Part shown: one piece after another, positions 1-64,000 of the stretch
Layout: every line of letters starts with the position of its first letter
Numbering within the stretch: position 1 is the first letter of the stretch
Assembly (NCBI GenBank): GCA_013112715.1
Contig: JABFGB010000021.1
Span: 1-64,000 of the forward strand
Origin: Chloroflexota bacterium
GTDB taxonomy: Bacteria; Chloroflexota; Anaerolineae; Aggregatilineales; J027
Length of the DNA: 64,000 nucleotides
Reading direction: 5' to 3'
Made by a program: the position numbers and the translations under genes
The notes under the pieces: model-generated
Database searches by the model: none
The model's input: the letters and a program-made list of their open reading frames with translations, nothing else
What the model was told of the DNA's origin: nothing

Positions 1-2
1 CT

Positions 3-128
3 AATCGTTTGCATCGCTCCTTGGATGAGTTGCAGGCTTCAGTTGATGCTTTTATGCACACCCAACAGAATGTTTGGCATCACCCTGATCGTCTCTTGTT
101 CGCTGATCACTTTCGACTAGTGGCTTAG
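3..128 (+). CDS. C-terminal end of an unknown protein (truncated by window edge)
   Basis: An open frame runs in from the left edge and stops at TAG 126-128, giving 41 residues rich in His, Leu and Asp. The frame has no stop and ends 12 bases inside the 3' end of the opposite gene, so the two genes converge. The residues do not identify a family; a transposase-like or small accessory protein is possible because the next 3 kb look like an accessory patch, but this is inference. Only the tail is visible. Confidence 0.35.
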   Translation, partial: NRLHRSLDELQASVDAFMHTQQNVWHHPDRLLFADHFRLVA

Positions 129-365
129 TTCAAAATCCCCTTCCCCTTCAATACTTTTCTTTAGATTTCTCCAAGCAATATGCTTTTGCTTCGCCGTAGA
201 ACCTGAAACAATGTGAACCCAATCTCGGACAGCATAGAGCCGACGCCCATTCTCAGGGTCAATAAAATCCATTTTGCCCCCTAGTGATTGGATAATGATT
301 TCGGGAAGTGGAATTTGGGTTAATTCAGGGTCTTCGTTGAAATAGCGTTCTATGAGATTCATCAT
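117..365 (-). CDS. Small Bro/antirepressor-like protein (82 aa)
   Basis: The product is 82 residues. Its central part (about residues 40-70) reads LYAVRDWVHIVSG followed by AWRNLKKS, which resembles the N-terminal DNA-binding core of Bro/DinD-type proteins, where a conserved Trp precedes LK. The usual C-terminal domain is missing, so this is either a stand-alone minimal domain or a hypothetical protein with chance similarity. The gene is divergent from the HTH gene at 512, and an AT-rich inverted repeat lies between them, suggesting a shared control region. The start is ATG 363-365; a second ATG directly follows. Confidence 0.5.
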   Translation of the reverse strand: MMNLIERYFNEDPELTQIPLPEIIIQSLGGKMDFIDPENGRRLYAVRDWVHIVSGSTAKQKHIAWRNLKKSIEGEGDFELSH

Positions 366-389
366 GCACCTCTATATGTGTATAAAAAA

Positions 390-439
390 CATTTTGATGT
401 TTTTGATGTACATGATGATATACAAAAATATCAAAAATG
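390..439. promoter_or_regulatory. AT-rich imperfect inverted repeat, candidate operator
   Basis: Arms at 390-410 and 419-439 are near reverse complements of each other, both built on CATTTT-GAT-TTTTTG. The repeat sits in the divergent intergenic space between the Bro-like gene (minus) and the HTH gene (plus). A small HTH regulator next to such a palindrome commonly represses itself. The operator role is inferred from position and symmetry alone. Confidence 0.4.
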
Positions 440-511
440 CAAATTCCCATTTCTCTTGATATGCAAGCCGGAATGGTATATTTTTGAGAGAGATGGTAAG
501 GAGATTGAGTT

Positions 512-763
512 GTGAAAACAATTATCCGAAGCAGATTTAAAGAACACCTTTATCGTATGAGTTTGGAGAGGGGTGGTGAAACATTTACCCAAAAGCGGAT
601 AGCTGAAGAAACTGGGCTGATGCGAAAAACTGTTTCACTGTGGCTAGACATGCAAAAGCCCCTTGACCGCATAGATACCAGCGCGTTGATCGCCCTTTCA
701 AAATACGTGGGATGTCATCCATTGGATTTGTTGGTGGTGGAAGAAATGCCCAACGATAATTAA
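512..763 (+). CDS. Small XRE/Cro-like HTH transcriptional regulator (83 aa)
   Basis: The 83-residue product is essentially one Cro/C1-type helix-turn-helix: an initial helix (FKEHLYRMS), then FTQKRIAEETGLMRKTVSLW as helices 2-3, and the typical tail ALSKYVGCHPLDLLVVEE that closes such small regulators. The start is GTG 512, preceded at 8 bases by AAGGAG (497-502), a strong ribosome site. A paralogue follows at about 862-1098 with the same spacing of motifs, so the pair arose by duplication. It probably acts as a local repressor binding the palindrome at 390-439; that is inference. Confidence 0.8.
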   Translation: MKTIIRSRFKEHLYRMSLERGGETFTQKRIAEETGLMRKTVSLWLDMQKPLDRIDTSALIALSKYVGCHPLDLLVVEEMPNDN

Positions 764-810
764 GTTCACGCTTATGTCAAGAAAATCGCTTGAGTATGAA
801 CGGAGGTCGC

Positions 811-843
811 CCTCAATAAACCACAAGTTGAATTGATGCGGGC
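811..843 (+). pseudogene. Remnant of a macrodomain gene N-terminus
   Basis: Thirty-three bases here match the first codons of the intact macrodomain gene (2939-2971) at about 29 positions; both encode LNK-x-QV-x-LM. The frame is closed by TGA just upstream and TAG just downstream, so only a scrap is left. The simplest reading is that an ancestral tandem copy of the macrodomain gene was lost or rearranged, leaving its beginning between the two HTH paralogues. Confidence 0.5.
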
Positions 844-861
844 TTAGACAATACAAGGAGT

Positions 862-1098
862 ATTTATACCATCATCGTCAAGAATCGTTTTAAAGAATTA
901 CTTGCCCGGAAAGAGCGCCTAGAGGGACGCAGAATTTCGCGCCGCATGGTAGCAGAGGAAACAGGTATTTCGCTATCGAGTATTCAAGCCTATGCCAATA
1001 ACACTGTCACACGATTCGATGCGGATAAATTGGCAATCTTGTGTGAATACCTCGGTTGCGAAATTGGAGATTTGCTGGTGTTAGATGAGGTGGTGTAG
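862..1098 (+). CDS. Second small XRE-like HTH regulator, start codon missing or non-canonical
   Basis: The frame from 832 is open to TAG 1096-1098 and encodes a paralogue of the 512-763 regulator: NRFKELLARKE, then AEETGISLSSIQAY as the recognition region, ending LGCEIGDLLVLDE. No ATG, GTG or TTG exists in frame between the upstream stop (829-831) and residue M at 946, although AAGGAG stands at 855-860 in the correct place. Translation would need ATT 862 or ATC 871/874, or the gene is decayed at its start. The protein body shows no frameshift or stop, which argues for recent loss or genuine use of a rare start. The first conventional start (946) would remove the first helix. Confidence 0.5.
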   Translation: MYTIIVKNRFKELLARKERLEGRRISRRMVAEETGISLSSIQAYANNTVTRFDADKLAILCEYLGCEIGDLLVLDEVV

Positions 1099-1167
1099 CT
1101 TCATACCAGCCTCGTTTACGGGGTTTTCCACCCATAGCCAGATGGTTTGACGGTCTGGCGTCGGAAT

Positions 1168-2778
1168 CTAAAGAGAGCGGGCCAAACGAAAACCCTGATA
1201 GTGGTTCATCCTATCAGGATTGAACCAGTGGCGGACGGCAGCGCGGAGAAAGTCTGAATCGTCATACCTCCACGAGCCACCCCGCACCACGCGAGGCGAA
1301 TTAGTATTAATATTTATGCTATCTGTATCAAATTCCGTCAAACACCATTCCCAAACATTGCCACTCATATCCATAATCCCAAAGTGACTTGCCCCTTTGG
1401 GATATTGGGTGACGGGGGTGGTCTGACCCACATTTCGAGCAAAATTACAGCGATCTTTGTCGGGTGGTTCATTACCCCAAGGATACTGCCAGCCCGTATC
1501 ACCAATCGCGGCTCGTTGCCATTGCTGGTCGGTAGGCAGCAGGATTTTTTGTTGGGTGCGCTGTTCTAGCCAGCGGCAAAACGCGATGGCATCATACCAG
1601 CAAACATCCGTGCGGGGCAAGTCATCCCCCGCAAAAGCCGTATTGGCAGGAGATTGATGTTCTTTGCGCCATGCTTGGGCAAATTCGGAATAGTCCCACC
1701 ACTTGGTATTGGTATAGCCGTCTTTGGCATCTACAAAAGTTTGATACTGCTTGTTGGTGACAGGATATTTGGCAATTGCAAAATCGGGGATAGTGAAATT
1801 ACCCATACCATCTTCCAATTCGACCACTCCGCCGAGAATGTCAATCCATTCGAATGGGCCACCAATGACATCGCGCACGGCTTTGGAGAAGTCTACTTTG
1901 GGTGGTTGCGGTGCAACTTGGGCAACTAGCTTACCACCTAAATCATCGGGGTCATAATCAGGTTCAACCTGCCAAACTTGAACCAAGACGTCCCAAATTT
2001 CTTCGGCAGGCAGGCCGCGTTTTTTCATGCGCCGCGCAAAGCCATAAAGGTAATCCGCCATTTCACGCCGTCGCCGCTTTTCTTCCTCAATACGTAGGGT
2101 TTCTAAGATACGGGCTTCGCGCTGGCCTAAATCAACCGGAACGTTGACCCCCATCTCCCGGATTTTGGCGATCCAACCGAGGGCTTTGGGCCAATCGTGG
2201 CTCTGTTCGGCTTCCAAAAAATAATCAAAGGCATCATAGACACCGATAAAAGTATCCGCTTTCGGGGCGGCTTCAGTTGTCGGCTCAATTACCACCCTCG
2301 CAAGGCCCTGTGCAGCAATTTGGGTTTCCAAACTATGGGTGATGCGGTCAATGCGCTCCAAAATATCGCTACCATCGCGTAGTTGGGCAATATTGCGGTC
2401 AAAAATGGGACGAAGGCTAGGCGGGATTAAGGTCTCATCCGGCACACTGGCATCTTTGATACAAATTGGGGCAATGACTTTGCCGTGTTTGAGGGCTTCT
2501 TCTAATTCAATCCGCACATAATCCGGTTTGCCCGCCGCTGCTTTATCTTGCATCAGCTTTAGCCATTGTGGGCCGATCACAGCGACCACCGCATCGGCCT
2601 CACGGACTTTTTCGCGGATGAAATCTTCAAAACGGGCAAATTCGGGAATGGTGTCGAAATCCATGAACACATTTTCGCGCCCATAACGAATCATGAACCA
2701 TGTCCGCATATGCTGAACAAAATCGGCGTTATCCGCACGGCGATAATTGACAAAAAGTTTTAGCTGCTTTTCCGACAT
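1168..2778 (-). CDS. TIR domain fused to an FGE-sulfatase-like (C-type lectin fold) domain
   Basis: The 536-residue protein begins with a TIR domain (about 5-130): LFVNYRRAD is the first strand and box 1, and E91 in IELEEAL is in the position of the catalytic glutamate of TIR NAD-cleaving enzymes. A helical linker (about 180-285) follows, then an FGE-sulfatase domain (about 305-536) with the hallmarks YPVTNKQY, GNVWEW and RVVRGGSW. The two catalytic cysteines of true formylglycine-generating enzymes, expected after GGSW, are absent here (R and L instead), so this domain most likely binds rather than oxidises. In known systems such domains are used as variable recognition modules. The gene is divergent from a macrodomain gene, and ADP-ribose products of a TIR enzyme are natural macrodomain ligands. 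A role in immunity or signalling is inferred. AAAGG precedes the ATG by 6 bases. Confidence 0.85.
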   Translation of the reverse strand: MSEKQLKLFVNYRRADNADFVQHMRTWFMIRYGRENVFMDFDTIPEFARFEDFIREKVREADAVVAVIGPQWLKLMQDKAAAGKPDYVRIELEEALKHGKVIAPICIKDASVPDETLIPPSLRPIFDRNIAQLRDGSDILERIDRITHSLETQIAAQGLARVVIEPTTEAAPKADTFIGVYDAFDYFLEAEQSHDWPKALGWIAKIREMGVNVPVDLGQREARILETLRIEEEKRRRREMADYLYGFARRMKKRGLPAEEIWDVLVQVWQVEPDYDPDDLGGKLVAQVAPQPPKVDFSKAVRDVIGGPFEWIDILGGVVELEDGMGNFTIPDFAIAKYPVTNKQYQTFVDAKDGYTNTKWWDYSEFAQAWRKEHQSPANTAFAGDDLPRTDVCWYDAIAFCRWLEQRTQQKILLPTDQQWQRAAIGDTGWQYPWGNEPPDKDRCNFARNVGQTTPVTQYPKGASHFGIMDMSGNVWEWCLTEFDTDSININTNSPRVVRGGSWRYDDSDFLRAAVRHWFNPDRMNHYQGFRLARSL

Positions 2779-2927
2779 AACCAGCCTTTGGGGGACAAAT
2801 CTTTCTATGCAGAGTATGATACATTATGCCTACGATATGGCTTTATTGCAAACGATTTCCCTATGTTAATGCGGATACGGTACAATGCGGGTGTAGAATA
2901 GCGATAGGCCAGCATGAGGATTATGGG

Positions 2928-3512
2928 ATGGAATTTGTCCTCAATAAATTACAAGTTCAATTGATGCAGGGCGACATCACCGAACTAGACACCGATGCTA
3001 TCACCAATGCCGCCAACAGCTATCTCGTTTTGGGCGCAGGGGTGGCGGGGGCGATTGCACGCAAAGGTGGCCCATCTATCCAAGAAGAGTGTTACGCCAT
3101 CGGACACTGCGAGGTGGGCAAGGCAGCCATCACAGGCGGCGGCAACCTTAAAGCCAAATACGTGATTCATGCTGTTGGGCCGATGATGGGGGAAGGCGAT
3201 GAGCACGCCAAACTTGCCAGTACGTTTCGTTCGGTGTTGGAACTCGCCGAGGCCAATAAATTGCATTCTGTCGCTCTACCTGCGATTTCTACTGGAGTTT
3301 TTGGTTTCCCGGTGGCCGACTGTGCCGAGATTTTGGCAAAACAGATCATGGATTATTCGTTTGAAAAACGCGACTATCTTCAGCAGGTGGTGGTCTGTCT
3401 CTATGACCACCGTACCCATCAAATTTTTGAGGAGAAATTCATAACCGCGCTGGAGAATGTCGAAGGTGGCGGAAATGACAGCACCGTGCTGTTTCGAGAC
3501 GATGATGACTAA
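2928..3512 (+). CDS. Macrodomain protein (ADP-ribose binding/hydrolase, MacroD-type)
   Basis: From ATG 2928 the protein is 194 residues and consists of one macrodomain: QGDITELDTDAITNAANS is the first ligand loop, GAGVAGAIARKGG the second, and PAISTGVFGFP the phosphate-binding loop. These are the diagnostic ADP-ribose-binding motifs. The longer frame starting at 2826 is rejected because GAGGA at 2916-2920 lies 7 bases before ATG 2928 and the 34 extra residues resemble nothing. The C-terminus is acidic (ends DDDD). It is divergent from the TIR-FGE gene with 149 bases between starts, so the two may share control. Possible roles are hydrolysis or sensing of TIR-made ADP-ribose species. Confidence 0.88.
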   Translation: MEFVLNKLQVQLMQGDITELDTDAITNAANSYLVLGAGVAGAIARKGGPSIQEECYAIGHCEVGKAAITGGGNLKAKYVIHAVGPMMGEGDEHAKLASTFRSVLELAEANKLHSVALPAISTGVFGFPVADCAEILAKQIMDYSFEKRDYLQQVVVCLYDHRTHQIFEEKFITALENVEGGGNDSTVLFRDDDD

Positions 3513-3523
3513 AATGTTATGAA

Positions 3524-3543
3524 CAAGGCGCTTAAGCACCTTG
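3524..3543. terminator. 20-bp palindrome after the macrodomain gene
   Basis: CAAGG and CCTTG arms flank the self-complementary GCTTAAGC. It lies 12 bases after the macrodomain stop and lacks a run of T, so it is a weak terminator at best, or an operator for the polysaccharide operon that begins at 3642. Part of it (TTAAGCAC) recurs at 3559-3566. Confidence 0.35.
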
Positions 3544-3641
3544 CTTGAGAAGTGTATTTAAGCACGGTATTTTGTGGTACACTTCCACGCCGGATTTTTC
3601 TCTCATGTTTTCATTCATTACCAATTAAAAGGGGCGTCAAA

Positions 3642-4592
3642 TTGCGCGTACTCATTACAGGCGGGGCTGGCTTCCTCGGCTCACATCTCTGTGACCGTTT
3701 TTTGAAAGAGGGTTACGAAGTTGTCGCGCTGGACAACTTTATCACGGGTAGTATAGACAACATCGCCCATCTTGCAGGCAACCCGAAATTTAAATTTATT
3801 CGGCACGATGTTTCTAATTACATCTTTGTGGATGGCCCGATTGACGCGGTGCTGCATTTCGCCTCACCCGCCAGCCCACCCGGTTATTTAAAATATCCCA
3901 TTCAGACCCTGAAGGTCGGCGCATTGGGAACACATAATGCCCTCGGCGTGGCAAAGGCCAAAGGCGCACGCTTTTTGTTGGCCTCGACCTCCGAAATCTA
4001 TGGCGATCCGCTGGTTCACCCCCAAACCGAAGACTACAATGGCAATGTTGACCCGATTGGCCCACGCGGGGTGTATGATGAAGCCAAGCGTTTTGCTGAA
4101 GCCCTGACGATGGCCTATCACAATGAACATGGGGTCAGAACCCGCATCGTGCGTATCTTTAATACCTATGGCCCGCGTATGTCATTGGATGATGGTCGGG
4201 TTGTGCCTAATTTCATAGCACAGGCTCTACACGGCGAACCCTTGACTGTCTACGGCGAAGGGACACAGACCCGTAGTTTCTGTTTCTATTCTGATCTGAT
4301 TGAAGGCCTTTATCGCCTATTGAACAGCGATTATCACATGCCCGTCAACATCGGCAACCCCTACACCGAAATGACCATGCTGGAATTGGCTGAATTGGTC
4401 AATCGCATCAGCGGCAGCAAGGGCGGTATCGTCATCAAGAAAGAGATGCGGATTGCAGGCGACCCACAAGTACGGCAACCTGACATCACCCGTGCGCGTG
4501 AGGTGCTGGATTGGGAACCAAAGGTCAAGTTTGAAGAGGGCCTCCAAGAAACCTTCGCCTTTTTCCAAAAGAAAGTTCATGCGAACCGCTAA
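3642..4592 (+). CDS. UDP-glucuronate decarboxylase-like NAD-dependent epimerase/dehydratase
   Basis: The product is an extended SDR of 316 residues from TTG 3642. It has the NAD-binding GGAGFLGSH at the N-terminus, [11 protein letters not shown] typical of the UDP-xylose synthase branch, and the catalytic YDEAK with TS(T)SEIYG upstream. Family members convert UDP-glucuronate to UDP-xylose, supplying sugar for extracellular polysaccharide. TTG 3642 is preferred over the upstream ATG 3552 because AGGGG lies 7 bases before it and the Rossmann strand starts at once, as in the family. It is the first gene of a sugar-polymer operon and overlaps the next gene by 14 bases. Confidence 0.88.
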
Positions 4593-6063
4593 CTGGGCAT
4601 TCCCCACCTTCCCAACGTGGGGCTGGTTGGGGCTGGCAGTTGTCAGCGGTGTGTTGATCGCTGCCTTGCCCCTCACCCTCGTAACCGCCTTGATCGGCGC
4701 AGTCTTGCTCATCATTTTGATGCTCATTGAGCCGTCCCTCGCGCTGGTGATGTTGATGTGTGTTGCACCTCTCAAGACCTTGATTGAAACGGAGGCGACC
4801 TTCAATTTGCCCGCTGACCCCGGACAATTGGCACTGGTGATGGTAGTGGTAATTTGGGGATTGCGCAAAATCGCAGACCGGGAGGCGTTTGTTCAATCAG
4901 CCCATCAACACGGCCTTGCCCTGTATATCGGCTTGGCAATATTTCTAGGGGCGACGTTATTGACTCTCCCCAATGCCTATTCATTGGGGCATGGCATCAG
5001 TGAATGGGTGAAATGGGCCGAAATCGCGCTGCTGGCCTATATGGTCGCGGATTTTGCCGAAAAACGCTGGCAGTGGATTTTGTTTGGTGTACTGCTGGCG
5101 GCAGTGATACAGGCCATTATCGGCATTTATCAATTTCGCGGCGGGTCGGGTGCGGCTCATTTGTGGATTTTAGATTATCGCTATTTCCGCGCATTCGGCA
5201 CGTTTGGACAACCCAATCCATTTGGGGCTTTGATGGGCTTAACTTTACCTTTGGCCCTCGGCACGACATGGGGGTATTTGATTAGCGCATGGCAGCATCG
5301 GCAGGAATCGGCCCGCTGGAAAACCGATGTTTCGCTAATGGGCGTTTATGCGGTGATGGCAGGCATCATACTAGCTGGACTCTTGGTATCATGGAGTCGC
5401 GGGGCATGGATTGGCTTTGCTGCTGCTGCTGTCGTGATGATCTGGCTGACCCCGCCCAAATTCTGGCAGGGCACATTGGCAATGGTCATTGTAGGTAGCC
5501 TTTTTGTCGGATTGTGGTCAGCAGGACTGTTGCCAGTCAGCATTAGTGACCGTATCACCAGTTTTACCGAGGATTTTTCGGGTTTTAAAGATATGCGAGG
5601 CGCGGTGATTAACGATGACAATTTTGCAGTTGTCGAGCGTTTGGCGCATTGGCAAGCCGCTGTGCGGATGGCGGAGGAACGTCCGTTGTTAGGGGTTGGT
5701 TTCGGAAATTATGAGGCTGCTTATGAAAAATTTATGTTGGTCAACTGGCCTCTTGCTTTAGGCCACGCACACAATTATTATTTAAACCTTCTGGCAGAAA
5801 CAGGCATTATCGGTTTAATCGCCTATCTGGTCATGGGCGTTGTGATTATCTGCCTGACCTTTGGGGCTATTCAGAATGCCAGCACGCCAATTGAGCGCGG
5901 TATGGCCGTCGGGTTGATGGGTATCTGGACACATTTGAGTATTCACAGCCTGTTTGACAAGTTATATGTCAACAATCTGTTTTTGGTGATCGGGGTACTG
6001 CTGGGATTATTGGCAGTCCTGCTGAGTCGTTCTAAGCAATCAATCGTCCGTATCAGTAATTGA
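4579..6063 (+). CDS. O-antigen ligase/polymerase family membrane protein (Wzy/WaaL-like)
   Basis: From ATG 4579 the product has 494 residues and about a dozen hydrophobic segments. The large outward loop holds SWSRGAWIG and then [12 protein letters not shown] followed by [14 protein letters not shown], the Wzy_C signature where H and R residues handle the polyprenyl-linked sugar. It would polymerise or transfer polysaccharide at the membrane. The start overlaps the end of the decarboxylase-like gene by 14 bases, implying translational coupling; the longer frame from 4453 lies inside that gene and is discounted. Confidence 0.88.
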
Positions 6064-6073
6064 GGGTTGGTCA

Positions 6074-6697
6074 TTGTCTACCGCAGTTAATACTCATCCA
6101 GCGGAGGAAGTCAAAATTTCTCGCCGAATTCATTCCCCCATTGACCCGTTCATCGTATTCATTTCGCGGCGTTTTGGTTCCAAAGCCAAAGAAGTCGAGC
6201 GTTTTCTGAAATTTGCCATTGTCGGTACGATTGGGGCAGTGGTGGATTTTGGCACGCTCAATCTTTTGCAACACAGCCTGCTTCATCCCGAAGGCCCAAA
6301 TGAACAATTACATGTCGCAATGGCATCCGGGATTGCATTTACGGCGGCGGTTGCCAGTAATTTCTTTTGGAATCGCTATTGGACTTATCCCGACTCCCGT
6401 TCGCGGCATGTAGGGCTGCAATTGGTGCAGTTCTTTTTTATCAACACAGTTGCTGTCGTTGCCCGCTTGATTTTCGTTAGCTTGGTCTATTCCCCGTTGG
6501 GGCAATTTGCCGAAAGCCTCTTAGGACATCCTGATGTCGAAAGGGCAGTCGCAAATCGGTTGGGTACCAATCTTGCACAGGCGATTGCAGTGGGCTTGGC
6601 GATGTTCTGGAACTTCTTTATGAACCGCTATTGGACATACAACGACGTAGACAAACATCATCACAAACCCGCATCTGATTCTCTTGCGGCTGAGTAA
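6074..6697 (+). CDS. GtrA-family membrane protein
   Basis: The 207-residue protein has four hydrophobic segments; FAIVGTIGAVVDFGTLNLL marks the first, and FFWNRYWTY and its repeat FFMNRYWTY follow segments two and four, the hallmark of GtrA proteins. These move or help move polyprenyl-phosphate-linked sugars across the membrane. It starts at TTG 6074 ten bases after the ligase gene and its stop directly abuts the next start. The N-terminal 45 residues are a polar, basic extension longer than in most GtrA proteins, and the C-terminus is His-rich. Confidence 0.88.
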   Translation: MSTAVNTHPAEEVKISRRIHSPIDPFIVFISRRFGSKAKEVERFLKFAIVGTIGAVVDFGTLNLLQHSLLHPEGPNEQLHVAMASGIAFTAAVASNFFWNRYWTYPDSRSRHVGLQLVQFFFINTVAVVARLIFVSLVYSPLGQFAESLLGHPDVERAVANRLGTNLAQAIAVGLAMFWNFFMNRYWTYNDVDKHHHKPASDSLAAE

Positions 6698-7852
6698 ATG
6701 CTCAGTGACCGACCCATTGCCATTGACTATACCGCTGCCCATGAACAAGGGGCGGGTATTGGTCGGCTTGTACGTGATCTTATCGGGGGCTTGGCGGCGC
6801 TAGATCGTCAAACCCCGTATAAATTGTTTGTTGCCGGGGCGGAAAAATCCAAACTCCCTCCCATCCCCGGCCCGAATTTCACATGGAAAGCCACCCATAT
6901 CAGCCCGCTGTGGTTTGCCCGACTCTGGCATCGTGCCCAAGTGCCGTTGGTCGTGGAGTCTTTTGTTGGCCCGGTGGCACTGTTCCACGCGACGGATTTT
7001 ACGCTACCCCCAACACTGCCTAGCACCAAAACGATTTTGACCGTGCATGACCTCTCCTTTGTTCGTACTCCGGAGACCACGCCGCCTGTCCTCAAAATAT
7101 ATCTGGATAAGGTCGTGCCGCGTTCAGTGCGCCGTGCCGATCATGTAATTGCCGATTCCCAAGCGACTAAAGATGATTTAATCGAACTCTATGGCACGCC
7201 GCCAGATAAGATTTCGGTGGTACTCAGTGGGGTCAGTCCGCGCTATGTGCCGATTGTTGATTCCGCCCAACTCAATGCCGTGCGTCAGCGTTATCACATC
7301 CCCGAAGGCCGCCGCTACATTTTTTCAATTGGCACGGTTCAGCCGCGCAAAAATTATGGACGATTGATGGAAGCACTAGCGATGCTTGGGCCAGCATTTG
7401 AGGATGTGATTCTGGTGATCGCGGGGGGCAAGGGCTGGCTGGATAACCCCATATTTGAAACGGTCAAACGTTTGGGCCTCGAAGATCGGGTGTTTTTCAC
7501 TGGATTTGTAGAGGATGCTGACGTGCCTGCTTTGTACAGCGGGGCCACGTTGACGGCCTATCCTTCGTTGTATGAGGGGTTCGGTTTTCCGGTAGCCGAG
7601 TCTATGGCGTGCGGTACACCGGTCGTAACATCAACCGTATCCTCCATGCCGGAGGTTGCGGGAGATGCCGCGTTGTTGGTTGACCCGTATAATAGTGAAG
7701 CAATTGCTGATGCGCTGCGCCGTTTATTGGATGATGTTGACCTCCATAAACGTCTAAAACTGGCCGGATTGGAACAAGCGCAGCAGTTTACATGGGAAAA
7801 ATCCGCCCAAACATTGCAGGCGATTTATCAGAAAGTGCTTAACCATGCCTAA
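6698..7852 (+). CDS. Glycosyltransferase family 4 (GT-B fold)
   Basis: The product of 384 residues is a GT-B glycosyltransferase. The C-terminal half carries the nucleotide-sugar site: SIGTVQPRKNYGRLMEAL, VIAGGKGW, and the E-x7-E motif in YEGFGFPVAES at about residue 292, followed by ACGTPVVTS. DYTAAHEQGAGIGRLVRDL near the N-terminus resembles mannosyltransferases of this family. It begins at ATG 6698 exactly after the GtrA stop, so the two are co-translated. It probably adds a hexose to the polymer assembled by the neighbours; the sugar is unknown. Confidence 0.9.
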   Translation: MLSDRPIAIDYTAAHEQGAGIGRLVRDLIGGLAALDRQTPYKLFVAGAEKSKLPPIPGPNFTWKATHISPLWFARLWHRAQVPLVVESFVGPVALFHATDFTLPPTLPSTKTILTVHDLSFVRTPETTPPVLKIYLDKVVPRSVRRADHVIADSQATKDDLIELYGTPPDKISVVLSGVSPRYVPIVDSAQLNAVRQRYHIPEGRRYIFSIGTVQPRKNYGRLMEALAMLGPAFEDVILVIAGGKGWLDNPIFETVKRLGLEDRVFFTGFVEDADVPALYSGATLTAYPSLYEGFGFPVAESMACGTPVVTSTVSSMPEVAGDAALLVDPYNSEAIADALRRLLDDVDLHKRLKLAGLEQAQQFTWEKSAQTLQAIYQKVLNHA

Positions 7853-8414
7853 ATTTGCCAATGCTCTGCACGATGTCCAACGCAAAACGCAGGAACAGAG
7901 CTTGATGAAACCCAAGACCCCTGCGGAATCCGCCGTCACGCTCAGTGACCTCATGGGGCCGCAAGATGCCAATGGCCTCGGCAATGTACACGGTGGGGTC
8001 ATCATGAAGCGGGTGGATGAAGCTGGTGCGTTAGCGGCCATGCGCCACGCCGGGTCGCCCGTCGTCACCGTACAAATTGACTCCATGACCTTTCGCAAAC
8101 CGATCTTAATCGGGTATTTGGTCATGATTTATGCTGAACTGACTTATGTCGGGCGGACTTCAATGGAAGTGCGGGTCGAGGTCAAGGCCGAGCATCCCTA
8201 CACCGGGGAGGTCACTGAAACCAACACCGCGTATCTGGTTTATGTGGCGTTGGACGAAGAAGGCCGCCCCCGCGACGTGCCCCGCTTACAGCCCGAAAAT
8301 GAAGCACAGGCCCTCCGCATGGAACAAGCCAAAATTCGCCAGAAGTTCCGCAAAGAACAGTTGGAACATGAAGCCGAAATTTTGCGCTTAAACGAGGCTG
8401 AAAGAGGCAAATAA
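7845..8414 (+). CDS. Acyl-CoA thioesterase (hotdog fold, YciA/BFIT-like)
   Basis: The 189-residue protein has the hotdog thioesterase core: DANGLGNVHGGVIMKRVDE, in which the Asn/His-Gly-Gly loop and following Asp form the active site, then VTVQIDSMTFRKPI and TNTAYLVYVALDE. Such enzymes hydrolyse acyl-CoA. The last 45 residues are a charged helix (EMEQAKIRQKFRKEQ-like) not required by the fold. ATG 7845 overlaps the glycosyltransferase by 8 bases; ATG 7905 (residue 21) is an alternative start with AGGAA upstream and would match typical family length better. Confidence 0.85.
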   Translation: MPKFANALHDVQRKTQEQSLMKPKTPAESAVTLSDLMGPQDANGLGNVHGGVIMKRVDEAGALAAMRHAGSPVVTVQIDSMTFRKPILIGYLVMIYAELTYVGRTSMEVRVEVKAEHPYTGEVTETNTAYLVYVALDEEGRPRDVPRLQPENEAQALRMEQAKIRQKFRKEQLEHEAEILRLNEAERGK

Positions 8415-8417
8415 TCC

Positions 8418-9563
8418 ATGTCGGATAACGAACTCGACCCCAACAGCCCACTGCCCGAATTTCAAAATCTCGAAGGCTCGCTGCTCCTCCAAATTTTGAA
8501 TGATGCGGGGGCGCGGCGACTGCTGCGGATGCCTGCCGAAGATTTGGGTATTGCTGACGACATCCCCTATCCGTTTATTGCGATGGTCGGTCAGTTGGAA
8601 ATGCGTTTCGCCTTGATGCTGGCGCTGATTAATCCCTCCGTTGGCGGGGTGCTGCTGATCGGGCCGCGTGGGGTCGGCAAAACGACCTGTGTGCGCAGTC
8701 TGACGGGGATTTTGCCAGAAGTGCTAATTCCCGTAGACAAGGATGGCGTACCAATCTCCGAATCTGACGAGGAAGAGGCCGATGTGCGTTATGAGCGCGT
8801 CAAGCTCATCGAACTCCCCTTGAATGCCCGCTTGGAAGATGTGGTCGGCGGCATTAATGAACGGATCGCCATCCAGCAGCAGCGGGTTCGGTTGGAACGT
8901 GGTATTTTGGCACGGGCCGACCAAAATTTGCTGTATGTGGATGAAGTCAATTTATTGGATGACCAAATTGTGGACGCGATTTTGGATGCCTCGGCGCAGG
9001 GGCATTACACCGTGCGGCGTGGCGCGATGGCGGGAACCTATCGTTCGCGTTTTGTCCTGATTGGCTCGATGAATCCCGAAGAAGGCGATTTGCGCCCCCA
9101 GATTATGGATCGTTTTGGCCTGCGGGTGATTGTACGTGGGTTGGAGCGCAAGGAAGACCGCCTTGAGATATATAAGCGGGTGAGGGCCTATCGAGAAAAT
9201 CCGCGTACCTTTTTACAGGAATGGGCATCGCTGACTTCACAAATCCGTGAGGAAGTGGGCCTAGCGCGGGATTTGTTGAAGGAAACAACCGTCAGCGATG
9301 AAGCCCTTGAATTAGGGATCAAGCTGGTACATCAATTGGGCATTGATTCGACCCGTGCTGAATTTACGATGTTTGAGGCGGCCCGTGCCCATGCCGCCGC
9401 CGATGGACGCGATGTGGCCGACGTGCGGGATTTGCGATTTGTCGCACCACTTGCCCTCCGTCAGCGGCGCAGCGTCTATATGAATGAATTTTTTGACCAT
9501 CAACTCCAAGAAGATGGTCAGATTAACACAGCTTTTGACCAACTGCTGAATGGAAATTCATGA
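8418..9563 (+). CDS. Magnesium chelatase subunit I-like AAA+ ATPase
   Basis: The 381-residue product matches BchI/ChlI architecture: Walker A GPRGVGKTT near residue 81, the insertion loop, Walker B LLYVDEVNLL near 171, sensor 1 IGSMNPEEGDLRPQ, and the arginine finger region QIMDRFGLRV, ending with the helical bundle including REFTMFEAARAHAA-like sequence. In phototrophs this subunit drives Mg2+ insertion into protoporphyrin. No BchD or BchH lies here, so it may instead serve as a MoxR/chelatase-type remodelling ATPase for an unknown client, possibly the membrane protein whose start overlaps its stop (ATGA). The N-terminal 45 residues are an unusual extension. Confidence 0.82.
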   Translation: MSDNELDPNSPLPEFQNLEGSLLLQILNDAGARRLLRMPAEDLGIADDIPYPFIAMVGQLEMRFALMLALINPSVGGVLLIGPRGVGKTTCVRSLTGILPEVLIPVDKDGVPISESDEEEADVRYERVKLIELPLNARLEDVVGGINERIAIQQQRVRLERGILARADQNLLYVDEVNLLDDQIVDAILDASAQGHYTVRRGAMAGTYRSRFVLIGSMNPEEGDLRPQIMDRFGLRVIVRGLERKEDRLEIYKRVRAYRENPRTFLQEWASLTSQIREEVGLARDLLKETTVSDEALELGIKLVHQLGIDSTRAEFTMFEAARAHAAADGRDVADVRDLRFVAPLALRQRRSVYMNEFFDHQLQEDGQINTAFDQLLNGNS

Positions 9564-10237
9564 CCTCTACTCAACGGCCAAAAAATGACTTGGCATGGTT
9601 TGTTTTATGGTGTGCCCTGTTGGGGGTCATTACCTATCATATGGTGTGGCAGACCCACAAAGTTGCCGCGTTTAACAGCAATGCCTTTGATTTAGCCGAA
9701 TGGGTCAGCCTTCATCCAACCGTGCGGGCTGAAAGTCCGGCTTTGTTTACCCCGCTACTGCTGCGCCTGCCCATTATTTTATTGGCAGGGATGGTGGCGG
9801 TAGCATCCAGTGTTTTGCAAGCGGAAAAAGCGAAATGGTTGTGGCGTGGGGTGGCGCTGTTGGTGGTGCTGCGACTCAACCCCCCGACGGATTTCTATCC
9901 TTGGGGCGGCGGCTCACCCAATGACCAGCAGTTAGGCCGATTAAGCGGGTTGGGTTTGGCAGTGGTATTGATGCTGATTATCGGAGGACGCTGGTTGCAA
10001 TACTTTTGGAAACCTGCCACGCTGATACTGCTGATTGCCAGCCTTATCACCGCCCTAGAGGGTTATAACAGAGCGCAAAAGGTTTTGGACAGCATTCAAA
10101 TTGAAACGGGCATCGGGGGCGGTTTGGTGCTATATGTGGCGTTTTTGCTGTTCGCGGGGGTTGCGATTTTGGCAAGTTGGTTGCAATCCCGGAGAAATAA
10201 AAAGAGAGCATATCTTTTCCCGGATACGCCCTCTTGA
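9560..10237 (+). CDS. Multi-pass membrane protein of unknown function
   Basis: The product has 225 residues and about six hydrophobic segments: a first near residues 13-30, a pair around 65-100, two around 130-165 and one near 185-205. Between them is a loop LNPPTDFYPWGGGSPNDQQ. No family is recognised. Its ATG overlaps the stop of the chelatase-like ATPase gene, so the two are probably made together and may work together. The C-terminus is basic (RRNKKR) and cytoplasmic by the positive-inside rule. Confidence 0.7.
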   Translation: MTSTQRPKNDLAWFVLWCALLGVITYHMVWQTHKVAAFNSNAFDLAEWVSLHPTVRAESPALFTPLLLRLPIILLAGMVAVASSVLQAEKAKWLWRGVALLVVLRLNPPTDFYPWGGGSPNDQQLGRLSGLGLAVVLMLIIGGRWLQYFWKPATLILLIASLITALEGYNRAQKVLDSIQIETGIGGGLVLYVAFLLFAGVAILASWLQSRRNKKRAYLFPDTPS

Positions 10238-10263
10238 TTGATGGCTGAGGTTTAAGCCAAACC

Positions 10264-10503
10264 CTATGCACGCATCTTGGTGTCAATATAGGTGATGGCT
10301 TCTTGAACTGTGGTAATTTTTTGGGCTTCCTCGTCAGAAATTTCGCCCCCAAATTCTTCTTCAAAGGCCATAATTAATTCGACCAAATCGAGCGAATCGG
10401 CTTCGAGATCGTCACGGAAGCTGGCAGCGGGGACAACTTTTTCTTCGTCCACACCAAGCAGTTCAGAAATAATTTTCACCACACGTTCCTGAGTATCGGA
10501 CAT
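10264..10503 (-). CDS. acpP: Acyl carrier protein
   Basis: The 79-residue acidic protein is a standard acyl carrier protein. The phosphopantetheine attachment serine lies in [13 protein letters not shown], and the remaining helices ([11 protein letters not shown] at the start, [15 protein letters not shown] after) match the fatty-acid-synthesis ACP. GGAGG stands about 10 bases upstream of ATG 10501-10503. It is transcribed alone, facing away from fni with 139 bases between, and converges with the membrane protein gene. The symbol rests on family likeness; no fab genes are adjacent. Confidence 0.95.
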
Positions 10504-10642
10504 TGTTGATTTCCTCCAATTAAGGCTGAGATTCCCTTTACGGGGTTAATGGCATCTTGGGTTCGCGCCATTGTACCAACCATGATTATGCTTCACAATA
10601 GAGAACTGTAATTGTAGTCTCCAACCTAAAGGAACACCAGCG

Positions 10643-11722
10643 ATGACAAAAGTTACGGGCGGGGGAACGGAAAACATCACGGAACGCCGTAAAGAAGAGC
10701 ATATTCGCATTAATCTGGAACAAGATGTCCAGTTCCCGCGCTTGACGACTGGCCTTGAGCATTATGCTTTTATGCACGACGCCCTCCCGGAAATTAATCT
10801 GACCGATGTAGATACCAACCTCACGTTTTTTGGCAAAACCCTGAAAACCCCTGTGTTTATTTCTTCCATGACAGGCGGAACGGAAATGGCCCAAAATATT
10901 AATCGCAGTCTGGCCGAAGCCGCCCAGCTACGTGGCATGGCGATGGGCTTGGGGTCACAGCGGGCTGCCATCGAAGACCCCACGTTGGCAATCACCTATC
11001 AAGTACGGAAAATCGCGCCGGATATTTTGCTATTTGCCAACATTGGGGCGGTGCAGTTGAGCTACAAATATGGGGTTGAAGAGTGCCGCCGGGCGGTGGA
11101 TATGGTCGAGGCCGACGCGCTCATTCTGCACCTGAACCCTTTGCAAGAGGCCGTTCAACCGGAAGGCGATCATAATTTTGCAGGCCTACTCAAGCGCATT
11201 GAGGTGGTGTGTGCTCAGGTGGGTGTGCCGGTCATCGCCAAAGAAGTTGGTTGGGGTATCTCCGAAAAAACCGCCCGAAAACTTGCCTCAGCCGGGGTCG
11301 CAGCCATTGATGTCGCGGGGTCGGGTGGCACGTCATGGAGCGAGGTGGAATATCATCGTGCCCCGAATGCCTTTTATGCACGGGTAGCCCGCAGTTTTGC
11401 TGATTGGGGTATCCCCACCGCCGAAAGCATCCAATATACGCAAAAGGGCGCACCCAACATGCCGATTCTTGCGAGTGGTGGTCTGCGCGATGGTATTGAT
11501 ATTGCCAAGTGCATCGCATTGGGAGCGAAAATGGGCGGCATGGCGGGGCCATTCCTCAAAGCCGCTGCTGTTTCAACTGAGGCTGTGTTGGAATTGGAGC
11601 GTGAAATCACCGCCCAGATTCGGATTGCGATGTTTAACACCGGGGCAGCCAATCTAGCCGAATTAGCCCAGACACCACTTTATCGTCGGGAAATAACTAC
11701 CATCCTGCACCAAAATAGATAG
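10643..11722 (+). CDS. fni: Type 2 isopentenyl-diphosphate delta-isomerase (FMN-dependent)
   Basis: The 359-residue protein is a TIM-barrel FMN enzyme that interconverts isopentenyl and dimethylallyl diphosphate. Diagnostic segments are [13 protein letters not shown] at the N-terminus, [42 protein letters not shown] and [12 protein letters not shown], followed by [19 protein letters not shown] for the flavin phosphate. Length matches the family. GGAAC precedes ATG 10643. Its 3' end overlaps the convergent GNAT gene by 26 bases. Confidence 0.95.
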
Positions 11723-12251
11723 GCGTCTGGATGAAGGTGTCGTATGCTACCTGCGCTTTTTTGGAGAGAAACAACATCATGATATAGCCGTCATCCGTGC
11801 GTGGGTGTTCCGGCTCGCCGAGATGGATGATGGTATTTGGCATATGTTTCCAACCAAACTGCCCATAGAATGGCTCCAACTGAGGGGATGTCCACAAGAT
11901 GGCAAGGTCGGCATGGGGGTCTTGCTGAATATAGCTGGTGGCCGCTTGGACAATTTGTGAGCCATAGCCTTTTTTGCGAAAGGCTGGATAGGTAAAAACG
12001 CTGCTCAACCCATAACATTTATAGTCCTGACCCGCATGGTGAATGGGTTTCCAAACGACTGCCCCGTGTGCGAATAATACATTTTCTTCAGAAATGGTGA
12101 TATGGGTGGAGTGCCATTCGGGTGGCATCATCGCACCATAAAGATCGTATTGAAAAATATCGAACCATGTAATACGGATAAAGGCGTGGGCTTGGTAAGC
12201 AAGCGAGGCGGGTAAATCGTTTAGAGAAGGATAAATAGTCAACTGAGGCAT
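11697..12251 (-). CDS. GNAT-family N-acetyltransferase
   Basis: The 184-residue product carries the GNAT acetyl-CoA signature: a strand [19 protein letters not shown], where RKKGYG is the pyrophosphate-binding Q/R-x-x-G-x-G loop, followed by the alpha-3 helix [11 protein letters not shown] and the late motif [12 protein letters not shown]. The substrate is not predictable. The gene overlaps fni tail-to-tail by 26 bases, which could cause transcriptional interference. Confidence 0.8.
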
Positions 12252-12386
12252 AACACGCTCCTTTTGCCTAAATGTTATCAGTATGCAATAAGCGGGGAGC
12301 CATTTTCAGCCGCAACATTGGGCTGTTGAAAGAACCTGCGCTAAACTAAGATGGTTGATGACAACCATTTTTCTAAAGAAAAAAAT

Positions 12387-12422
12387 AAAATCCCATTTGT
12401 CACACGTTGCAATGGGATTTTT
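12387..12422 (-). terminator. Rho-independent terminator after the cytochrome c gene
   Basis: AAAATCCCATT and its complement AATGGGATTTT form an 11-bp stem with a 13-base loop. Read on the minus strand it is followed by a long T-rich tract, so it ends transcription of the diheme cytochrome gene that stops at 12444. Confidence 0.8.
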
Positions 12423-12443
12423 GAATTGATGCTAAAGTCAAAA

Positions 12444-13412
12444 CTACGGTTGTGAACGAATCCACGCAATCAGCGCGTCAATGTCGCTGTCGGTCAGATT
12501 GGCAAAGGCATAGAACGGCATAAAGAAGACAGGTTCACCATTGGGCTTGATGCCATCGTGAATCAGCGTTCGGATTTCCTCGTCTGCCCAATCGCTGAGT
12601 TCCGATTGTGCCAATGATGGGAAAGTGAATTCGCCAAAATCGGTATATTGGGGAATCTCACCCAATGCTGGCCCTTCAGGATTAATCGAGACACCATCTT
12701 CGGCTAAAGAGCCATGACAGCGCAGGCAGGCCGATACATGTGTCGCCAGATAGGTGCCGCGCATAAGGGGGTCACTGAAATCTGGTGTGGGAAATTCGGC
12801 TTCAGGGTCAAATTCTGGCACGGTGCGGATGTCCTCGCGGGTCTTGCCGTCCAATTCGGCTTCGGGGATGGCATTTTCAACGGGTTCAAGTGATCGCAGA
12901 TAGGCGATTACCGCTGCCATATCCTCATCCGACATACCCGCATACAATTCGTAGGGCATGGGTGGCAGCAGTGCCGCACCATCAGGCCGAACCCCATACC
13001 GAATTGCGTTTTCAATCTGCTCATCTGTCCATTCGCCAAGTGTGGTCAGATTGGGTGCATAAACCGTCCCCCACGGCTGATAGGCAAAAGCAAACCCGCC
13101 GGATAAATCAATATTTAGGGGGTCTTCATAGACGGCATTAAAATCGCCGCCTCCGTAATGGCAATCTTGGCACGCACCCGCGACCCGTACCAGATAAGCG
13201 CCGCGTTCCACAATATCTTCGCTGTTGGGGTCTGGCACAGCTGTGTCGCCACTGTCGCCGCCGTCTTCTGGTTCAGGTGTGGCTTCCTCAGTGCCCTCTT
13301 GGGCCAGCGACGGCGTTGATTGATGACCCATCAAAACCGCAATGAGTATGAATGTTACTCCCAAAAACAAAGTTGCTAATCCAATACGTAAAAACTTATT
13401 TGGGTTAGTCAT
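12444..13412 (-). CDS. Membrane-anchored diheme c-type cytochrome
   Basis: The 322-residue product starts with an uncleaved or cleavable hydrophobic segment (residues 10-32) followed by an acidic Pro/Thr-rich linker. Two cytochrome c domains follow, with heme-binding CQDCH near residue 82 and CLRCH near 231. Distal methionine ligands are likely in PPMPYEL and FFMPFYAF. It would carry electrons on the outer face of the membrane. No oxidase or dehydrogenase genes adjoin it. The second domain ends in DIDALIAWIRS, the usual C-terminal helix of this fold. Confidence 0.9.
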   Translation of the reverse strand: MTNPNKFLRIGLATLFLGVTFILIAVLMGHQSTPSLAQEGTEEATPEPEDGGDSGDTAVPDPNSEDIVERGAYLVRVAGACQDCHYGGGDFNAVYEDPLNIDLSGGFAFAYQPWGTVYAPNLTTLGEWTDEQIENAIRYGVRPDGAALLPPMPYELYAGMSDEDMAAVIAYLRSLEPVENAIPEAELDGKTREDIRTVPEFDPEAEFPTPDFSDPLMRGTYLATHVSACLRCHGSLAEDGVSINPEGPALGEIPQYTDFGEFTFPSLAQSELSDWADEEIRTLIHDGIKPNGEPVFFMPFYAFANLTDSDIDALIAWIRSQP

Positions 13413-13552
13413 CTATTCTCTCCCTTATTTACATTCAGACACTACCAAATTGGGTACATTCTCAGAAATTATAGGGAGAGTGGTTTTAAAGTGAAAGCAG
13501 TCCGGTTGAGAAAAAGACGATGATATGTACCTAGCAGTTTTCAAGAGAGCGT

Positions 13553-13558
13553 TATAAT
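13553..13558 (+). promoter_or_regulatory. Predicted -10 element for glpD
   Basis: A perfect TATAAT lies 34 bases before the chosen glpD start. No good -35 is seen at the right distance, so strength depends on an activator or on extended contacts. The call rests on the hexamer and its position. Confidence 0.5.
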
Positions 13559-13586
13559 AAGCCAGATTCAATAAGGAGTGTGTCGT

Positions 13587-15293
13587 GTGCAAGGACAGAT
13601 GAGAACTCGATTAGAAATTATCGAAAAATTCCGTCAACAGCCCGAAGTCCCAGTGTTGATTATTGGTGGCGGGGTCAATGGTATAGGGGTATTTCGAGAT
13701 TTAGCACTGCAAGGGGTCGGGGTACTATTGGTGGATAAGGGCGACTTTTCATCCGGGGCAAGCGCCGGGTCATCGCATATGGCGCATGGCGGCCTGCGCT
13801 ATCTGGAAAATGCTGAGTTCCGGTTGGTCAAAGAGGCACTTACGGAGCGTAATTTGCTGCTGCAAAATGCCCCCCATTATGTCAAACCCTTGCCTACGAC
13901 CATCCCGATTTTTAGCTGGCTCTCTGGCACACTCAATGCCCCCCTAAAATTTTTGCGACTGCGTGATAGGCCGAGTGAGCGCGGTGCATTGATTATAAAA
14001 ATCGGCCTCACGTTTTATGATCTATTCACCCGCAAGCAACAAAGCCTGCCTCGCCACAAATTCTATTCCAAAGCCAAGTCATTAGAGATGCGGCCCAAAT
14101 TAAACCCGGCGATTGTGTTAACTGCACGTTATTATGATGCGTGGATGCCCTATCCCGAACGTATCTGCCTTGAAATGATTTTGGACGCCGAAGCTGCGAA
14201 CCCGGAGGCCCACGCGGTCAATTACCTGCGTTTGGTAGCAGGAAATGGGGAGGTCGTGACGCTAAAAGATGAAATCTCTGGTGAGACCCTTGAGATCAAA
14301 CCCAAAATCGTTATCAATGCGGCTGGCCCTTGGATTGATTTTGCGAATGAGGCTATGCAACATCCCTCCAAATATATTGGCGGGACAAAAGGGTCACATA
14401 TCATCGTAGATCATCCCGAATTACATGCGGCCACGAGGGGACATGAGATGTTTTTTGAAAACAGTGATGGGCGGATTGTGCTGTTTTTCCCCTTTATGGA
14501 TAAAGTGATGGTTGGCACGACGGATATACGGGTTGATGACCCCGAACAAGCCCGCTGCACCGATGAAGAGATTGACTACTTGTTGACTATGGTGCATAAA
14601 GTGTTCCCCGATATACAGGTCACGCGCTCCAATATAGTGTTTTGGTTCACAGGTGTCCGCCCACTGCCATTCAGTGATGCCAGCCGCACTGGACAAATTA
14701 GCCGCGATCATATCACTCATATCACCGAGCCGGATGATAAGATGAAATTCCCGGTCTATTCCTTGGTCGGTGGCAAATGGACAACCTTCCGTGCTTTCAG
14801 TGAACAGACCGCCGATTTGATCTTGGCCCGCTTGAAAAAATCTCGCCAGATACGCACCGATCAACTACCAATTGGCGGTGGCAAACATTATCCTAAAACG
14901 GATGCTGACCGCGAGGCGTGGCTGAATGCGATGCTGCAAAAAGTAAACCTGCCGAAGGAGCGCCTTGACCAATGGCTGGATCGTTATGGCACACGCGCCG
15001 AAGCAATTGCCCACTATGCCGCAGCCGGGTCTGACCAATCCTTAACGCATCATCCTAATTACACTCAGCGCGAAATCCAATTTCTAGCGACCCATGAGAA
15101 GATTGCCCATCTGGATGATTTGCTGCTGCGGCGTTCACTCATCGCTATGCTGGGTCAAACTACCCAACCCCTGCTCGAAGAATTGGCAGGTATCTTGGGC
15201 GATTGTTTGGGGTGGTCGGCTGAAATGAAAACCTCGGAAGTCGAACGTACCGCCCAAATTTTACAAGATAAGCATGGGGTGGTGTTGAAGTAA
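13587..15293 (+). CDS. glpD: Aerobic glycerol-3-phosphate dehydrogenase (FAD)
   Basis: The product, 568 residues from GTG 13587, has the FAD-binding VLIIGGGVNGIGVFRDLALQ, the GASAGSSHMAHGGLRYLE loop typical of GlpD, FTGVRPLPF, and a C-terminal DAO_C helical domain. It oxidises glycerol-3-phosphate to dihydroxyacetone phosphate and passes electrons to quinone at the membrane. GTG 13587 is chosen because AAGGAG (13573-13578) lies 8 bases before it; the frame also offers GTG 13578, which overlaps that site, and ATG 13599. It is a single-gene unit closed by a terminator. Confidence 0.92.
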   Translation: MQGQMRTRLEIIEKFRQQPEVPVLIIGGGVNGIGVFRDLALQGVGVLLVDKGDFSSGASAGSSHMAHGGLRYLENAEFRLVKEALTERNLLLQNAPHYVKPLPTTIPIFSWLSGTLNAPLKFLRLRDRPSERGALIIKIGLTFYDLFTRKQQSLPRHKFYSKAKSLEMRPKLNPAIVLTARYYDAWMPYPERICLEMILDAEAANPEAHAVNYLRLVAGNGEVVTLKDEISGETLEIKPKIVINAAGPWIDFANEAMQHPSKYIGGTKGSHIIVDHPELHAATRGHEMFFENSDGRIVLFFPFMDKVMVGTTDIRVDDPEQARCTDEEIDYLLTMVHKVFPDIQVTRSNIVFWFTGVRPLPFSDASRTGQISRDHITHITEPDDKMKFPVYSLVGGKWTTFRAFSEQTADLILARLKKSRQIRTDQLPIGGGKHYPKTDADREAWLNAMLQKVNLPKERLDQWLDRYGTRAEAIAHYAAAGSDQSLTHHPNYTQREIQFLATHEKIAHLDDLLLRRSLIAMLGQTTQPLLEELAGILGDCLGWSAEMKTSEVERTAQILQDKHGVVLK

Positions 15294-15301
15294 TTAATGA
15301 A

Positions 15302-15334
15302 AAAGGGCGATCTATGATAGACCGCCCTTTATTT
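15302..15334. terminator. Bidirectional terminator between glpD and the BTAD regulator
   Basis: AAAGGGCG (15302-15309) pairs with CGCCCTTT (15323-15330), with further inner pairing TCTA/TAGA. It is A-rich on one side and T-rich on the other, serving the convergent genes at 15293 (plus) and 15354 (minus). Confidence 0.8.
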
Positions 15335-15353
15335 CCTTGAGTAGCTGAGTAAC

Positions 15354-16640
15354 CTAGTTGCTGGTATAGAGTTCCAACATTGCGCGGGTTTCGGTGGAAG
15401 GCGCGATGCCCAATGTGCGCTTCAGGGTAGATTCCAACAGTTTGTATTGGGCCTGCACGTCCTTGATGCGTCCCTGTTCGTGATAGATCGTCATAATATT
15501 GCGATGCACGTCTTCACGATCTGGCTTCTCAGCAACGGCGCGTAGGAAATAACCCAAAGCGCGGTCAAGTTCACCCAAAGCACGGTGCATACGACCGAGA
15601 CCAATTAAGGCTTGGGCGAAGTCGTTGCGTAGTTTTTCGCGTTTTTCAAGCATCCAAGGCATATCGAGACCCTCAAGATAGGGGTGACGATACAGTTGGA
15701 CAGCGCGATACCATTTGGCAGGTGCTACATCGTCCGGGCCAGCAAGGGCTTCTTCGATCTGTTTCTCAAATTCACGTGCATCATACATGATATTGACACG
15801 CGGGGAGGGGACATAGAAGCCGCCACTGTAGGCCGTGATTTCATAACCCAATTTTTCAGAAATCTTGCGCTTGGTGACATGGAAGACGTTAGTTGCTTCT
15901 TTGACACCCAAATGGGGCCAGAAGATGCGGAAGATTTCGTCGCGTGTCACCATATGATGGTCAATAAAATAATATGCCAGATTCCGGGGCAACGATCCAT
16001 CCCAGCTATGTACGGCGCGGCCATCACTCATTAAGCGTGAACTGCCAGAGAGTGAATAGAATTCAATCTGTCCACGTTGGGCGGGTTCTCTAAAAATGCC
16101 GTTTTCCACTGCATTATTTTCCCCGATAGTGGCTGCTAGTCCATTGAGAATTAGATCGTTCCACGGCTGACGAAACATTTCTCTACCGTTAATCAGAATT
16201 CTAGCGTTTTTGGGGAGCTTTTCGGCGAGCACGCGGAAGAAACTATCGAGTTCAGCCGAGTCGCGCGGGATGCGATCCAATTCGTCTATCGCTAGGAAAT
16301 ATTGATCTTTGCGGAGTGACTTGAGATCAGCAGCGAACGCTTCGGCGAGACCCTGCGGTGATTCGTTTTTCTTGAGGGCTGAGGTAGTTTGCGCTCCAAA
16401 ATCAGACGGAAATTGGGCATCATTCACCAAATTCCCCAACATCTTGCGTAAAGTGGTATCTTCTTCACGAAGGGGATAGTAGTAAATTTGACTCTTTGTT
16501 TGTCGCAGAATTAATGCAATAAGGGCGTTTCGTGCGTAATGGCGAGGATACATGACCAAAATGGGTGCATCATGAACGCCAGATTGGATCTCCTTGTACA
16601 TTAAATCTGCTACATTTTCAGTTATGGTCAACTCTGCCAT
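15354..16640 (-). CDS. BTAD-domain transcriptional regulator with degenerate ATPase-like N-terminus
   Basis: The 428-residue protein has three parts. Residues 1-190 look like a STAND/AAA-type ATPase: Walker B-like YFLAIDELDRIP is present, but the place where a P-loop should be reads VMYPRHYARNALI, with no GKS/T. Residues about 215-285 resemble the winged-helix trans_reg_C module of SARP-type regulators (DEIFRIFWPHLG through FYVPSPRV). Residues 290-428 are the BTAD helical repeat domain (LYRHPYLEGLDMPWMLEKRE, then TPR-like GELDRALGYFLRAV). The target is unknown. It converges with glpD and is divergent from the hemW-like gene across a long AT-rich spacer. Confidence 0.8.
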   Translation of the reverse strand: MAELTITENVADLMYKEIQSGVHDAPILVMYPRHYARNALIALILRQTKSQIYYYPLREEDTTLRKMLGNLVNDAQFPSDFGAQTTSALKKNESPQGLAEAFAADLKSLRKDQYFLAIDELDRIPRDSAELDSFFRVLAEKLPKNARILINGREMFRQPWNDLILNGLAATIGENNAVENGIFREPAQRGQIEFYSLSGSSRLMSDGRAVHSWDGSLPRNLAYYFIDHHMVTRDEIFRIFWPHLGVKEATNVFHVTKRKISEKLGYEITAYSGGFYVPSPRVNIMYDAREFEKQIEEALAGPDDVAPAKWYRAVQLYRHPYLEGLDMPWMLEKREKLRNDFAQALIGLGRMHRALGELDRALGYFLRAVAEKPDREDVHRNIMTIYHEQGRIKDVQAQYKLLESTLKRTLGIAPSTETRAMLELYTSN

Positions 16641-17025
16641 ATATAACTCAACTTTCCAGTCTCTCAGGAGTGCTATTGACTAATTAAAGGAACTCATCAA
16701 AACCAAGTCAGTCATACCTCTTGGGTCTACTTGGTGATCTACGGATTTTAAAGATGGCACGTGTAGTCAGAATTTTAGAATAAAGTCATAAATAAATTTA
16801 GTTCATCTCTACCTTTTTGAATTTGTAATTACCCCTTTCCATAAGACTTATTAGGTCTTTATGCTGAAAGTGCAAATTCTTAGATGCTTATTAAAATGAT
16901 ACCTTATTTGAATCACGTCTGCAATCCATAATAGAGTAAACTTGTGTAAGAATTGTGAAAATTTGTAAATTAAACCCTAACAAGAAATAGGATTATTAAC
17001 TATTTCAATGAGTAAAGGAAAAATA
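16641..17025. other. AT-rich divergent intergenic region (385 bp)
   Basis: The spacer between the BTAD regulator (minus) and the hemW-like gene (plus) is much richer in A+T than its surroundings. It encodes no convincing protein or structured RNA. Several -10-like hexamers occur by composition alone, so none is called. It must hold both promoters and is a natural binding site for the regulator itself. Confidence 0.6.
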
Positions 17026-18204
17026 ATGGGCAGGCAGTCTGTATGGTCACTCTATTTGCATATTCCGTTTTGTGCAACCCGTTGTACCTACTGCGCTTTT
17101 AATACCTATACAGATCGTCATGCTCTCTTGGACGATTATGTCAAAGCCATTTGTTCGGAGATTGGATCCCTTAATAACTTTAATCATCGCATCCACACTC
17201 TATATTTTGGTGGTGGGACACCTAGTTTGTTGCGACCTTTTCAATTAGAAGAAATTATATCGCATGTTCTAATAAATTTCACTTATAGCCCAAGTTTGGA
17301 AATCACGCAAGAGTTAAATCCGCGTGATGCCACCGAAGAATATTTACACGCCATACGAAAATATGTCTCACGGATTAGTTTGGGGATGCAGTCAGTAAAC
17401 CCATCCGAACTTCAGATGTTTAGCCGCGACCACGAACATTCGCATGTTGTACAGGCGATGGAATATGCACGGCAGGCGGGCTTTGACAACATCAATCTCG
17501 ACTTGATTTATGGAAATCCGGGGCAGACACTTGATATGTGGCGTGATTCCCTACATGCCGCCCTCGAGCTTGATCCCGACCATCTCTCCATGTATGCGCT
17601 AAGTCTGGAAAACGGCACGGAGCTAAAACGCCGTGTGACCTATAACGAACTCCCCCTGCCCGACCCCGATCTTGCCGCCGACATGTATGAACTCGCCAGT
17701 GAGATGATGGAACAGGCGGGATTTACACAATATGAAATCAGCAACTGGGCCAAACCGGGGAAAGAGTGCTTGCATAATATCCAATATTGGAAAAATCTGC
17801 CTTATTTGGGGATGGGGGCAGGCGCACACGGCTATGCCAATCAGACGCGCACCGTCAACGTAATGAAGCCCGAAATTTACATTGAACGTCTCAAAAATCT
17901 CCCGCCAAACCCCCTGCCCTTTCCGCAGACGCCCGCCACCATGACCGCCGAACCGATTGACCGCCAGACCGATATGTTTGAGACGATTTTTACAGGATTA
18001 CGCCTGCTCAACGAGGGGTTATCGCTGACGGCCTTTGAGGAACGGTATGGCGAAAAATTAGAGGCTAAGTTCGCTGATGAAATTAGGCGGCTTACCCGTA
18101 TGGGTCTGTTATGGCAGGATGGGGATGCACTAAAATTGACTAAAGCGGCCCGTTTGATTAGCAATCGCGTGTTTCAAGAATTCGCTGTTGAGGAAGAAAC
18201 CTAA
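17026..18204 (+). CDS. hemW: HemW-like radical SAM protein (coproporphyrinogen III oxidase-like)
   Basis: The 392-residue protein has the radical SAM cluster motif as CATRCTYC in YLHIPFC..., i.e. C-x3-C-x2-C, followed by YFGGGTPSLL and the C-terminal HemN_C domain (FETIFTGLRLLNEGLS). This cysteine spacing without the extra downstream Cys used by HemN, together with the length, indicates HemW, a heme chaperone, rather than the oxidase HemN. ATG 17026 is chosen over ATG 17008 because AAAGGA (17014-17019) lies 6 bases before it. Its stop is 3 bases before the lipoprotein gene. Confidence 0.85.
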   Translation: MGRQSVWSLYLHIPFCATRCTYCAFNTYTDRHALLDDYVKAICSEIGSLNNFNHRIHTLYFGGGTPSLLRPFQLEEIISHVLINFTYSPSLEITQELNPRDATEEYLHAIRKYVSRISLGMQSVNPSELQMFSRDHEHSHVVQAMEYARQAGFDNINLDLIYGNPGQTLDMWRDSLHAALELDPDHLSMYALSLENGTELKRRVTYNELPLPDPDLAADMYELASEMMEQAGFTQYEISNWAKPGKECLHNIQYWKNLPYLGMGAGAHGYANQTRTVNVMKPEIYIERLKNLPPNPLPFPQTPATMTAEPIDRQTDMFETIFTGLRLLNEGLSLTAFEERYGEKLEAKFADEIRRLTRMGLLWQDGDALKLTKAARLISNRVFQEFAVEEET

Positions 18205-18207
18205 CCT

Positions 18208-18693
18208 ATGCGTCGAATATGGATACGTACCCTGCTGATAATCTTGATTTTGAGTGCCTGTGGTGATGAAAAGCCCACCGACGATAAATCAAAATCCACG
18301 CCTGAGACTGCGCCAACCGTCGAAATTGAAGTCACACCATTCCCAACCTTGACCGATGAATTACGCGAGCAACTGGAATCTACCTACAGCGTTTTATCGG
18401 AGGTGCAGGCCCAGATTGAGACGGTGTGGTCAGATTTGCAGGCGGGCCGAACAGTGGATTGTGCCGCAGCATTGAAACAGCAGATTTCCCCGGATGCCCT
18501 TTCCAGCGATGACCCTATCTCGCTGATCTTGCAGCAGGCCGCGATTGAAGTTCAGACTGCCGTGAATCTATGGCAGGCCGAATGTCAAAATCCGCGTCCT
18601 CAACCCCCACCCGATGTGATTGATCGGGGTATCCGTGCCGCGCTTGCCGCTGGAACGGCTCTCGATGCTGCTTCGGTTGCTTTGAGCCAGTAA
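18208..18693 (+). CDS. Small predicted lipoprotein
   Basis: The 161-residue product begins with a lipoprotein signal: basic MRRIWIR, hydrophobic core, lipobox LSAC with Cys18. A Thr/Pro-rich linker leads to a helical domain (residues 45-160) with two cysteines (in TVDCAAAL and WQAECQNP) that could form a disulfide. No family is recognised. It lies three bases after the hemW-like gene and is probably co-transcribed, without an obvious functional tie. Confidence 0.75.
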   Translation: MRRIWIRTLLIILILSACGDEKPTDDKSKSTPETAPTVEIEVTPFPTLTDELREQLESTYSVLSEVQAQIETVWSDLQAGRTVDCAAALKQQISPDALSSDDPISLILQQAAIEVQTAVNLWQAECQNPRPQPPPDVIDRGIRAALAAGTALDAASVALSQ

Positions 18694-18715
18694 GTTGATG
18701 AAATCACCTCATCAA

Positions 18716-18724
18716 TGCTATAGT
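18716..18724 (+). promoter_or_regulatory. Extended -10 promoter element
   Basis: TGCTATAGT fits an extended -10 (TG-N-TATAGT) 45 bases before the gene at 18769. Just upstream, TTGATGA (18695-18701) and TCATCAA (18709-18715) form a short perfect hairpin without a T-run, which may be an operator. A -35 match is poor, as is common with extended -10 promoters. Confidence 0.4.
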
Positions 18725-18768
18725 GCCTTGCGTATTTCGCCGTATCGCAATAGGAAGCAACGCTATTT

Positions 18769-19638
18769 ATGACCGACGATAACCGTTCTAGCCTTGCCCG
18801 TTCGTCCAATTCACTGCAACAACTGGCGGCGTATGTGCATGATGTCGCCGTCGAAGCCGCCGCACGCACGATGGGCAATCTGCGCCTAGATGCCATTCGC
18901 AACGAAGCCACCGTCACCGAACGCTTTCTGGCCTATATGGAAATGGGCCTTGATCGCAAAATCGTTGACGCCGATGAACCACTGCGGGTCTCCGCGATTG
19001 CCTTTACGGATCGAGGCACGGCGGAAGAAACCTATGAGCGCGAAACTGGGGCGGATATGGCCTGTTTTATTCGCTATGACCTGCCGGGGTTGCGTTGGGC
19101 CAAAGGCTTTTTGGGGCAGAGCAAAATGGGCAAGGTCTACAGTGTAGATGACGATGGACGGGTTCACATGGGCCTGACCAGCGAAGCCGATTACGACCAG
19201 ATGATTGTGGATTGCACGGCGATGCGGCGGGTGACGGAAGAAAGCTATGTATTTTTCTTTTCACCAGAAGCTGTGACAGTTGAAAAAGCGAGTGCTTTGT
19301 TAGGGGATCGTGGCGAAATGTACCCCAATAAGCCGTGGCAGGACATCCATATGTTTCGGGAGGATGGGGGGGTCAATATTGCGCGGTTTTATGGGGCGTT
19401 TGCGGGGTGTCAACTGGGCGGAACACTGCTAGAAAAGCCAGCGGTGGGCTTTAATTCGGTGCTGGATTTGATTAATGCGCGGGGGATTGCGGTTATATTG
19501 CTGTTGATGGTGGGGACAGCCAGCCCGATGCCGTCTTTGCAGCGCGATTCGGCGGAACTCAAAGCCTTGCCGTTTGAAGTGCCGGAAACGTATTGGTATT
19601 GGCCTCAATTAATGGCGACGTTGATGAAGGGACGATAG
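18769..19638 (+). CDS. Conserved-looking protein of unknown function (289 aa)
   Basis: The protein is soluble, 289 residues, with segments that look structured and possibly catalytic: TERFLAYMEMGL, then FTDRGTAEETYERETGADMACFIRYDL, then WAKGFLGQSKMGK. The sequence of an acidic strand (GADMACFI) followed by a K-containing strand (AKGFLGQSK) recalls the PD-(D/E)XK nuclease pattern D...E/Q-x-K, but I cannot assign it. A C-terminal half ends in a short hydrophobic stretch (AVILLLMVG). It is a single-gene unit preceded by an extended -10. Confidence 0.7.
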   Translation: MTDDNRSSLARSSNSLQQLAAYVHDVAVEAAARTMGNLRLDAIRNEATVTERFLAYMEMGLDRKIVDADEPLRVSAIAFTDRGTAEETYERETGADMACFIRYDLPGLRWAKGFLGQSKMGKVYSVDDDGRVHMGLTSEADYDQMIVDCTAMRRVTEESYVFFFSPEAVTVEKASALLGDRGEMYPNKPWQDIHMFREDGGVNIARFYGAFAGCQLGGTLLEKPAVGFNSVLDLINARGIAVILLLMVGTASPMPSLQRDSAELKALPFEVPETYWYWPQLMATLMKGR

Positions 19639-19763
19639 GTATTTTGGGCAATGCTTTGCCATTGATATAGCGTTAATGCAAAGACCCTTATTCTTATGTG
19701 TTGTGGCAATGAAACGGGGTGCATTTGTCAAGTGGTGTCATTGATTATGGGTAGGGGTTATAT

Positions 19764-19791
19764 TTGACCGTTAGCAAGGGCGTTTTATGCT
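19764..19791 (+). promoter_or_regulatory. Predicted sigma-70 promoter
   Basis: TTGACC (19764-19769) and TATGCT (19786-19791) are 16 bases apart, about 85 bases before the small membrane protein gene at 19876. The rest of the 237-base spacer shows nothing else that can be supported. Confidence 0.5.
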
Positions 19792-19875
19792 AGAGCAGGA
19801 AATGTGATCACTCGCGTCGAAATCGAAAAAGTAAATCGCCTGTATTGATGGCGAGGGGAATGAAGGGGCGGTGAA

Positions 19876-20196
19876 ATGACCCTTGAATCTACCTGTTTGA
19901 ATGTATGGCTGATTTTTGTCGGCATCGGGATGGCGGCAGTAGGGGTCTATTGTATTCGCAAACGTCAGTCACCGATTGGCGCGGCGGCTGGGAAACAGGC
20001 CATTCAAGGGGGTTACTACAGCATCGGCGGAAGTATTATCTTGTTTGTCAGTTGGTTGTTGCTGCGCCTGACCGAAAATAGCGCGTACACCATCCTCACT
20101 CCGATTAGCATACTGGTTCATGCTTTTGCGCTCTACAAAATCGTACTCCCACCACCGAAAAAGAAATCCCAGCCAAGAAAAGTGATGCGGTTTTGA
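19876..20196 (+). CDS. Small three-helix membrane protein
   Basis: The 106-residue product has hydrophobic segments near 9-28, 48-66 and 74-92, with a basic C-terminus (KKKSQPRK) expected inside. No family is recognised. GGGGCGGTGAA just before ATG 19876 serves as the ribosome site. It begins a run of three small reading frames on the plus strand with no clear function. Confidence 0.6.
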   Translation: MTLESTCLNVWLIFVGIGMAAVGVYCIRKRQSPIGAAAGKQAIQGGYYSIGGSIILFVSWLLLRLTENSAYTILTPISILVHAFALYKIVLPPPKKKSQPRKVMRF

Positions 20197-20246
20197 AGAA
20201 AAGACCTGTCGAATGATGTCATTAATCAACCCATAGAGGTGGCGAG

Positions 20247-20531
20247 ATGCAAAAATGGCAGTATAGGGTACGAATCATCCATGCTGATGCGGAGAAAGAG
20301 GAAGAGTATCTCAAACAAACCTATAATTAGGATAACCCTCCTGAATATGCACCACAAGCTATGGAGCACACCCTTAATACTTGGGGAGATCAAGGATGGG
20401 AACTCATTCATATGGAACCCATAGCAAGAGTTGGCAAAAAGCGGGATATTGGTTTTGTTACTGGCGGGAGATTTGAAGCAACCCAGTGGAGCAACGCCTA
20501 TTTTTGCGTCTTCAAACGAGCCAGAGAATGA
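20247..20531 (+). pseudogene. Small DUF4177-like gene with an in-frame amber codon
   Basis: From ATG 20247, with GAGGTGG upstream, the frame encodes MQKWQYRVRIIHAD..., is interrupted by TAG at 20328-20330 (codon 28), and continues open to TGA 20529-20531. The second part includes LNTWGDQGWELIHMEP, the hallmark of small DUF4177-type domains, and ends naturally. Both halves together make a normal single domain of 94 residues, so this is a gene broken by one base change or one read through by suppression. No downstream start has a good ribosome site. Confidence 0.6.
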
Positions 20532-20557
20532 ATTTGGGCTGGCTTGATGAGGGATGT

Positions 20558-20872
20558 ATGTTTAGAAAACCATCTAACTTGCAGATTGGGATTTTCATGG
20601 CACTTTTCGGGATTATAGTGATGTGCCTTGTAGGGGTCATTTTCATTACAAACAGCTACGAGGCTAATCAACCTTTTGGCCCTACCTATGGGTCAACCAA
20701 CTGGCAGGTCGCAACATACATAGAATTGACCAGCACAGAAATTGCCCAAATTGATCAAAGGCTTACTTTGACTGCTAAAATCCAAACGATAGTCAATCAT
20801 ATTGATCAAAGTAATACCGCAATGGCTAAAACACAAACTCGAGAGGCTACACCAAAACCGCCTCAGAATTAG
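20558..20872 (+). CDS. Small single-pass membrane protein
   Basis: From ATG 20558 the product is 104 residues: a short basic N-terminus, one strong membrane segment (about 9-31, IGIFMALFGIIVMCLVGVIF), and an outer polar region that is probably a helix (IAQIDQRLTLTAKIQTIV). GAGGG lies 4 bases upstream. The longer frame from 20486 is inside the preceding broken gene. No function can be given. Confidence 0.5.
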   Translation: MFRKPSNLQIGIFMALFGIIVMCLVGVIFITNSYEANQPFGPTYGSTNWQVATYIELTSTEIAQIDQRLTLTAKIQTIVNHIDQSNTAMAKTQTREATPKPPQN

Positions 20873-20877
20873 TCGTA

Positions 20878-21711
20878 TTAAGGTGTTGGCGTCGTGGCGG
20901 CTGGCCCAAGTGGTTGTAAGGGCGGCACAGTGACAGGCACTAACCCCTCAGTTGGTGAAACCTCCGGTGTCGCGGTGGCGGTTGAGGTCGCTGTTGGGGT
21001 ATCGCTCGGTGCTGGCGATGGGGTGGCGGTATTGGGCTTATTTTCAAAGGAGGCTGATTTAACTGTCAGGGTATCAAAACGCACTTCGACTTGTTGATCT
21101 TCCGCCCCACCTGCCAATAATCCCACCCCCCCCACGCGGTCAAACGATTTATCGGTGCGGTCAGCCACAAATTCACCATTTACATAGAGGGCCAGATAAT
21201 CGTCCACGCAATAGACTTGGATAGTGTTGGATTTATTGCCCTTCTCAATCGCCGTTGATTCTTTCCACGTCTCCAAAAAATCTAATCCACGCTGGCTATC
21301 GGCCTTCGCAATCGCCCAAAAGCCATCGGCGCTAATCAGGAAGGCATACCCAGAATCGCTATCATCTACGCGGCACATCACGCCAAACCAATTGTCTTTT
21401 TCACCGCCGCTGCTGGTCGCCTGCACCTCAATCACCACATTTTTCAACGGGGTAGTGTCGTTTTGGCCCCACAGATAACTTGCGCCGTCGGGATTATTGG
21501 TACGGATGACGTACTGCCCGTCCTCAATGGCAAGGCTGGAATCGCCATCGAATGCGCCGGTTTCAAAGTCGGCAGGGTCATCAAAATTGAGGGTCAGGGC
21601 GGCGTTGGAATCTACCGTAAAATCGCGGGTGTCGTGTTCGGCCTCATCATCGCCACCACAGGCAGCAAGGATGAGCGAGACGAATAATAGCCAGATGATA
21701 GAGCGTTTCAT
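20878..21711 (-). CDS. Lipoprotein with a concanavalin-like (LamG/DUF1080-type) domain
   Basis: The 277-residue product has a lipobox LAAC (Cys18) after a hydrophobic signal. Residues about 40-215 are rich in beta strand and carry FDDPADFETGAF, IEDGQYVIRTNN and FWAIAKADS, then IQVYCVDDYLALYVNGEFV, the layout of a carbohydrate-binding jelly roll. The last 55 residues are a Pro/Thr/Ser-rich low-complexity tail typical of cell-surface proteins in this group. It probably binds an extracellular glycan; no partner is nearby. Confidence 0.75.
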   Translation of the reverse strand: MKRSIIWLLFVSLILAACGGDDEAEHDTRDFTVDSNAALTLNFDDPADFETGAFDGDSSLAIEDGQYVIRTNNPDGASYLWGQNDTTPLKNVVIEVQATSSGGEKDNWFGVMCRVDDSDSGYAFLISADGFWAIAKADSQRGLDFLETWKESTAIEKGNKSNTIQVYCVDDYLALYVNGEFVADRTDKSFDRVGGVGLLAGGAEDQQVEVRFDTLTVKSASFENKPNTATPSPAPSDTPTATSTATATPEVSPTEGLVPVTVPPLQPLGPAATTPTP

Positions 21712-21808
21712 CAGAATTTTTACCAGTGTGTTTGTTAACTAAAAGCGACCCCATCTTCCCTGTATTGCCCTTCAACTATCAAAATCGGTAATCCAACCCC
21801 ACCCCCGA

Positions 21809-21832
21809 CCCCTCCCCAAACATAGGGAGGGG
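21809..21832. repeat. GC-rich hairpin repeat, copy 1
   Basis: CCCCTCCC and GGGAGGGG are perfect arms around CAAACATA. Similar elements stand at 22867-22894 and 23781-23806, all between genes of the tyrosine-catabolism group. It may also act as a terminator for the converging or adjacent genes. Confidence 0.6.
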
Positions 21833-21929
21833 AGAAAACCTTTTATTAGAGCCGCTTCCCGATGTTTGGTTTGGGATGGGGTGCTTTGTTGCCAAATAAA
21901 CATGTTAAACGTCATCACAGGGAAAGACT

Positions 21930-22664
21930 CTAACCTAGCGGCGGGCCGACGGTGTTTCGCAGGATGCCGAGACGTTCAATTTCCAATTCGACTACATCCC
22001 CCGGTTGCAACCAGCGCCCTAAAGCACTTTTTTCGCCGCCGAGTTCCAACAAACAGCCCGTGCCGACGGTGCCGCTGCCGATGACATCACCGGGGTAGAG
22101 CATCACATCCGCCGAGGCCCGTTCGATTAATTGAGCGAATGGGAAATAAATATCTTTCGTGTTGCCTCTGGACAACTCCTGTCCATTGACCCGCGCTGTC
22201 CTGGTCAAATCATACCGCAAGTCTGCGCCTGTGCCGATGGTACGATCTGTCAGTTCGTCGGGGGTGATGATGTACGGGCCAAGCGAGGTGGCGAAATCTT
22301 TGCCTTTGGCGGGACCAAGCCCAACGCGCATTTCTTTCATTTGAATATCACGGGCGCTCCAATCGTTCATGATGGTGAATCCCGCGATATGGCGCAGGGC
22401 ATCTTCGGCGCGGATATTGATGCCCCCCTCGCCGATGATGAAAGCGATTTCTAGTTCGTAATCAAGACGCTGGGTGGAACGCGGCATGGGGACTGTATCG
22501 CTATCGTGGAAAATGGCGTTGTGATTGGAGAAATAAAAGACGGGTAGCTCGTACCATTCAGGAATCATGTCGAGGCCACGATTGGCACGCGCGGTTTTGA
22601 CATGCTGCTCGAAGGCGTAAAAGTCGCGCAGGGAGTTGATTTTTTCTGGGATGGGGAGTTTCAT
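21930..22664 (-). CDS. Fumarylacetoacetate hydrolase family protein
   Basis: The protein, 244 residues from ATG 22662-22664, has the FAH fold: SLRDFYAFEQHV and WYELPVFYFSN at the start, the metal-binding acidic residues in LDYELEIAFIIGE, then FTIMNDWSARDIQ and GPYIITPDEL. It would hydrolyse a C-C bond in a beta-diketo acid such as fumarylacetoacetate. The frame is open further upstream to 22784, but those 40 residues lack family resemblance. With the HPPD gene two genes upstream it would act in tyrosine breakdown. Confidence 0.88.
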   Translation of the reverse strand: MKLPIPEKINSLRDFYAFEQHVKTARANRGLDMIPEWYELPVFYFSNHNAIFHDSDTVPMPRSTQRLDYELEIAFIIGEGGINIRAEDALRHIAGFTIMNDWSARDIQMKEMRVGLGPAKGKDFATSLGPYIITPDELTDRTIGTGADLRYDLTRTARVNGQELSRGNTKDIYFPFAQLIERASADVMLYPGDVIGSGTVGTGCLLELGGEKSALGRWLQPGDVVELEIERLGILRNTVGPPLG

Positions 22665-22866
22665 AGGCTTCGATTCACTTTTTATTAAATATCCCTCACC
22701 CCCGGAGACTCGTCCGGTATTGGTGGAAATGACATGAATAAGCGCGATTGGCACGGCGTCGGTGTCCATTTCGGAGGGACGCAACCTGTTGCGTCCGTAC
22801 CCAAGACCCTTTATCTATGCGATTTTCTACCAATCACCGTCAAGCGAATACCGGACAAGCCTCCGG

Positions 22867-22894
22867 CCCCTCTCCCAATGCTTTGGGCTAGGGG
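22867..22894. repeat. GC-rich hairpin repeat, copy 2
   Basis: CCCCTCTCCCA and TGGGCTAGGGG form imperfect arms around ATGCTT. It is a diverged member of the same family as 21809-21832 and sits 35 bases after the SDR stop. Confidence 0.5.
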
Positions 22895-22929
22895 AGCGAG
22901 CTAGACTTTTGGGGTAAGGTATTGGCTCA

Positions 22930-23736
22930 CTAGGGTTTTCTGCTGCCATATTTCTCGCGGACAAAATTAGCCCATGTGATATGACCATAACGATTTTTCG
23001 GCACAAGGTTAAGCCCTTGTTGGAAGGCGGCGACCCCAACCGAGCCAAAAATTTCGATAGGGCCATCCACCAACACGGGATTTTCGACCCCCTGTGCGGC
23101 GAGATAGGTGCGGGCTATTTCCTCAACCCGCAAAATTTCAGGCCCACCCACATCCAATAAACGTCCGGCGGGGGCTGCTGTCAGTAAGGGCAGCATATAC
23201 GCGGCGACATCACGGGTGTCTATCAACTGAAATTGGGCGTCATGTGGGATGGGCAGGACATAACCATCGGGAGTGGGGCGAATCATGGACATCACGAAGT
23301 CGAGCAAGGAATGAAATTGGGTGACGCGCAGGATGGAATGGGGCACGCCACTTTCGATTATGGCGTTTTCCGCATTGACCTTATGCTGATAAAACTCGGA
23401 GGGTATCTGGTCAATGCCTGCGATGGAAATATGGAAAAAATGCTGGATGCCTGCTTGGACTGATGCCTCTGCTAGACGTTTGACGCCCAACACATCGGTT
23501 TCATAGGCGTTGCGGGCATCCCCCACACAGTTGGCGACGATGTTGACCCCGGATAAGGCGGTTGCAAGACCGTCGCCGGTTAAGACATCGCCCTGTGCCC
23601 ATTCAAGATTGGGGTCAAGATTGGCCGGGGCAGATTTGCGACTGAGGAGGCGGATTTGATAGTCAGTTGTGAGCAGAAATTGGACGAGGGCGCTGCCGAG
23701 TGCCCCCGTACCGCCTGTAACGAGAATACGGGTCAT
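22930..23736 (-). CDS. Atypical SDR / NmrA-like NAD(P)-binding protein
   Basis: The 268-residue protein starts with the Rossmann motif ILVTGGTGALGSALVQFLL and has DVLTGDGLATALSGVNIVANC and FFHISIAGIDQIPSEFYQHK, where Tyr and Lys are spaced roughly as in SDR enzymes. This matches the atypical SDR/NmrA branch, used as NAD(P)H-dependent reductases or sensors. It lies between the HPPD and fumarylacetoacetase-like genes on the same strand, so a link to aromatic catabolism is possible but not required. Confidence 0.82.
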   Translation of the reverse strand: MTRILVTGGTGALGSALVQFLLTTDYQIRLLSRKSAPANLDPNLEWAQGDVLTGDGLATALSGVNIVANCVGDARNAYETDVLGVKRLAEASVQAGIQHFFHISIAGIDQIPSEFYQHKVNAENAIIESGVPHSILRVTQFHSLLDFVMSMIRPTPDGYVLPIPHDAQFQLIDTRDVAAYMLPLLTAAPAGRLLDVGGPEILRVEEIARTYLAAQGVENPVLVDGPIEIFGSVGVAAFQQGLNLVPKNRYGHITWANFVREKYGSRKP

Positions 23737-23780
23737 AGTTATTCCTTAACGAAAAATGTTGATTTAATGCGGTAATTCAT

Positions 23781-23806
23781 CCCCTCCCCAAAGCATTAAG
23801 GAGGGG
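23781..23806. repeat. GC-rich hairpin repeat, copy 3
   Basis: CCCCTCC and GGAGGGG are perfect 7-base arms around CCAAAGCATTAA. It lies in the short space between the HPPD stop and the SDR start, and resembles copies at 21809 and 22867. Confidence 0.55.
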
Positions 23807-23829
23807 CTTCAATACAAGGCTTCATTGTT

Positions 23830-24981
23830 TTAGAGTGTGCCGCGTAGGGCTTGTTCGCGTTCGATGCTTTCAAACAGGGCCTTAAAATTGCCGAGACCAA
23901 AACCACGACTGCCGCGTCGCTGGATAATTTCAAAAAACAGCGTGGGGCGATCTCCCACCGGACGGGTGAAGATTTGCAGCAGATAGCCTTCGTCATCGGC
24001 ATCAACCAAAATGCCCAACTTGCGGATTTCTTCGAGGTCTTCTTTGACCTTGACGTTTTTCTCCCGCAGGCGCTCAATGATGACCTCATCATAGTAGGCG
24101 TTGGGGGGCGGGGTTAAAAATTCGACCCCACGACGGCGAAGTTCGCTGACGGTGCGGATGACATCATCGGTAATTAGGGCGATATGCTGGACACCCGGCC
24201 CATGATAGAAGTCGAGATATTCTTCGATTTGCGATTTTTTCTTGCCCTGCGCGGGTTCGTTGATGGGGAATTTGACACGGCCATTTTCCATCACTTTGGA
24301 CATGAGGGCGCTGTATTCGGTGCTAATGGCCTGATCGTCAAAATGGATGAGTTGACGGAAGCCCATCACTTGATGATAGAAATTGACCCAGTAATTCATT
24401 TTGCCGAGTTCAACGTTGCCGACCATATGGTCAATCGCGGCGAGTCCGACGGCATTTTTCGATTCATCGGCGTCGGGGATGGCACGATAACCGGGCATAA
24501 ACACCCCCTTATAGCCAGAGCGTTCCACAAAACGGTGGATGGTATCGCCATAGATTTGAATGGCGCTCATGCGGATGACGCCGTTTTCATCTTCGGTCTC
24601 CATCACATCATGCAAGCCTGTCGCGCCGCGTGTGGTGGTGGCTTCATAGGCGGCGGCGGCGTCCGGTACTTCTAGCCCAATGACCTTGACCCCATCGCCA
24701 TGCATCATGTGATGGGCACTCAATTCCGTGTTGGGGTGATAGGCCCCAGTCAGTACCAAGCGGATTTTGCCCTGCTGCATGACATAAGAGGTAGTTTTGC
24801 GGTTGCCTGTTTCTAACCCGGAATAGGCGACGGGGGTAAAGCCGAAAGCGTGCTGATAATAAAAAGCGGCTTGTTTTGCATTCCCCACCCATAGTTCGAC
24901 ATGATCCATGCCTTTGAGGGTCAGGAAATCGGCTTCTTCAGTCATGGGACGGGTTTGAGGCGGGGCTTCTTTGATCGCCAT
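23830..24981 (-). CDS. hpd: 4-hydroxyphenylpyruvate dioxygenase
   Basis: The 383-residue protein has two vicinal-oxygen-chelate domains. The iron ligands are recognisable as His in AAIDHMVGNVE, His in GVQHIALITDD and Glu in TLFFEIIQRRG, which is the diagnostic C-terminal segment before GFGLGNFKALFE. The enzyme turns 4-hydroxyphenylpyruvate into homogentisate. ATG 24979-24981 is chosen because AAGGAG lies about 6 bases before it; the frame extends 17 residues upstream without support. Homogentisate dioxygenase is not in the window. Confidence 0.95.
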   Translation of the reverse strand: MAIKEAPPQTRPMTEEADFLTLKGMDHVELWVGNAKQAAFYYQHAFGFTPVAYSGLETGNRKTTSYVMQQGKIRLVLTGAYHPNTELSAHHMMHGDGVKVIGLEVPDAAAAYEATTTRGATGLHDVMETEDENGVIRMSAIQIYGDTIHRFVERSGYKGVFMPGYRAIPDADESKNAVGLAAIDHMVGNVELGKMNYWVNFYHQVMGFRQLIHFDDQAISTEYSALMSKVMENGRVKFPINEPAQGKKKSQIEEYLDFYHGPGVQHIALITDDVIRTVSELRRRGVEFLTPPPNAYYDEVIIERLREKNVKVKEDLEEIRKLGILVDADDEGYLLQIFTRPVGDRPTLFFEIIQRRGSRGFGLGNFKALFESIEREQALRGTL

Positions 24982-25102
24982 TGATGCTCCTTCACCAGCT
25001 TGTTTGCAGATATTTTTTCTATTGTAAGCCAAAATCTGCTTTCATCAAAAAATTCGAAGCAGTGAGGGGGACAATTTTAATTTTATGGAAATTTAAAGAC
25101 GG

Positions 25103-25780
25103 TTATTCTTCGTTTTCTTCGTCTCTTCGGGTGTCCTTGAGCAGTTGATAGATGAGTACCAAAATCGCAACCACCCAGCCGGCAATCAGGGGCAGCATAT
25201 GACTAAGTTCATTACGTTCGGCGGGTGCAGGTGTTGAGGCGATAGGCGGTGACTGCGGTTCGGATTTGGGCGGATTCACTGGCGACGGGGCGGACTCAGC
25301 CCATGTTTCAAAATTTTCGTCTACAAGGGCCGCGACTTCGGATGGCAATTCGACATCCATTGGGTTTAAGGCTACAAACGAGGGCGATTCATCTTCAAGG
25401 GGCGGGATGGCTTCAGTATCTATCGATATTTGGTCGGCGGTTTCGTAAGCATCGGCAACAAGGGACTGCAAATCATCTGTCAGCGGCAGGGTTTCTCCGT
25501 CTAAGTTGGCTACAGGGGGCATGTCTAGTTCGGGTGGGGGTAGGGCCTGCTGTTTGGGTGCGGTGTGTTGCGGTGCGGTGCTTATGGAGGTGGAGACGGT
25601 TGCCAGTAAATCCAATTCTTCGTCGGCTGTCAATTTTAGGACGGCAGGATCGTCGGGAGTGGGTTCGGGGATAGGTGCTGCGGATTCGACAGATTCAGTT
25701 GATTCAACGGATTCATCACCTAATAGGATTTTTTTGCCCAAGCCACGCATGGAGGCTCGCTGAAAGTCGTTGTCGGCCAT
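25103..25780 (-). CDS. Acidic tail-anchored protein downstream of parA
   Basis: The 225-residue product is largely disordered, acidic and Pro/Ser/Thr-rich, with one C-terminal membrane segment (about 195-214, MLPLIAGWVVAILVLIYQLL) and a short charged end. The N-terminus (FQRASMRGLGKKILLGDE) is the only basic, possibly conserved part. Its ATG shares a base with the parA stop (TAATG), so it is translationally coupled. It may tether the ParA system to the membrane; this is inference, and no family is recognised. Confidence 0.7.
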   Translation of the reverse strand: MADNDFQRASMRGLGKKILLGDESVESTESVESAAPIPEPTPDDPAVLKLTADEELDLLATVSTSISTAPQHTAPKQQALPPPELDMPPVANLDGETLPLTDDLQSLVADAYETADQISIDTEAIPPLEDESPSFVALNPMDVELPSEVAALVDENFETWAESAPSPVNPPKSEPQSPPIASTPAPAERNELSHMLPLIAGWVVAILVLIYQLLKDTRRDEENEE

Positions 25781-26544
25781 TAGTTCCCTCGATTGATAAT
25801 TTCGGTTGCTAGAGCGCGATAGGCATGAGCGGCAGGATGGGTCGGGGCGTAGTCAATGATGGATTTACCCGCGACGGGGGCTTCCGCCATGATGTCATCA
25901 TAGGCAAGGACGGTCTCAAACATTCTCTGTTTAAACACGCTTCGCATTTCACCCAATGCCTCTTGCGAATGCAGCGATTCGGCTTGGTAGAGGGTTGCCA
26001 ATACACCCAATAATTGCAGCGACGGGTTGACATTTTTTTGAAGACGCTGCATGGCCTGCATCATGGTGCGGACGCCGCGCATAGCAAGATATTGACATTG
26101 GACAGGGATTATCAACTCGTCGGCGGCTACCAAGCCATTGGCGGTGAGGATTCCGAGCGTTGGCGGGGTATCCATAATAATAAAATCAACGGGCGGTGGC
26201 TGACGTTCTAGGGCATCGCGCAGGCGGATAACGGCATCGGTGCGGCGGGCCAATTGAATTTCGGCGACGGTTAAATGCAGACTGGCAGGCATCAGGAAAA
26301 GATTGTCGCCGATGCGCTGACTGACACGGTAAATGGGCGCGGAGTCGTGCAGCAGAAAAATATGACTGCCGAATTGCACGTCATACGAATCTACCCCCAA
26401 TGCCGCGCTCAGACCGCCTTGAGGATCGAGATCAATCAAGAGGACTTGATAGCCTTGTTCGGTCAGGGCACGTCCGATATTCGCGGCGGTTGTAGATTTA
26501 CCAATACCACCTTTTTGATTTGCTATCACCAACGTGCGCGTCAT
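25780..26544 (-). CDS. parA: ParA/Soj family partition ATPase
   Basis: The 254-residue protein (from ATG 26542-26544) has the deviant Walker A QKGGIGKSTTAANIG, the switch DLDPQGGLSAALG, and Walker B IIMDTPPTLG, all typical of ParA/Soj. It uses ATP-driven nucleoid binding to segregate DNA or position cargo. No parB follows; instead a tail-anchored protein gene overlaps its stop. The frame is open 20 residues upstream, but these are not needed. It faces away from rpmH with a 222-base gap. Confidence 0.88.
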   Translation of the reverse strand: MTRTLVIANQKGGIGKSTTAANIGRALTEQGYQVLLIDLDPQGGLSAALGVDSYDVQFGSHIFLLHDSAPIYRVSQRIGDNLFLMPASLHLTVAEIQLARRTDAVIRLRDALERQPPPVDFIIMDTPPTLGILTANGLVAADELIIPVQCQYLAMRGVRTMMQAMQRLQKNVNPSLQLLGVLATLYQAESLHSQEALGEMRSVFKQRMFETVLAYDDIMAEAPVAGKSIIDYAPTHPAAHAYRALATEIINRGN

Positions 26545-26657
26545 AAGTTGAGGAACCCTTTTTTTCAGCCACCCGACACTGCCTAATTCAATACTGCTCA
26601 ACACTGGTCAATACCATTGGGGATTATAACACTAGGGGGGTGGTGTACGAAAAACGC

Positions 26658-26686
26658 TTGACCCTGCCCTCTCAGTAAGCTATACT
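26658..26686 (+). promoter_or_regulatory. Strong sigma-70 promoter of the rpmH operon
   Basis: TTGACC (26658-26663) and TATACT (26681-26686) are exactly 17 bases apart and about 80 bases before rpmH. It would drive rpmH, rnpA, yidD and the following membrane-biogenesis genes. Confidence 0.7.
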
Positions 26687-26766
26687 TCCCGTTTCGTTGA
26701 AACACTTGAAAATGGCGTAAATCAAACGATTCTTAACGTCTTAAAATCTGAGGAACGAGAAATCTC

Positions 26767-26970
26767 ATGCCGAAACGTACTTGGCAACCGAAAATTCGTC
26801 GCCGCGCCCGCGTGCATGGCTTTCGTCAGCGCATGGCGACAAAAAACGGGCGGAGAGTCTTGAAGGCTCGTCGGGCACATGGTCGCCACCAATTGGCGGT
26901 GAAGGGCAATCATGTGAAAAAAGTGAACTGGAACGGCGCTAAGGGTTCTGGTAAAGAAGCGACCCGGTAA
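26767..26970 (+). CDS. rpmH: Ribosomal protein bL34
   Basis: The 67-residue very basic protein carries the bL34 core: [20 protein letters not shown] then [20 protein letters not shown]. The family is usually 44-47 residues; the extra C-terminal tail ([15 protein letters not shown]) of about 20 residues is unusual. It leads the operon, directly before rnpA, the classic order. Confidence 0.95.
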
Positions 26971-26985
26971 CACGAAAGGTTGGCA

Positions 26986-27345
26986 TTGGAAAAGCGGTTG
27001 CGGCTGCGAGGTCGGGCCGATTTTGCGCGATTACGTGCAGAGGGTCATACGCTCCAACACCGCTTGCTGATGCTCAGTTATTTGCCCAATGAGCAGGGGC
27101 ATAATCGCTATGGATTGGTGGTGAGTCGGCGCATTGGCAAAGCTGTTGCCCGTAACCTGATCCGGCGAAGACTGCGCGAAATCTTGCAACACCGCGATCC
27201 AGCTATCGCTTACCCCAAAAATGCGTCCGATAACAAAGGGTGTGATATTGTGATTATTGCGCGTACCCCGATTGTGGATGCCAGCTATCAAGAGATAGAT
27301 GAGGCCGTCGGTGATCTATTGCGACGTGCCCGTTTGTTGTTGTAG
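26986..27345 (+). CDS. rnpA: Ribonuclease P protein component
   Basis: The product (about 119 residues) has [17 protein letters not shown] at the start and the RNR-type signature [20 protein letters not shown], which contacts the RNase P RNA. It is required for tRNA 5' maturation. TTG 26986 is favoured because AAAGG ends 6-7 bases before it; TTG 26980 is also in frame but touches that site. It follows rpmH by 15 bases. Confidence 0.95.
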
Positions 27346-27370
27346 CTGCACCAATGCCAAAAAGAGGCTT

Positions 27371-27652
27371 ATGAAATATCCTATCCTGCTGCTGATCCGC
27401 TTCTATCAGAAATACATTTCTGCGGGCTTACCCTCGGGTTGTCGGTATGACCCCACCTGTTCACACTATACCTATCAAGCGATTGAACGTTTTGGGTTAA
27501 TTCGGGGCGGCTGGATGGGCCTTCAGCGTATTGCCCGCTGTCATGGGTTAAGTCCGGGAGGCTATGACCCTGTGCCAGAAAAGAAACGCCCGCATCAACA
27601 TCCAAAACATTCACAGAAATTGCCAAAGAAACTGCAAGAGGAACAGCATTGA
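27371..27652 (+). CDS. yidD: Membrane protein insertion efficiency factor YidD
   Basis: From ATG 27371 the protein is 93 residues: an amphipathic start [12 protein letters not shown], the conserved [19 protein letters not shown] with paired cysteines, and [19 protein letters not shown]. These define YidD. It assists YidC in inserting membrane proteins. The C-terminus is an added His/Lys-rich tail. Its stop overlaps the TTG start of the propeller lipoprotein gene. Confidence 0.95.
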
Positions 27653-28809
27653 ATACTAGTCGTACATCACGTTTGACACCCCGCTTTTGGGTGTTGGCGA
27701 TTTTGATCTTAGGTGCGGTACTGCTTACCGCCTGTGAGGGTGGCAACGAGAGTTGGGCCGGAATCAGTACGGACACAAGCGGCGAAACAGTTGTCGTTTC
27801 ATTTGAAAAGCAAGTCGTCAGTTACAGCGCGGATGGCTCACGCAATTGGACGTATCGAGATGACGACAGTGACGCCAAATTTTATGCACCGTCCCTGATT
27901 ACCGCTGATCGCGTTTATGTCGGCGATTATTCGGGCCGTGTCCATGCCATTAACCGGGCTGATGGTAAACGCATCTGGATTTACGAACCGAAAGTCTCGA
28001 AGGTGCTCGGTTTCAGCCTCGGCGCGAATGACCGTATCCTCGGGCCAGTTGCCCAAAGTGGTGACAGCCTGTTTTTTGGCAATGAGCATGGGGTCGTGAA
28101 ACTTGATATCTCAGGTGAGCAACCGCGTGAAGTATGGGAATTTGAGACCGAACATAGTATTTGGGCACAACCACTGTATGTCAATGACCCCGAACTAGGC
28201 GAACCGACCCTTTTTGTGGCGGCCCTTGACCAGCACCTGTATGCGTTGAACCCAGAAAATGGGGAAGAACGCTGGTCGGTGGATTTGGAAGGGGCAGCCG
28301 TCAGCCATCCGGTGTTGGATGCGGTCAATGGTCGGCTCTATATCGGGACATTGAATTACAAGCTGTATGCGTTTGATTTTAATGATGGCGCAAAGGTTGC
28401 AGAGTTTAAGACCGAAGGCTGGATTTGGGACTCGCCCCTGTTAGAAGATCAGACCCTCTATTTTGGTGATCTCTCCGGTTGGCTGTATGCGCTACCGATT
28501 ACCGTAGATGGCTTTGGTGAAGTTTGGAAAACCAAGTTGTCGGATGCGGCATTACGCGCTGCCCCCGTCCTAGTAGACGGAGTTCTCGTGGTGGCCTCTC
28601 AAGATGAAAAAGTCTATGCCATTAACCTAGATGATAAGTCACGCAAATGGGAAAAAGGCATCGGGGCACCGGCGGTGGCTGGCTTGTTTGTGCTCGAAGG
28701 CGAAGATGGGCCGCTGTTGGTCGTCGGCACCAAAGATAAAGAGAACTTGCTGGTGACTTTGCGTCTTGATAATGGCGAAAAGGAATGGGGCAAGAAGTAT
28801 GAAGATTAA
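27649..28809 (+). CDS. PQQ-like beta-propeller lipoprotein (BamB-like)
   Basis: The 386-residue protein has a lipoprotein signal with lipobox LLTAC, then repeated propeller blades recognisable by [30 protein letters not shown] and [14 protein letters not shown], the PQQ-repeat/BamB type. No cofactor ligands are evident, so it is probably a scaffold. Its TTG start overlaps the yidD stop and yidC follows 45 bases later, so it is built into the membrane-insertion operon, where BamB-like proteins are not usual. A role in assembly of surface proteins is inferred. Confidence 0.85.
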
Positions 28810-28854
28810 GGCCGAGGCAGGCAGGATAGTGGTAGAGGTAGATAAGGGAATTTC

Positions 28855-29886
28855 ATGCTCGATATAATCATCAACCCATTCATTACCCTCTTGCTGGTAT
28901 TGTATGGTCTGCTAGGTCGGAATGTTTTCTTGGCGATTGTGGGCTTTACCATTATCGTTAGGTTCGCGTTGCTGCCATTGACCATTAAACAGCAGCGATC
29001 ATTCAAGCGGATGCAAGAACTTCAGCCCAAGCAACGCATGTTGCAGGAAAAATATAAAAATGACCGCGAACGTCTGACGCAAGAACAAATGGCGCTTTAT
29101 CGGGAACACGGCGTTAACCCATTCGCGGGATGTTTGCCTCTCCTCATCCAATTACCAATTTTTCTGAGTTTGTGGCGGGCAATTCTGGCGACATTGGCCT
29201 CAACCCCCGACCAACTTTTGGAACTACAAGACCGCATTCTCATTGGCGGCCTAGATCATCTGGTGCCGCTGAAAAACACGTTCTTGTGGATGAATTTGGC
29301 GCTGCCTGATCAGTTTTATGTTCTGCCGATTTTGGTGGTGATTACCACCTATCTGCAACAAAAACTGATTATGCCTGTCACCCCTTCGACCAGCAGCAGC
29401 GGGAATGATGCCGCCGACCAAGCTGCCCGCATGAGTCGCCAGATGACGACATTTATGCCTCTGTTATTTGGCTTTTTTGCACTGACCTATTCGTCGGGTT
29501 TATCTATCTACTTTATTACCTCTAACATTGTGGGTATTATCCAATATGCCATGATGGGTAAGGCAGATTTCCGTCGGTTGATTGGTAAGGAAGCCCCTAA
29601 GAAGGAAGAGAAGGTCGTCAGCGAGGTGGTGACGAGTGAAGTCGAGGCGGGTGATGTCATTGAAACACCTACTAAGACCCCTGCTAAACCTGTTCGACAG
29701 CCGCGCGTAGCAAAAGAACCTGTCGAGGCTGGCAGCGTGGTAAGTGCGACTGGACGCCCATTGAAACCGGGGATTACAGAACGCAAACTCAGTGGCAGCA
29801 GCGCCACCGCATCATCTGGAACGACGACTAAGAGCGCGGGTAAAACGAGTAAGACACCGCCCAGTCGCAACCGACCTAAAAGATAA
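28855..29886 (+). CDS. yidC: Membrane protein insertase YidC/Oxa1
   Basis: The 343-residue protein has the Oxa1/YidC core: a first segment ending in FTIIVRFALLPLTIKQQRS with the conserved groove arginine, a charged hairpin (KYKNDRERLTQEQMALYREHGVN is reached after it), NPFAGCLPLLIQLPIFLSL, and the final TTFMPLLFGFFAL. The large periplasmic domain of proteobacterial YidC is absent, as in Gram-positive-type insertases. The C-terminal 90 residues are a basic, low-complexity tail likely to contact ribosomes. Confidence 0.93.
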   Translation: MLDIIINPFITLLLVLYGLLGRNVFLAIVGFTIIVRFALLPLTIKQQRSFKRMQELQPKQRMLQEKYKNDRERLTQEQMALYREHGVNPFAGCLPLLIQLPIFLSLWRAILATLASTPDQLLELQDRILIGGLDHLVPLKNTFLWMNLALPDQFYVLPILVVITTYLQQKLIMPVTPSTSSSGNDAADQAARMSRQMTTFMPLLFGFFALTYSSGLSIYFITSNIVGIIQYAMMGKADFRRLIGKEAPKKEEKVVSEVVTSEVEAGDVIETPTKTPAKPVRQPRVAKEPVEAGSVVSATGRPLKPGITERKLSGSSATASSGTTTKSAGKTSKTPPSRNRPKR

Positions 29887-29952
29887 AGTGTGCGGCTGAA
29901 GAAGTCGCCCTTTTTTATCAGAAGTTTTTTGATACACCGGAGTAAGCCAATT

Positions 29953-30819
29953 ATGAGTGAGACACGGACGGTTGAAGCAACCGGGGCAGACATTGAACAG
30001 GCTATTGAAGTAGGTCTTGTTCAACTCGATGTCTCGCGTGAGAGCGTGATTGTGGAAGTGCTAGAGGAACCGAGCCGGGGATTGTTGGGGATCGGTGCGA
30101 AGCAGGCACGGGTCAGATTGACGACCGCCGTTGCTCCCCGCAGCGCCCAACCAACTTATGCTCCGCCTGCGCCACGTCCCGCTGCTCCTCCACCACCACC
30201 GAGAAGTGAGCCACGTTTTGAACGACCTGAAAGAACAGAACGGCCCAATTATTCCTCAGCCCCGCAACCAGTACGCCGTGAACGTTCGGATCAGGATGAT
30301 TCGTATCAGCGTGTGACCCAACTGATCGAGGACGAAACTGAACTACCCGAAGATGTTCGGATGGGCCTTGCGACGCTACGCGAAATCTTGGGGCACATGC
30401 AAATTGACGCCAGCGTGACGGTGGAACGGTCATTGGAAGAGACCGACGCCGAAGCCGAGACCGCCCCGTGGATTTTGCACGTACATGGCGAAGACCTCGG
30501 TCTGCTGATTGGGCATCGCGGTGAAACACTCTCATCATTGCAATATCTGACGCGCTTGATTGCCAGCCGAGATTTGCAACAGCGGGCCGATTTTATTATT
30601 GATGTCGAAAACTATAAGGGCCGCCGTGAAATGCTGCTGCGGAAGTTGGCGCATCGTATGGCAAAGGACGCGGTACGCCGCCGCCGCACCGTTGAACTTG
30701 AACCCATGCCGCCGCACGAGCGCCGGATTATCCACCTTGCCCTGAAAGATCGGGACGATGTTTATACCGAAAGTGTAGGTGAGGGCAACCGTCGCAAAGT
30801 GACGATTGTACCCAAGTGA
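29953..30819 (+). CDS. jag: RNA-binding protein Jag/KhpB (SpoIIIJ-associated)
   Basis: From ATG 29953 the protein is 288 residues: a Jag-N domain (EATGADIEQAIEVGLVQL...EPSRGLLGIGAKQA), a Pro/Arg-rich linker, a KH domain (HGEDLGLLIGHRGETLSSLQ, with the GxxG loop as GHRG) and an R3H domain ending PHERRIIHLALKDRDDV. It binds RNA and affects cell growth. The frame is open upstream to 29890, but CGGAG and family alignment favour 29953. It ends the operon before a terminator. Confidence 0.93.
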   Translation: MSETRTVEATGADIEQAIEVGLVQLDVSRESVIVEVLEEPSRGLLGIGAKQARVRLTTAVAPRSAQPTYAPPAPRPAAPPPPPRSEPRFERPERTERPNYSSAPQPVRRERSDQDDSYQRVTQLIEDETELPEDVRMGLATLREILGHMQIDASVTVERSLEETDAEAETAPWILHVHGEDLGLLIGHRGETLSSLQYLTRLIASRDLQQRADFIIDVENYKGRREMLLRKLAHRMAKDAVRRRRTVELEPMPPHERRIIHLALKDRDDVYTESVGEGNRRKVTIVPK

Positions 30820-30860
30820 TAAACTGGCTTATTCAAGCCGGAAACTCGACCTGCCAAAAG

Positions 30861-30890
30861 ACGCGCTTCCATTGATTTGGGGCGCGTTTT
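30861..30890 (+). terminator. Terminator after jag
   Basis: ACGCGCTTCC (from 30861) pairs with GG-GGCGCGT (to 30887), followed by TTTT. It closes the rpmH-jag unit. The loop and right arm overlap the gyrB promoter. Confidence 0.65.
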
Positions 30891-30900
30891 GTGCTATAAT
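30872..30900 (+). promoter_or_regulatory. Extended -10 promoter of gyrB, embedded in the jag terminator
   Basis: TTGATT (30872-30877) and TATAAT (30895-30900) are 17 bases apart, and TGC directly before the -10 makes it an extended -10. The -35 is in the loop of the upstream terminator. The leader to gyrB is about 160 bases. Confidence 0.65.
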
Positions 30901-31067
30901 TAGAACATCTGTTAAAGCAATTAAACCACCCAATAGGTTTGTCCACATTCATCGTTAATTTCAATACCCAGATGTTTTGTTTTCCCAACTGCCTCAGTTG
31001 AAAAATCAGCATGATTTTGTGGCGGGTTGTGGATTACAGACTTGGATCGAAGTGATAGGAGGGCCGT

Positions 31068-33056
31068 GTGGCCGGAATAGACAGAACGACTCCCCAGCAT
31101 AAAGTTGAAAATGGCGCGAATTATGATGCCTCTAGTATTCAGCATCTCGAAGGTGTTGAGCATGTGCGTAAACGCCCCGGTATGTATGTCGGTGGGACGG
31201 ACATTCGTGCATTACATCATCTAGTCTATGAGGTAGTTGATAATTCGGTGGACGAGGCACTTGCGGGGCGTGCCAGTTATGTCGAAATCACACTGCATGA
31301 TGATGGCTCGGTCAGTGTTATAGATGATGGGGCTGGTATTCCGGTGGGAATTCACCCTAAAGCGGGTATTTCGACTCTGGAATTGGTGCTGACACGCTTG
31401 GGGGCAGGCGGTAAGTTCGATAATAAAGCTTATGCAGTCTCCGGTGGTCTGCATGGTGTGGGTGTGTCGGCAGTCAATGCGCTTTCAAGCCATTTACGGG
31501 CCGAGGTCAAACGCGAAGGCAAAGTCTGGGTGCAAGACTTTGAACGTGGGCATCCTGTGACGGACGTAAAATCTGTACGCAAGATGAAAGAAGGCGAAAT
31601 TACAGGGACAACGATTCATTTCATGCCCGATGAAGAAATTTTCCCCGAACGTACCTTTAGTTATGAGACTCTCGTCAATCGCTTCCGCGAAATCTCATTT
31701 TTGGTCAGCGGCCTCACCATTGCGGTGCGGGATGAACGCGCCAAGCCATTTTCGCATGAGATGATGTTCTATTTTGAAGGTGGGCTACGTTCATTTGCCC
31801 AATATCTTAATCGCAACCGCCAATCACTGCATCCAGTTGTGTATGCCGAACGAGAGGTCTGGTTCAATGAAGACGACCCTGAGAAAGCCTATCGTGTCGG
31901 TATCGAAGTGGCGATTCAATATACGGATGGCTCAACAACAACGGAATTGGCTTTTGCCAACACGATCAATACACCCGATGGCGGCAGTCACCTGACGGGT
32001 TTGCGTTCGGCCATCACCCGCACGGTCAATAACTATGCGCGTAAGGCGGGTTTCCTCAAAGATAAAGAAGCCAATTTTTCTAGTAATGATACACTGGAAG
32101 GGTTGACCGCAATTGTCAGCGTTAAACACCCTGATCCTCAATTTGAAAGCCAGACCAAAGTCAAATTGATGAATCCCGAAGTGCAGGGCGCGGTATCGTC
32201 GGTGTTGGGAGATGTGTTTGGCGAATTTTTGGAGACCAATTCACGAGAAGCACGGCGCATTATCGAAAAATGTATGCTGTCCAAGCGGGCACGTGATGCG
32301 GCGGCTAAGGCACGTGATTTGGTTCGCAACAGCCGGGGGAATTTGCTAGAAAATACGACCCTCCCCGGCAAATTAGCCGATTGTTCCAACAGCAACCCCG
32401 CCGAGACGGAATTGTTTATCGTCGAAGGGGACTCGGCAGGCGGTTCGGCGAAACAAGGACGTGACCGTCACTTCCAAGCGATTTTGCCGCTGCGGGGGAA
32501 GATTCTTAACACCGAACGCGCTCGGCTGGATAAGATTTTGGATAACAATGAAGTGCGGGCGTTGATTTCGGCGCTTGGTGTGGGGGTCGGGGATGACTTT
32601 GACCTCTCGAAACTGCGCTATCACCGCATTATCATTATGACCGACGCTGACCAAGACGGGTCGCACATTACCACGCTACTGCTGACGCTGTTCTTCCGCT
32701 ATATGACCCCATTGATTCAAGATGGGCATCTGTATATCGCCCAACCGCCGTTATATCGCATCGCAGTCAAGAACAAGGTGCAATATGCCTATGGGGAAGA
32801 TGACCGTGATCGGATTTTGGCGGAGTTGAACACCGAAAAAGCGACCCTTCAGCGGTTTAAGGGGTTGGGTGAAATGAACCCCGACCAGTTGTGGGATACC
32901 ACCATGAATCCTGAAAATCGCACGCTGCTTCAGGTGCATATTGACGACCTTGCCATAGCCGACCAAACGTTTGATATGTTGATGGGCAGCAGTGTGCCCC
33001 CGCGCAAACGTTTTATCCAGACCCATGCCAAGAACGTGCGGAATTTGGATATTTGA
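31068..33056 (+). CDS. gyrB: DNA gyrase subunit B
   Basis: The 662-residue protein has the GHKL ATPase domain (VRKRPGMYVGGTD, VVDNSVDEALAG, GGLHGVGVSAVNAL), the transducer, then the TOPRIM motif LFIVEGDSAGGSAKQGRDR near residue 450 and MTDADQDGSHI near 527, ending with the GyrB C-terminal FKGLGEMNPDQLWDTTM. It supplies the ATPase of the supercoiling enzyme. GTG 31068 follows AGGAGG. Length and RDRHFQ-type motif favour GyrB over ParE, though the two are close; gyrA is not in view. Confidence 0.93.
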   Translation: MAGIDRTTPQHKVENGANYDASSIQHLEGVEHVRKRPGMYVGGTDIRALHHLVYEVVDNSVDEALAGRASYVEITLHDDGSVSVIDDGAGIPVGIHPKAGISTLELVLTRLGAGGKFDNKAYAVSGGLHGVGVSAVNALSSHLRAEVKREGKVWVQDFERGHPVTDVKSVRKMKEGEITGTTIHFMPDEEIFPERTFSYETLVNRFREISFLVSGLTIAVRDERAKPFSHEMMFYFEGGLRSFAQYLNRNRQSLHPVVYAEREVWFNEDDPEKAYRVGIEVAIQYTDGSTTTELAFANTINTPDGGSHLTGLRSAITRTVNNYARKAGFLKDKEANFSSNDTLEGLTAIVSVKHPDPQFESQTKVKLMNPEVQGAVSSVLGDVFGEFLETNSREARRIIEKCMLSKRARDAAAKARDLVRNSRGNLLENTTLPGKLADCSNSNPAETELFIVEGDSAGGSAKQGRDRHFQAILPLRGKILNTERARLDKILDNNEVRALISALGVGVGDDFDLSKLRYHRIIIMTDADQDGSHITTLLLTLFFRYMTPLIQDGHLYIAQPPLYRIAVKNKVQYAYGEDDRDRILAELNTEKATLQRFKGLGEMNPDQLWDTTMNPENRTLLQVHIDDLAIADQTFDMLMGSSVPPRKRFIQTHAKNVRNLDI

Positions 33057-33060
33057 CATG

Positions 33061-33090
33061 ACACGGGGCTAAAGCCACCGTGCTGAACCT
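33061..33090. repeat. Dispersed hairpin repeat, copy 1 (short)
   Basis: ACACGGGGCTAAAGCC followed by ACCGTGCTGAACCTA forms a stem of CACGG/CCGTG with inner GGCT/AGCC. It matches the first 30 bases of copies at 46711, 55209 and 56535. It starts just after the gyrB stop. Confidence 0.7.
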
Positions 33091-33097
33091 AACGAAT

Positions 33098-33124
33098 GCC
33101 CCGAAACTAAGGGGCGTTTTTGTT
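33098..33124 (+). terminator. Terminator of gyrB
   Basis: GCCCC (33098-33102) pairs with GGGGC (33111-33115) around GAAACTAA, followed by G and a run of five T. Position after gyrB and before a convergent gene fits. Confidence 0.75.
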
Positions 33125-33156
33125 TCTCCTCATTGGGGAGAAAGTGGGAGATTTTT

Positions 33157-33789
33157 CTAACCCACTTCGATGTGGGGGTACTTGATAAAGGCTTCTTGAA
33201 TAGGCTCGCCCGTTATGATGTCGTAGACGGAAAAGCACAGTTCCGGTAGGGTAAGGATAGCGCAAGTACGACTGCCACGTTCGGAGACTGAGCCGGGATT
33301 CAAGACCCAACGCCCTTCGATATGGGCACGCATGGGAATGTGGGTGTGGCCCAAAATCAAGATGTCGGTGTCGGCAAGCTCGACAATACGTTTAAAAATA
33401 TAAGGGCGGGTTTGGGGGTGGAGTGTCCAGATTGTGCCGTGCGAAACGACGACGCGCTGACCTGCCCATTCATAACGGAGGATTTCGGGTAGGTGTTGAA
33501 GGTAGGTAAAGGTGTCTGGTTTCAAAAGGCGGTTTTGCGGGTCTGCTGGATCACCATTTTTTAGCAGCCACAAGTGATGCCCGACGGAATATTGGTCGTG
33601 ATTGCCCATGACACAGGGAATGGCTAACTCTTTTAGACGGGCGACCACTTCATCACCCCGCCCGCGCCCTATTTCAACGACATCCCCTATGCAAATGATT
33701 TGGTCAACATTCTGACGCTGCAATTGGGCCAGTGCTAATTCAAGGCTGTTTAATTCCGAGTGGATGTCGGATAGGAGGCCAATTTTCAT
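33157..33789 (-). CDS. Metallophosphoesterase (YfcE/MJ0936-like)
   Basis: The 210-residue protein has the calcineurin-like metal motifs: GLLSDIHSELNSLE, ICIGDVVEIGRG, MGNHDQY, VVSHGT and LGHTHIPM, ending LNPGSVSERG. It is a dinuclear-metal phosphodiesterase or phosphatase of the small MJ0936 type. Its ATG overlaps the stop of the J-domain gene by four bases, so they are co-translated. Confidence 0.9.
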   Translation of the reverse strand: MKIGLLSDIHSELNSLELALAQLQRQNVDQIICIGDVVEIGRGRGDEVVARLKELAIPCVMGNHDQYSVGHHLWLLKNGDPADPQNRLLKPDTFTYLQHLPEILRYEWAGQRVVVSHGTIWTLHPQTRPYIFKRIVELADTDILILGHTHIPMRAHIEGRWVLNPGSVSERGSRTCAILTLPELCFSVYDIITGEPIQEAFIKYPHIEVG

Positions 33790-34772
33790 TCTTTGTACAG
33801 GGTAACGGCACAGGCCGCCAGAGGACTGCCATTTTGATGGTCAATCGTCAGGATAATGCGATAGTAACCCGCCGGATAACGCAGCAAGGGCGAGAGGGAA
33901 GCAAGTTGGTTGTGATAGATAGGGCTTTCCGGCAAGATTTGTGGCTGGCGGTTCATGGAAATAATGAGTTTGGCCTCGTTGCGTGGATTATCGCCCAAAA
34001 GCTCGACTTCGACACGGTAGGTATAAAGGTCGGGATGGTCAACCGTGCCGATTAGCTGCATAGTATCAGCGGTCAACTTTGCGCCATCGGCTGGGAACTC
34101 GATTACGGCATATTGGGTGCAATTCCCCGGCATCACAATGGGAGTGACGCTGGGGGCAGGGGTTGGCGTGGAGATAAAGCCCCCCAAGCCCGCCATGAGG
34201 GTTGAAGTTGGGCCGTTTTCTGTAGCCAGCTTTTCGTCGAGTGGGGATTCCGAGGAGGGCGAGAGAAAACCGCCAAAAATGAGCGCTCCATTACAAAGTA
34301 GGATCAGGCCCACTATTGGCATGACGTAGCGATAGGGGCCGGTCATCAATTCCAACGCCGCGACATAAAAGGGACGCAGCCAACCCATGCCCCTTTCTTC
34401 TAACCATACCCCGCGCCTTTTGACGGATTTATAGCCGGGCCGGGTGGTGTAATGGCGGGGTCGGGTATAAGTTGAACGGGAGCGAACACCAGCCGATGAG
34501 AGCGGCTTGCTAATTCCGGTACGGCTGTAATAGGCCCAGCGCAAATCATTATATTGGCTGCGAAGCTCCGTATCGCTCAAAATGGAGTAGGCTTCGGTTA
34601 GGCGCTGAAACTGTTCGGTGGCCCATTCCATACGATCCGGGTTGCGGTCAGGATGGATTTCTTTGGCTTTTTGGCGATAGGCACGTTGAATGGTTTCAGT
34701 ATCGGCACTCATTTCGACACCGATAAGCTGATAAAAATCATGTTGGGGATCGTAGCGAAGATTAAGGCGCAT
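33786..34772 (-). CDS. J-domain membrane protein
   Basis: The 328-residue protein opens with a DnaJ domain (residues 11-75): DFYQLIGVEMSAD, IQRAYRQKAKEIHPDRNPD with the HPD motif that stimulates DnaK, then YSILSDTELRSQYNDLR. A basic linker and one membrane segment (about 152-172) follow, then an outer C-terminal domain of about 140 residues with beta character (DLYTYRVEVELLG, YYRIILTIDHQNG). It likely recruits DnaK to the membrane. No dnaK is adjacent. Confidence 0.85.
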   Translation of the reverse strand: MRLNLRYDPQHDFYQLIGVEMSADTETIQRAYRQKAKEIHPDRNPDRMEWATEQFQRLTEAYSILSDTELRSQYNDLRWAYYSRTGISKPLSSAGVRSRSTYTRPRHYTTRPGYKSVKRRGVWLEERGMGWLRPFYVAALELMTGPYRYVMPIVGLILLCNGALIFGGFLSPSSESPLDEKLATENGPTSTLMAGLGGFISTPTPAPSVTPIVMPGNCTQYAVIEFPADGAKLTADTMQLIGTVDHPDLYTYRVEVELLGDNPRNEAKLIISMNRQPQILPESPIYHNQLASLSPLLRYPAGYYRIILTIDHQNGSPLAACAVTLYKE

Positions 34773-34794
34773 TAGACTCTAAAACTACAACTAT

Positions 34795-35115
34795 TTAGCG
34801 GCGGCCATACCGACGTTCGGCCTCGTCAAAATCACCTGTATTGACTTCCAAAATGACCATGCCACAGTTGCGACAAACATCCGCATCCACGCGGGTGAGA
34901 TGACGAAATGGACGGAACATATTGCGTAATTTGCGAATGGTCAATCGGCGCGGGGCAAGATAGATGTGGTCAAATTTGCCGCTGTAGTCAATCACATAGG
35001 CTGCCCCTAAATCGTTAGAACCACAACGCGGACAGGCCCAACTCACGATAGCGGAACGTGGGCCAGTGGTTTGGGCTTCGGGCAGGGTCGGGGGCGGGGC
35101 AACAGGCATTGTCAT
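34795..35115 (-). CDS. Small zinc-ribbon protein
   Basis: The 106-residue product has two CxxC pairs, CPRCGSND and CRNCGMVI, spaced to form one zinc ribbon, with a basic stretch between (RRLTIRKLRNMFRPFRHL). The function is unknown; such proteins often bind nucleic acid or partner proteins. It lies 15 bases downstream of the MBL hydrolase gene and 22 upstream of the J-domain gene on the same strand, so the four genes 33157-35892 form an operon. Confidence 0.7.
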   Translation of the reverse strand: MTMPVAPPPTLPEAQTTGPRSAIVSWACPRCGSNDLGAAYVIDYSGKFDHIYLAPRRLTIRKLRNMFRPFRHLTRVDADVCRNCGMVILEVNTGDFDEAERRYGRR

Positions 35116-35130
35116 CGTGCGATCACCTTT

Positions 35131-35892
35131 CTAAATATCATAAACGCTGAAATCTGCCGCCAATTCAATCGGGCCGTTATAAGTTTGACGGGCTTCATCC
35201 AACAAGCGGGTGGGGTCTTTTTCCCACACCTCGTAATGAATCAACACCAACCGCTTGGAATTGGCTTCGGACGCGATTTCACCCGCTTGGGCCGCGCTGG
35301 AATGTCCGGCAGGGTCAGCCCCGGCGGATTCATGAAATAACAAATCGGCATCATAACCAAGCCGCACTACGTTCGGAGTTGGAGCAGTATCACAAGAATA
35401 CCCCACGATTTTACCGGATGCACGGCTTTCAATCCGCAGACCCATAGTGGGGATGCCATAATGTTTGACAGGCCATGAGTTAATGCGGAAATCGGGGTTA
35501 TCTAACACCAACTGCTCTTCGCGTTCGGGGATACGATGGAAGGCCACCGGGAAAAATTGGGGCCAGTCGTCCCATTGAAAAGCGGCCATCATATCTTCGG
35601 TGCGTTCAAGACAGTGATGAAAACCATAGACGCGCAAGGGTTTACGACGGCCTAGCAGCCACATGTGCATCAATAAAATCGGCACGCCATAGACATGATC
35701 GGGATGAAAGTGGGTCAGAATCATATCGGTAAGTTGGTTATGGTGGATGCCAAAACGCCGTAGATTGACGACTGGATTTGAGCCGCAATCTACCAGCACC
35801 ACGCTATGTTCGCCCTGCAACGCAAAATGTGTATTGTCGTGTTCAGCATCCGATACGGCTGCGGCTGACCCCAACACGATTAATCGAGCCAT
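35131..35892 (-). CDS. Metallo-beta-lactamase fold hydrolase (RNase Z/AtsA-like)
   Basis: The 253-residue protein has the MBL zinc motif THFHPDHVYG, the earlier Asp in VLVDCGSN, a later GYSCDTAPT, and the final His in VLIHYEV. This is the tRNase Z-like/arylsulfatase-like subgroup with LGSAAAVSD at the start. It lacks the exosite arm expected of true RNase Z, so a general hydrolase is more likely. It is the first gene of its operon. Confidence 0.85.
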   Translation of the reverse strand: MARLIVLGSAAAVSDAEHDNTHFALQGEHSVVLVDCGSNPVVNLRRFGIHHNQLTDMILTHFHPDHVYGVPILLMHMWLLGRRKPLRVYGFHHCLERTEDMMAAFQWDDWPQFFPVAFHRIPEREEQLVLDNPDFRINSWPVKHYGIPTMGLRIESRASGKIVGYSCDTAPTPNVVRLGYDADLLFHESAGADPAGHSSAAQAGEIASEANSKRLVLIHYEVWEKDPTRLLDEARQTYNGPIELAADFSVYDI

Positions 35893-35940
35893 AAGTGTCC
35901 TTTATGATAGGGCAGAACCACCTGCCCCATCGGATTGATT

Positions 35941-37476
35941 TTACAGGGTGAGCGCCCACTCCACCGCTTTCGGGGTGACATGCACCTCGAAAATCCCCGC
36001 GATCATGAGGAGGGGCAGCACAACAGCAAACCCAATTTTCACCACATCGGCGAATGCACGCAACCACGCCTCCCCAACTGTCATGTTCTGAGGGGGTTTG
36101 GTTGCTACACTCCCTAAACGCAGCGCCGCCGCCCCTGCGATGATGATGGCTGGGATTTCAAAGATGCCATGTGGGATGATTGCCACAATAAACGGCAGTG
36201 GACTTATCCCGGCTGCGGTGACATTCCCCATTAAATACCCAAGTATTCCAAAAGGCAAGATGACCAAGAGAATTGAAGCGACACCGAAGCTGAATGCGCC
36301 GAGCAAAGTCGCTACAAATAGCACGCGCATGTTTTGGGTGACGGCGAGTGTTACCCACCGAGGGTCTTTTTGGGCCGTCTCCCAAATATCACGCATATCG
36401 TCGAGGATTTGATTGTTATCTTTATTCTCAAGCGGCAACTGCCATTTTTCCGAGAGTGCCCAGCCACCCGCGAAGGAGAGAATCATGGCTACGAGCAGAC
36501 ACAGACTTGCACCGCGTAGTTTGCGAATGGAAGGGAAAACCGTCCGACGATAATAGCGAATCGGATTAGGACGGATGGGACGACCCGCAGCTTTGGCGGC
36601 TCGACGTTCTTCACGGGTAATGCCTGTTAATTGCTCCCAAAAGATACGCCATGCCCAACGCAAGTTGATTTCGTCAATAGATCGGCCCAGCAACTCCTCC
36701 CGGTTAAAAATGCCTGCCCCGGTACGTACCAATAGGGTTGTAACGATCAACAGTCCCCCGGCGACGTACCATAAGACATAACGCTGATGGGGTTGGATCA
36801 TCAGGATGCTCTCACCCATGACCAAAATGGACATCGGCAAAATAATGGCGCTGGCAAGCAGGTTGGCGGCGCGGGTGGAGGTGGTTTGGCTGGAAACGAC
36901 GACGGCCCCCGTCACCATCACCAATGCTTGTACAGTGGTGAGGACAGCAATCAAGACCACAAGACTGAAATCAGGCCGCCATTGTTGTGACCCTAAAATC
37001 ATCTGCCCAATGTAAATCCCGACCCCAAGATAGGCCGCTACTAGGGGCGGAATCATCGCGGCGAATACTTTGCCCAGATATAGCTCGGTGTTGGTGAGAG
37101 GGGTTGAGAGCAAAGGCTCAAGGCTGCGGCGTTCCTTTTCACCGACAAAGGTTTCGAGGGCGATGACTAGCGAGATGCTGACCGGGAAGAATCCTACCAG
37201 CATGGGCATGAGGGGCAAAAACGCCTCAATAAATTCCTTGCCATCCGCGCCCTGTTTGTCGAAGTAATTAATAAACACCCGGCTGGTGAAATTGGCAAGG
37301 GTTGGGAAAAACAGCGTCAGGAGGAAGATGGGCACAACAATGCGCCAATCCCGAAAGCTGTCACGGACTTCGCGGCGGGTGATGATCCACGCATTGCGCA
37401 GGGTATGCAGCCAATTAAACCCGTTGCCGAAATAGGTCTGGACATGATCACTGGTATCACTGGACAGCGCGTTCAT
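35941..37476 (-). CDS. ABC-2 permease fused to a SpoIIM (stage II sporulation M) domain
   Basis: From ATG 37474-37476 the protein is 511 residues. Residues about 20-260 form an ABC-2 permease (RDSFRDWRIVVPIFLLTLF, then GEKERRSLEPLLSTPLTNTE, the conserved cytoplasmic motif). Residues about 310-505 form SpoIIM: RVLFVATLLGAFSFGVASI, then IIPHGIFEIPAIIIAGAAAL. AGGAG precedes the start by 9 bases, and the gene overlaps the end of the ATPase gene by 20 bases. Substrate unknown. Confidence 0.85.
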   Translation of the reverse strand: MNALSSDTSDHVQTYFGNGFNWLHTLRNAWIITRREVRDSFRDWRIVVPIFLLTLFFPTLANFTSRVFINYFDKQGADGKEFIEAFLPLMPMLVGFFPVSISLVIALETFVGEKERRSLEPLLSTPLTNTELYLGKVFAAMIPPLVAAYLGVGIYIGQMILGSQQWRPDFSLVVLIAVLTTVQALVMVTGAVVVSSQTTSTRAANLLASAIILPMSILVMGESILMIQPHQRYVLWYVAGGLLIVTTLLVRTGAGIFNREELLGRSIDEINLRWAWRIFWEQLTGITREERRAAKAAGRPIRPNPIRYYRRTVFPSIRKLRGASLCLLVAMILSFAGGWALSEKWQLPLENKDNNQILDDMRDIWETAQKDPRWVTLAVTQNMRVLFVATLLGAFSFGVASILLVILPFGILGYLMGNVTAAGISPLPFIVAIIPHGIFEIPAIIIAGAAALRLGSVATKPPQNMTVGEAWLRAFADVVKIGFAVVLPLLMIAGIFEVHVTPKAVEWALTL

Positions 37477-38410
37477 GGGATTGCTTCTCCTGCCCCTCAT
37501 CTTCTTCGACGATTTGTAAATAGACATCTTCCAATGTCTGGGTTAATTGGCTGAGGGTGATGACATCAATACCCAAGCCCAACACACGACGTAAGACCTG
37601 TGGATTAATTTCAGCCGGATTGGAGGCCTCATAACGCAGCCAGTTTTCGCCGTTCTCGACGACCTTCACCAGCGGGGCTAAATCTTTGGCAAGGCCATTC
37701 AGTGGCTGTGAGGTTTTGAGTTCCATCAGGGGTGGGCCAACAAAACGAGTGGCGAGGCTTGCCATATCACCATAGGCCACAATGCGCCCCCGCCGAATCA
37801 CGCCAATGTTATCCGCAAGGGCTTCGGCTTCGGTCAGATTATGGGTGGTCAAAATAATAGTGCGTTTGTCTTGGCGCAGTTCGATGATGGCGTCGCGCAC
37901 CAATTTGGCACTTTGTGGATCCATCGCGCTGGTGGGTTCGTCGAGCAACAGCACAGGCGGATCATGCAGCAGCGAACGGACGAGGGCCAGTTTTTGTTTC
38001 ATGCCTTTGGAATATTCCCCGACCCGTTTGCCAAAAGCATCACCCAAGCCGAAGCGAATCATCAACTGTTCGGCGCGGGCTTGGCGGACGTTGGGGGGGA
38101 GATGATAGATGCGTCCAAAAAAATCGAGATATTCCAGACCACGCATTCGTTCATAGAGGCCGTGCTGCTCGGTCAATACGCCGACACTGGCTCGTACCCG
38201 CGCCGCATCTTTTACGACATCGTAGCCCGCAACTTTGGCCCAGCCAGAGGTGGGGGCAAGGATTGAGGTCAACATGCGGATGGTAGTGGTCTTGCCAGCC
38301 CCATTTGGCCCTAAGATGGCTAATACCGTGCCGGGGGGAACGGAGAGATTGACATTATGCACGGCCTCAAAATCGCCAAAAAATTTGGTGAGGCCCTCGG
38401 TTTCAATCAT
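37457..38410 (-). CDS. ABC transporter ATP-binding protein (NatA/CcmA type)
   Basis: The 317-residue ATPase has Walker A GPNGAGKTTTIRML, the Q-loop VLTEQHGLYERM, the signature YSKGMKQKLALVRSL, Walker B VLLLDEPTSAMDP and the H-loop LTTHNL. A C-terminal DUF4162-like region (about 225-305) is typical of exporters paired with ABC-2 permeases. It overlaps the permease-SpoIIM gene and supplies its energy. Confidence 0.92.
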   Translation of the reverse strand: MIETEGLTKFFGDFEAVHNVNLSVPPGTVLAILGPNGAGKTTTIRMLTSILAPTSGWAKVAGYDVVKDAARVRASVGVLTEQHGLYERMRGLEYLDFFGRIYHLPPNVRQARAEQLMIRFGLGDAFGKRVGEYSKGMKQKLALVRSLLHDPPVLLLDEPTSAMDPQSAKLVRDAIIELRQDKRTIILTTHNLTEAEALADNIGVIRRGRIVAYGDMASLATRFVGPPLMELKTSQPLNGLAKDLAPLVKVVENGENWLRYEASNPAEINPQVLRRVLGLGIDVITLSQLTQTLEDVYLQIVEEDEGQEKQSHERAVQ

Positions 38411-38565
38411 GGTAAATCCCTGTCTGTTGATCGGGCGTTGTTATTTAATTGTAAGGAATTGTTAAAAGAACCTAAATAGTATTGAGGGCATGGTTTGTAT
38501 GAAAAATTTGTGAATGAATCCACCGCGCCCCATTTAGGCCCAAAAACCCTCATTCACCGAATATT

Positions 38566-39381
38566 CTAGCGGCGCAAATTCCACGAATCGTTGGCGTAGG
38601 TTTCTTGTATCAATTCGGTGGCTCGATCTTCCTCGTCTTGGCTTAAATCGGTAGCCTCTAATTGGACATTAAACGTTGTGCTAAAGGCCTCCGCCATTGT
38701 ATAAGCGGCTTTTTCCCAATCGAGTTCAATACCGAGGGCATCTTCCACCGTGCAGGCCCGCTGGCGTACCCGTTCTTTGGCAGATTCGCGTTCAGCTTCG
38801 TTTTCAAACTCAAGGGCATCACAAATCCGGGTGACATCCCCCCACAATGGAATTGAACCATGCTGCAAGACGGCATTGGCGCGGCGAACTTGGGCACTGC
38901 CGATTAATTTACGACCCTGCCATGTAATTTCGTAATTGGAAGGCACTTCAAAACACACTGGCCCGGTGGTTTTGGGGGTCTCGTGCAAGGGCATACTTTC
39001 GGCGGCGACGCCTAACTGATGCAGGCCGTTGAGCAAAGCGGCACTGAGGCGACGATAACTGGTGAGGATGTCGCCTTCGACCAGTGGGTGATCGTCGGGA
39101 AAAGCGATGCTATAAGTCAATTCATCGGTGTGCAAAATCGCTTTGCCGCCGGTGGCCCGCCGCACCAAGCCCCATCCATTGGCTTGGATGCGTTCTTGAT
39201 CGGCTTCACGGCTGAACTGCCCATAACCGAGCGAGAGGCAAGCAGGCCGCCACGCATAAAAACGTAAGGTAGGGGCGATTAACCGTTTGCCAATGGTCTC
39301 CATGATGGCTTGGTCAATCGCCATATTGGTTGCGCCGTCTAAAGCAGGGTGGAAAATTACACGCCAAGTATTTGTGGACAT
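38566..39381 (-). CDS. Lipoate-protein ligase A / octanoyltransferase LipM-like
   Basis: The 271-residue protein has the BPL/LPL catalytic fold: NMAIDQAIME near the start, RRATGGKAILHTDELTYSI for the adenylate or acyl site, CFEVPSNYEI with the Cys used by LipM-type octanoyltransferases, and GRKLIGSAQ with the catalytic-site Lys. It moves octanoyl or lipoyl groups onto carrier proteins. ATG 39379-39381 is preferred to TTG 39405. It stands alone. Confidence 0.87.
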   Translation of the reverse strand: MSTNTWRVIFHPALDGATNMAIDQAIMETIGKRLIAPTLRFYAWRPACLSLGYGQFSREADQERIQANGWGLVRRATGGKAILHTDELTYSIAFPDDHPLVEGDILTSYRRLSAALLNGLHQLGVAAESMPLHETPKTTGPVCFEVPSNYEITWQGRKLIGSAQVRRANAVLQHGSIPLWGDVTRICDALEFENEAERESAKERVRQRACTVEDALGIELDWEKAAYTMAEAFSTTFNVQLEATDLSQDEEDRATELIQETYANDSWNLRR

Positions 39382-39452
39382 TTTTATACTCACTTTGGTT
39401 GTCAAAATCCCAAAAATTTTTAGCCAACTGTTCTAATTTTGCCAATTGGCGC

Positions 39453-39458
39453 TATAAT
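39453..39458 (+). promoter_or_regulatory. Predicted -10 element before the NERD-helicase gene
   Basis: TATAAT in the context GGCGCTATAAT lies about 70 bases before ATG 39527. No convincing -35 is present at 16-18 bases. The same GCTATAAT core precedes gyrB and the LppX-like gene. Confidence 0.45.
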
Positions 39459-39526
39459 GCGAAATAACAGTACGAAATCCTAACAGGATCAAAACGTTAG
39501 GCCAATATTGAAATTATCTTGAAACC

Positions 39527-41584
39527 ATGAGTGTCCGTGCCCAGTCCGGTCAAACTGAACATAAGCGATTGCAGGCGGCTGTCCATGCGGCCAAGTTGCG
39601 CGTCGTCGGGCATCAAGATATTTTTGATCTGGCACAAATTGGCCTGATGGCGTCTATCCTCGAAATATATGGCGGTAGTGAACGGGGGTTTGTGTACGCC
39701 GAACCTGCCCTGCTGGATGCCCAAGTGCCCCCGCCCGATCTGGTGTTGGCCCATCCCACATTGGGGCTAATGGTTTTTGAGGTCAAGGCGTATGACCTTG
39801 ATTATATCGAGGGTATGGAAGCAGGCAGCCTTAAAATTCGGCGGCATGGGCAAGTGTCGCTGGTGAATCCCTTGCGGCAGGCCCAACGCGGCATGTTTGC
39901 TATCAAAGATGCCTATGAAAAGTTCGCCCCCGGTGCGCCGCGTCCGCTGTTTCATTCAATGGTGGCTCTGCCGAATATTCCTGAAAGTGAATGGAATTGG
40001 CTGGGATACGACCGCTGCATAGATGGTCGGTTGGTGTTGTTTGCCGAACATTTCCAAGATGTGGAACGGATGCAGGGAAAAATCTCCACATTTATCCAAC
40101 AGGCCCTTCAACGGACAGGTCGGGCCGATCCATACCCTCCCAATGCTGAAGCGACCCTGCTGCGGGTATTTGGCGATTCGGCGGTATTAAACGATGCACG
40201 ACAGTTGGTGCATCAGTTGGACAGTCTCGGCGCGGAGATTGACAGGATTGAGCAAGCCCATAAACAACTATCGGCAGAACAGCAGCACCTTTCACGTTTG
40301 GACACATGGGGACATCCTTTTTTGGTACGTGGGGTGGCTGGGTCGGGCAAAAGCATTGTGCTGGCGAATCAGGTGGCGCGTACTATTTACCGCCACGAAA
40401 AATTACATTCACAGTTGGCCCTGTTTGAAGAAGATCAACATCCCCTGCCCAAGATCGGGGTGATTTGTTTTAACCGTAGTCTAGTGGCGCTATTGCGGGA
40501 GCGCGTGGCACGGGCCTATCATGCTCTGACGGGTGCGGAACTGCCAGATTTTGTCACGGTGATTGATCTCAATGCCCTGCTATATCAGATTGGGGCGACG
40601 TTGGGTGAGCCGCATTTTCGTTACGTGCGGGCAGGCAACTCACCCGATGCCGAGAAACGCGCCCATAAACATGTGCAGCAAATCGAAGCCCTCCATCTTA
40701 ATCGTCCCGACCTCTATGACCAGATCGCGTTTGATGCGCTGTTTATTGATGAAGGCCAAGATGCTCACCCCGAAGAATATGCTGTTTTGCAGGCGCTGAC
40801 ACGCACCACACCGCAAACGGGTGAACGCAGCCTGATGATTTTTTATGATGACGCCCAAAATGTCTATGGGCATCCTCCCCCTACATGGCGCAATTTCAGC
40901 CTGAATTTGGCAGGGGGACGAGCCGCGATTATGGAGCAGTGCTATCGCAACAGCCGCGAAATTGTGGAATTGGGACTGAATGTGCTGTTGGGGGTTCATG
41001 CCCCGCAGCAGGTTCGGGTGGCAACACGCCGATTTGCCGATATTCACACCTTGCAAGAGAAAAAGCTGGTGGAAGAAACGGCACAAGGCTGGCGGGTCAA
41101 TTTTGCTGAACCATCGGGCATTGAGCCGATTGTACGCGGATTTGAGACACGGGTGGAGCAATTGGACTGGGTGGCGGAGGCGGTGGTGGCACTGTTGGAA
41201 GACGAACAGGTGCGTCCGGAACATCTTCTTATTCTCGCGCCCAAAGCCAATTCGTTTAATCATCTCAGTCGGCGGGTTGGACAGTTGACCAAAAACAAAA
41301 TCCGGCTGCGTTTGGTTGGTGGCCCTTTCCAGCAGCATTTAGATGAACTGCTTATCATCCCCGACTATCTGACCCTTGCGACGATTCATGCCGCTAAAGG
41401 CTATGACGCGCCGATTGTGTTTGTGGTGGACGCGGATCAGATTGAAACCAACGTGATTGGGCGGGCATTGTTTTATGTGGGAGTCACCCGCGCCAAACGG
41501 TATTTATTTGTGACCGGGGCAAATCATCCAACGTCATTGCTGACCGAGGCGATGACACTCCAGAATCCATCTCAATCCCGTTAA
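39527..41584 (+). CDS. NERD nuclease-like domain fused to UvrD/Rep-type helicase
   Basis: The 685-residue protein has a NERD domain (about 25-130) with nuclease residues D71 (PPPDLVLA) and E85/K87 (FEVKAYD), the PD-(D/E)XK pattern. A superfamily 1 helicase follows: Walker A GVAGSGKS at 269-276, Walker B FIDEGQD, motif III-like LMIFYDDAQNVYG, motif V TIHAAKGYD and motif VI YVGVTRAKRYLFV. Such fusions process DNA ends and occur in repair and in defence islands. It is 3 bases from the next gene, which is unrelated in function. Confidence 0.85.
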   Translation: MSVRAQSGQTEHKRLQAAVHAAKLRVVGHQDIFDLAQIGLMASILEIYGGSERGFVYAEPALLDAQVPPPDLVLAHPTLGLMVFEVKAYDLDYIEGMEAGSLKIRRHGQVSLVNPLRQAQRGMFAIKDAYEKFAPGAPRPLFHSMVALPNIPESEWNWLGYDRCIDGRLVLFAEHFQDVERMQGKISTFIQQALQRTGRADPYPPNAEATLLRVFGDSAVLNDARQLVHQLDSLGAEIDRIEQAHKQLSAEQQHLSRLDTWGHPFLVRGVAGSGKSIVLANQVARTIYRHEKLHSQLALFEEDQHPLPKIGVICFNRSLVALLRERVARAYHALTGAELPDFVTVIDLNALLYQIGATLGEPHFRYVRAGNSPDAEKRAHKHVQQIEALHLNRPDLYDQIAFDALFIDEGQDAHPEEYAVLQALTRTTPQTGERSLMIFYDDAQNVYGHPPPTWRNFSLNLAGGRAAIMEQCYRNSREIVELGLNVLLGVHAPQQVRVATRRFADIHTLQEKKLVEETAQGWRVNFAEPSGIEPIVRGFETRVEQLDWVAEAVVALLEDEQVRPEHLLILAPKANSFNHLSRRVGQLTKNKIRLRLVGGPFQQHLDELLIIPDYLTLATIHAAKGYDAPIVFVVDADQIETNVIGRALFYVGVTRAKRYLFVTGANHPTSLLTEAMTLQNPSQSR

Positions 41585-41587
41585 TTT

Positions 41588-42763
41588 ATGCAATGGCTTA
41601 TCCCCTATCGCAAAGTGTTTTGGATATGGGGCCTATTTTTGATTACCTCATTTTTGGTAGGCCGCTATATTGCCGATCATCGAGACGAATTAGCGCCCAA
41701 TCTTGCCTTTTCGGATAGCTGGCATGTGCATCTGTGCCGGGTGGATTGTTATTCGGAAAATCGGGTCGTCCGCGAATGGTATCATGTGCAGAATCAGTTC
41801 GTGGTCAAATATCCCTTGCTGGCGGGGGTGGCGCGAATCATTTCACAGCAGACGGGCCTTGCCACAACATTGGCGGTGTTTGGGGTGGCAAAACTGGGGG
41901 TGCTGGTCGGGTTGGCGGAGTTGTGGCGATGGGTGGCCGCCGAAAAAGATGAACCAACAGCCCAGCGGGTGGTGGGTTGGATGGCGTTCGGGTATCTGCT
42001 GACAGGTTATGTATGGATTGTGCCCTATCCTGAAGGATGGCAGTTAGCCTTCACGGTGCTCACCTTAAATTTTTACGGGCGAAAGCAGTATTGGCTGACT
42101 GGATTTTTTGCCAGCTTGCTGACCCTTACAAGACCGCAAGGTGTATTAATTGTGCCCATATTGGCGCTGGGTTTGCTGTTGCAAGGTGGGTTAGGGCGGC
42201 AATCTTCTCAACAGTGGCGCTTGAAGTTCGTCCATATTTTGCAGACATGCCTTGCGCCGACGATTGCTTGGTGGCTGTGGATGCTGGAAGCACAGCGATT
42301 GACCGGGGTTGCTTTTGCCCCGATTAAGCTACAAGAGAAATTTGCGCGACCGATCTCATGGCCGCTGCCCGTGCTGATTAAATTTGTGGATAAGTGGGTG
42401 TTGGGCGAAAAATTCCAACACAGCATCGGTATCCCGCTCCTGACCTTGCAATTGGTTTTAATCTTCGCGGTGATGATTTGGCTGACGAAGCTGGCGCTCG
42501 ATAAGAAATTAGCACCGGAATGGGTCTGGCTGAGTTGGCTGACGTTATGGGTTTGTCTTAGCACTACACCGTTTTCGATTGCCCGATTTATGTTGATTAG
42601 CCCAGTCGCGTGGGTAGCGATTTATCTGCCGGAGCGCTGGCAGGCGAAAGTTAGAAAAGCCGAACCGTTTTTGTGGGCCATCTTTTTCGACATCACCGTG
42701 ATTTGGACGGTCTACATTTTCACCGATTTGGGCATTAAATCGTGGGTTTTCTACCTCCCCTAA
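41588..42763 (+). CDS. GT-C type mannosyltransferase-like membrane protein (PIG-V-like)
   Basis: The 391-residue protein has about ten hydrophobic segments. After the first one an outer loop carries LCRVDCYSENRV and FVVKYPLLAGVAR, and later TGYVWIVPYPEGWQLAFTVL with TLTRPQGVLIVP. This layout matches the PIG-V/GPI-mannosyltransferase-like group of polyprenyl-sugar-dependent transferases. It probably glycosylates a lipid or protein outside the cell. It follows the helicase gene by 3 bases, so the two share a transcript. Confidence 0.75.
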   Translation: MQWLIPYRKVFWIWGLFLITSFLVGRYIADHRDELAPNLAFSDSWHVHLCRVDCYSENRVVREWYHVQNQFVVKYPLLAGVARIISQQTGLATTLAVFGVAKLGVLVGLAELWRWVAAEKDEPTAQRVVGWMAFGYLLTGYVWIVPYPEGWQLAFTVLTLNFYGRKQYWLTGFFASLLTLTRPQGVLIVPILALGLLLQGGLGRQSSQQWRLKFVHILQTCLAPTIAWWLWMLEAQRLTGVAFAPIKLQEKFARPISWPLPVLIKFVDKWVLGEKFQHSIGIPLLTLQLVLIFAVMIWLTKLALDKKLAPEWVWLSWLTLWVCLSTTPFSIARFMLISPVAWVAIYLPERWQAKVRKAEPFLWAIFFDITVIWTVYIFTDLGIKSWVFYLP

Positions 42764-42998
42764 GATTGCCCCCCGAATTTTAGCCCTGCTGATAGGAGAC
42801 TGAAAGTTCTCCGTTAGCCGTCTTGCAAGGATGCTCCCGTACCATTGAAAACTATATCGGGGAATTGGAATAACCAGAAAAAAACAAACTTTCTGAATTT
42901 TTTGTAAAGAAGCCCCGATTGACCAACACACTTTAACTAGCATCGCCGACAGAAAAAGTGTAGTGGAACAAAAAATCAGCTTTCGGGGGAAAGTTACG

Positions 42999-43766
42999 AT
43001 GCAGATCGAAAAGTCACTCAATCAGGCAGCCAATAACCAACAAATTAAAGAACAATTCAAAGCCAACGTTCGCAACCTGCGTACCGTTGCCTATTTCACG
43101 GCGAAACGTGCGCTGGATATTGTCGCCGCCAGCCTTGTCTTGCTGGTGCTGGGTATCCCGATGCTCATCATTGCCATGTTGATCGAAATCGAAACCCCCG
43201 GCTCGGCTATCTTTGCTCAGGAACGAGTCACCGCTCGCCGCAAACGCATTGTGAACGGCAAGGCGGAGTTCGATGTCGTGACCTTCACCTGCTACAAGTT
43301 CCGCACCATGTACAAAGATGCTTCCAGTGAGATGCACCAAGCCTTCATGAAAGCCTTCATCAAGAATGATGTGGCGGCGATGGCGGCGATTAATGGCACG
43401 GAGAATGCGGAGATCAAGAAGATCATCAAAGACCCACGAGTGACTTTGATTGGCAAGTTCCTGCGTAAGACCAGTTTGGACGAACTGCCTCAATTCATCA
43501 ATGTGCTCAAGGGCGAGATGACATTGGTTGGCCCACGTCCCTGCATCCCCTACGAAGTGGAAGAATATGCGGCATGGCACAAGCAGCGGCTACAGGCGAT
43601 TGGTGGAATCACCGGTCTGTGGCAGGTGAGTGCCCGTAGCGCCGCCGATTTTGATGGCATGTGCAAACTGGACATCGAATACATCCAAAACCAGTCGTTG
43701 CTGACCGACATTAAGCTGATTGTGAAGACCCCACTGGTGATGATCTTCGGACGTGGTGGATTCTGA
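42999..43766 (+). CDS. Bacterial sugar transferase (polyprenyl-phosphate sugar-1-P transferase)
   Basis: From ATG 42999 the protein is 255 residues: one membrane hairpin (about 40-60, LDIVAASLVLLVLGIPML), then the catalytic domain with FTCYKFRTMY, IGKFLRKTSLDELPQFINVL and MTLVGPRPCIPYEVEEYA, and GITGLWQVSARS. This is the minimal WbaP/PglC-like core that starts lipid-linked glycan synthesis by adding sugar-1-phosphate to undecaprenyl phosphate. The insertion MAAINGTENAEIKK between the motifs is not usual. The upstream 235-base gap shows no clear feature. Confidence 0.9.
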   Translation: MQIEKSLNQAANNQQIKEQFKANVRNLRTVAYFTAKRALDIVAASLVLLVLGIPMLIIAMLIEIETPGSAIFAQERVTARRKRIVNGKAEFDVVTFTCYKFRTMYKDASSEMHQAFMKAFIKNDVAAMAAINGTENAEIKKIIKDPRVTLIGKFLRKTSLDELPQFINVLKGEMTLVGPRPCIPYEVEEYAAWHKQRLQAIGGITGLWQVSARSAADFDGMCKLDIEYIQNQSLLTDIKLIVKTPLVMIFGRGGF

Positions 43767-43774
43767 TTCGCCGA

Positions 43775-44647
43775 ATGAACCTGAAAATTCGTAATCTCTA
43801 TACCCCCGATGTTGATGCCGCTAACGAAATTCTCGTGGCGGCTTTTCAGTCTTCACGCACTTATCAAGAGGATTTGAATCTATACCTAACGCTCGCGCCG
43901 AATGATTGGTATCTGGCGGAATGGGATAATATCCCCGCTGGAATGGTGGGCGTCGTGAATTATGGCCCGATGGCGTATGTCGGGTTTATGGCGGTGCATC
44001 CGGATTTCCAGCGCAAGGGCATCGCTGAGGCTCTCATGAAACACGGCCTTGCTGAGATGGAAGCGGCAGGGTGTCCGATTGCCTTGTTAGATGCAAGCGC
44101 GATGGGTGAGCCGCTGTATCACAAATTGGGCTTTGTGGATGACGGTCAAAGCGCCCAATATTGGATTGAGGGTTCGCTGGTAAGAAAATCAACCGATTTT
44201 CAGTCTATTGAGATGGACGGCATCACCACGCGATTGATGCGACCTAGCGATATTCCTAATCTGGTTCAACTGGATACCCCGATTTTTGGCGCGAACCGCG
44301 AACGGCTCTTTGCACTGCTGATTGAGGCACTACCCGAACGCTCATTTGTGGCGGAAAATACCTCTGGGCAATTGGTGGGGTTTGTTTTTTCGCAGGAAAA
44401 ACGGATCGGGCCAATGGTTGCACTGAATCCACTAGCCGCCGAAGCTCTGCTACAAGCCGCCTTATCTGTCCCAATCGAAGGGCGGGTCATGATGATCGCG
44501 CCTGTGATTAACCCTTTTGCCCAAGAGTTGATGCTGAAATATGGATTTCAACATTTCCGTACCAATGCCCATATGCGGTATGGGGGTACTCAACATCCGG
44601 GTCAACGCGACTTAATCTACGGCCTGATGAGTTTTGCGATTGGTTAA
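43775..44647 (+). CDS. Tandem GNAT acetyltransferase
   Basis: The 290-residue protein has two GNAT domains. The first has VGFMAVHPDFQRKGIAEALM, an intact acetyl-CoA loop (QRKGIA), and PLYHKLGFVDDG. The second (about 148-285) keeps the fold (FVFSQEKRIGPMVALNPLAAEALL, LMLKYGFQHFR) but has lost the Q/R-x-x-G-x-G loop, so it is probably non-catalytic. The substrate is unknown. It follows the sugar transferase by 8 bases. Confidence 0.85.
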   Translation: MNLKIRNLYTPDVDAANEILVAAFQSSRTYQEDLNLYLTLAPNDWYLAEWDNIPAGMVGVVNYGPMAYVGFMAVHPDFQRKGIAEALMKHGLAEMEAAGCPIALLDASAMGEPLYHKLGFVDDGQSAQYWIEGSLVRKSTDFQSIEMDGITTRLMRPSDIPNLVQLDTPIFGANRERLFALLIEALPERSFVAENTSGQLVGFVFSQEKRIGPMVALNPLAAEALLQAALSVPIEGRVMMIAPVINPFAQELMLKYGFQHFRTNAHMRYGGTQHPGQRDLIYGLMSFAIG

Positions 44648-44649
44648 GC

Positions 44650-44679
44650 ATTGACGTTGGTGAAGGCCAGTTTGTATAA
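44650..44679 (+). promoter_or_regulatory. Promoter of the rplU-rpmA-rpmE operon
   Basis: TTGACG (44650-44655) and TATAAT (44674-44679) are 18 bases apart, about 127 bases before rplU. Position and match to consensus make this one of the better promoters in the window. Confidence 0.65.
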
Positions 44680-44805
44680 TACCCTCCCGCAGTAATGCGC
44701 TTTTTTTCGTTAGCCAATTTTCCCCGTTATGGTTTCACGTTCAGTCATCAGTGAAAATGTGACCCTATAGCGGTGGCAAGTGAGAATTGGAGAAATCCTT
44801 TCAAC

Positions 44806-45126
44806 ATGAATTACGCAATTGTTCGTTCTGGTGGAAAACAATACCGCGCCGTCGTCGGTGAGATGATTGACGTGGAAAAGCTACCTGTAGATGCAGGTGC
44901 AGAAGTGACGTTGGGCGAAGTGCTGTTGATTGCCCGTGAAAATGGCGACCCAACCATTGGCAAGCCATTAGTCAAGGGTGCAGCAGTTAAGGCCACCGTC
45001 GTAAAGCAGTATCGTGGCCCCAAAATTCTGGTGTGGAAATATAAAGCCAAGCAGCGCTATCGTCGGCGTCAAGGCCATCGCCAGTATTATACCCGGCTGA
45101 AGATTGAAGCCATTGAAGGCATCTAA
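44806..45126 (+). CDS. rplU: Ribosomal protein bL21
   Basis: The 106-residue protein begins [19 protein letters not shown], the bL21 signature, and ends with [16 protein letters not shown], the conserved RNA-contacting loop. ATG 44806 has GGAG 13 bases upstream and fits family length; the frame extends to 44773 without support. It is followed by rpmA, the usual order. Confidence 0.96.
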
Positions 45127-45178
45127 GTTCGCTGAAGACATCCAAAAAAGTTGGTAGAGGTTTTGAGGAGAAATAGTC

Positions 45179-45460
45179 ATGGCTCATAAAAAAGGTGGTG
45201 GCTCCAGCCGCAATGGTCGTGACAGCCAGAGTAAACGTCTGGGTGTTAAGAAATATGGTGGCGAGTTCGTCATTTCCGGCAACATCATTGTGCGTCAGCG
45301 TGGCACGCAATTTCACCCCGGTGAAAATGTAGGCCTCGGCAAAGACCACACGATTTTTGCGACAGCCCCCGGTGTGGTGGTGTTTCATGAAGTGCGCGGC
45401 AAGAAATATATTCATGTTTTGCCCGCCGAAACTGAAACTGCCGAAAAGGCCGTTCAGTAG
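45179..45460 (+). CDS. rpmA: Ribosomal protein bL27
   Basis: The 93-residue protein starts [20 protein letters not shown], the bL27 N-terminus that reaches into the peptidyl-transferase centre, followed by [18 protein letters not shown]. There is no cleavable N-terminal extension as found in Firmicutes. GAGGAG lies about 9 bases upstream. Confidence 0.97.
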
Positions 45461-45534
45461 ATCCCAATTTTAGGTCAGTTCGTTATCAAGCGGCGTATCA
45501 TGACCGTCTTGAGTAGCGTGAGGAAGGTTTAGTC

Positions 45535-46011
45535 GTGAGAGAAAAAATCCACCCCAAGTGGTATCCCGAAGCAAAAGTCACCTGTCTGTCATGTGGTACA
45601 GTCTGGACGGTTGGTGCAACCCTACCCGAAAAGAAGGTTGATATTTGCTCGAACTGCCATCCGTTTTATACCGGACAGCAGCGTATCGTTGACACTGAAG
45701 GTCAGGTTGACCGCTTCTATAAGCGTTTGCAGCAGCGTGATCAGCGTCGTGCTGAGGCCACTGAACGTACAGTGTCCAAGCAGTCCCCTGATATTTCGAT
45801 TGAAGAACTGAATCTGGGCAAGCGCTTCACTCAAATTTTGGCGGATGAGGGTCTGACCCTGATTAGTCAAGTGATTGATCGCCTGAACAGCGAAGGCGAT
45901 GATGGTCTGTTGAAAGTTCCCGGTATTGGACGCAAGGTATTGGCGGACATCAAGAAGGGCATCCGTGCGCGTGGCTTTGAATTAGCTGGTGAATCTGCCG
46001 AGGAAGCATAG
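45535..46011 (+). CDS. rpmE: Ribosomal protein bL31 with an RpoA-CTD-like C-terminal domain
   Basis: Residues 1-70 are bL31 of the zinc-binding type, with C17, C20, C38 and C41 and the motif NCHPFYTGQQRIVDTEGQVDRF split across it. Residues about 88-150 form a second domain: SIEELNLGKRFTQILADEG, then LLKVPGIGRKVLADIKKGI, the helix-hairpin-helix pattern of the RNA polymerase alpha C-terminal domain. Normal bL31 is 65-90 residues; this one is 158. The start is GTG 45535. It closes the rplU-rpmA operon and is followed by a terminator. Confidence 0.92.
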   Translation: MREKIHPKWYPEAKVTCLSCGTVWTVGATLPEKKVDICSNCHPFYTGQQRIVDTEGQVDRFYKRLQQRDQRRAEATERTVSKQSPDISIEELNLGKRFTQILADEGLTLISQVIDRLNSEGDDGLLKVPGIGRKVLADIKKGIRARGFELAGESAEEA

Positions 46012-46044
46012 TCGCAGGTCACGCATATCGCATTAGAATTTTGC

Positions 46045-46080
46045 AAGGCAGATTGCTTGTTATAGGCATCTGCCTTTTTA
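46045..46080 (+). terminator. Terminator after rpmE
   Basis: AAGGCAGAT (46045-46053) pairs perfectly with ATCTGCCTT (46068-46076), followed by TTTTATTT. Confidence 0.85.
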
Positions 46081-46098
46081 TTTGAAGGAGTGATTCGC

Positions 46099-46683
46099 TT
46101 GATTCATCATGCTGGACGTATTGAGGTGGTTTGTGGGAGCATGTTTAGTGGCAAGACGGAAGAACTCATTCGCCGTGTGCGCCGCGCCCAAATCGCCCGC
46201 CAAAAAGTGCAAGTCTTTAAACCCGAAATTGATGTACGGTATCATCAAACCCGTGTGAAGTCCCATAGTGGACAAGATTTTGAGGCCCAGCCTGTCGCCT
46301 CATCTGCCCAAATTTTGGAACTGCTTGAACCGGATACGACGGTGGTCGCCATTGATGAGGGGCAATTTTTTGATGCGGGGGTCGTCCAAATTGCGGAGCA
46401 ACTGGCCGATCAGCGGAAAATTCGCGTGATTGTTTCGGGCTTGGACACCGATTTTCGCGGTGAGCCGTTCGGCCCGATGCCACATTTAATGTGTATTGCC
46501 GAGGAAGTGATAAAATTACACGCGATTTGTATGGTGTGTGGCGATCTGGCGACGCGCACCCAGCGGTTAATTAATGGGCAGCCCGCCGCCTATGATGACC
46601 CGATTATTTTGGTCGGGGCAGCCGAGGTCTATGAGGCCCGCTGCCGTACCCATCATGAAGTGCCGCGCAAATTGTCGTATTGA
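46099..46683 (+). CDS. tdk: Thymidine kinase (TK1/type II)
   Basis: The 194-residue protein has the P-loop [28 protein letters not shown], the lasso loop and [14 protein letters not shown] with CxxC zinc ligands, the late pair being completed by the C-terminal Cys-Arg-Thr-His. It phosphorylates thymidine in salvage. TTG 46099 is chosen because AAGGAG (46085-46090) lies 8 bases before it; GTG 46090 overlaps that site. Confidence 0.93.
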
Positions 46684-46710
46684 GATAACCAGTAATTCTC
46701 AGTTATTTGG

Positions 46711-46784
46711 AACACGGGGCTAAAGCCGCCGTGCTGAATCTAAATAAATTCGGGCCAATCAATATGAGGGTCGCTGCAAGGAGA
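46711..46784. repeat. Dispersed hairpin repeat, copy 2
   Basis: It begins AACACGGGGCTAAAGCCG then CCGTGCTGAATCTA, with a hairpin CACGGGGC/GCCGCCGTG, and runs on to GGGTCGCTGCAAGG with diverged similarity to copies 3 and 4. Its end supplies or abuts the ribosome site of the TlpA-like gene. Confidence 0.75.
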
Positions 46785-46786
46785 GA

Positions 46787-47527
46787 ATGCGGTTGAGGCT
46801 CAAAAAATTAGTACCCATCGGCTGCATTCTTTTCTTTTTGATAACGGCTTGTGATGCCAAATCGGATGACATGGCTAATCGGGAAGACATTCGAGAGGCG
46901 GCGGTACAGGTCAACATTGTGGGCGAAATCTCGACGGCAACTGCTACGGCTTTGCCATCCCCCGCTGCGACCAATACACCATCACCCACCCCGCGCTTCT
47001 TGGCGACCCTTGCTCCCACGCCACGCAAAGTGACGGTGACCCGATTGAATGATGCGGTTGATCCACTCCGTCCACTCGAAATCCAAATAGGTCAACCTAT
47101 CCCGCCGATCACCCTGACAGATATTGATGGCAACAACTACCTGCTCAATGAACTCATGGGCAAGGTGGTGGTGGTCAATTTTTGGACGGTAGGCTGTGGC
47201 TCATGCTTTTTTGAATTCCCCGTCTTTCAAAGTGTCTATGCCCAATATCCCCATGATGATTTATTGATTCTGGCGGTCAATGTCAGTGAACTCGTTGAAG
47301 AAACGCGGCAGTTGGGCGAGTCGTTGGAGATCACCTTTCCTTTGGTGGTTGACCCACAAGGCGAAGTGTTTAGCCACTATTTTGGCGGGGCAGTTGTACC
47401 GACCACAGTAGTCATTGGGCGCGACGGCTTGGTGGCGGAGGTGATAATCGGCCCAGTAGATGGCCCATTGCTCACTTCTATTTTGGCGGAGGCAGGGCTA
47501 GACTTGAGCCAATCACCGCTTGGATAG
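46787..47527 (+). CDS. TlpA-like thioredoxin-fold lipoprotein
   Basis: The 246-residue protein has a lipoprotein signal ending ITAC (Cys about 22), a Thr/Pro-rich linker, and a redoxin domain (about 100-246) with the active-site pair in NFWTVGCGSCFFEFP and the cis-Pro in GAVVPTTVVIGRDG. It would reduce or shuffle disulfides outside the membrane. AAGGAG lies only 3 bases before ATG 46787; TTG 46793 (spacing 9) may be the true start. Confidence 0.87.
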   Translation: MRLRLKKLVPIGCILFFLITACDAKSDDMANREDIREAAVQVNIVGEISTATATALPSPAATNTPSPTPRFLATLAPTPRKVTVTRLNDAVDPLRPLEIQIGQPIPPITLTDIDGNNYLLNELMGKVVVVNFWTVGCGSCFFEFPVFQSVYAQYPHDDLLILAVNVSELVEETRQLGESLEITFPLVVDPQGEVFSHYFGGAVVPTTVVIGRDGLVAEVIIGPVDGPLLTSILAEAGLDLSQSPLG

Positions 47528-47563
47528 GTTTATATTTCCCAAAAAATCGAGGGTAAAAGAATT

Positions 47564-48610
47564 ATGTCGTCTCAAATTCCCCACCGTCGTTATAACCCCT
47601 TAACAGATGAGTGGTTTTTAGTCAGCCCACATCGCACCCAGCGTCCATGGCAGGGACAGATCGAAAAATTACCGGATGAACATTTGCCGGAATATGACCC
47701 GACGTGTTATCTGTGCCCCGGCAACAAACGCGCGGGTGATAAACAAAATCCTGACTACACCGAGACTTTTGTTTTTGAGAATGATTTTCCGGCCCTGCTG
47801 ACCGATATTGACCCGAATACGCCATTAGAAACAGGTTCGCCATTATTGGTGAAACAGGTAGAGCGCGGGTTTTGCCGGGTGATTTGTTTTACCCCCCGCC
47901 ATGATTTGACGTTGGCGCGGATGTCAGTGGAGACGATTCGGCGTGTGGTAGATGTGTGGGCCGAGCAGACGCTTGATCTAGCCCACTATGATTGGCTGCA
48001 CTACGTCCAAATTTTTGAGAGTCGCGGGGCCATTATGGGGGCGTCGAATCCGCACCCACACGGGCAGCTATGGGCGAATGAGCGCGTGCCGCAGTTTGTC
48101 GAAAAAGAAGATCGGATGCAGCGCCTCCATTACGCCAAACATGGCCGAACTCTTTTGAGTGATGTGCTGGCGGATGAGATGCGCCTGAATGAGCGTATTG
48201 TTTGGCAAAATGATTCATGGGTGGTGTTGGTGCCGTTCTGGGCGTTTTGGCCCTTTGAAACCCTGTTGATTTCACGCCGTCCGGTGCCATTTGTGCATGA
48301 TTTGACGGATGATGAACGAACAGGATTAGCGGAAGCCCTCTCCGCCATCACCATTCGCTATGACAATGTGTTTGAGACCAGTTTTCCGTATGGGATGGGT
48401 GTCCATCAAGCCCCGGTGAATACGCCAAATATTGAACACTGGCATTTGCATCTCCACTTTTTCCCGCCCCTGCTGCGGAGTGCGACGGTTCGTAAATTTG
48501 TGGCGAGTTATGAGCTATTTGCCAGTTTGCAGCGAGACAGCAACCCCGAAAGCGCCGCCGAACGTTTGCGGTCATTGTCGGGGGTGCATTATCGTGATCA
48601 ACAATCCTGA
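47564..48610 (+). CDS. galT: Galactose-1-phosphate uridylyltransferase
   Basis: The 348-residue HIT-superfamily protein has RRYNPLTDEWFLVSPHR at the start, zinc ligands in CYLCPGNKR, the catalytic ASNPHPHGQLW with the active His of HPHPH, and a second domain with HWHLHLHFFPP. It exchanges UMP between UDP-glucose and galactose-1-phosphate in the Leloir pathway. It abuts the convergent GH13 gene with no spacer; galK and galE are not adjacent. Confidence 0.93.
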   Translation: MSSQIPHRRYNPLTDEWFLVSPHRTQRPWQGQIEKLPDEHLPEYDPTCYLCPGNKRAGDKQNPDYTETFVFENDFPALLTDIDPNTPLETGSPLLVKQVERGFCRVICFTPRHDLTLARMSVETIRRVVDVWAEQTLDLAHYDWLHYVQIFESRGAIMGASNPHPHGQLWANERVPQFVEKEDRMQRLHYAKHGRTLLSDVLADEMRLNERIVWQNDSWVVLVPFWAFWPFETLLISRRPVPFVHDLTDDERTGLAEALSAITIRYDNVFETSFPYGMGVHQAPVNTPNIEHWHLHLHFFPPLLRSATVRKFVASYELFASLQRDSNPESAAERLRSLSGVHYRDQQS

Positions 48611-50536
48611 TTAGCGGTTGTTAACCTTAAACATCATGCTATGACCGCCGCCAAGCTCGACATGAATGGAGAGGCGTTCACTCATACGGGTGACGCCCTC
48701 AAATCCCCATAATCCGTTGGCGGTATAGTCTTGGGCAAAAATTTCGGCCTCGCCCGACTGGAAATCATAGAGGGTCATGTTAAACGCAAAGACCAAAATA
48801 TAATCCTCATCAGTGCGGAAAAAGACCAAAATACGCGGGTTATTGGAGCTGCCTGCCGTCAAGGTATGGGAATTGGCATTGCTTAAGAGGTCGCTGTGTT
48901 GGCGGCGCAGGTGCATGGCATAGCGAATCGCCCCAACCATGTTATCTTTGCGTGTCCAGTCAAAGGCGTGTTCACTAAAAAGGGGCAGGCGTTCGGGGGG
49001 ATAGGTGCGAATGTCTTCGTGGGAAAAACCAACTCCGGTGTTGATAGGTCGGTTTTCAAAGACCTCAAAGCCTGTGCAGATAAAGGGCATCCCCGGTAGG
49101 CCGACCATATATAAGAGGGCTTGATGACATTGAGCCAACATATTTTGGCGGGAGGCAGCACGCGGGGTATTGTGGTTCTCCGCCGCCGTAAAAAAAGTGA
49201 TGCCGGGGTCGTGGCGGGCAATGCGATCAATAAACTGCTGCATTTTTTCAGGTTGATGCAGGTCATAAAACAGATAACCCATGACCGCGTTATAGCCCTC
49301 ATCGCGGCTGTGGCGGCCTATGCTAAAATCTTCGCCCCAAAAAGCAAAATCGGGGTCAAGCGAGCGGGCTTTTTGTATCACGCGCTGCTTGAGCGGTTTG
49401 GGCAGGGAATGGCCCATATCGAGCATAACCCCATCAATACCATAGTTGATTTGATAATGCGGAATGATGCCCTCCACCGCATCCCACAACGGATGGACGA
49501 TATTCTCCGGCTGCGCGATACGCGCGTCGTACATGCGGAGGGTGTTGTAGGCCATGTAATTAAAATCAGGATGATCATAAAGGCGAAGGTAGGTCACGTC
49601 CGTCCACGGGGGTTGGGCATCTTCGGGCGGCCAATCGGTGAACGCACCGGGGATGCGAGCGACTGTACCATCATCGAGTCGGCCATACCAGCGCCCATCC
49701 TGCATCTCGATATTTTCAGGGCGAGGTGTGCTAGTGAACATCTTACGATAGCTTTCTGGTGGGGCGGGTAAATCGTGCAACTGCCCACGTCCGACGCGGT
49801 GATGAATTTCCTCTAGTTTGTCATGCGGCCAGATGGGACTGCCAAAGGCTTTGGGGTTACGTGACCCGGCTGCACGGTCGGGAATATCGGCGTGAATCCA
49901 ATAAAACCAATCGGGGTGTTCTTTAATCCAATCTGAGTCACGGGCGGCGGTGCGGAGGACAAATTCCATCACGACACGCAAGCCCAGCCGATGGGCCGCT
50001 TCCATAAATCCTTTAAACAGCGTTTCGACATCCACGCCAACTAAGCCCGGTTCGGCAAGGTTTTCATCTAGCCTATAGGGATTGCGAATGGCATAGGGCG
50101 AACCCAACGTGCCCTTTTTGCCATCCTGCCCAACGGCGGTGATGGGGAGGAGATGGACGGTATTGAAGTTCATGGAACGCAAGAAAGGCAGAAACGCGAT
50201 GGATTTGAGCAGTGTGCCTGTGTCACGCCAGCCGACCCGATTTGCCCCGATTTCTAGTCTACCGGAATTGTCGTGATCAAAGGCGGTGGTTAGGCGTGGA
50301 AACATGTTGTAGGTAATGGCGTAACGTGTCCATTCGCCTCCCGTTTCCCCCTGCACGACGGGCTGGCGGGGTGAGTCCAAAATATCTTGGAGGCGTTGGG
50401 CATAAAAATCATAGGGGTTCAGATTTTGAGCGGCAGTCGTTTGAAAATCTATCCAGAGGCCGGGGATTAGATAGGGCGTCGCTAAGTCTCGACGCTGCAC
50501 GCGCAAATGGTCAATAATTTGTTGTAGGGCGGACAT
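48611..50536 (-). CDS. GH13 (alpha-amylase superfamily) enzyme, GlgE-like in parts
   Basis: The 641-residue protein contains GH13 regions: region I-like NTVHLLPITAVG, region II GIDGVMLDMGH with the nucleophile Asp, region III FAFWGEDFS with the acid/base Glu. Region IV reads FFTAAENHNTPR, so the usual NHD aspartate is Asn. VVMEFVLRTAARDSDWIKEHP with DWFYW recalls maltosyltransferase GlgE. Exact activity is uncertain: alpha-glucan hydrolysis or transfer, possibly impaired. It ends in a beta-sandwich domain. The galT gene converges on it. Confidence 0.82.
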   Translation of the reverse strand: MSALQQIIDHLRVQRRDLATPYLIPGLWIDFQTTAAQNLNPYDFYAQRLQDILDSPRQPVVQGETGGEWTRYAITYNMFPRLTTAFDHDNSGRLEIGANRVGWRDTGTLLKSIAFLPFLRSMNFNTVHLLPITAVGQDGKKGTLGSPYAIRNPYRLDENLAEPGLVGVDVETLFKGFMEAAHRLGLRVVMEFVLRTAARDSDWIKEHPDWFYWIHADIPDRAAGSRNPKAFGSPIWPHDKLEEIHHRVGRGQLHDLPAPPESYRKMFTSTPRPENIEMQDGRWYGRLDDGTVARIPGAFTDWPPEDAQPPWTDVTYLRLYDHPDFNYMAYNTLRMYDARIAQPENIVHPLWDAVEGIIPHYQINYGIDGVMLDMGHSLPKPLKQRVIQKARSLDPDFAFWGEDFSIGRHSRDEGYNAVMGYLFYDLHQPEKMQQFIDRIARHDPGITFFTAAENHNTPRAASRQNMLAQCHQALLYMVGLPGMPFICTGFEVFENRPINTGVGFSHEDIRTYPPERLPLFSEHAFDWTRKDNMVGAIRYAMHLRRQHSDLLSNANSHTLTAGSSNNPRILVFFRTDEDYILVFAFNMTLYDFQSGEAEIFAQDYTANGLWGFEGVTRMSERLSIHVELGGGHSMMFKVNNR

Positions 50537-50575
50537 GAATTCCTCGGTGTGGGGATAACGAGTAACATAACGATG

Positions 50576-51163
50576 CTAAATTCCCAAAGTATATTTGGCA
50601 TAAAAATAGGTTTCGCGCAATAAAAATGACCACTGACTGCGCCATGAGCGATAGCGGGTGGTGGGTGTAGGTGATGGATAGGCGTCGAGGCCGACATCAC
50701 GCGCGAGGGACACGGCCCGTTTCATATGCAGCGGATCACTGACCACCAAAACGCGACCCAATTGGTGTTCATCCACAAGTCGTTTGGCCTGTATCAAATT
50801 TTCAGCGGTGGTAGTGGATACAGTCTCAATTAAGATGGCCTCATCGGGCACACCCATTCGCAGGGCGTAATTGCGAGCGGCTTCGGCCTCGGCGATTTCA
50901 TCCCGATTGCCAACCCCACCTGTAAAGATCAAATATTGGACGCTGCCATCATGATAGAGGTCAATGGCGTGATTAATGCGTTCGCGGAACACAGGGGAAG
51001 GGCGTTCGCCATAGACAGCTGCCCCCAAAACAATCGCAGCGTCGGCGGGGCCAGTGTCACGTTTCAACGAATATTGATAGACTTGGGTCATCACATAACC
51101 TATCCACAGAATCGGGATAAGCAGCGCAGCAGCGACGATCCAACGCCAACGACGTCTCAACAC
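50576..51163 (-). CDS. YdcF/SanA-like DUF218 membrane protein
   Basis: The 195-residue protein has one N-terminal membrane segment (about 8-26) and the DUF218 core: DAAIVLGAAVYGERPSPVF, LIFTGGVGNRDEIAEAEAA, ILIETVSTTTAENL and VLVVSDPLHMKRA. Members such as SanA and YdcF affect the cell envelope. It abuts the LCP gene upstream (stop and start adjacent), supporting an envelope role. Confidence 0.88.
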   Translation of the reverse strand: MLRRRWRWIVAAALLIPILWIGYVMTQVYQYSLKRDTGPADAAIVLGAAVYGERPSPVFRERINHAIDLYHDGSVQYLIFTGGVGNRDEIAEAEAARNYALRMGVPDEAILIETVSTTTAENLIQAKRLVDEHQLGRVLVVSDPLHMKRAVSLARDVGLDAYPSPTPTTRYRSWRSQWSFLLRETYFYAKYTLGI

Positions 51164-52489
51164 CTACTGGTTATATCCCTCACCAAAAATTTCGAGCATC
51201 AAACTGGGCAGTTTATAGCGATCTGGAATTACCAACGACGCATTGTTTTCCGGATTTGTCCACGACATTAGGTAATCCCAATTGAGGACGCCACTTTTGA
51301 CGTTTTCGGAGGGAACGTCTTTGGCATAGACCGCGAGGGCCAACATTTGATCGAGCGACAGGCCCGTTTCGATACCTTCATCCAAGTCATTCCAAATGCC
51401 GGGCGCTTCGATCAACAGATTATCCATCATGCCCGCCGAAAGGACTTTCTCACGGACGGCCATCACAACCTGCTGCTGACGGCGGCCTCGGTCAATATCG
51501 TCGGTGCTGTGGCGACTGCGAGCGTATTTGAGGGCGGTTGCGCCATCTAAATGATGCTGTCCGGCGTCAATGTAGAAGGGATCATAGCCGTAGAACATGT
51601 CGGGATATTGGTCGTCATAGATTTCCTGCTCGACATAGACATCAATCCCGCCAATTCGGTCAATCAAGGAAATAAACGAGTTGAAATTGACCATGACATA
51701 ATCATTGACGCGGATGCCAAAATTATATTGGACGGTTTGCATAGCCAAGCGCGGGCCGCTGCCACGCTGATACAACTCACCATAAACACAGGCGGTGTTG
51801 ATGCGATCAAGGCCGTAGCCCGGAATTTCGACATAGGTATCACGTGGGATACTCATCATGCCGATGCTGTTGTGCTGGGGGTCAATGCTGATAATCATCA
51901 TGGTGTCGGTGCGGCACGCGCCTTCTTCACCGGGGCGATTATCCAACCCCATCACTAGCACAGTAAAACGTTCCTGACCGTCCCACGGCAAGATTTCCAT
52001 CGCGTTGCCTTCGAGTGCCCCACCGACGGGTGTACCAAGCGCTTGATCGTCTGCGCCATAAATGATGGAGGTGGGTTCGATTTGGGGAGCGGTGCTGGCG
52101 CTGGCTTTTTCATTACGGTCACTGCGCAGAACGATAATCATGACCATGCTGACAATGACGGTTAACCCTAAAAGGGCGACGGCAATCACCACCCAAGCCC
52201 AGTTTTCCATGCCAATCGCTTGGCGGCGGCGGCGTTCTTCGAGCCGTACCCTTGTGGGGGTCATCTGGTCAACGGGCAGATAGGGTGCGCGGTTGGGGGT
52301 CTGTGGCGGTTGGGTTGGCTGGTGGTTTTGTAGATTATCCAGCGGATTTGCCTGCCCCGGCATACTATACCAATGCGAATTGGTCTTGGGAGTGGTACGC
52401 GAATAGTCATATTGCAGCGGCTTACGCGGTGGCACAATCTCCGGCTGACTTGGCACGGTCTCGTTATTTTCCGAAGGATTATCTATCAT
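51164..52489 (-). CDS. LytR-CpsA-Psr (LCP) family glycopolymer transferase
   Basis: The 441-residue protein has a long Pro-rich cytoplasmic start, one membrane segment (about 100-122) and the LCP domain (about 170-400): RTDTMMIISIDPQHNSIGMM, SIPRDTYVEIPGYGLDRINT and ATALKYARSRHSTDDIDRGRR, which carry the arginines binding the polyprenyl pyrophosphate. It would attach wall or surface polysaccharide, fitting the sugar genes in the window. Confidence 0.92.
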   Translation of the reverse strand: MIDNPSENNETVPSQPEIVPPRKPLQYDYSRTTPKTNSHWYSMPGQANPLDNLQNHQPTQPPQTPNRAPYLPVDQMTPTRVRLEERRRRQAIGMENWAWVVIAVALLGLTVIVSMVMIIVLRSDRNEKASASTAPQIEPTSIIYGADDQALGTPVGGALEGNAMEILPWDGQERFTVLVMGLDNRPGEEGACRTDTMMIISIDPQHNSIGMMSIPRDTYVEIPGYGLDRINTACVYGELYQRGSGPRLAMQTVQYNFGIRVNDYVMVNFNSFISLIDRIGGIDVYVEQEIYDDQYPDMFYGYDPFYIDAGQHHLDGATALKYARSRHSTDDIDRGRRQQQVVMAVREKVLSAGMMDNLLIEAPGIWNDLDEGIETGLSLDQMLALAVYAKDVPSENVKSGVLNWDYLMSWTNPENNASLVIPDRYKLPSLMLEIFGEGYNQ

Positions 52490-52624
52490 TCACCATCTCC
52501 GCATAATGCACTGATTGAATCATTGTAACCCCAAACAACCCGATGCTCAATTGTCGGGTTGCCGCCGTTCATGGGACTTTATGCGACTTATTAACCTATC
52601 ATCTCGTATTTTACTATAGTTCGC

Positions 52625-52630
52625 TATAAT
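52625..52630 (+). promoter_or_regulatory. Predicted -10 element before the LppX-like gene
   Basis: TATAAT in the context TTCGCTATAAT is 37 bases before TTG 52667. The preceding 60 bases are AT-rich without a clear -35. Confidence 0.45.
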
Positions 52631-52666
52631 TCACTTGGAAGGATGCAACTGTGGAGGCGATAGGAT

Positions 52667-53464
52667 TTGAAGCAAAAATGGTGGCGTAAACTAGCAATCG
52701 GCTGTCTAATGTTGATGACAGGCATAGCAGCAACCGGATGTGACGGGGACAGTGATGACAAAACGGAAGCCCCATCTGATCCAGTGGCTCTGATACAAGA
52801 GACCGCCGCTCAGATTGATCAGGCCCAATCGTTCCGCCTGTTGTTAGCCCAAGAAGGCCAACCGACGGTGATTGCCAATGATCTTGACCTTGAAATCACG
52901 CTTAACAGTGCGGATGCAATTTTTGTCCAGCCTGACCGAGTGCGGGCCAAAGTTAGTGTTTCGATTGACGCGGTGACTCAGGAAGTGCAATTGATTGCGG
53001 TAGCTGAAAATCAGTATATCAACAACCGATTTTTGACCAATGAGCAATGGACGTTAATGACCTTTGCGCGTGATTTTTCGCCTGCCGACCTGCAATCGGC
53101 TGATCAAGGCATTGGTAATGCGCTGCGTTCGGCCCAAGATGTGCAGTTGGTGGGTGAAGAAGAGGTAGAAGGCGTTCCGGTGTATCATCTCAAAGCGACA
53201 GTGGAAGCGAACAAGGTGCGCTCGGTAACGGTGGGCTTGATTGGGACAAAAGAGGGCGCAATTGAAATTGATGTGTACGTGCGTACCAGTGACAAAAATC
53301 TGGCTCAAATTAAGTTGACGGAACCACCCCAACCCGACGCCGAATCCCAAGACCCCACGATTTGGATCATCAGCTTTGCCGGGTATGGCAATTACAAAGC
53401 CGAAGAAGTTGAGGAACCACAAGTTGAGGCCACAAACAATGCAGAATCTACACCCGCCAACTGA
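52667..53464 (+). CDS. LppX/LprG-like lipoprotein
   Basis: The 265-residue protein from TTG 52667 (GGAGG 9 bases upstream) has a lipoprotein signal with lipobox ATGC (Cys25) and then the LppX_LprAFG pattern: ALIQETAAQIDQAQSFRLLL, paired beta strands, NNRFLTNEQWTLM, and a repeat VEGVPVYHLKATVEANKV. Proteins of this family form a hydrophobic pocket that carries lipids across the periplasm. Its end overlaps the MFS gene by 26 bases, the same pairing as mycobacterial LprG with its exporter. Confidence 0.8.
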   Translation: MKQKWWRKLAIGCLMLMTGIAATGCDGDSDDKTEAPSDPVALIQETAAQIDQAQSFRLLLAQEGQPTVIANDLDLEITLNSADAIFVQPDRVRAKVSVSIDAVTQEVQLIAVAENQYINNRFLTNEQWTLMTFARDFSPADLQSADQGIGNALRSAQDVQLVGEEEVEGVPVYHLKATVEANKVRSVTVGLIGTKEGAIEIDVYVRTSDKNLAQIKLTEPPQPDAESQDPTIWIISFAGYGNYKAEEVEEPQVEATNNAESTPAN

Positions 53465-55154
53465 GACGCGCCGGGCATGGTGGATATTGGCGGTTTTATC
53501 CCTGCCCGTATTCATCGGGGCGCTTGACCTGACTATCGTCTCGGCGATTTTGCCAGAGGTGATGAATCAACTCAATCTACCGCCAGACACCCGTTTTGAT
53601 GAGGCGTCGTGGGTGATTAGCGCCTATCTATTGGCCTATACGATTAGCATGGCGTTTACAGGCCGCTTGTCTGACCTTTTGGGGCGCAAGTGGGTCTATA
53701 TCCTGTGCCTGCTGATTTTTATGTTCGGTTCGTGGTTTATCACGATTGCCGATCAATGGCCCGCCGACACCTATTTGGAGGTCTACCGCTGGATATACCC
53801 CAACCCCGACACCCATATTCCCCCCTCACCCGAAATGCGTCAGTTGTACATGATTATCTTGGGGCGGGTCATTCAGGCATTGGGAGCTGGAGCGATGGTG
53901 CCGGTAACGATGGCGCTGGTCGGTGATCTGTTCCCGAAAACTGGGCGGGCGCGTCCGTTGGGGGCGGTTGGTGCGATAGATACCGCTGGTTGGGTGTTGG
54001 GACATTTGTATGGGGGGGCGATGGTCAATTTTTTTGGCAATCACGGCGACAGCATTGTGGATACCTTCGCCAGCGTGGGCCTGAAAATCGGACATCCCGA
54101 TTGGCATACCTTATTCCTGTTGAATATCCCGCTGGGCCTCATTGCATTGGTGGGGGCATGGTTGGCACTACGTGGGCCACAATTTAGCCAACGGATCGAG
54201 GGCAGATTTGATTTTGTAGGCACAGGCCTGATTACGGCGGCCTTGATTGGCTTAAGTATCGGCTTGGGTGGTGCAAGCCCCGAATCAGCGGCGAGTGCGG
54301 AAAGTTTTGATGAGATTGCGACAGAAAGCACGGATATGACTATCCCAATGCTGCTCATGGCGGGGGTGGCGTTTGCGGCTTTTCTGTTTTGGGAATTCCG
54401 CACCAAAACACCACTGATTGATTTACGTCTGTTTCGCAAGGCTAATTTCAGCGTGGCGGCCTTTACCAATTTTTGCGTGGGCTTCGCGCTGGCAATTGGG
54501 CTGGTGAGTGTGCCCTTGTTGGTCAATATCCGCTTGGATTCGACCAGCGAATCGGCGTTTCACGATGCGGCGCTGGTGGCAGGCTTGGTCTTGTCGGGGT
54601 TGACGGTTCCGATGGCAATCGCGGCATTTCCCGGCGGCTGGCTGAGTGATCGTTATGGTTATCGGCGCACAACGGTCATCGGGATGGCGCTTTCCATCAT
54701 CGGATTTTTGCTGTGCAGCTTCACATGGACGGGCGATATTTCGTTCTGGATTATGTCGGCTGAAATTGCGCTGGTGGGGATTGGTCTGGGCCTAACGATT
54801 TCGCCTGTCGCAACCGCCTTGATGAATGATGCGCCGGATGATGACCGAGGGGTGTCGGCGGCGTTGGTGCTGGTGCTGCGTTTGGTGGGCATGACCTTGG
54901 CGATTTCTGGCCTGACGACATTTGCGCTCTATCGGGTAGATGCACGGGTGGCAGATATGCCGGGGTTGGAGCGCCAAGATGCCTATTTTAATGCAACGGT
55001 TGACCAGATTAACGAGATGTTCCTGATTGGGGCGGCGATTAGTTTGGTGGCGTTGTTGTTTGCGCTGCGACTGCATGGGGGAAAGGTTGAGCCGACACCA
55101 TCTACGATGCCCGCTAAGGCCACCATCCGACGAGTACCCGAAATTGGCGGATAA
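53439..55154 (+). CDS. MFS transporter, DHA2 (14-helix) family
   Basis: From ATG 53439 the 571-residue protein has about 14 membrane segments. ALDLTIVSAILPEVMNQL at the first helix (motif D1), GRLSDLLGRKWVYI (motif A) and RVIQALGAGAMVPVTMAL (motif B/C) are the DHA2 drug:H+ antiporter marks. An insertion with YRWIYPNPDTHIPPSPEM lies after the third helix, and RGVSAALVLVLRLVGMTL near the end. Coupled to the lipoprotein gene by overlap, it may export lipids rather than drugs. Confidence 0.9.
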   Translation: MQNLHPPTETRRAWWILAVLSLPVFIGALDLTIVSAILPEVMNQLNLPPDTRFDEASWVISAYLLAYTISMAFTGRLSDLLGRKWVYILCLLIFMFGSWFITIADQWPADTYLEVYRWIYPNPDTHIPPSPEMRQLYMIILGRVIQALGAGAMVPVTMALVGDLFPKTGRARPLGAVGAIDTAGWVLGHLYGGAMVNFFGNHGDSIVDTFASVGLKIGHPDWHTLFLLNIPLGLIALVGAWLALRGPQFSQRIEGRFDFVGTGLITAALIGLSIGLGGASPESAASAESFDEIATESTDMTIPMLLMAGVAFAAFLFWEFRTKTPLIDLRLFRKANFSVAAFTNFCVGFALAIGLVSVPLLVNIRLDSTSESAFHDAALVAGLVLSGLTVPMAIAAFPGGWLSDRYGYRRTTVIGMALSIIGFLLCSFTWTGDISFWIMSAEIALVGIGLGLTISPVATALMNDAPDDDRGVSAALVLVLRLVGMTLAISGLTTFALYRVDARVADMPGLERQDAYFNATVDQINEMFLIGAAISLVALLFALRLHGGKVEPTPSTMPAKATIRRVPEIGG

Positions 55155-55208
55155 GAAAACTGATGGGGAGGGCATTATAGCGATTTTCAAGCAGATTGGC
55201 CTATTGAT

Positions 55209-55282
55209 AACACGGGGCTAAAGCCGCGCCGTGCTGAATCTAGCTGGAAATGCAGGCCAACCAACATAAGAATCGCTATAAA
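55209..55282. repeat. Dispersed hairpin repeat, copy 3
   Basis: It reads AACACGGGGCTAAAGCCG, CGCCGTGCTGAATCTAGC, then TGGAAATGCAGGCCAACCAA and on to AATCGCTATAAA. Over about 70 bases it is near-identical to copy 4. It lies between the MFS and ligase genes; an ATG inside it (55250) opens the ligase frame but is not the likely start. Confidence 0.85.
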
Positions 55283-55330
55283 GACCTTCCCTTTTTTACA
55301 TCAAAAAATTATCGCTTTGAAAGGTTTTCC

Positions 55331-56512
55331 ATGGCCGATATAAATCAACGTTTAAAAGAGCATTTGGCTTATGCGATTGCGAACGCCCCGGCAGTTAAGT
55401 CCATTTTTGATAGTGCGGGATTGACTCTCAAAGATGTGCAGACCGTCGCCGATTTACAAAAATTACCAGTCACCAGCAAAGATCAATTTACCGAGATGCA
55501 GCAGGCTAATCCACCGTTTGGGGGCTGGTTAGCCGTGCCTATCGAGCGGTTGCAGCGCATTCATCTTTCCCCCGGCCCGATCTTTGATCCTTTTGGAGTT
55601 GATGACACTGAGCTTTTTGAAGATGCCGAGCTTGCGCTTTCACGGGCAGGGTTTGGCAAAGGCGACATTGTGGTCAATACCTTTCTGTATCATATGGTTC
55701 CAGCGGGACTGCTATTGGATGAAGGATTGCGGCGCACCGGGGCAGTGGTCGTTCCGATGGGGCCGGGGAACACCGAAACCCAAATTAAGGTGATCCTTGA
55801 CTTAAAAATTGTCGGTTATGTCGGGACACCCAGCTTCTTATCCATGATTTTGGACAAAATGGTGGAGATGGGGATTCCGAAAACTGCCATTCCACTAAAA
55901 AAGGCCTTTTTCAGTGCCGAACCCTATCCGCCATCGCTGCGTGCCAAATTTGAAGGCGAATATGGTCTTCAGACCAGCCAAGCCTATGCTACCGCTGATT
56001 TGGGGGTCGTGGCGTATGAGGTATATGGAGAACAAGGGTTCATTTTGCCCAATAACTTGATTGTGGAGTTGGTTGATCCGCAAACCGGACAATGGGTGCA
56101 GGAAGGCACACCGGGCGAGGTAGTCGTCACCAGTTTTAGCAAGACCTATCCCCTACTGCGATTTGGCACTGGCGACATGGCAGTGATGATTCCGGGTGCG
56201 GGGCGTTTATTCGGACTCGTGGGGCGGAGCGGGGAAGCGGTCAAGGTGCGCGGCATGTTTTTGCACCCTAATCAATTGCGTTTTGCAACTGCCTCGTTCG
56301 CAGGTATCGCCGGGTTGCAGGCGGTGGTGACACGCGATGGGGATTATGACCAAGTGACCCTCAAAGTCGTCCCCCAAACTGGAGCATCGGTGGATGGAGA
56401 AGCCCTCAAAGCCGCGATTAAGCAAGTGGCCCATTTGTCTATCAATGCAGTCGAATTCGTAGATGCGATTGAAGGCCAGCGCTTAATTATGGATGAGCGC
56501 ACGTGGGATTAA
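55331..56512 (+). CDS. Phenylacetate-CoA ligase-like (PaaK family) enzyme
   Basis: From ATG 55331 (AAAGG 6 bases upstream) the protein is 393 residues. It has LKEHLAYAIANAPAVKSIFD, LQKLPVTSKDQF, the later YVGTPSFLSMILDKM, SAEPYPPSLRAKFE, GEVVVTSFSKTYPLLRFGTGD and VKVRGMFLHPNQLR, in order as in PaaK. The usual P-loop-like SSGTTG is replaced by IHLSPGPIFDPFG, so adenylation may be altered. It would activate an aryl or other carboxylic acid. The first 27 residues of the longer frame come from repeat copy 3. Confidence 0.85.
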   Translation: MADINQRLKEHLAYAIANAPAVKSIFDSAGLTLKDVQTVADLQKLPVTSKDQFTEMQQANPPFGGWLAVPIERLQRIHLSPGPIFDPFGVDDTELFEDAELALSRAGFGKGDIVVNTFLYHMVPAGLLLDEGLRRTGAVVVPMGPGNTETQIKVILDLKIVGYVGTPSFLSMILDKMVEMGIPKTAIPLKKAFFSAEPYPPSLRAKFEGEYGLQTSQAYATADLGVVAYEVYGEQGFILPNNLIVELVDPQTGQWVQEGTPGEVVVTSFSKTYPLLRFGTGDMAVMIPGAGRLFGLVGRSGEAVKVRGMFLHPNQLRFATASFAGIAGLQAVVTRDGDYDQVTLKVVPQTGASVDGEALKAAIKQVAHLSINAVEFVDAIEGQRLIMDERTWD

Positions 56513-56534
56513 CTTATAGGATTAACCTATGATG

Positions 56535-56606
56535 ACACGGGGCTAAAGCCGCCGTGCTGAATCTAGCTGGAAATGCAGCCCAGCTAACATGAGAATCGTT
56601 ATAAAC
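56535..56606. repeat. Dispersed hairpin repeat, copy 4
   Basis: It reads ACACGGGGCTAAAGCCGC, CGTGCTGAATCTAGCTGG, AAATGCAGCC, then AACATGAGAATCGTTATAAA. It is near-identical to copy 3. Its right end contains the stop codon of the minus-strand YaeQ-like gene (56599-56601). Confidence 0.85.
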
Positions 56607-57081
56607 GCCGTATCTCCAAGTCGGTTTTGTTGATTTGGAGATGTCCTTCTTCATCCAAAAAGCGTTCGGCGCTGTCGGCAGGGAAATTAATCAGGTCAAA
56701 TGGCGCGTCGCGTTTGATGCCCTCTATGGCTTCCGTGACCAAAACTTCCAATGGGTCAAGGCGGGTGTGCCATTTGGCAATGGCGAAGTGAGTGCTGCGA
56801 TACCGTTTTGCCAATGCCCGCACTTTTTCCATACTGACTTGGCCTGCTTCGCCCCAAAATAAAGGTTTACCCTCCTCATCAAGCGCTACCACATCGGGTT
56901 TGTATCTGTCGCCGATACGGATTTCAACCGTTAGCGAGGGGTAATCTGGCAGATAGAGCGCCCATAAGAAGGCTTTCATCAACACATGTTCACTGCTTTC
57001 GTTTGGATTCTTGGCAAGAATCATTTTGCGGTCATGGGCGTGATACATGCGCTTGCGTGGAACGAGGGGCCGATTGTTCAT
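56599..57081 (-). CDS. YaeQ-like protein, possible PD-(D/E)XK nuclease fold
   Basis: The 160-residue protein has ESSEHVLMKAFLWALYL, then KPDVVALDEEGKPLFWGEAGQVSMEKV, in which D63 and E78 stand where PD-(D/E)XK enzymes keep metal-binding residues, and the GE-x-x pattern fits YaeQ. The usual Lys is replaced in the short motif (E-A-G-Q). Catalysis is therefore uncertain. Its last codons reach into repeat copy 4, so the repeat may have changed its end. Confidence 0.65.
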   Translation of the reverse strand: MNNRPLVPRKRMYHAHDRKMILAKNPNESSEHVLMKAFLWALYLPDYPSLTVEIRIGDRYKPDVVALDEEGKPLFWGEAGQVSMEKVRALAKRYRSTHFAIAKWHTRLDPLEVLVTEAIEGIKRDAPFDLINFPADSAERFLDEEGHLQINKTDLEIRRL

Positions 57082-57107
57082 ATCGCAGAAATCTCATAGA
57101 AATAAAT

Positions 57108-57131
57108 AGGGCGGCTCGTGTGAACCGCCCT
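57108..57131 (-). terminator. Terminator of the PA14/SH3 gene
   Basis: AGGGCGG (57108-57114) pairs with CCGCCCT (57125-57131). On the minus strand it is followed by a TATTTATTT tract, ending the secreted-protein gene that stops at 57153. Confidence 0.75.
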
Positions 57132-57152
57132 GTATATGCGTTTTCGATTGTT

Positions 57153-58664
57153 TTATGACGAGAGCGTGGGTAGCTCTGGCAGCGGCAGACTGAAGTCGTT
57201 ATTAAAGAACCATGCCTTCAGTGACCAGCCGACGACCTCACCCTTGCGTGGATCGTTATAGCGAATCTTGATCCAGCGTTTGTCGTTGCTTTCGCCCAAC
57301 GCAATAACCTGTGTTCCCCAAGGAACATAGCTAAGGCGGGCGCAGCGAGTGCTGGGGCAAGAACGAATGCGTACATTACCCACCGCCCGAACTTGGACAC
57401 CACCGGGAATGGGGGTCGGGGTCGGCGTTGGGCCAGCCGTCGCTTGGGCTTGGCTTGTGCCGCCATCCGTTACAGGAACACTATTAAAATCACCCGTAAA
57501 GACGAGCCATTGCGCCAGTGACCAGCCGATCTGACCGTTGACGTTCAATTGCGCCCAAACACCATCGGCTGAACGACCCACAACCGGATAGGTTGCCCCT
57601 TTGGGCAGCAAGGCCAGCTTGGTCGCGGTGGTGGAGGGGCTTTGACGGAAGTTTAGGCCGACATTGGCATTAACCGTGCCCGTGACGCCCGTAAAGCCGG
57701 GAGTGCCGCTGGTGGCTGTTCCCGAAACAGGAGTCCCCTGAGCATTCACCGCAAACCAAGTGAATTGCAGATAGGCTTGGCGCTCAAAGTCTGCCATTTC
57801 GATGGTCAGGGTGTGCTGCCCGCCCGCGACTTGGATGGTGGCATTATAGAGGAACTCTTGGAAGTACGGTGTGGAGGCAATGATGGGTGTGCCGTCCAAG
57901 CGCACCGTGAAAATATCGTCTACCCTCCCTTCAAAACGGAAGGTACCACCTGAACCAAAATTAATGACCTTGGTGAAACGGGCCGACCACCCATCAGCGG
58001 GAACCCCAATGGCGGGTGCGGTCATATCCCAGTTAATGTTGAGGGCATCGGTTGTGACTTGGCTAAACGCGACTGCCGTACCCAACAACGAAGTATTATT
58101 AAAGTATTCAACATTCCAAACACTGGTGGTGGTTGAGGTCGCGGTTGCTACCCCTCCACTGGTAAACCAACTCAAGGCAATTTGAGCGTTACCTGTCAGG
58201 GCTTGATATTCCAGAATAATATTCACCGATTGGCCGGGGATGGTGTTGGAATAGAAGCCGCTTAACGTGGTTGGGCCGGTTAAATCCGCACCGATTTGAT
58301 TGATAATGGTTTGTGTGCCGACAGTCAGCCGTGCCCCATCTTCAACTGTGATATTGAAAGTATAAAGTCCGGCTGTAGGCAGGATTTGGGAACTTGTCCA
58401 GCGAATGGAAAAATTATCCACCACGCCGGGTAGTTGCGCTGGCCCGCTTGCGCCATAATTAAAGTTAATGGCGGTATCACAAGGGGAAGTTCCAGTGGGC
58501 GATCCGATAAAATTGTTGTTATTAAAAAACTGGCCTGTCCAACAGCCTGTCTGAGCTTCGGCTACCTTTGGCTTGCCGCCTGTATTGGGAAGTAGCGTGG
58601 CAAGACCGAGTACAATGATCCCACATAAGGCGAGAATGGATAAGCGCAAGACTTGTCGTTTCAT
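57153..58664 (-). CDS. Secreted protein with two PA14-like and two SH3-like domains
   Basis: The 503-residue protein has a signal peptide (hydrophobic 8-26, cleavage near AEA-QT). Two PA14-like beta modules follow (about 40-168 and 180-310): WTGQFFNNNNFIGSP with YTFNITVEDGARLTV, then WNVEYFNNTSLLGTA with FRFEGRVDDIFTVRLDG. Two bacterial SH3 modules close the protein (about 330-390 and 425-490): VGLNFRQSPSTTATKLALLP and VRIRSCPSTRCARLSYVPWG. It probably binds cell-surface or matrix glycans. It stands alone. Confidence 0.87.
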   Translation of the reverse strand: MKRQVLRLSILALCGIIVLGLATLLPNTGGKPKVAEAQTGCWTGQFFNNNNFIGSPTGTSPCDTAINFNYGASGPAQLPGVVDNFSIRWTSSQILPTAGLYTFNITVEDGARLTVGTQTIINQIGADLTGPTTLSGFYSNTIPGQSVNIILEYQALTGNAQIALSWFTSGGVATATSTTTSVWNVEYFNNTSLLGTAVAFSQVTTDALNINWDMTAPAIGVPADGWSARFTKVINFGSGGTFRFEGRVDDIFTVRLDGTPIIASTPYFQEFLYNATIQVAGGQHTLTIEMADFERQAYLQFTWFAVNAQGTPVSGTATSGTPGFTGVTGTVNANVGLNFRQSPSTTATKLALLPKGATYPVVGRSADGVWAQLNVNGQIGWSLAQWLVFTGDFNSVPVTDGGTSQAQATAGPTPTPTPIPGGVQVRAVGNVRIRSCPSTRCARLSYVPWGTQVIALGESNDKRWIKIRYNDPRKGEVVGWSLKAWFFNNDFSLPLPELPTLSS

Positions 58665-59010
58665 CTAAAATTCGGCGCGGAGGCCCCAGTTTTTTAGGCT
58701 TGGGGAGGAAGCACCTTACTCCTTTCGCACTCTAAATTTAGGGATAGTTATGAAACTCATAAAATTTCACCCATAAGATTAAGTGAAATGGCCGAAAATG
58801 AGCCATTCATCATCAAAATTGTCAGAGGATTAAGGATAATTTTAAGCCTCTCACAACCTATCATACCATGCTTGGGGAAAAATACGAAAGCGACTCGGTT
58901 GGGGTTTGGTCTGAAATAGACAGGGTTTAACAGAACCCAGACAACTTAGATAAAATCGTAGGGTATAGGTATAGCAATAGTCTGGTACAGCCGCCGATCC
59001 AAAAAATTAT
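58665..59010. other. Intergenic region (346 bp) between the secreted-protein gene and the receiver gene
   Basis: No protein or known RNA can be supported. Just upstream of the secreted-protein start, CCCCA (58684-58688) and TGGGG (58701-58705) form a hairpin in its leader, flanked by further GGAGG/CCTCC pairing. It could modulate translation, because it lies next to the start. The remainder is AT-rich and presumably holds the promoter of the secreted-protein gene. Confidence 0.5.
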
Positions 59011-59379
59011 TTATTCTCCAAGAAAGCCACGCACGGTCTCAAGTAATTCGGTCATATTGATAGGCTTGGGCAAATATCCATCGCACCCGGCTGCAAGAAA
59101 TCGTTCAGCGTCGCCACGCATGGCGTTGGCGGTCAAGGCAATGACTGGGATATGTTTGGTCTCTGTAGTTGCTTTGATAACGCCTGTTGCCTCAAGGCCG
59201 TCCATGCCGGGGATATTGATGTCCATCAGAATTAAATCGGGCAATTCATGCTTGGTAATCTCGACCCCCGCCAAGCCATCTTCGGCCTCAAGCACCTCAT
59301 AGCCTCGTGAAACAAGGATTTTGCGAACGAGGCGCTTATTTTGGGCGTTATCTTCCACATACAAAATCCGTTTAGTCAT
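59011..59379 (-). CDS. Stand-alone receiver (CheY/DivK-like) protein
   Basis: The 122-residue protein is one REC domain: ILYVEDNAQNKRLV with the acidic pair, phosphoacceptor D53 in LILMDINIPGMDG, Thr in VIALTANAM, and K105 in GYLPKPINM. All catalytic residues are present. There is no output domain, so it acts by protein contact, as DivK does. Its ATG overlaps the stop of the upstream threonine-synthase-receiver fusion (ATGA), so the two are made together. Confidence 0.93.
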   Translation of the reverse strand: MTKRILYVEDNAQNKRLVRKILVSRGYEVLEAEDGLAGVEITKHELPDLILMDINIPGMDGLEATGVIKATTETKHIPVIALTANAMRGDAERFLAAGCDGYLPKPINMTELLETVRGFLGE

Positions 59380-61517
59380 TACTTTGCGTCCTTTTCGCTG
59401 ATAATTTTATCCACATGCGCGACTAACGCCTGTCGATCTAATGATGGTTTTACCCAGACGCTGCAATTGTTTTCTCGGAAGATAGTCTTTTCTTCTTCAG
59501 AAAGGTCTTTAGCGGTCAAAATGACAATAGGAATGGCCTTGAGGCGCTCACTGGCTTTTAGCTCTTTCAATAGCGTAATCCCGTCAGTGTCGGGCAGCAT
59601 CATATCAAGGACAATGAGACGTGGCAGGCTCTCTTCGAGCATGGTCTTGGCATCTTTACCCGTATAGGCTTCCAAAACCTGATAGCGCCGAGTGGCCTCC
59701 AAAATGCGGCGGACTAAGCGTGCATCGCGGCGATTATCGTCAATGACTAGGACTTTAGTTTCGGCAACGGCCTCTAACGCATCCACGACGCTGTTGGCAA
59801 CCTCGCCAACCGTCGTTTTGATAGGTTGGTCGGGCGATTTTAAATTACTGCCCAAGCGTTCCACCACATGGTCAACTAACTCACGGGTGTTGAAGCTGCC
59901 TTTTTGCCAAAGTGAATCTACTTGACCTTCGAGGACAGCACGATCGCGTGCGGTCAAGGTCTTTGCCGAGACCACGACCACCGGAATATCACGGGTATCG
60001 GGATCGGCTTTCAGGCTTTCGAGGAGGGTAAACCCATCCATTTCGGGCATGGTCAGGTCGCTGACGACCAAGTCGGGTTTGCGCTGGCGCACGAGGTCAA
60101 GGCCATCCAGCGGATTATTGGCTTCAAAGACACGGTAATTCTTATGATTTTGCAGCAGGCGGCGGATGAGACGACTGTCTTGTGGATTATCATCAATAAT
60201 CACGACGGTAGTGACTTGTTCATCCAATTTGGCAAGGGCCGCTCCGAGACCTTCCTCAATTTTATTGGTGGCAGCCATTTCGCCTTCGGGATGCCCAAGT
60301 TGGAGATCGAGCACGTACTCGTCTTCCAAAACATGTTTTTCAGCCGGGAAGGTATGACCCGAACAATTGACGACGATAAATTCCTCTGGTTTTAGCAGGC
60401 CTTCGGCAGCTAGCTGCTCTAACCCTGCAAACGCCACCGACGCGGCGGGTTCCATGCTGAGGCCTTCACTGCGGGCTAGGCGGCGCATGGCACGGAAGGC
60501 GGCCCCATCATTGGCGGAAATCATCGTGCCGCCTGTTTCGAGGCAGGCTTGACGCAAAATTTTATAGCCGCGTCCGGGATCACCTGTGGCGAGCACGGAA
60601 ATGCGGGTACGTGGGGTCACGGGTTCGGCTTCATCCTTCCCCAGTTTCCACGCCTCGACCATCGGCGCACAGCCTTCAACTTGGATAATGCCGAGTTTGG
60701 GCATTTTATCAATCATGCCCATGCGCATCAGTTCTTGGAAGCCCTTCCAAATCCCAATCGGGCCAATGCCGCCGCTGACCGCTTGGATGTACCAATCGGG
60801 GGCACGCCATTTGCCATCCACTGTTGGGGCATACCGCGCCAACTGCTCGGCGATTTCAAACGCGATAGTCTTAAGGCCTTCTTTGCCGGGGATGGCAGTT
60901 GTGCCGGGGTCAAGATAGAGATTGCGACGTTCGGCAAAGTCTTGGGCGACCTTCTTGGCTTGGTCATAGGTCCCGGCGATTTTGACCACCTCTGCCCCAT
61001 AGAGGCCCAGTTCACGCAGTTTTTCGTTGGGTACCATGCTGGTGAGGAAAATCCATAGGCGGATACCGGCTCTGGCACAATAGGCCGCATATGCCGCTGC
61101 TTTATTGCCCGTTGAGGCTAGGACGCATTCGTTTTTATTGGCTTGCACCAACGCCGCCGCCCCAACCGCTGCCTGACGATCTTTGAACGAACTGGTCGGG
61201 CCTTGCCGCTCGTCTTTAATGAAAATATTGGGGAGCTTTAGTTCTTTTTCAAGATTAATGGCATGAATCAGCGGCGTCCATCCCTCACCCATTGTGATAG
61301 GACGTTCGGGGCGGGCGACGGGCAGTAATTCTTCGTACCGCCAGAGGTCGCTTTCACGATCACGCAAACCTGCCGACCAAATTTTCTTGGCGGTCTCAAA
61401 ATCGTAATCGGCTTCAATCCAAGCCGAACCGCATTTTTCACATGTTTTGGCGAGGGGGTCAGGCGGCATTGCATAACCACAATCCCGGCATACCAATTGG
61501 GTCAGCAGAGATGGCAT
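59379..61517 (-). CDS. Threonine-synthase-like PLP enzyme fused to two receiver domains
   Basis: The 712-residue protein has an N-terminal zinc-ribbon-like segment (C10, C13, C26, C29), then a fold-type II PLP domain (about 45-415) with PLP lysine K112 in GPTSSFKDRQAAVG, STGNKAAAYAAYCARAG, and the phosphate loop AVSGGIGPIGIWKG, matching threonine synthase. REC1 (about 436-552) has D442/D443, D487 in VVSDLTMPEMDG and K539; REC2 (about 587-705) has D592/D593, D638 in IVLDMMLPDTDG and K690. Both receivers appear competent for phosphorylation. The reaction expected is O-phosphohomoserine to threonine. Why it should be joined to receivers is unknown; control by phosphorylation is inferred. Confidence 0.9.
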   Translation of the reverse strand: MPSLLTQLVCRDCGYAMPPDPLAKTCEKCGSAWIEADYDFETAKKIWSAGLRDRESDLWRYEELLPVARPERPITMGEGWTPLIHAINLEKELKLPNIFIKDERQGPTSSFKDRQAAVGAAALVQANKNECVLASTGNKAAAYAAYCARAGIRLWIFLTSMVPNEKLRELGLYGAEVVKIAGTYDQAKKVAQDFAERRNLYLDPGTTAIPGKEGLKTIAFEIAEQLARYAPTVDGKWRAPDWYIQAVSGGIGPIGIWKGFQELMRMGMIDKMPKLGIIQVEGCAPMVEAWKLGKDEAEPVTPRTRISVLATGDPGRGYKILRQACLETGGTMISANDGAAFRAMRRLARSEGLSMEPAASVAFAGLEQLAAEGLLKPEEFIVVNCSGHTFPAEKHVLEDEYVLDLQLGHPEGEMAATNKIEEGLGAALAKLDEQVTTVVIIDDNPQDSRLIRRLLQNHKNYRVFEANNPLDGLDLVRQRKPDLVVSDLTMPEMDGFTLLESLKADPDTRDIPVVVVSAKTLTARDRAVLEGQVDSLWQKGSFNTRELVDHVVERLGSNLKSPDQPIKTTVGEVANSVVDALEAVAETKVLVIDDNRRDARLVRRILEATRRYQVLEAYTGKDAKTMLEESLPRLIVLDMMLPDTDGITLLKELKASERLKAIPIVILTAKDLSEEEKTIFRENNCSVWVKPSLDRQALVAHVDKIISEKDAK

Positions 61518-61920
61518 TCAGTCTTAACTCCATGAGGACATTAGATAACAAACAAAAAAGCAACCTCAAACATTATTTTAGCACAAGATATAAATTTACA
61601 CAGACCGCTATATTTATGATAAATTAATTCTCTCTATTGAACAACCGAAAAATTTGTGATTTTTTAACTCTTGGTCAAAACGCTGAAATGAGCGGGTTGA
61701 ACTTTATAGAAAATTATCTGGTAGTTATGTAAATGCCAAATTAATTTATGGTTGACAACTCCGAATTTGGATATACTTTTTAATGGCAGTTTAAATCCTG
61801 CCATTGAGATGCGAAAATTAGCGCATGTCTCAAAGGAGGGGACACTCATAAATCAATTTCCGTACCTTAGCTTGCCTCACCCATTTAAGTTAGTGCATCA
61901 CTTTTCAGGAGATAAAAACA
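61518..61920. promoter_or_regulatory. AT-rich divergent region (403 bp) with a candidate promoter
   Basis: The region separates the threonine-synthase-receiver gene (minus) from the peptide-binding protein gene (plus). TTGACA (61752-61757) is a perfect -35; TATACT (61772-61777) is only 14 bases away and TACTTT (61774-61779) 16, so the -10 is uncertain. AGGAGA about 9 bases before ATG 61921 is the ribosome site. Nothing else is recognised. Confidence 0.4.
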
Positions 61921-63504
61921 ATGAAGCGTATTAGCCTTTTGCTGGTACTCGCACTCTTGGTTACGACCATCGGTGTTGGTATCGTCAGTGCCAATCAGCC
62001 CGTTGAGCAAAAATCAGCGGCGGCCCGTCAAGATGTAAAACGTTTGGTCATCGGTACCACCGACGACATTTCATCGCTCGATCCGGCTGAAGCCTATTCG
62101 TTCCATGACTGGGAAATTCTGCGTAACGTCTCCGAGGGTCTGTTGGCCTACATTCCCGGCAGCACCGAATGTGAGCCTCGTCTGGCACTTGACTTCCCAG
62201 TGCGCTCCGAGGATGGGCTGACCTACACCTTCACTCTGCGTGACGATGCCATGTTCCCCGACGGCACTGTTCTGACGCCCGAAATTTATGCTGAGTGGGC
62301 TACCCGCAGCCTGACTTTGCAAGGCAGCCCCTATGGCTTGATTTCCACCATTGAAAAAGTTGAAGCTGGTGAAAACAATACCATCGTTTTTACTCTGAAA
62401 GAAGTGTTTGACCTCTTACCGGTGGTTCTGTGTTCACAACCCCAATTGTATCCATACCAAGCGGGCGACCTCCCAATGGATGCATTCAACAACACGCCGC
62501 CAGCACTGCATGGTGTCGGGGCGTATCAACTGGTGAGCTACACTATTGGTGAAAACGCGACTTTCCAAGTCAACCCCAATTACTATGGTGAGGCCCCAGC
62601 GTTTGAAGAAGTGGTGTTTACTTATTATGAAGACGACGCCCAATTGACCCTTGCCATTGAAAATGGTGACATTGACATGGCTTGGCGTTCGCCGACCCCC
62701 ACTGAAATCCCGCGTTTGGCTGACACCGAAGAACTTGAAGTTATCACGGTGCCCGGGCGTATCAACTACCTATCGTTCAATGTTCAGTTAGAACCCGTCA
62801 ATAACCCACTGGTGCGGTCTGCTTTTGCCAAGGCCATTGACCGTGACGAAATCATTGACCGTGCTGTTGGTGGTTTGGCAACACCTATCTACAGTATGGT
62901 ACCGCCGGGCTTCGTTGGAGCGACCGAAAGCTATCTTGACCTATATGATGTGCGTGACCTTGAAGGCGCAATTGCGGATTTGACCGAAGCGGGTTATACC
63001 GCCGACAACAAGCTGGAAATTGAACTGTGGTTCCCACCCGAACGTTATGGTGGCTGGTCAACCGACGCGATGTCCATTGTCGAGCAACAGATTGAAGAAA
63101 CTGGTTTGGTAGAGATTACCCTCCAAAGCCAAGAGTGGACCAGCTATCGTCCTGCCGCGACGTCTGGTGAGTATCCCTTCTTCTTCCTCGGTTGGTTCTT
63201 CGACTACCCAGATGCTGACAATTACCTGCATCCATTTGTCTCCTGCGCTGGTTCGCCGGGGTTAGGCATCAACTATTGTGATGAGGAAATGGAAAGATTG
63301 ATTGCCGAGTCACGTGCCACAGTAGGTACAGATGGTCGAGAAGAGGCTCTGGCGAATCTACAAGACTATTATGCTGAACAAGCCCCAACGATTCCATTGT
63401 TGGTGGGGCAAGACTACATGATATGGAACGTTACGCGCGTCACTAACGTGATTGTGGGCGCTCCATTAAATCTGGAATATCGTTTGCTGCAACCCGTTGA
63501 ATAA
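61921..63504 (+). CDS. Solute-binding protein family 5 (peptide/nickel ABC importer)
   Basis: The 527-residue protein has a signal peptide (ISLLLVLALLVTTIGVGIVSA) and the SBP-bac-5 fold: VIGTTDDISSLDPAEAYS, NVSEGLLAY, the signature YTFTLRDDAMFPDGT, and VRSAFAKAIDRDEIIDRAVGG, then LGWFFDYPDADNYLHPFVS. No lipobox is present, so it may be held by an uncleaved signal. It captures oligopeptides or similar solutes. It is followed by a hairpin and then a DppB-like permease gene. Confidence 0.93.
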   Translation: MKRISLLLVLALLVTTIGVGIVSANQPVEQKSAAARQDVKRLVIGTTDDISSLDPAEAYSFHDWEILRNVSEGLLAYIPGSTECEPRLALDFPVRSEDGLTYTFTLRDDAMFPDGTVLTPEIYAEWATRSLTLQGSPYGLISTIEKVEAGENNTIVFTLKEVFDLLPVVLCSQPQLYPYQAGDLPMDAFNNTPPALHGVGAYQLVSYTIGENATFQVNPNYYGEAPAFEEVVFTYYEDDAQLTLAIENGDIDMAWRSPTPTEIPRLADTEELEVITVPGRINYLSFNVQLEPVNNPLVRSAFAKAIDRDEIIDRAVGGLATPIYSMVPPGFVGATESYLDLYDVRDLEGAIADLTEAGYTADNKLEIELWFPPERYGGWSTDAMSIVEQQIEETGLVEITLQSQEWTSYRPAATSGEYPFFFLGWFFDYPDADNYLHPFVSCAGSPGLGINYCDEEMERLIAESRATVGTDGREEALANLQDYYAEQAPTIPLLVGQDYMIWNVTRVTNVIVGAPLNLEYRLLQPVE

Positions 63505-63535
63505 GCGTGTAGCAGTTCGTTGATTGTAGACTTGG

Positions 63536-63580
63536 GAGGGATGTGTTGGATTTTGTAGTCTGGCACGTCCCTCTCTTTCT
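63536..63580 (+). terminator. Hairpin between binding-protein and permease genes
   Basis: GAGGGATGTG (63536-63545) pairs with CACGTCCCTC (63564-63573) with one mismatch, followed by TCTTTCT. It may be a partial terminator that lets the binding protein be made in excess over the permease, common for such importers. Confidence 0.5.
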
Positions 63581-63588
63581 TGTATAAT
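63560..63588 (+). promoter_or_regulatory. Possible promoter before the permease gene
   Basis: CTGGCA (63560-63565) and TATAAT (63583-63588) are 17 bases apart. The -35 is in the right arm of the hairpin at 63536-63580. If active it would let the permease gene be expressed independently. Confidence 0.35.
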
Positions 63589-63632
63589 CTGCAAAAGTTT
63601 AAAAACATTTGTTGAAGTAGGGCTTTACTTCT

Positions 63633-64000
63633 ATGGAACTCACATTTGGCACGTTATGCGGGGGTGGATTGCTGCTTGTCGGCCTCTTCTTGCTCTATGC
63701 CATTCTCACGGGCAGCCGTTCATTGCGGAATTATGTCATTACACGCCTTTTGTTAGTGGTGCCAATGATCTGGATTTTGCTCACATTGGTGTTTGTGATG
63801 ATGCGGATTTTGCCGGGTGATCCAATCTCGACACGCCTTAAACCCGGTACTGACCAAGCTACTCTTGACCGTTTGCGTGAGCGTGCAGGTCTGAATCGGC
63901 CCATTTACGAGCAATATTGGGATTACATCACCGATATTGTGCGAGGTGATCTAGGGGTCTCAAATAATGTGGAACAAGATCGCCCTGTAACGGATATTAT
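63633..64000 (+). CDS. DppB-like ABC transporter permease (5' part only)
   Basis: From ATG 63633 the frame is open through the right edge (122 codons seen). It begins with a membrane segment, then NYVITRLLLVVPMIWILLTL, the usual start of DppB/OppB permeases, VMMRILPGDPIS, and RERAGLNRPIYEQY followed by RGDLGVS, all in family order. An additional first hydrophobic helix (residues 8-24) precedes the normal start of the family. It would form the channel with a second permease beyond the window. Confidence 0.9.
   Translation, partial: MELTFGTLCGGGLLLVGLFLLYAILTGSRSLRNYVITRLLLVVPMIWILLTLVFVMMRILPGDPISTRLKPGTDQATLDRLRERAGLNRPIYEQYWDYITDIVRGDLGVSNNVEQDRPVTDI

Follow-up and report, generated by a model that had tools for sequence, protein, structure and literature searches.

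Does a single gene of this Chloroflexota genome join an amino-acid enzyme to receiver domains, and, if so, what would the enzyme catalyze and what would the receivers do to it? A preliminary description of the window (the whole stretch of DNA that was analyzed, 64,000 nucleotides) had reported one uninterrupted frame for a complete fold-type II PLP enzyme with K112 and a zinc-ribbon start, followed by two complete receivers with D487 and D638. The frame was borne out at exactly 59379–61517, but on the minus strand: it runs without interruption from an ATG at 61517 to a stop codon ending at 59379 and encodes a 712-aa PALP-REC-REC fusion (P0001), as supported by the ORF, Pfam, and full-length orthologs. 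The domain content held as well. All on the minus strand, the N-terminal zinc-ribbon cysteines C10, C13, C26, and C29 (61431..61490) are conserved in 30 of 30 aligned homologs; the fold-type II PLP enzyme domain (Pfam PALP, residues 74–387, 60357..61298) contains the Schiff-base lysine K112 (61182–61184; conserved in 101 of 101); receiver 1 (REC1; Pfam Response_reg, residues 437–556, 59850..60209) has its phospho-acceptor at D487 (60057–60059); and receiver 2 (REC2; a second Response_reg stretch, residues 587–706, 59400..59759) has its own at D638 (59604–59606). The PALP (PF00291) match spans the profile in full (1–295 of 295) at 213.6 bits, against a gathering score of 35, and full-length matches above the gathering score were obtained for 30 of 30 homologs. 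Both receivers carry the acid pair, phospho-accepting Asp, Thr/Ser, and Lys of response regulators.

Downstream lies a gene for a single-domain receiver of 122 aa (59011..59379, minus strand; ORF and Pfam), whose start codon overlaps the last base of the fusion stop codon (TAATG). The next gene downstream (57153..58664, minus strand) encodes a 503-aa PA14/SH3 protein (Pfam; neighbor cluster c5); both the window's family and one related family conserve it downstream of the long fusion. Upstream of the fusion is a divergent solute-binding-protein gene. Elsewhere in the window, a TIR domain is fused to an FGE-sulfatase (SUMF1-like) domain (1168–2778, minus strand; Pfam), and its divergent neighbor is a macro-domain gene (2826–3512, plus strand; Pfam); the TIR protein and the ADP-ribose-binding macro domain may be an NAD-linked signaling or defense pair.

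The enzyme–receiver fusion is genuine. It occurs at full length in five assemblies of the genus (95–99% identity) and at about 100 homologous loci, and these independent loci rule out an assembly join or frameshift, the objection that the preliminary description had itself raised. The same domain order was found across Chloroflexota, and the named records among these loci are Anaerolineae/Chloroflexi. A fused copy was present in 52 of the 61 genomes of the order sample, in which the sole match of one genome (G040) was a stand-alone protein; in about 62 of the 199 genomes sampled from the class, counting rows of 300 bits or more; and in about 29 of 251 genomes of the phylum sample, six of them outside the class (G348, with a short fusion, is one such carrier). 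Fused homologs mostly scored at least 500 bits, and no stand-alone Chloroflexota relative exceeded 242; a few partial matches at contig edges fell in between. No plasmid-borne copy was found among 72,556 plasmids. No fusion was detected in the 198, 199, and 199 sampled genomes of Desulfobacterota, Acidobacteriota, and Planctomycetota, respectively, at a threshold of 1e-72 and with no positive control; this threshold was chosen to keep out ordinary ThrC, and a divergent fusion would escape it. Apparent N-terminal extensions of 1,192–1,695 aa at two loci (L129 and L195) were set aside as probably non-coding stop-free read-through in GC-rich DNA.

The fusion exists in a long form (PALP-REC-REC, about 700 aa) and a short form (PALP-REC, about 555 aa), and the two often occur within the same genome; the short copy of the window's genome is at C13:107733-109358, next to a histidine kinase gene. 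In the receiver tree, REC1 of the long forms and the sole receiver of the short forms formed one group (support 0.955), apart from which fell REC2 and the stand-alone downstream receivers. Among the long forms, mean pairwise identity was 64% for the enzyme, 62% for REC1, and 42% for REC2. Because REC1 is conserved like the enzyme and groups with the receiver of the short forms, the enzyme and REC1 appear to be one evolving unit; as read from these comparisons, the ancestral unit is the enzyme plus REC1, and REC2 is most likely a later addition that was lost again in a few members. The functional residues of both receivers are retained: D487, S517, and K539 of REC1 and D638 and K690 of REC2 were invariant in 50 homologs, and neither the phospho-acceptor Asp nor the switch Lys varied in either receiver of 50 long forms or in the receiver of 40 short forms.

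Homologs that lack receivers, a case anticipated in the preliminary description, do occur, if marginally: unfused close homologs (46–51% identity) were found in four of 194 sampled Cyanobacteria, and no adjacent receiver was seen where the flanking sequence was readable. We considered the unfused cyanobacterial form as the ancestral state and set it aside, since the best tree nests these copies within the short-form clade (99/98 with own-order copies); in the AU test, monophyly of the fused proteins was not rejected as an alternative (p-AU 0.105). The cyanobacterial copies are thus apparently nested inside the fused clade. They share the signature FKDRQ, SGGMGP, and ATGxPG, and because these motifs are kept, the enzyme domain seems to have value without receivers; under either topology, its retention without a receiver favors real chemistry.

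Which enzyme is it? All 101 fused homologs retain the PLP core (K112, N138, S135-T136-G137, and G249-G250-G252) and have Ser or Thr at residue 386, and the SGGxGP loop is essentially invariant among them; the Schiff-base Lys, PLP-contacting Asn, and glycine-rich phosphate loop of a PLP enzyme are therefore all in place. Relative to the genus copies, dN/dS was about 0.02 across the gene and low in every domain, with dS near saturation against the copy of 95% identity. A degenerate enzyme was ruled out by the invariant core together with this ratio. The closest solved folds are threonine synthases (2c2b: Z 40.5, 2.6 Å over 387 residues). It would be conceivable, then, that the fusion provides a second isozyme of threonine synthase, controlled by phosphorylation. 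That structural proximity speaks for it, as does the fact that some close relatives exceed the TIGR00260 cut-off (185.9, 175.4, and 170.4); furthermore, the gene cluster of some Anaerolineae goes on to encode a PRK08197-type "threonine synthase" that stands alone. The window protein itself, however, fell below every ThrC equivalog cut-off (TIGR00260: 142.5 against 167.1; PRK08197: 268 against 303).

Comparison of the PLP site with characterized threonine synthases, as the preliminary description had advised, gave a kept core with replaced surroundings. In the Thermus enzyme, Arg160, Asn154-Ser155, and Thr88 lie near the substrate, and we take them to be contacts of the substrate phosphate (Arg160 from work on 1v7c). 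By alignment, on which the whole pocket argument is based, the Arg at Thermus position 160 is present in all compared ThrC chains and in the genome's own ThrC but in 0 of 101 fused homologs, in which the equivalents of Thr88, Asn154, and Ser155 are also replaced. Most long fusions do have Lys/Arg at residue 212, one position after the Arg160 equivalent, so a compensating phosphate contact that stands in for the lost Arg is possible.

A second, conventional thrC was also looked for and found: the window's genome encodes, on C6, a ThrC above the TIGR00260 cut-off that adjoins a prephenate-dehydratase-like gene (named by eye). Matches to this ThrC of at least 250 bits occurred in 54 of 61 relatives, and 47 of the 52 fusion-bearing genomes carry both genes. 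Since the fused enzyme lacks the residues shared by the compared ThrCs and the genome encodes a separate ThrC, the substrate of the fusion is probably not O-phosphohomoserine. The window enzyme is, on this reading of the sequences, probably not the housekeeping threonine synthase, and with a conventional ThrC already encoded, a phosphorylation-controlled isozyme strikes us as decidedly improbable. Two further observations concern ThrC-like genes. In one family of the order, thrC lies about 10–20 kb from PALP-REC-REC on the same contig (G044:C69, G035:C68, G052:C2, and G012:C15), and a third ThrC-like enzyme (G000:C2:206391-207515; L004/L186), barely above the TIGR00260 cut-off, neighbors carbamate-kinase-like and carbamoyltransferase-like genes (named by eye).

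The gene neighborhood is that of a two-component system. Among homologous loci having an upstream gene, 44 of 57 had a same-strand histidine kinase gene directly upstream, often overlapping the fusion by 4 bases, and in 37 of 56 the next downstream gene was a same-strand receiver or REC-HK gene. By Pfam, the kinases that we examined are multi-sensor and combine GAF with PAS, HAMP, and Cache domains in varying sets, and the operons often contain several kinases and receivers. At the window locus, as in the window's genus, no kinase gene is adjacent. The preliminary description had proposed phosphorelay control of threonine synthesis; the two-component embedding supports the former part, whereas threonine synthesis is weakened by the separate ThrC, by the window protein's scores below the equivalog cut-offs, and by the ThrC residues replaced in the 101 fused homologs.

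Other genes recur in these clusters. Long-form clusters often extend to a GNAT acetyltransferase gene (14 loci), and an EamA transporter gene follows in 10 of the 20 short-form loci fetched; these EamA genes (cluster c4; L169:7015-7962, L165:9710-10795, and eight further loci) belong to a superfamily of amino-acid exporters. In several Anaerolineae genomes, the PALP-REC and REC genes are closely followed by the gene for the stand-alone threonine-synthase-like enzyme of PRK08197 type (L077:7931-9229, L171:9365-10552, and L173:5803-7029), which suggests a metabolic link. Several PALP-REC clusters have a ParA/MinD-type AAA_31 ATPase gene (cluster c6; L169:12785-13573 and six further loci) between sensor and kinase genes. 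At L170 and L176, the sensor ORFs upstream of PALP-REC (826 and 824 aa) contain an R-x-W-[YF] ... Y-x-D pattern that resembles the dCache_1 amino-acid-binding motif; as this was seen at these two loci only, we do not use it as main evidence.

Taken with the conserved catalytic residues, this context leads us to favor, with some reserve, a response regulator with a PLP-dependent amino-acid enzyme as its output, switched by phosphorylation. A partner kinase would phosphorylate D487 of REC1 and, in proteins that have REC2, D638 as well; through the 388–436 linker, phosphorylation would then alter how the enzyme packs or oligomerizes. Enzyme activity on a free amino acid would thereby be raised or lowered, with either direction of control compatible with the model. 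The chemistry would be beta-elimination or beta-replacement, such as the deamination of threonine/serine or a reaction with activated serine/homoserine, and the substrate would be an amino acid other than O-phosphohomoserine. Because the kinase gene is no longer adjacent in the window's genus, the fusion would there be driven in trans, perhaps along with the product of the receiver gene that overlaps it downstream. Since the enzyme is joined to receivers, usually beside a sensor kinase, Chloroflexota probably steer amino-acid chemistry directly by signaling, not through gene expression alone. A point against the regulator reading is that the receivers are C-terminal and that the AlphaFold model of the window protein (mean pLDDT 79, pTM 0.56) reveals no receiver–enzyme interface, as expected from this pTM and from disordered linkers at 388–434 and 558–585.

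The C-terminal position of the receivers would suit a reversed direction of information flow, in which the PLP domain is the input. It would be a ligand sensor, catalytically slow or dead-end, that binds an amino acid as an external aldimine and thereby alters how the receivers accept or transfer phosphate within a phosphorelay (HK-REC-REC, PALP-REC, REC-HK). The frequent presence of several kinases and receivers per operon, and the fact that no DNA-binding output was recognized among the neighbors scanned, would fit such a relay. The substrate carboxylate is bound in this fold by the STGN loop, and this loop is invariant, as a ligand sensor would require. Invariance, however, extends beyond this binding loop to the whole catalytic set, and the persistence of unfused cyanobacterial copies without adjacent receivers is a better fit to an enzyme; we regard the sensor as unlikely, if worth keeping in mind. 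The same invariance bears on the notion that the PLP domain is a structural or protein-docking module that bears the receivers and is neither enzyme nor sensor. Moonlighting of fold-type II enzymes is established, and CysK-like proteins can act in complexes; yet the Schiff-base Lys and the cofactor loops are wholly invariant over 101 proteins, and a mere docking role is scarcely credible.

A more specific version of the enzymatic output would have the fused enzyme make an amino-acid-derived extracellular signal under kinase control. The cluster would then form a self-contained circuit that makes, exports, and senses the signal, with the synthase itself as the response regulator. This idea draws on the EamA-family exporter in half of the short-fusion loci fetched, two of which have the dCache-like sensors, and we consider it a long shot.

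If the phosphorylation-switched output is correct, a whole phylum has a phosphorylation switch built into an amino-acid enzyme, and thereby a post-translational path that links environmental sensing with metabolism without passing through transcription. The fusions would also represent a distinct subfamily of PLP enzymes that tends to be annotated "threonine synthase", a name that is predicted to misdescribe many genes in Chloroflexota and some in Cyanobacteria.

How does the fusion compare with known systems? With threonine synthase (COG0498, TIGR00260, PRK08197; PDB 2c2b, 1uim, 2zsj, and 2d1f) it has the fold, the Schiff-base Lys, and the STGN loop in common, and the N-terminal zinc ribbon is common to the fusion and the genome's own ThrC, although identity to the solved ThrCs is about 23–33% over the aligned part. 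It differs from ThrC by its receivers, by its signature (FKDRQ / SGGxGP / ATGxPG / SGHTF), by the replacement of the Arg160 equivalent and neighboring ThrC residues, and, for the window protein, by scores below the ThrC cut-offs. ThrC-like enzymes can deaminate threonine, as is known from a cyanobacterial ThrC with threonine-deaminase side activity (PMC12172450); that PLP-dependent enzyme is of the same superfamily but stands alone, without receivers. No fusion of a PLP enzyme with a receiver was found in the literature searched, and an earlier mention in the response-regulator reviews of Galperin (2006/2010) is possible. Bacteria and archaea are known to have standard metabolic enzymes with receiver domains attached (PMC5847659), so the fusion of a receiver with an enzyme is a known concept, whereas a PLP enzyme as its output appears to be new within the literature searched. 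In the Lqs/Cqs clusters (PMC3376566), a PLP enzyme is encoded with its sensor kinase, and in Lqs also with a response regulator, but that enzyme is aminotransferase-like, is not fused to a receiver, and has a known signal product. KaiC-REC, the BcsA-type glycosyltransferase-REC (PMC5847659), CheB, and PleD all join one or more complete receivers to an enzyme, as the present fusion does; unlike them, the fusion has a PLP-dependent amino-acid enzyme as its output and is spread phylum-wide rather than within one genus or family.
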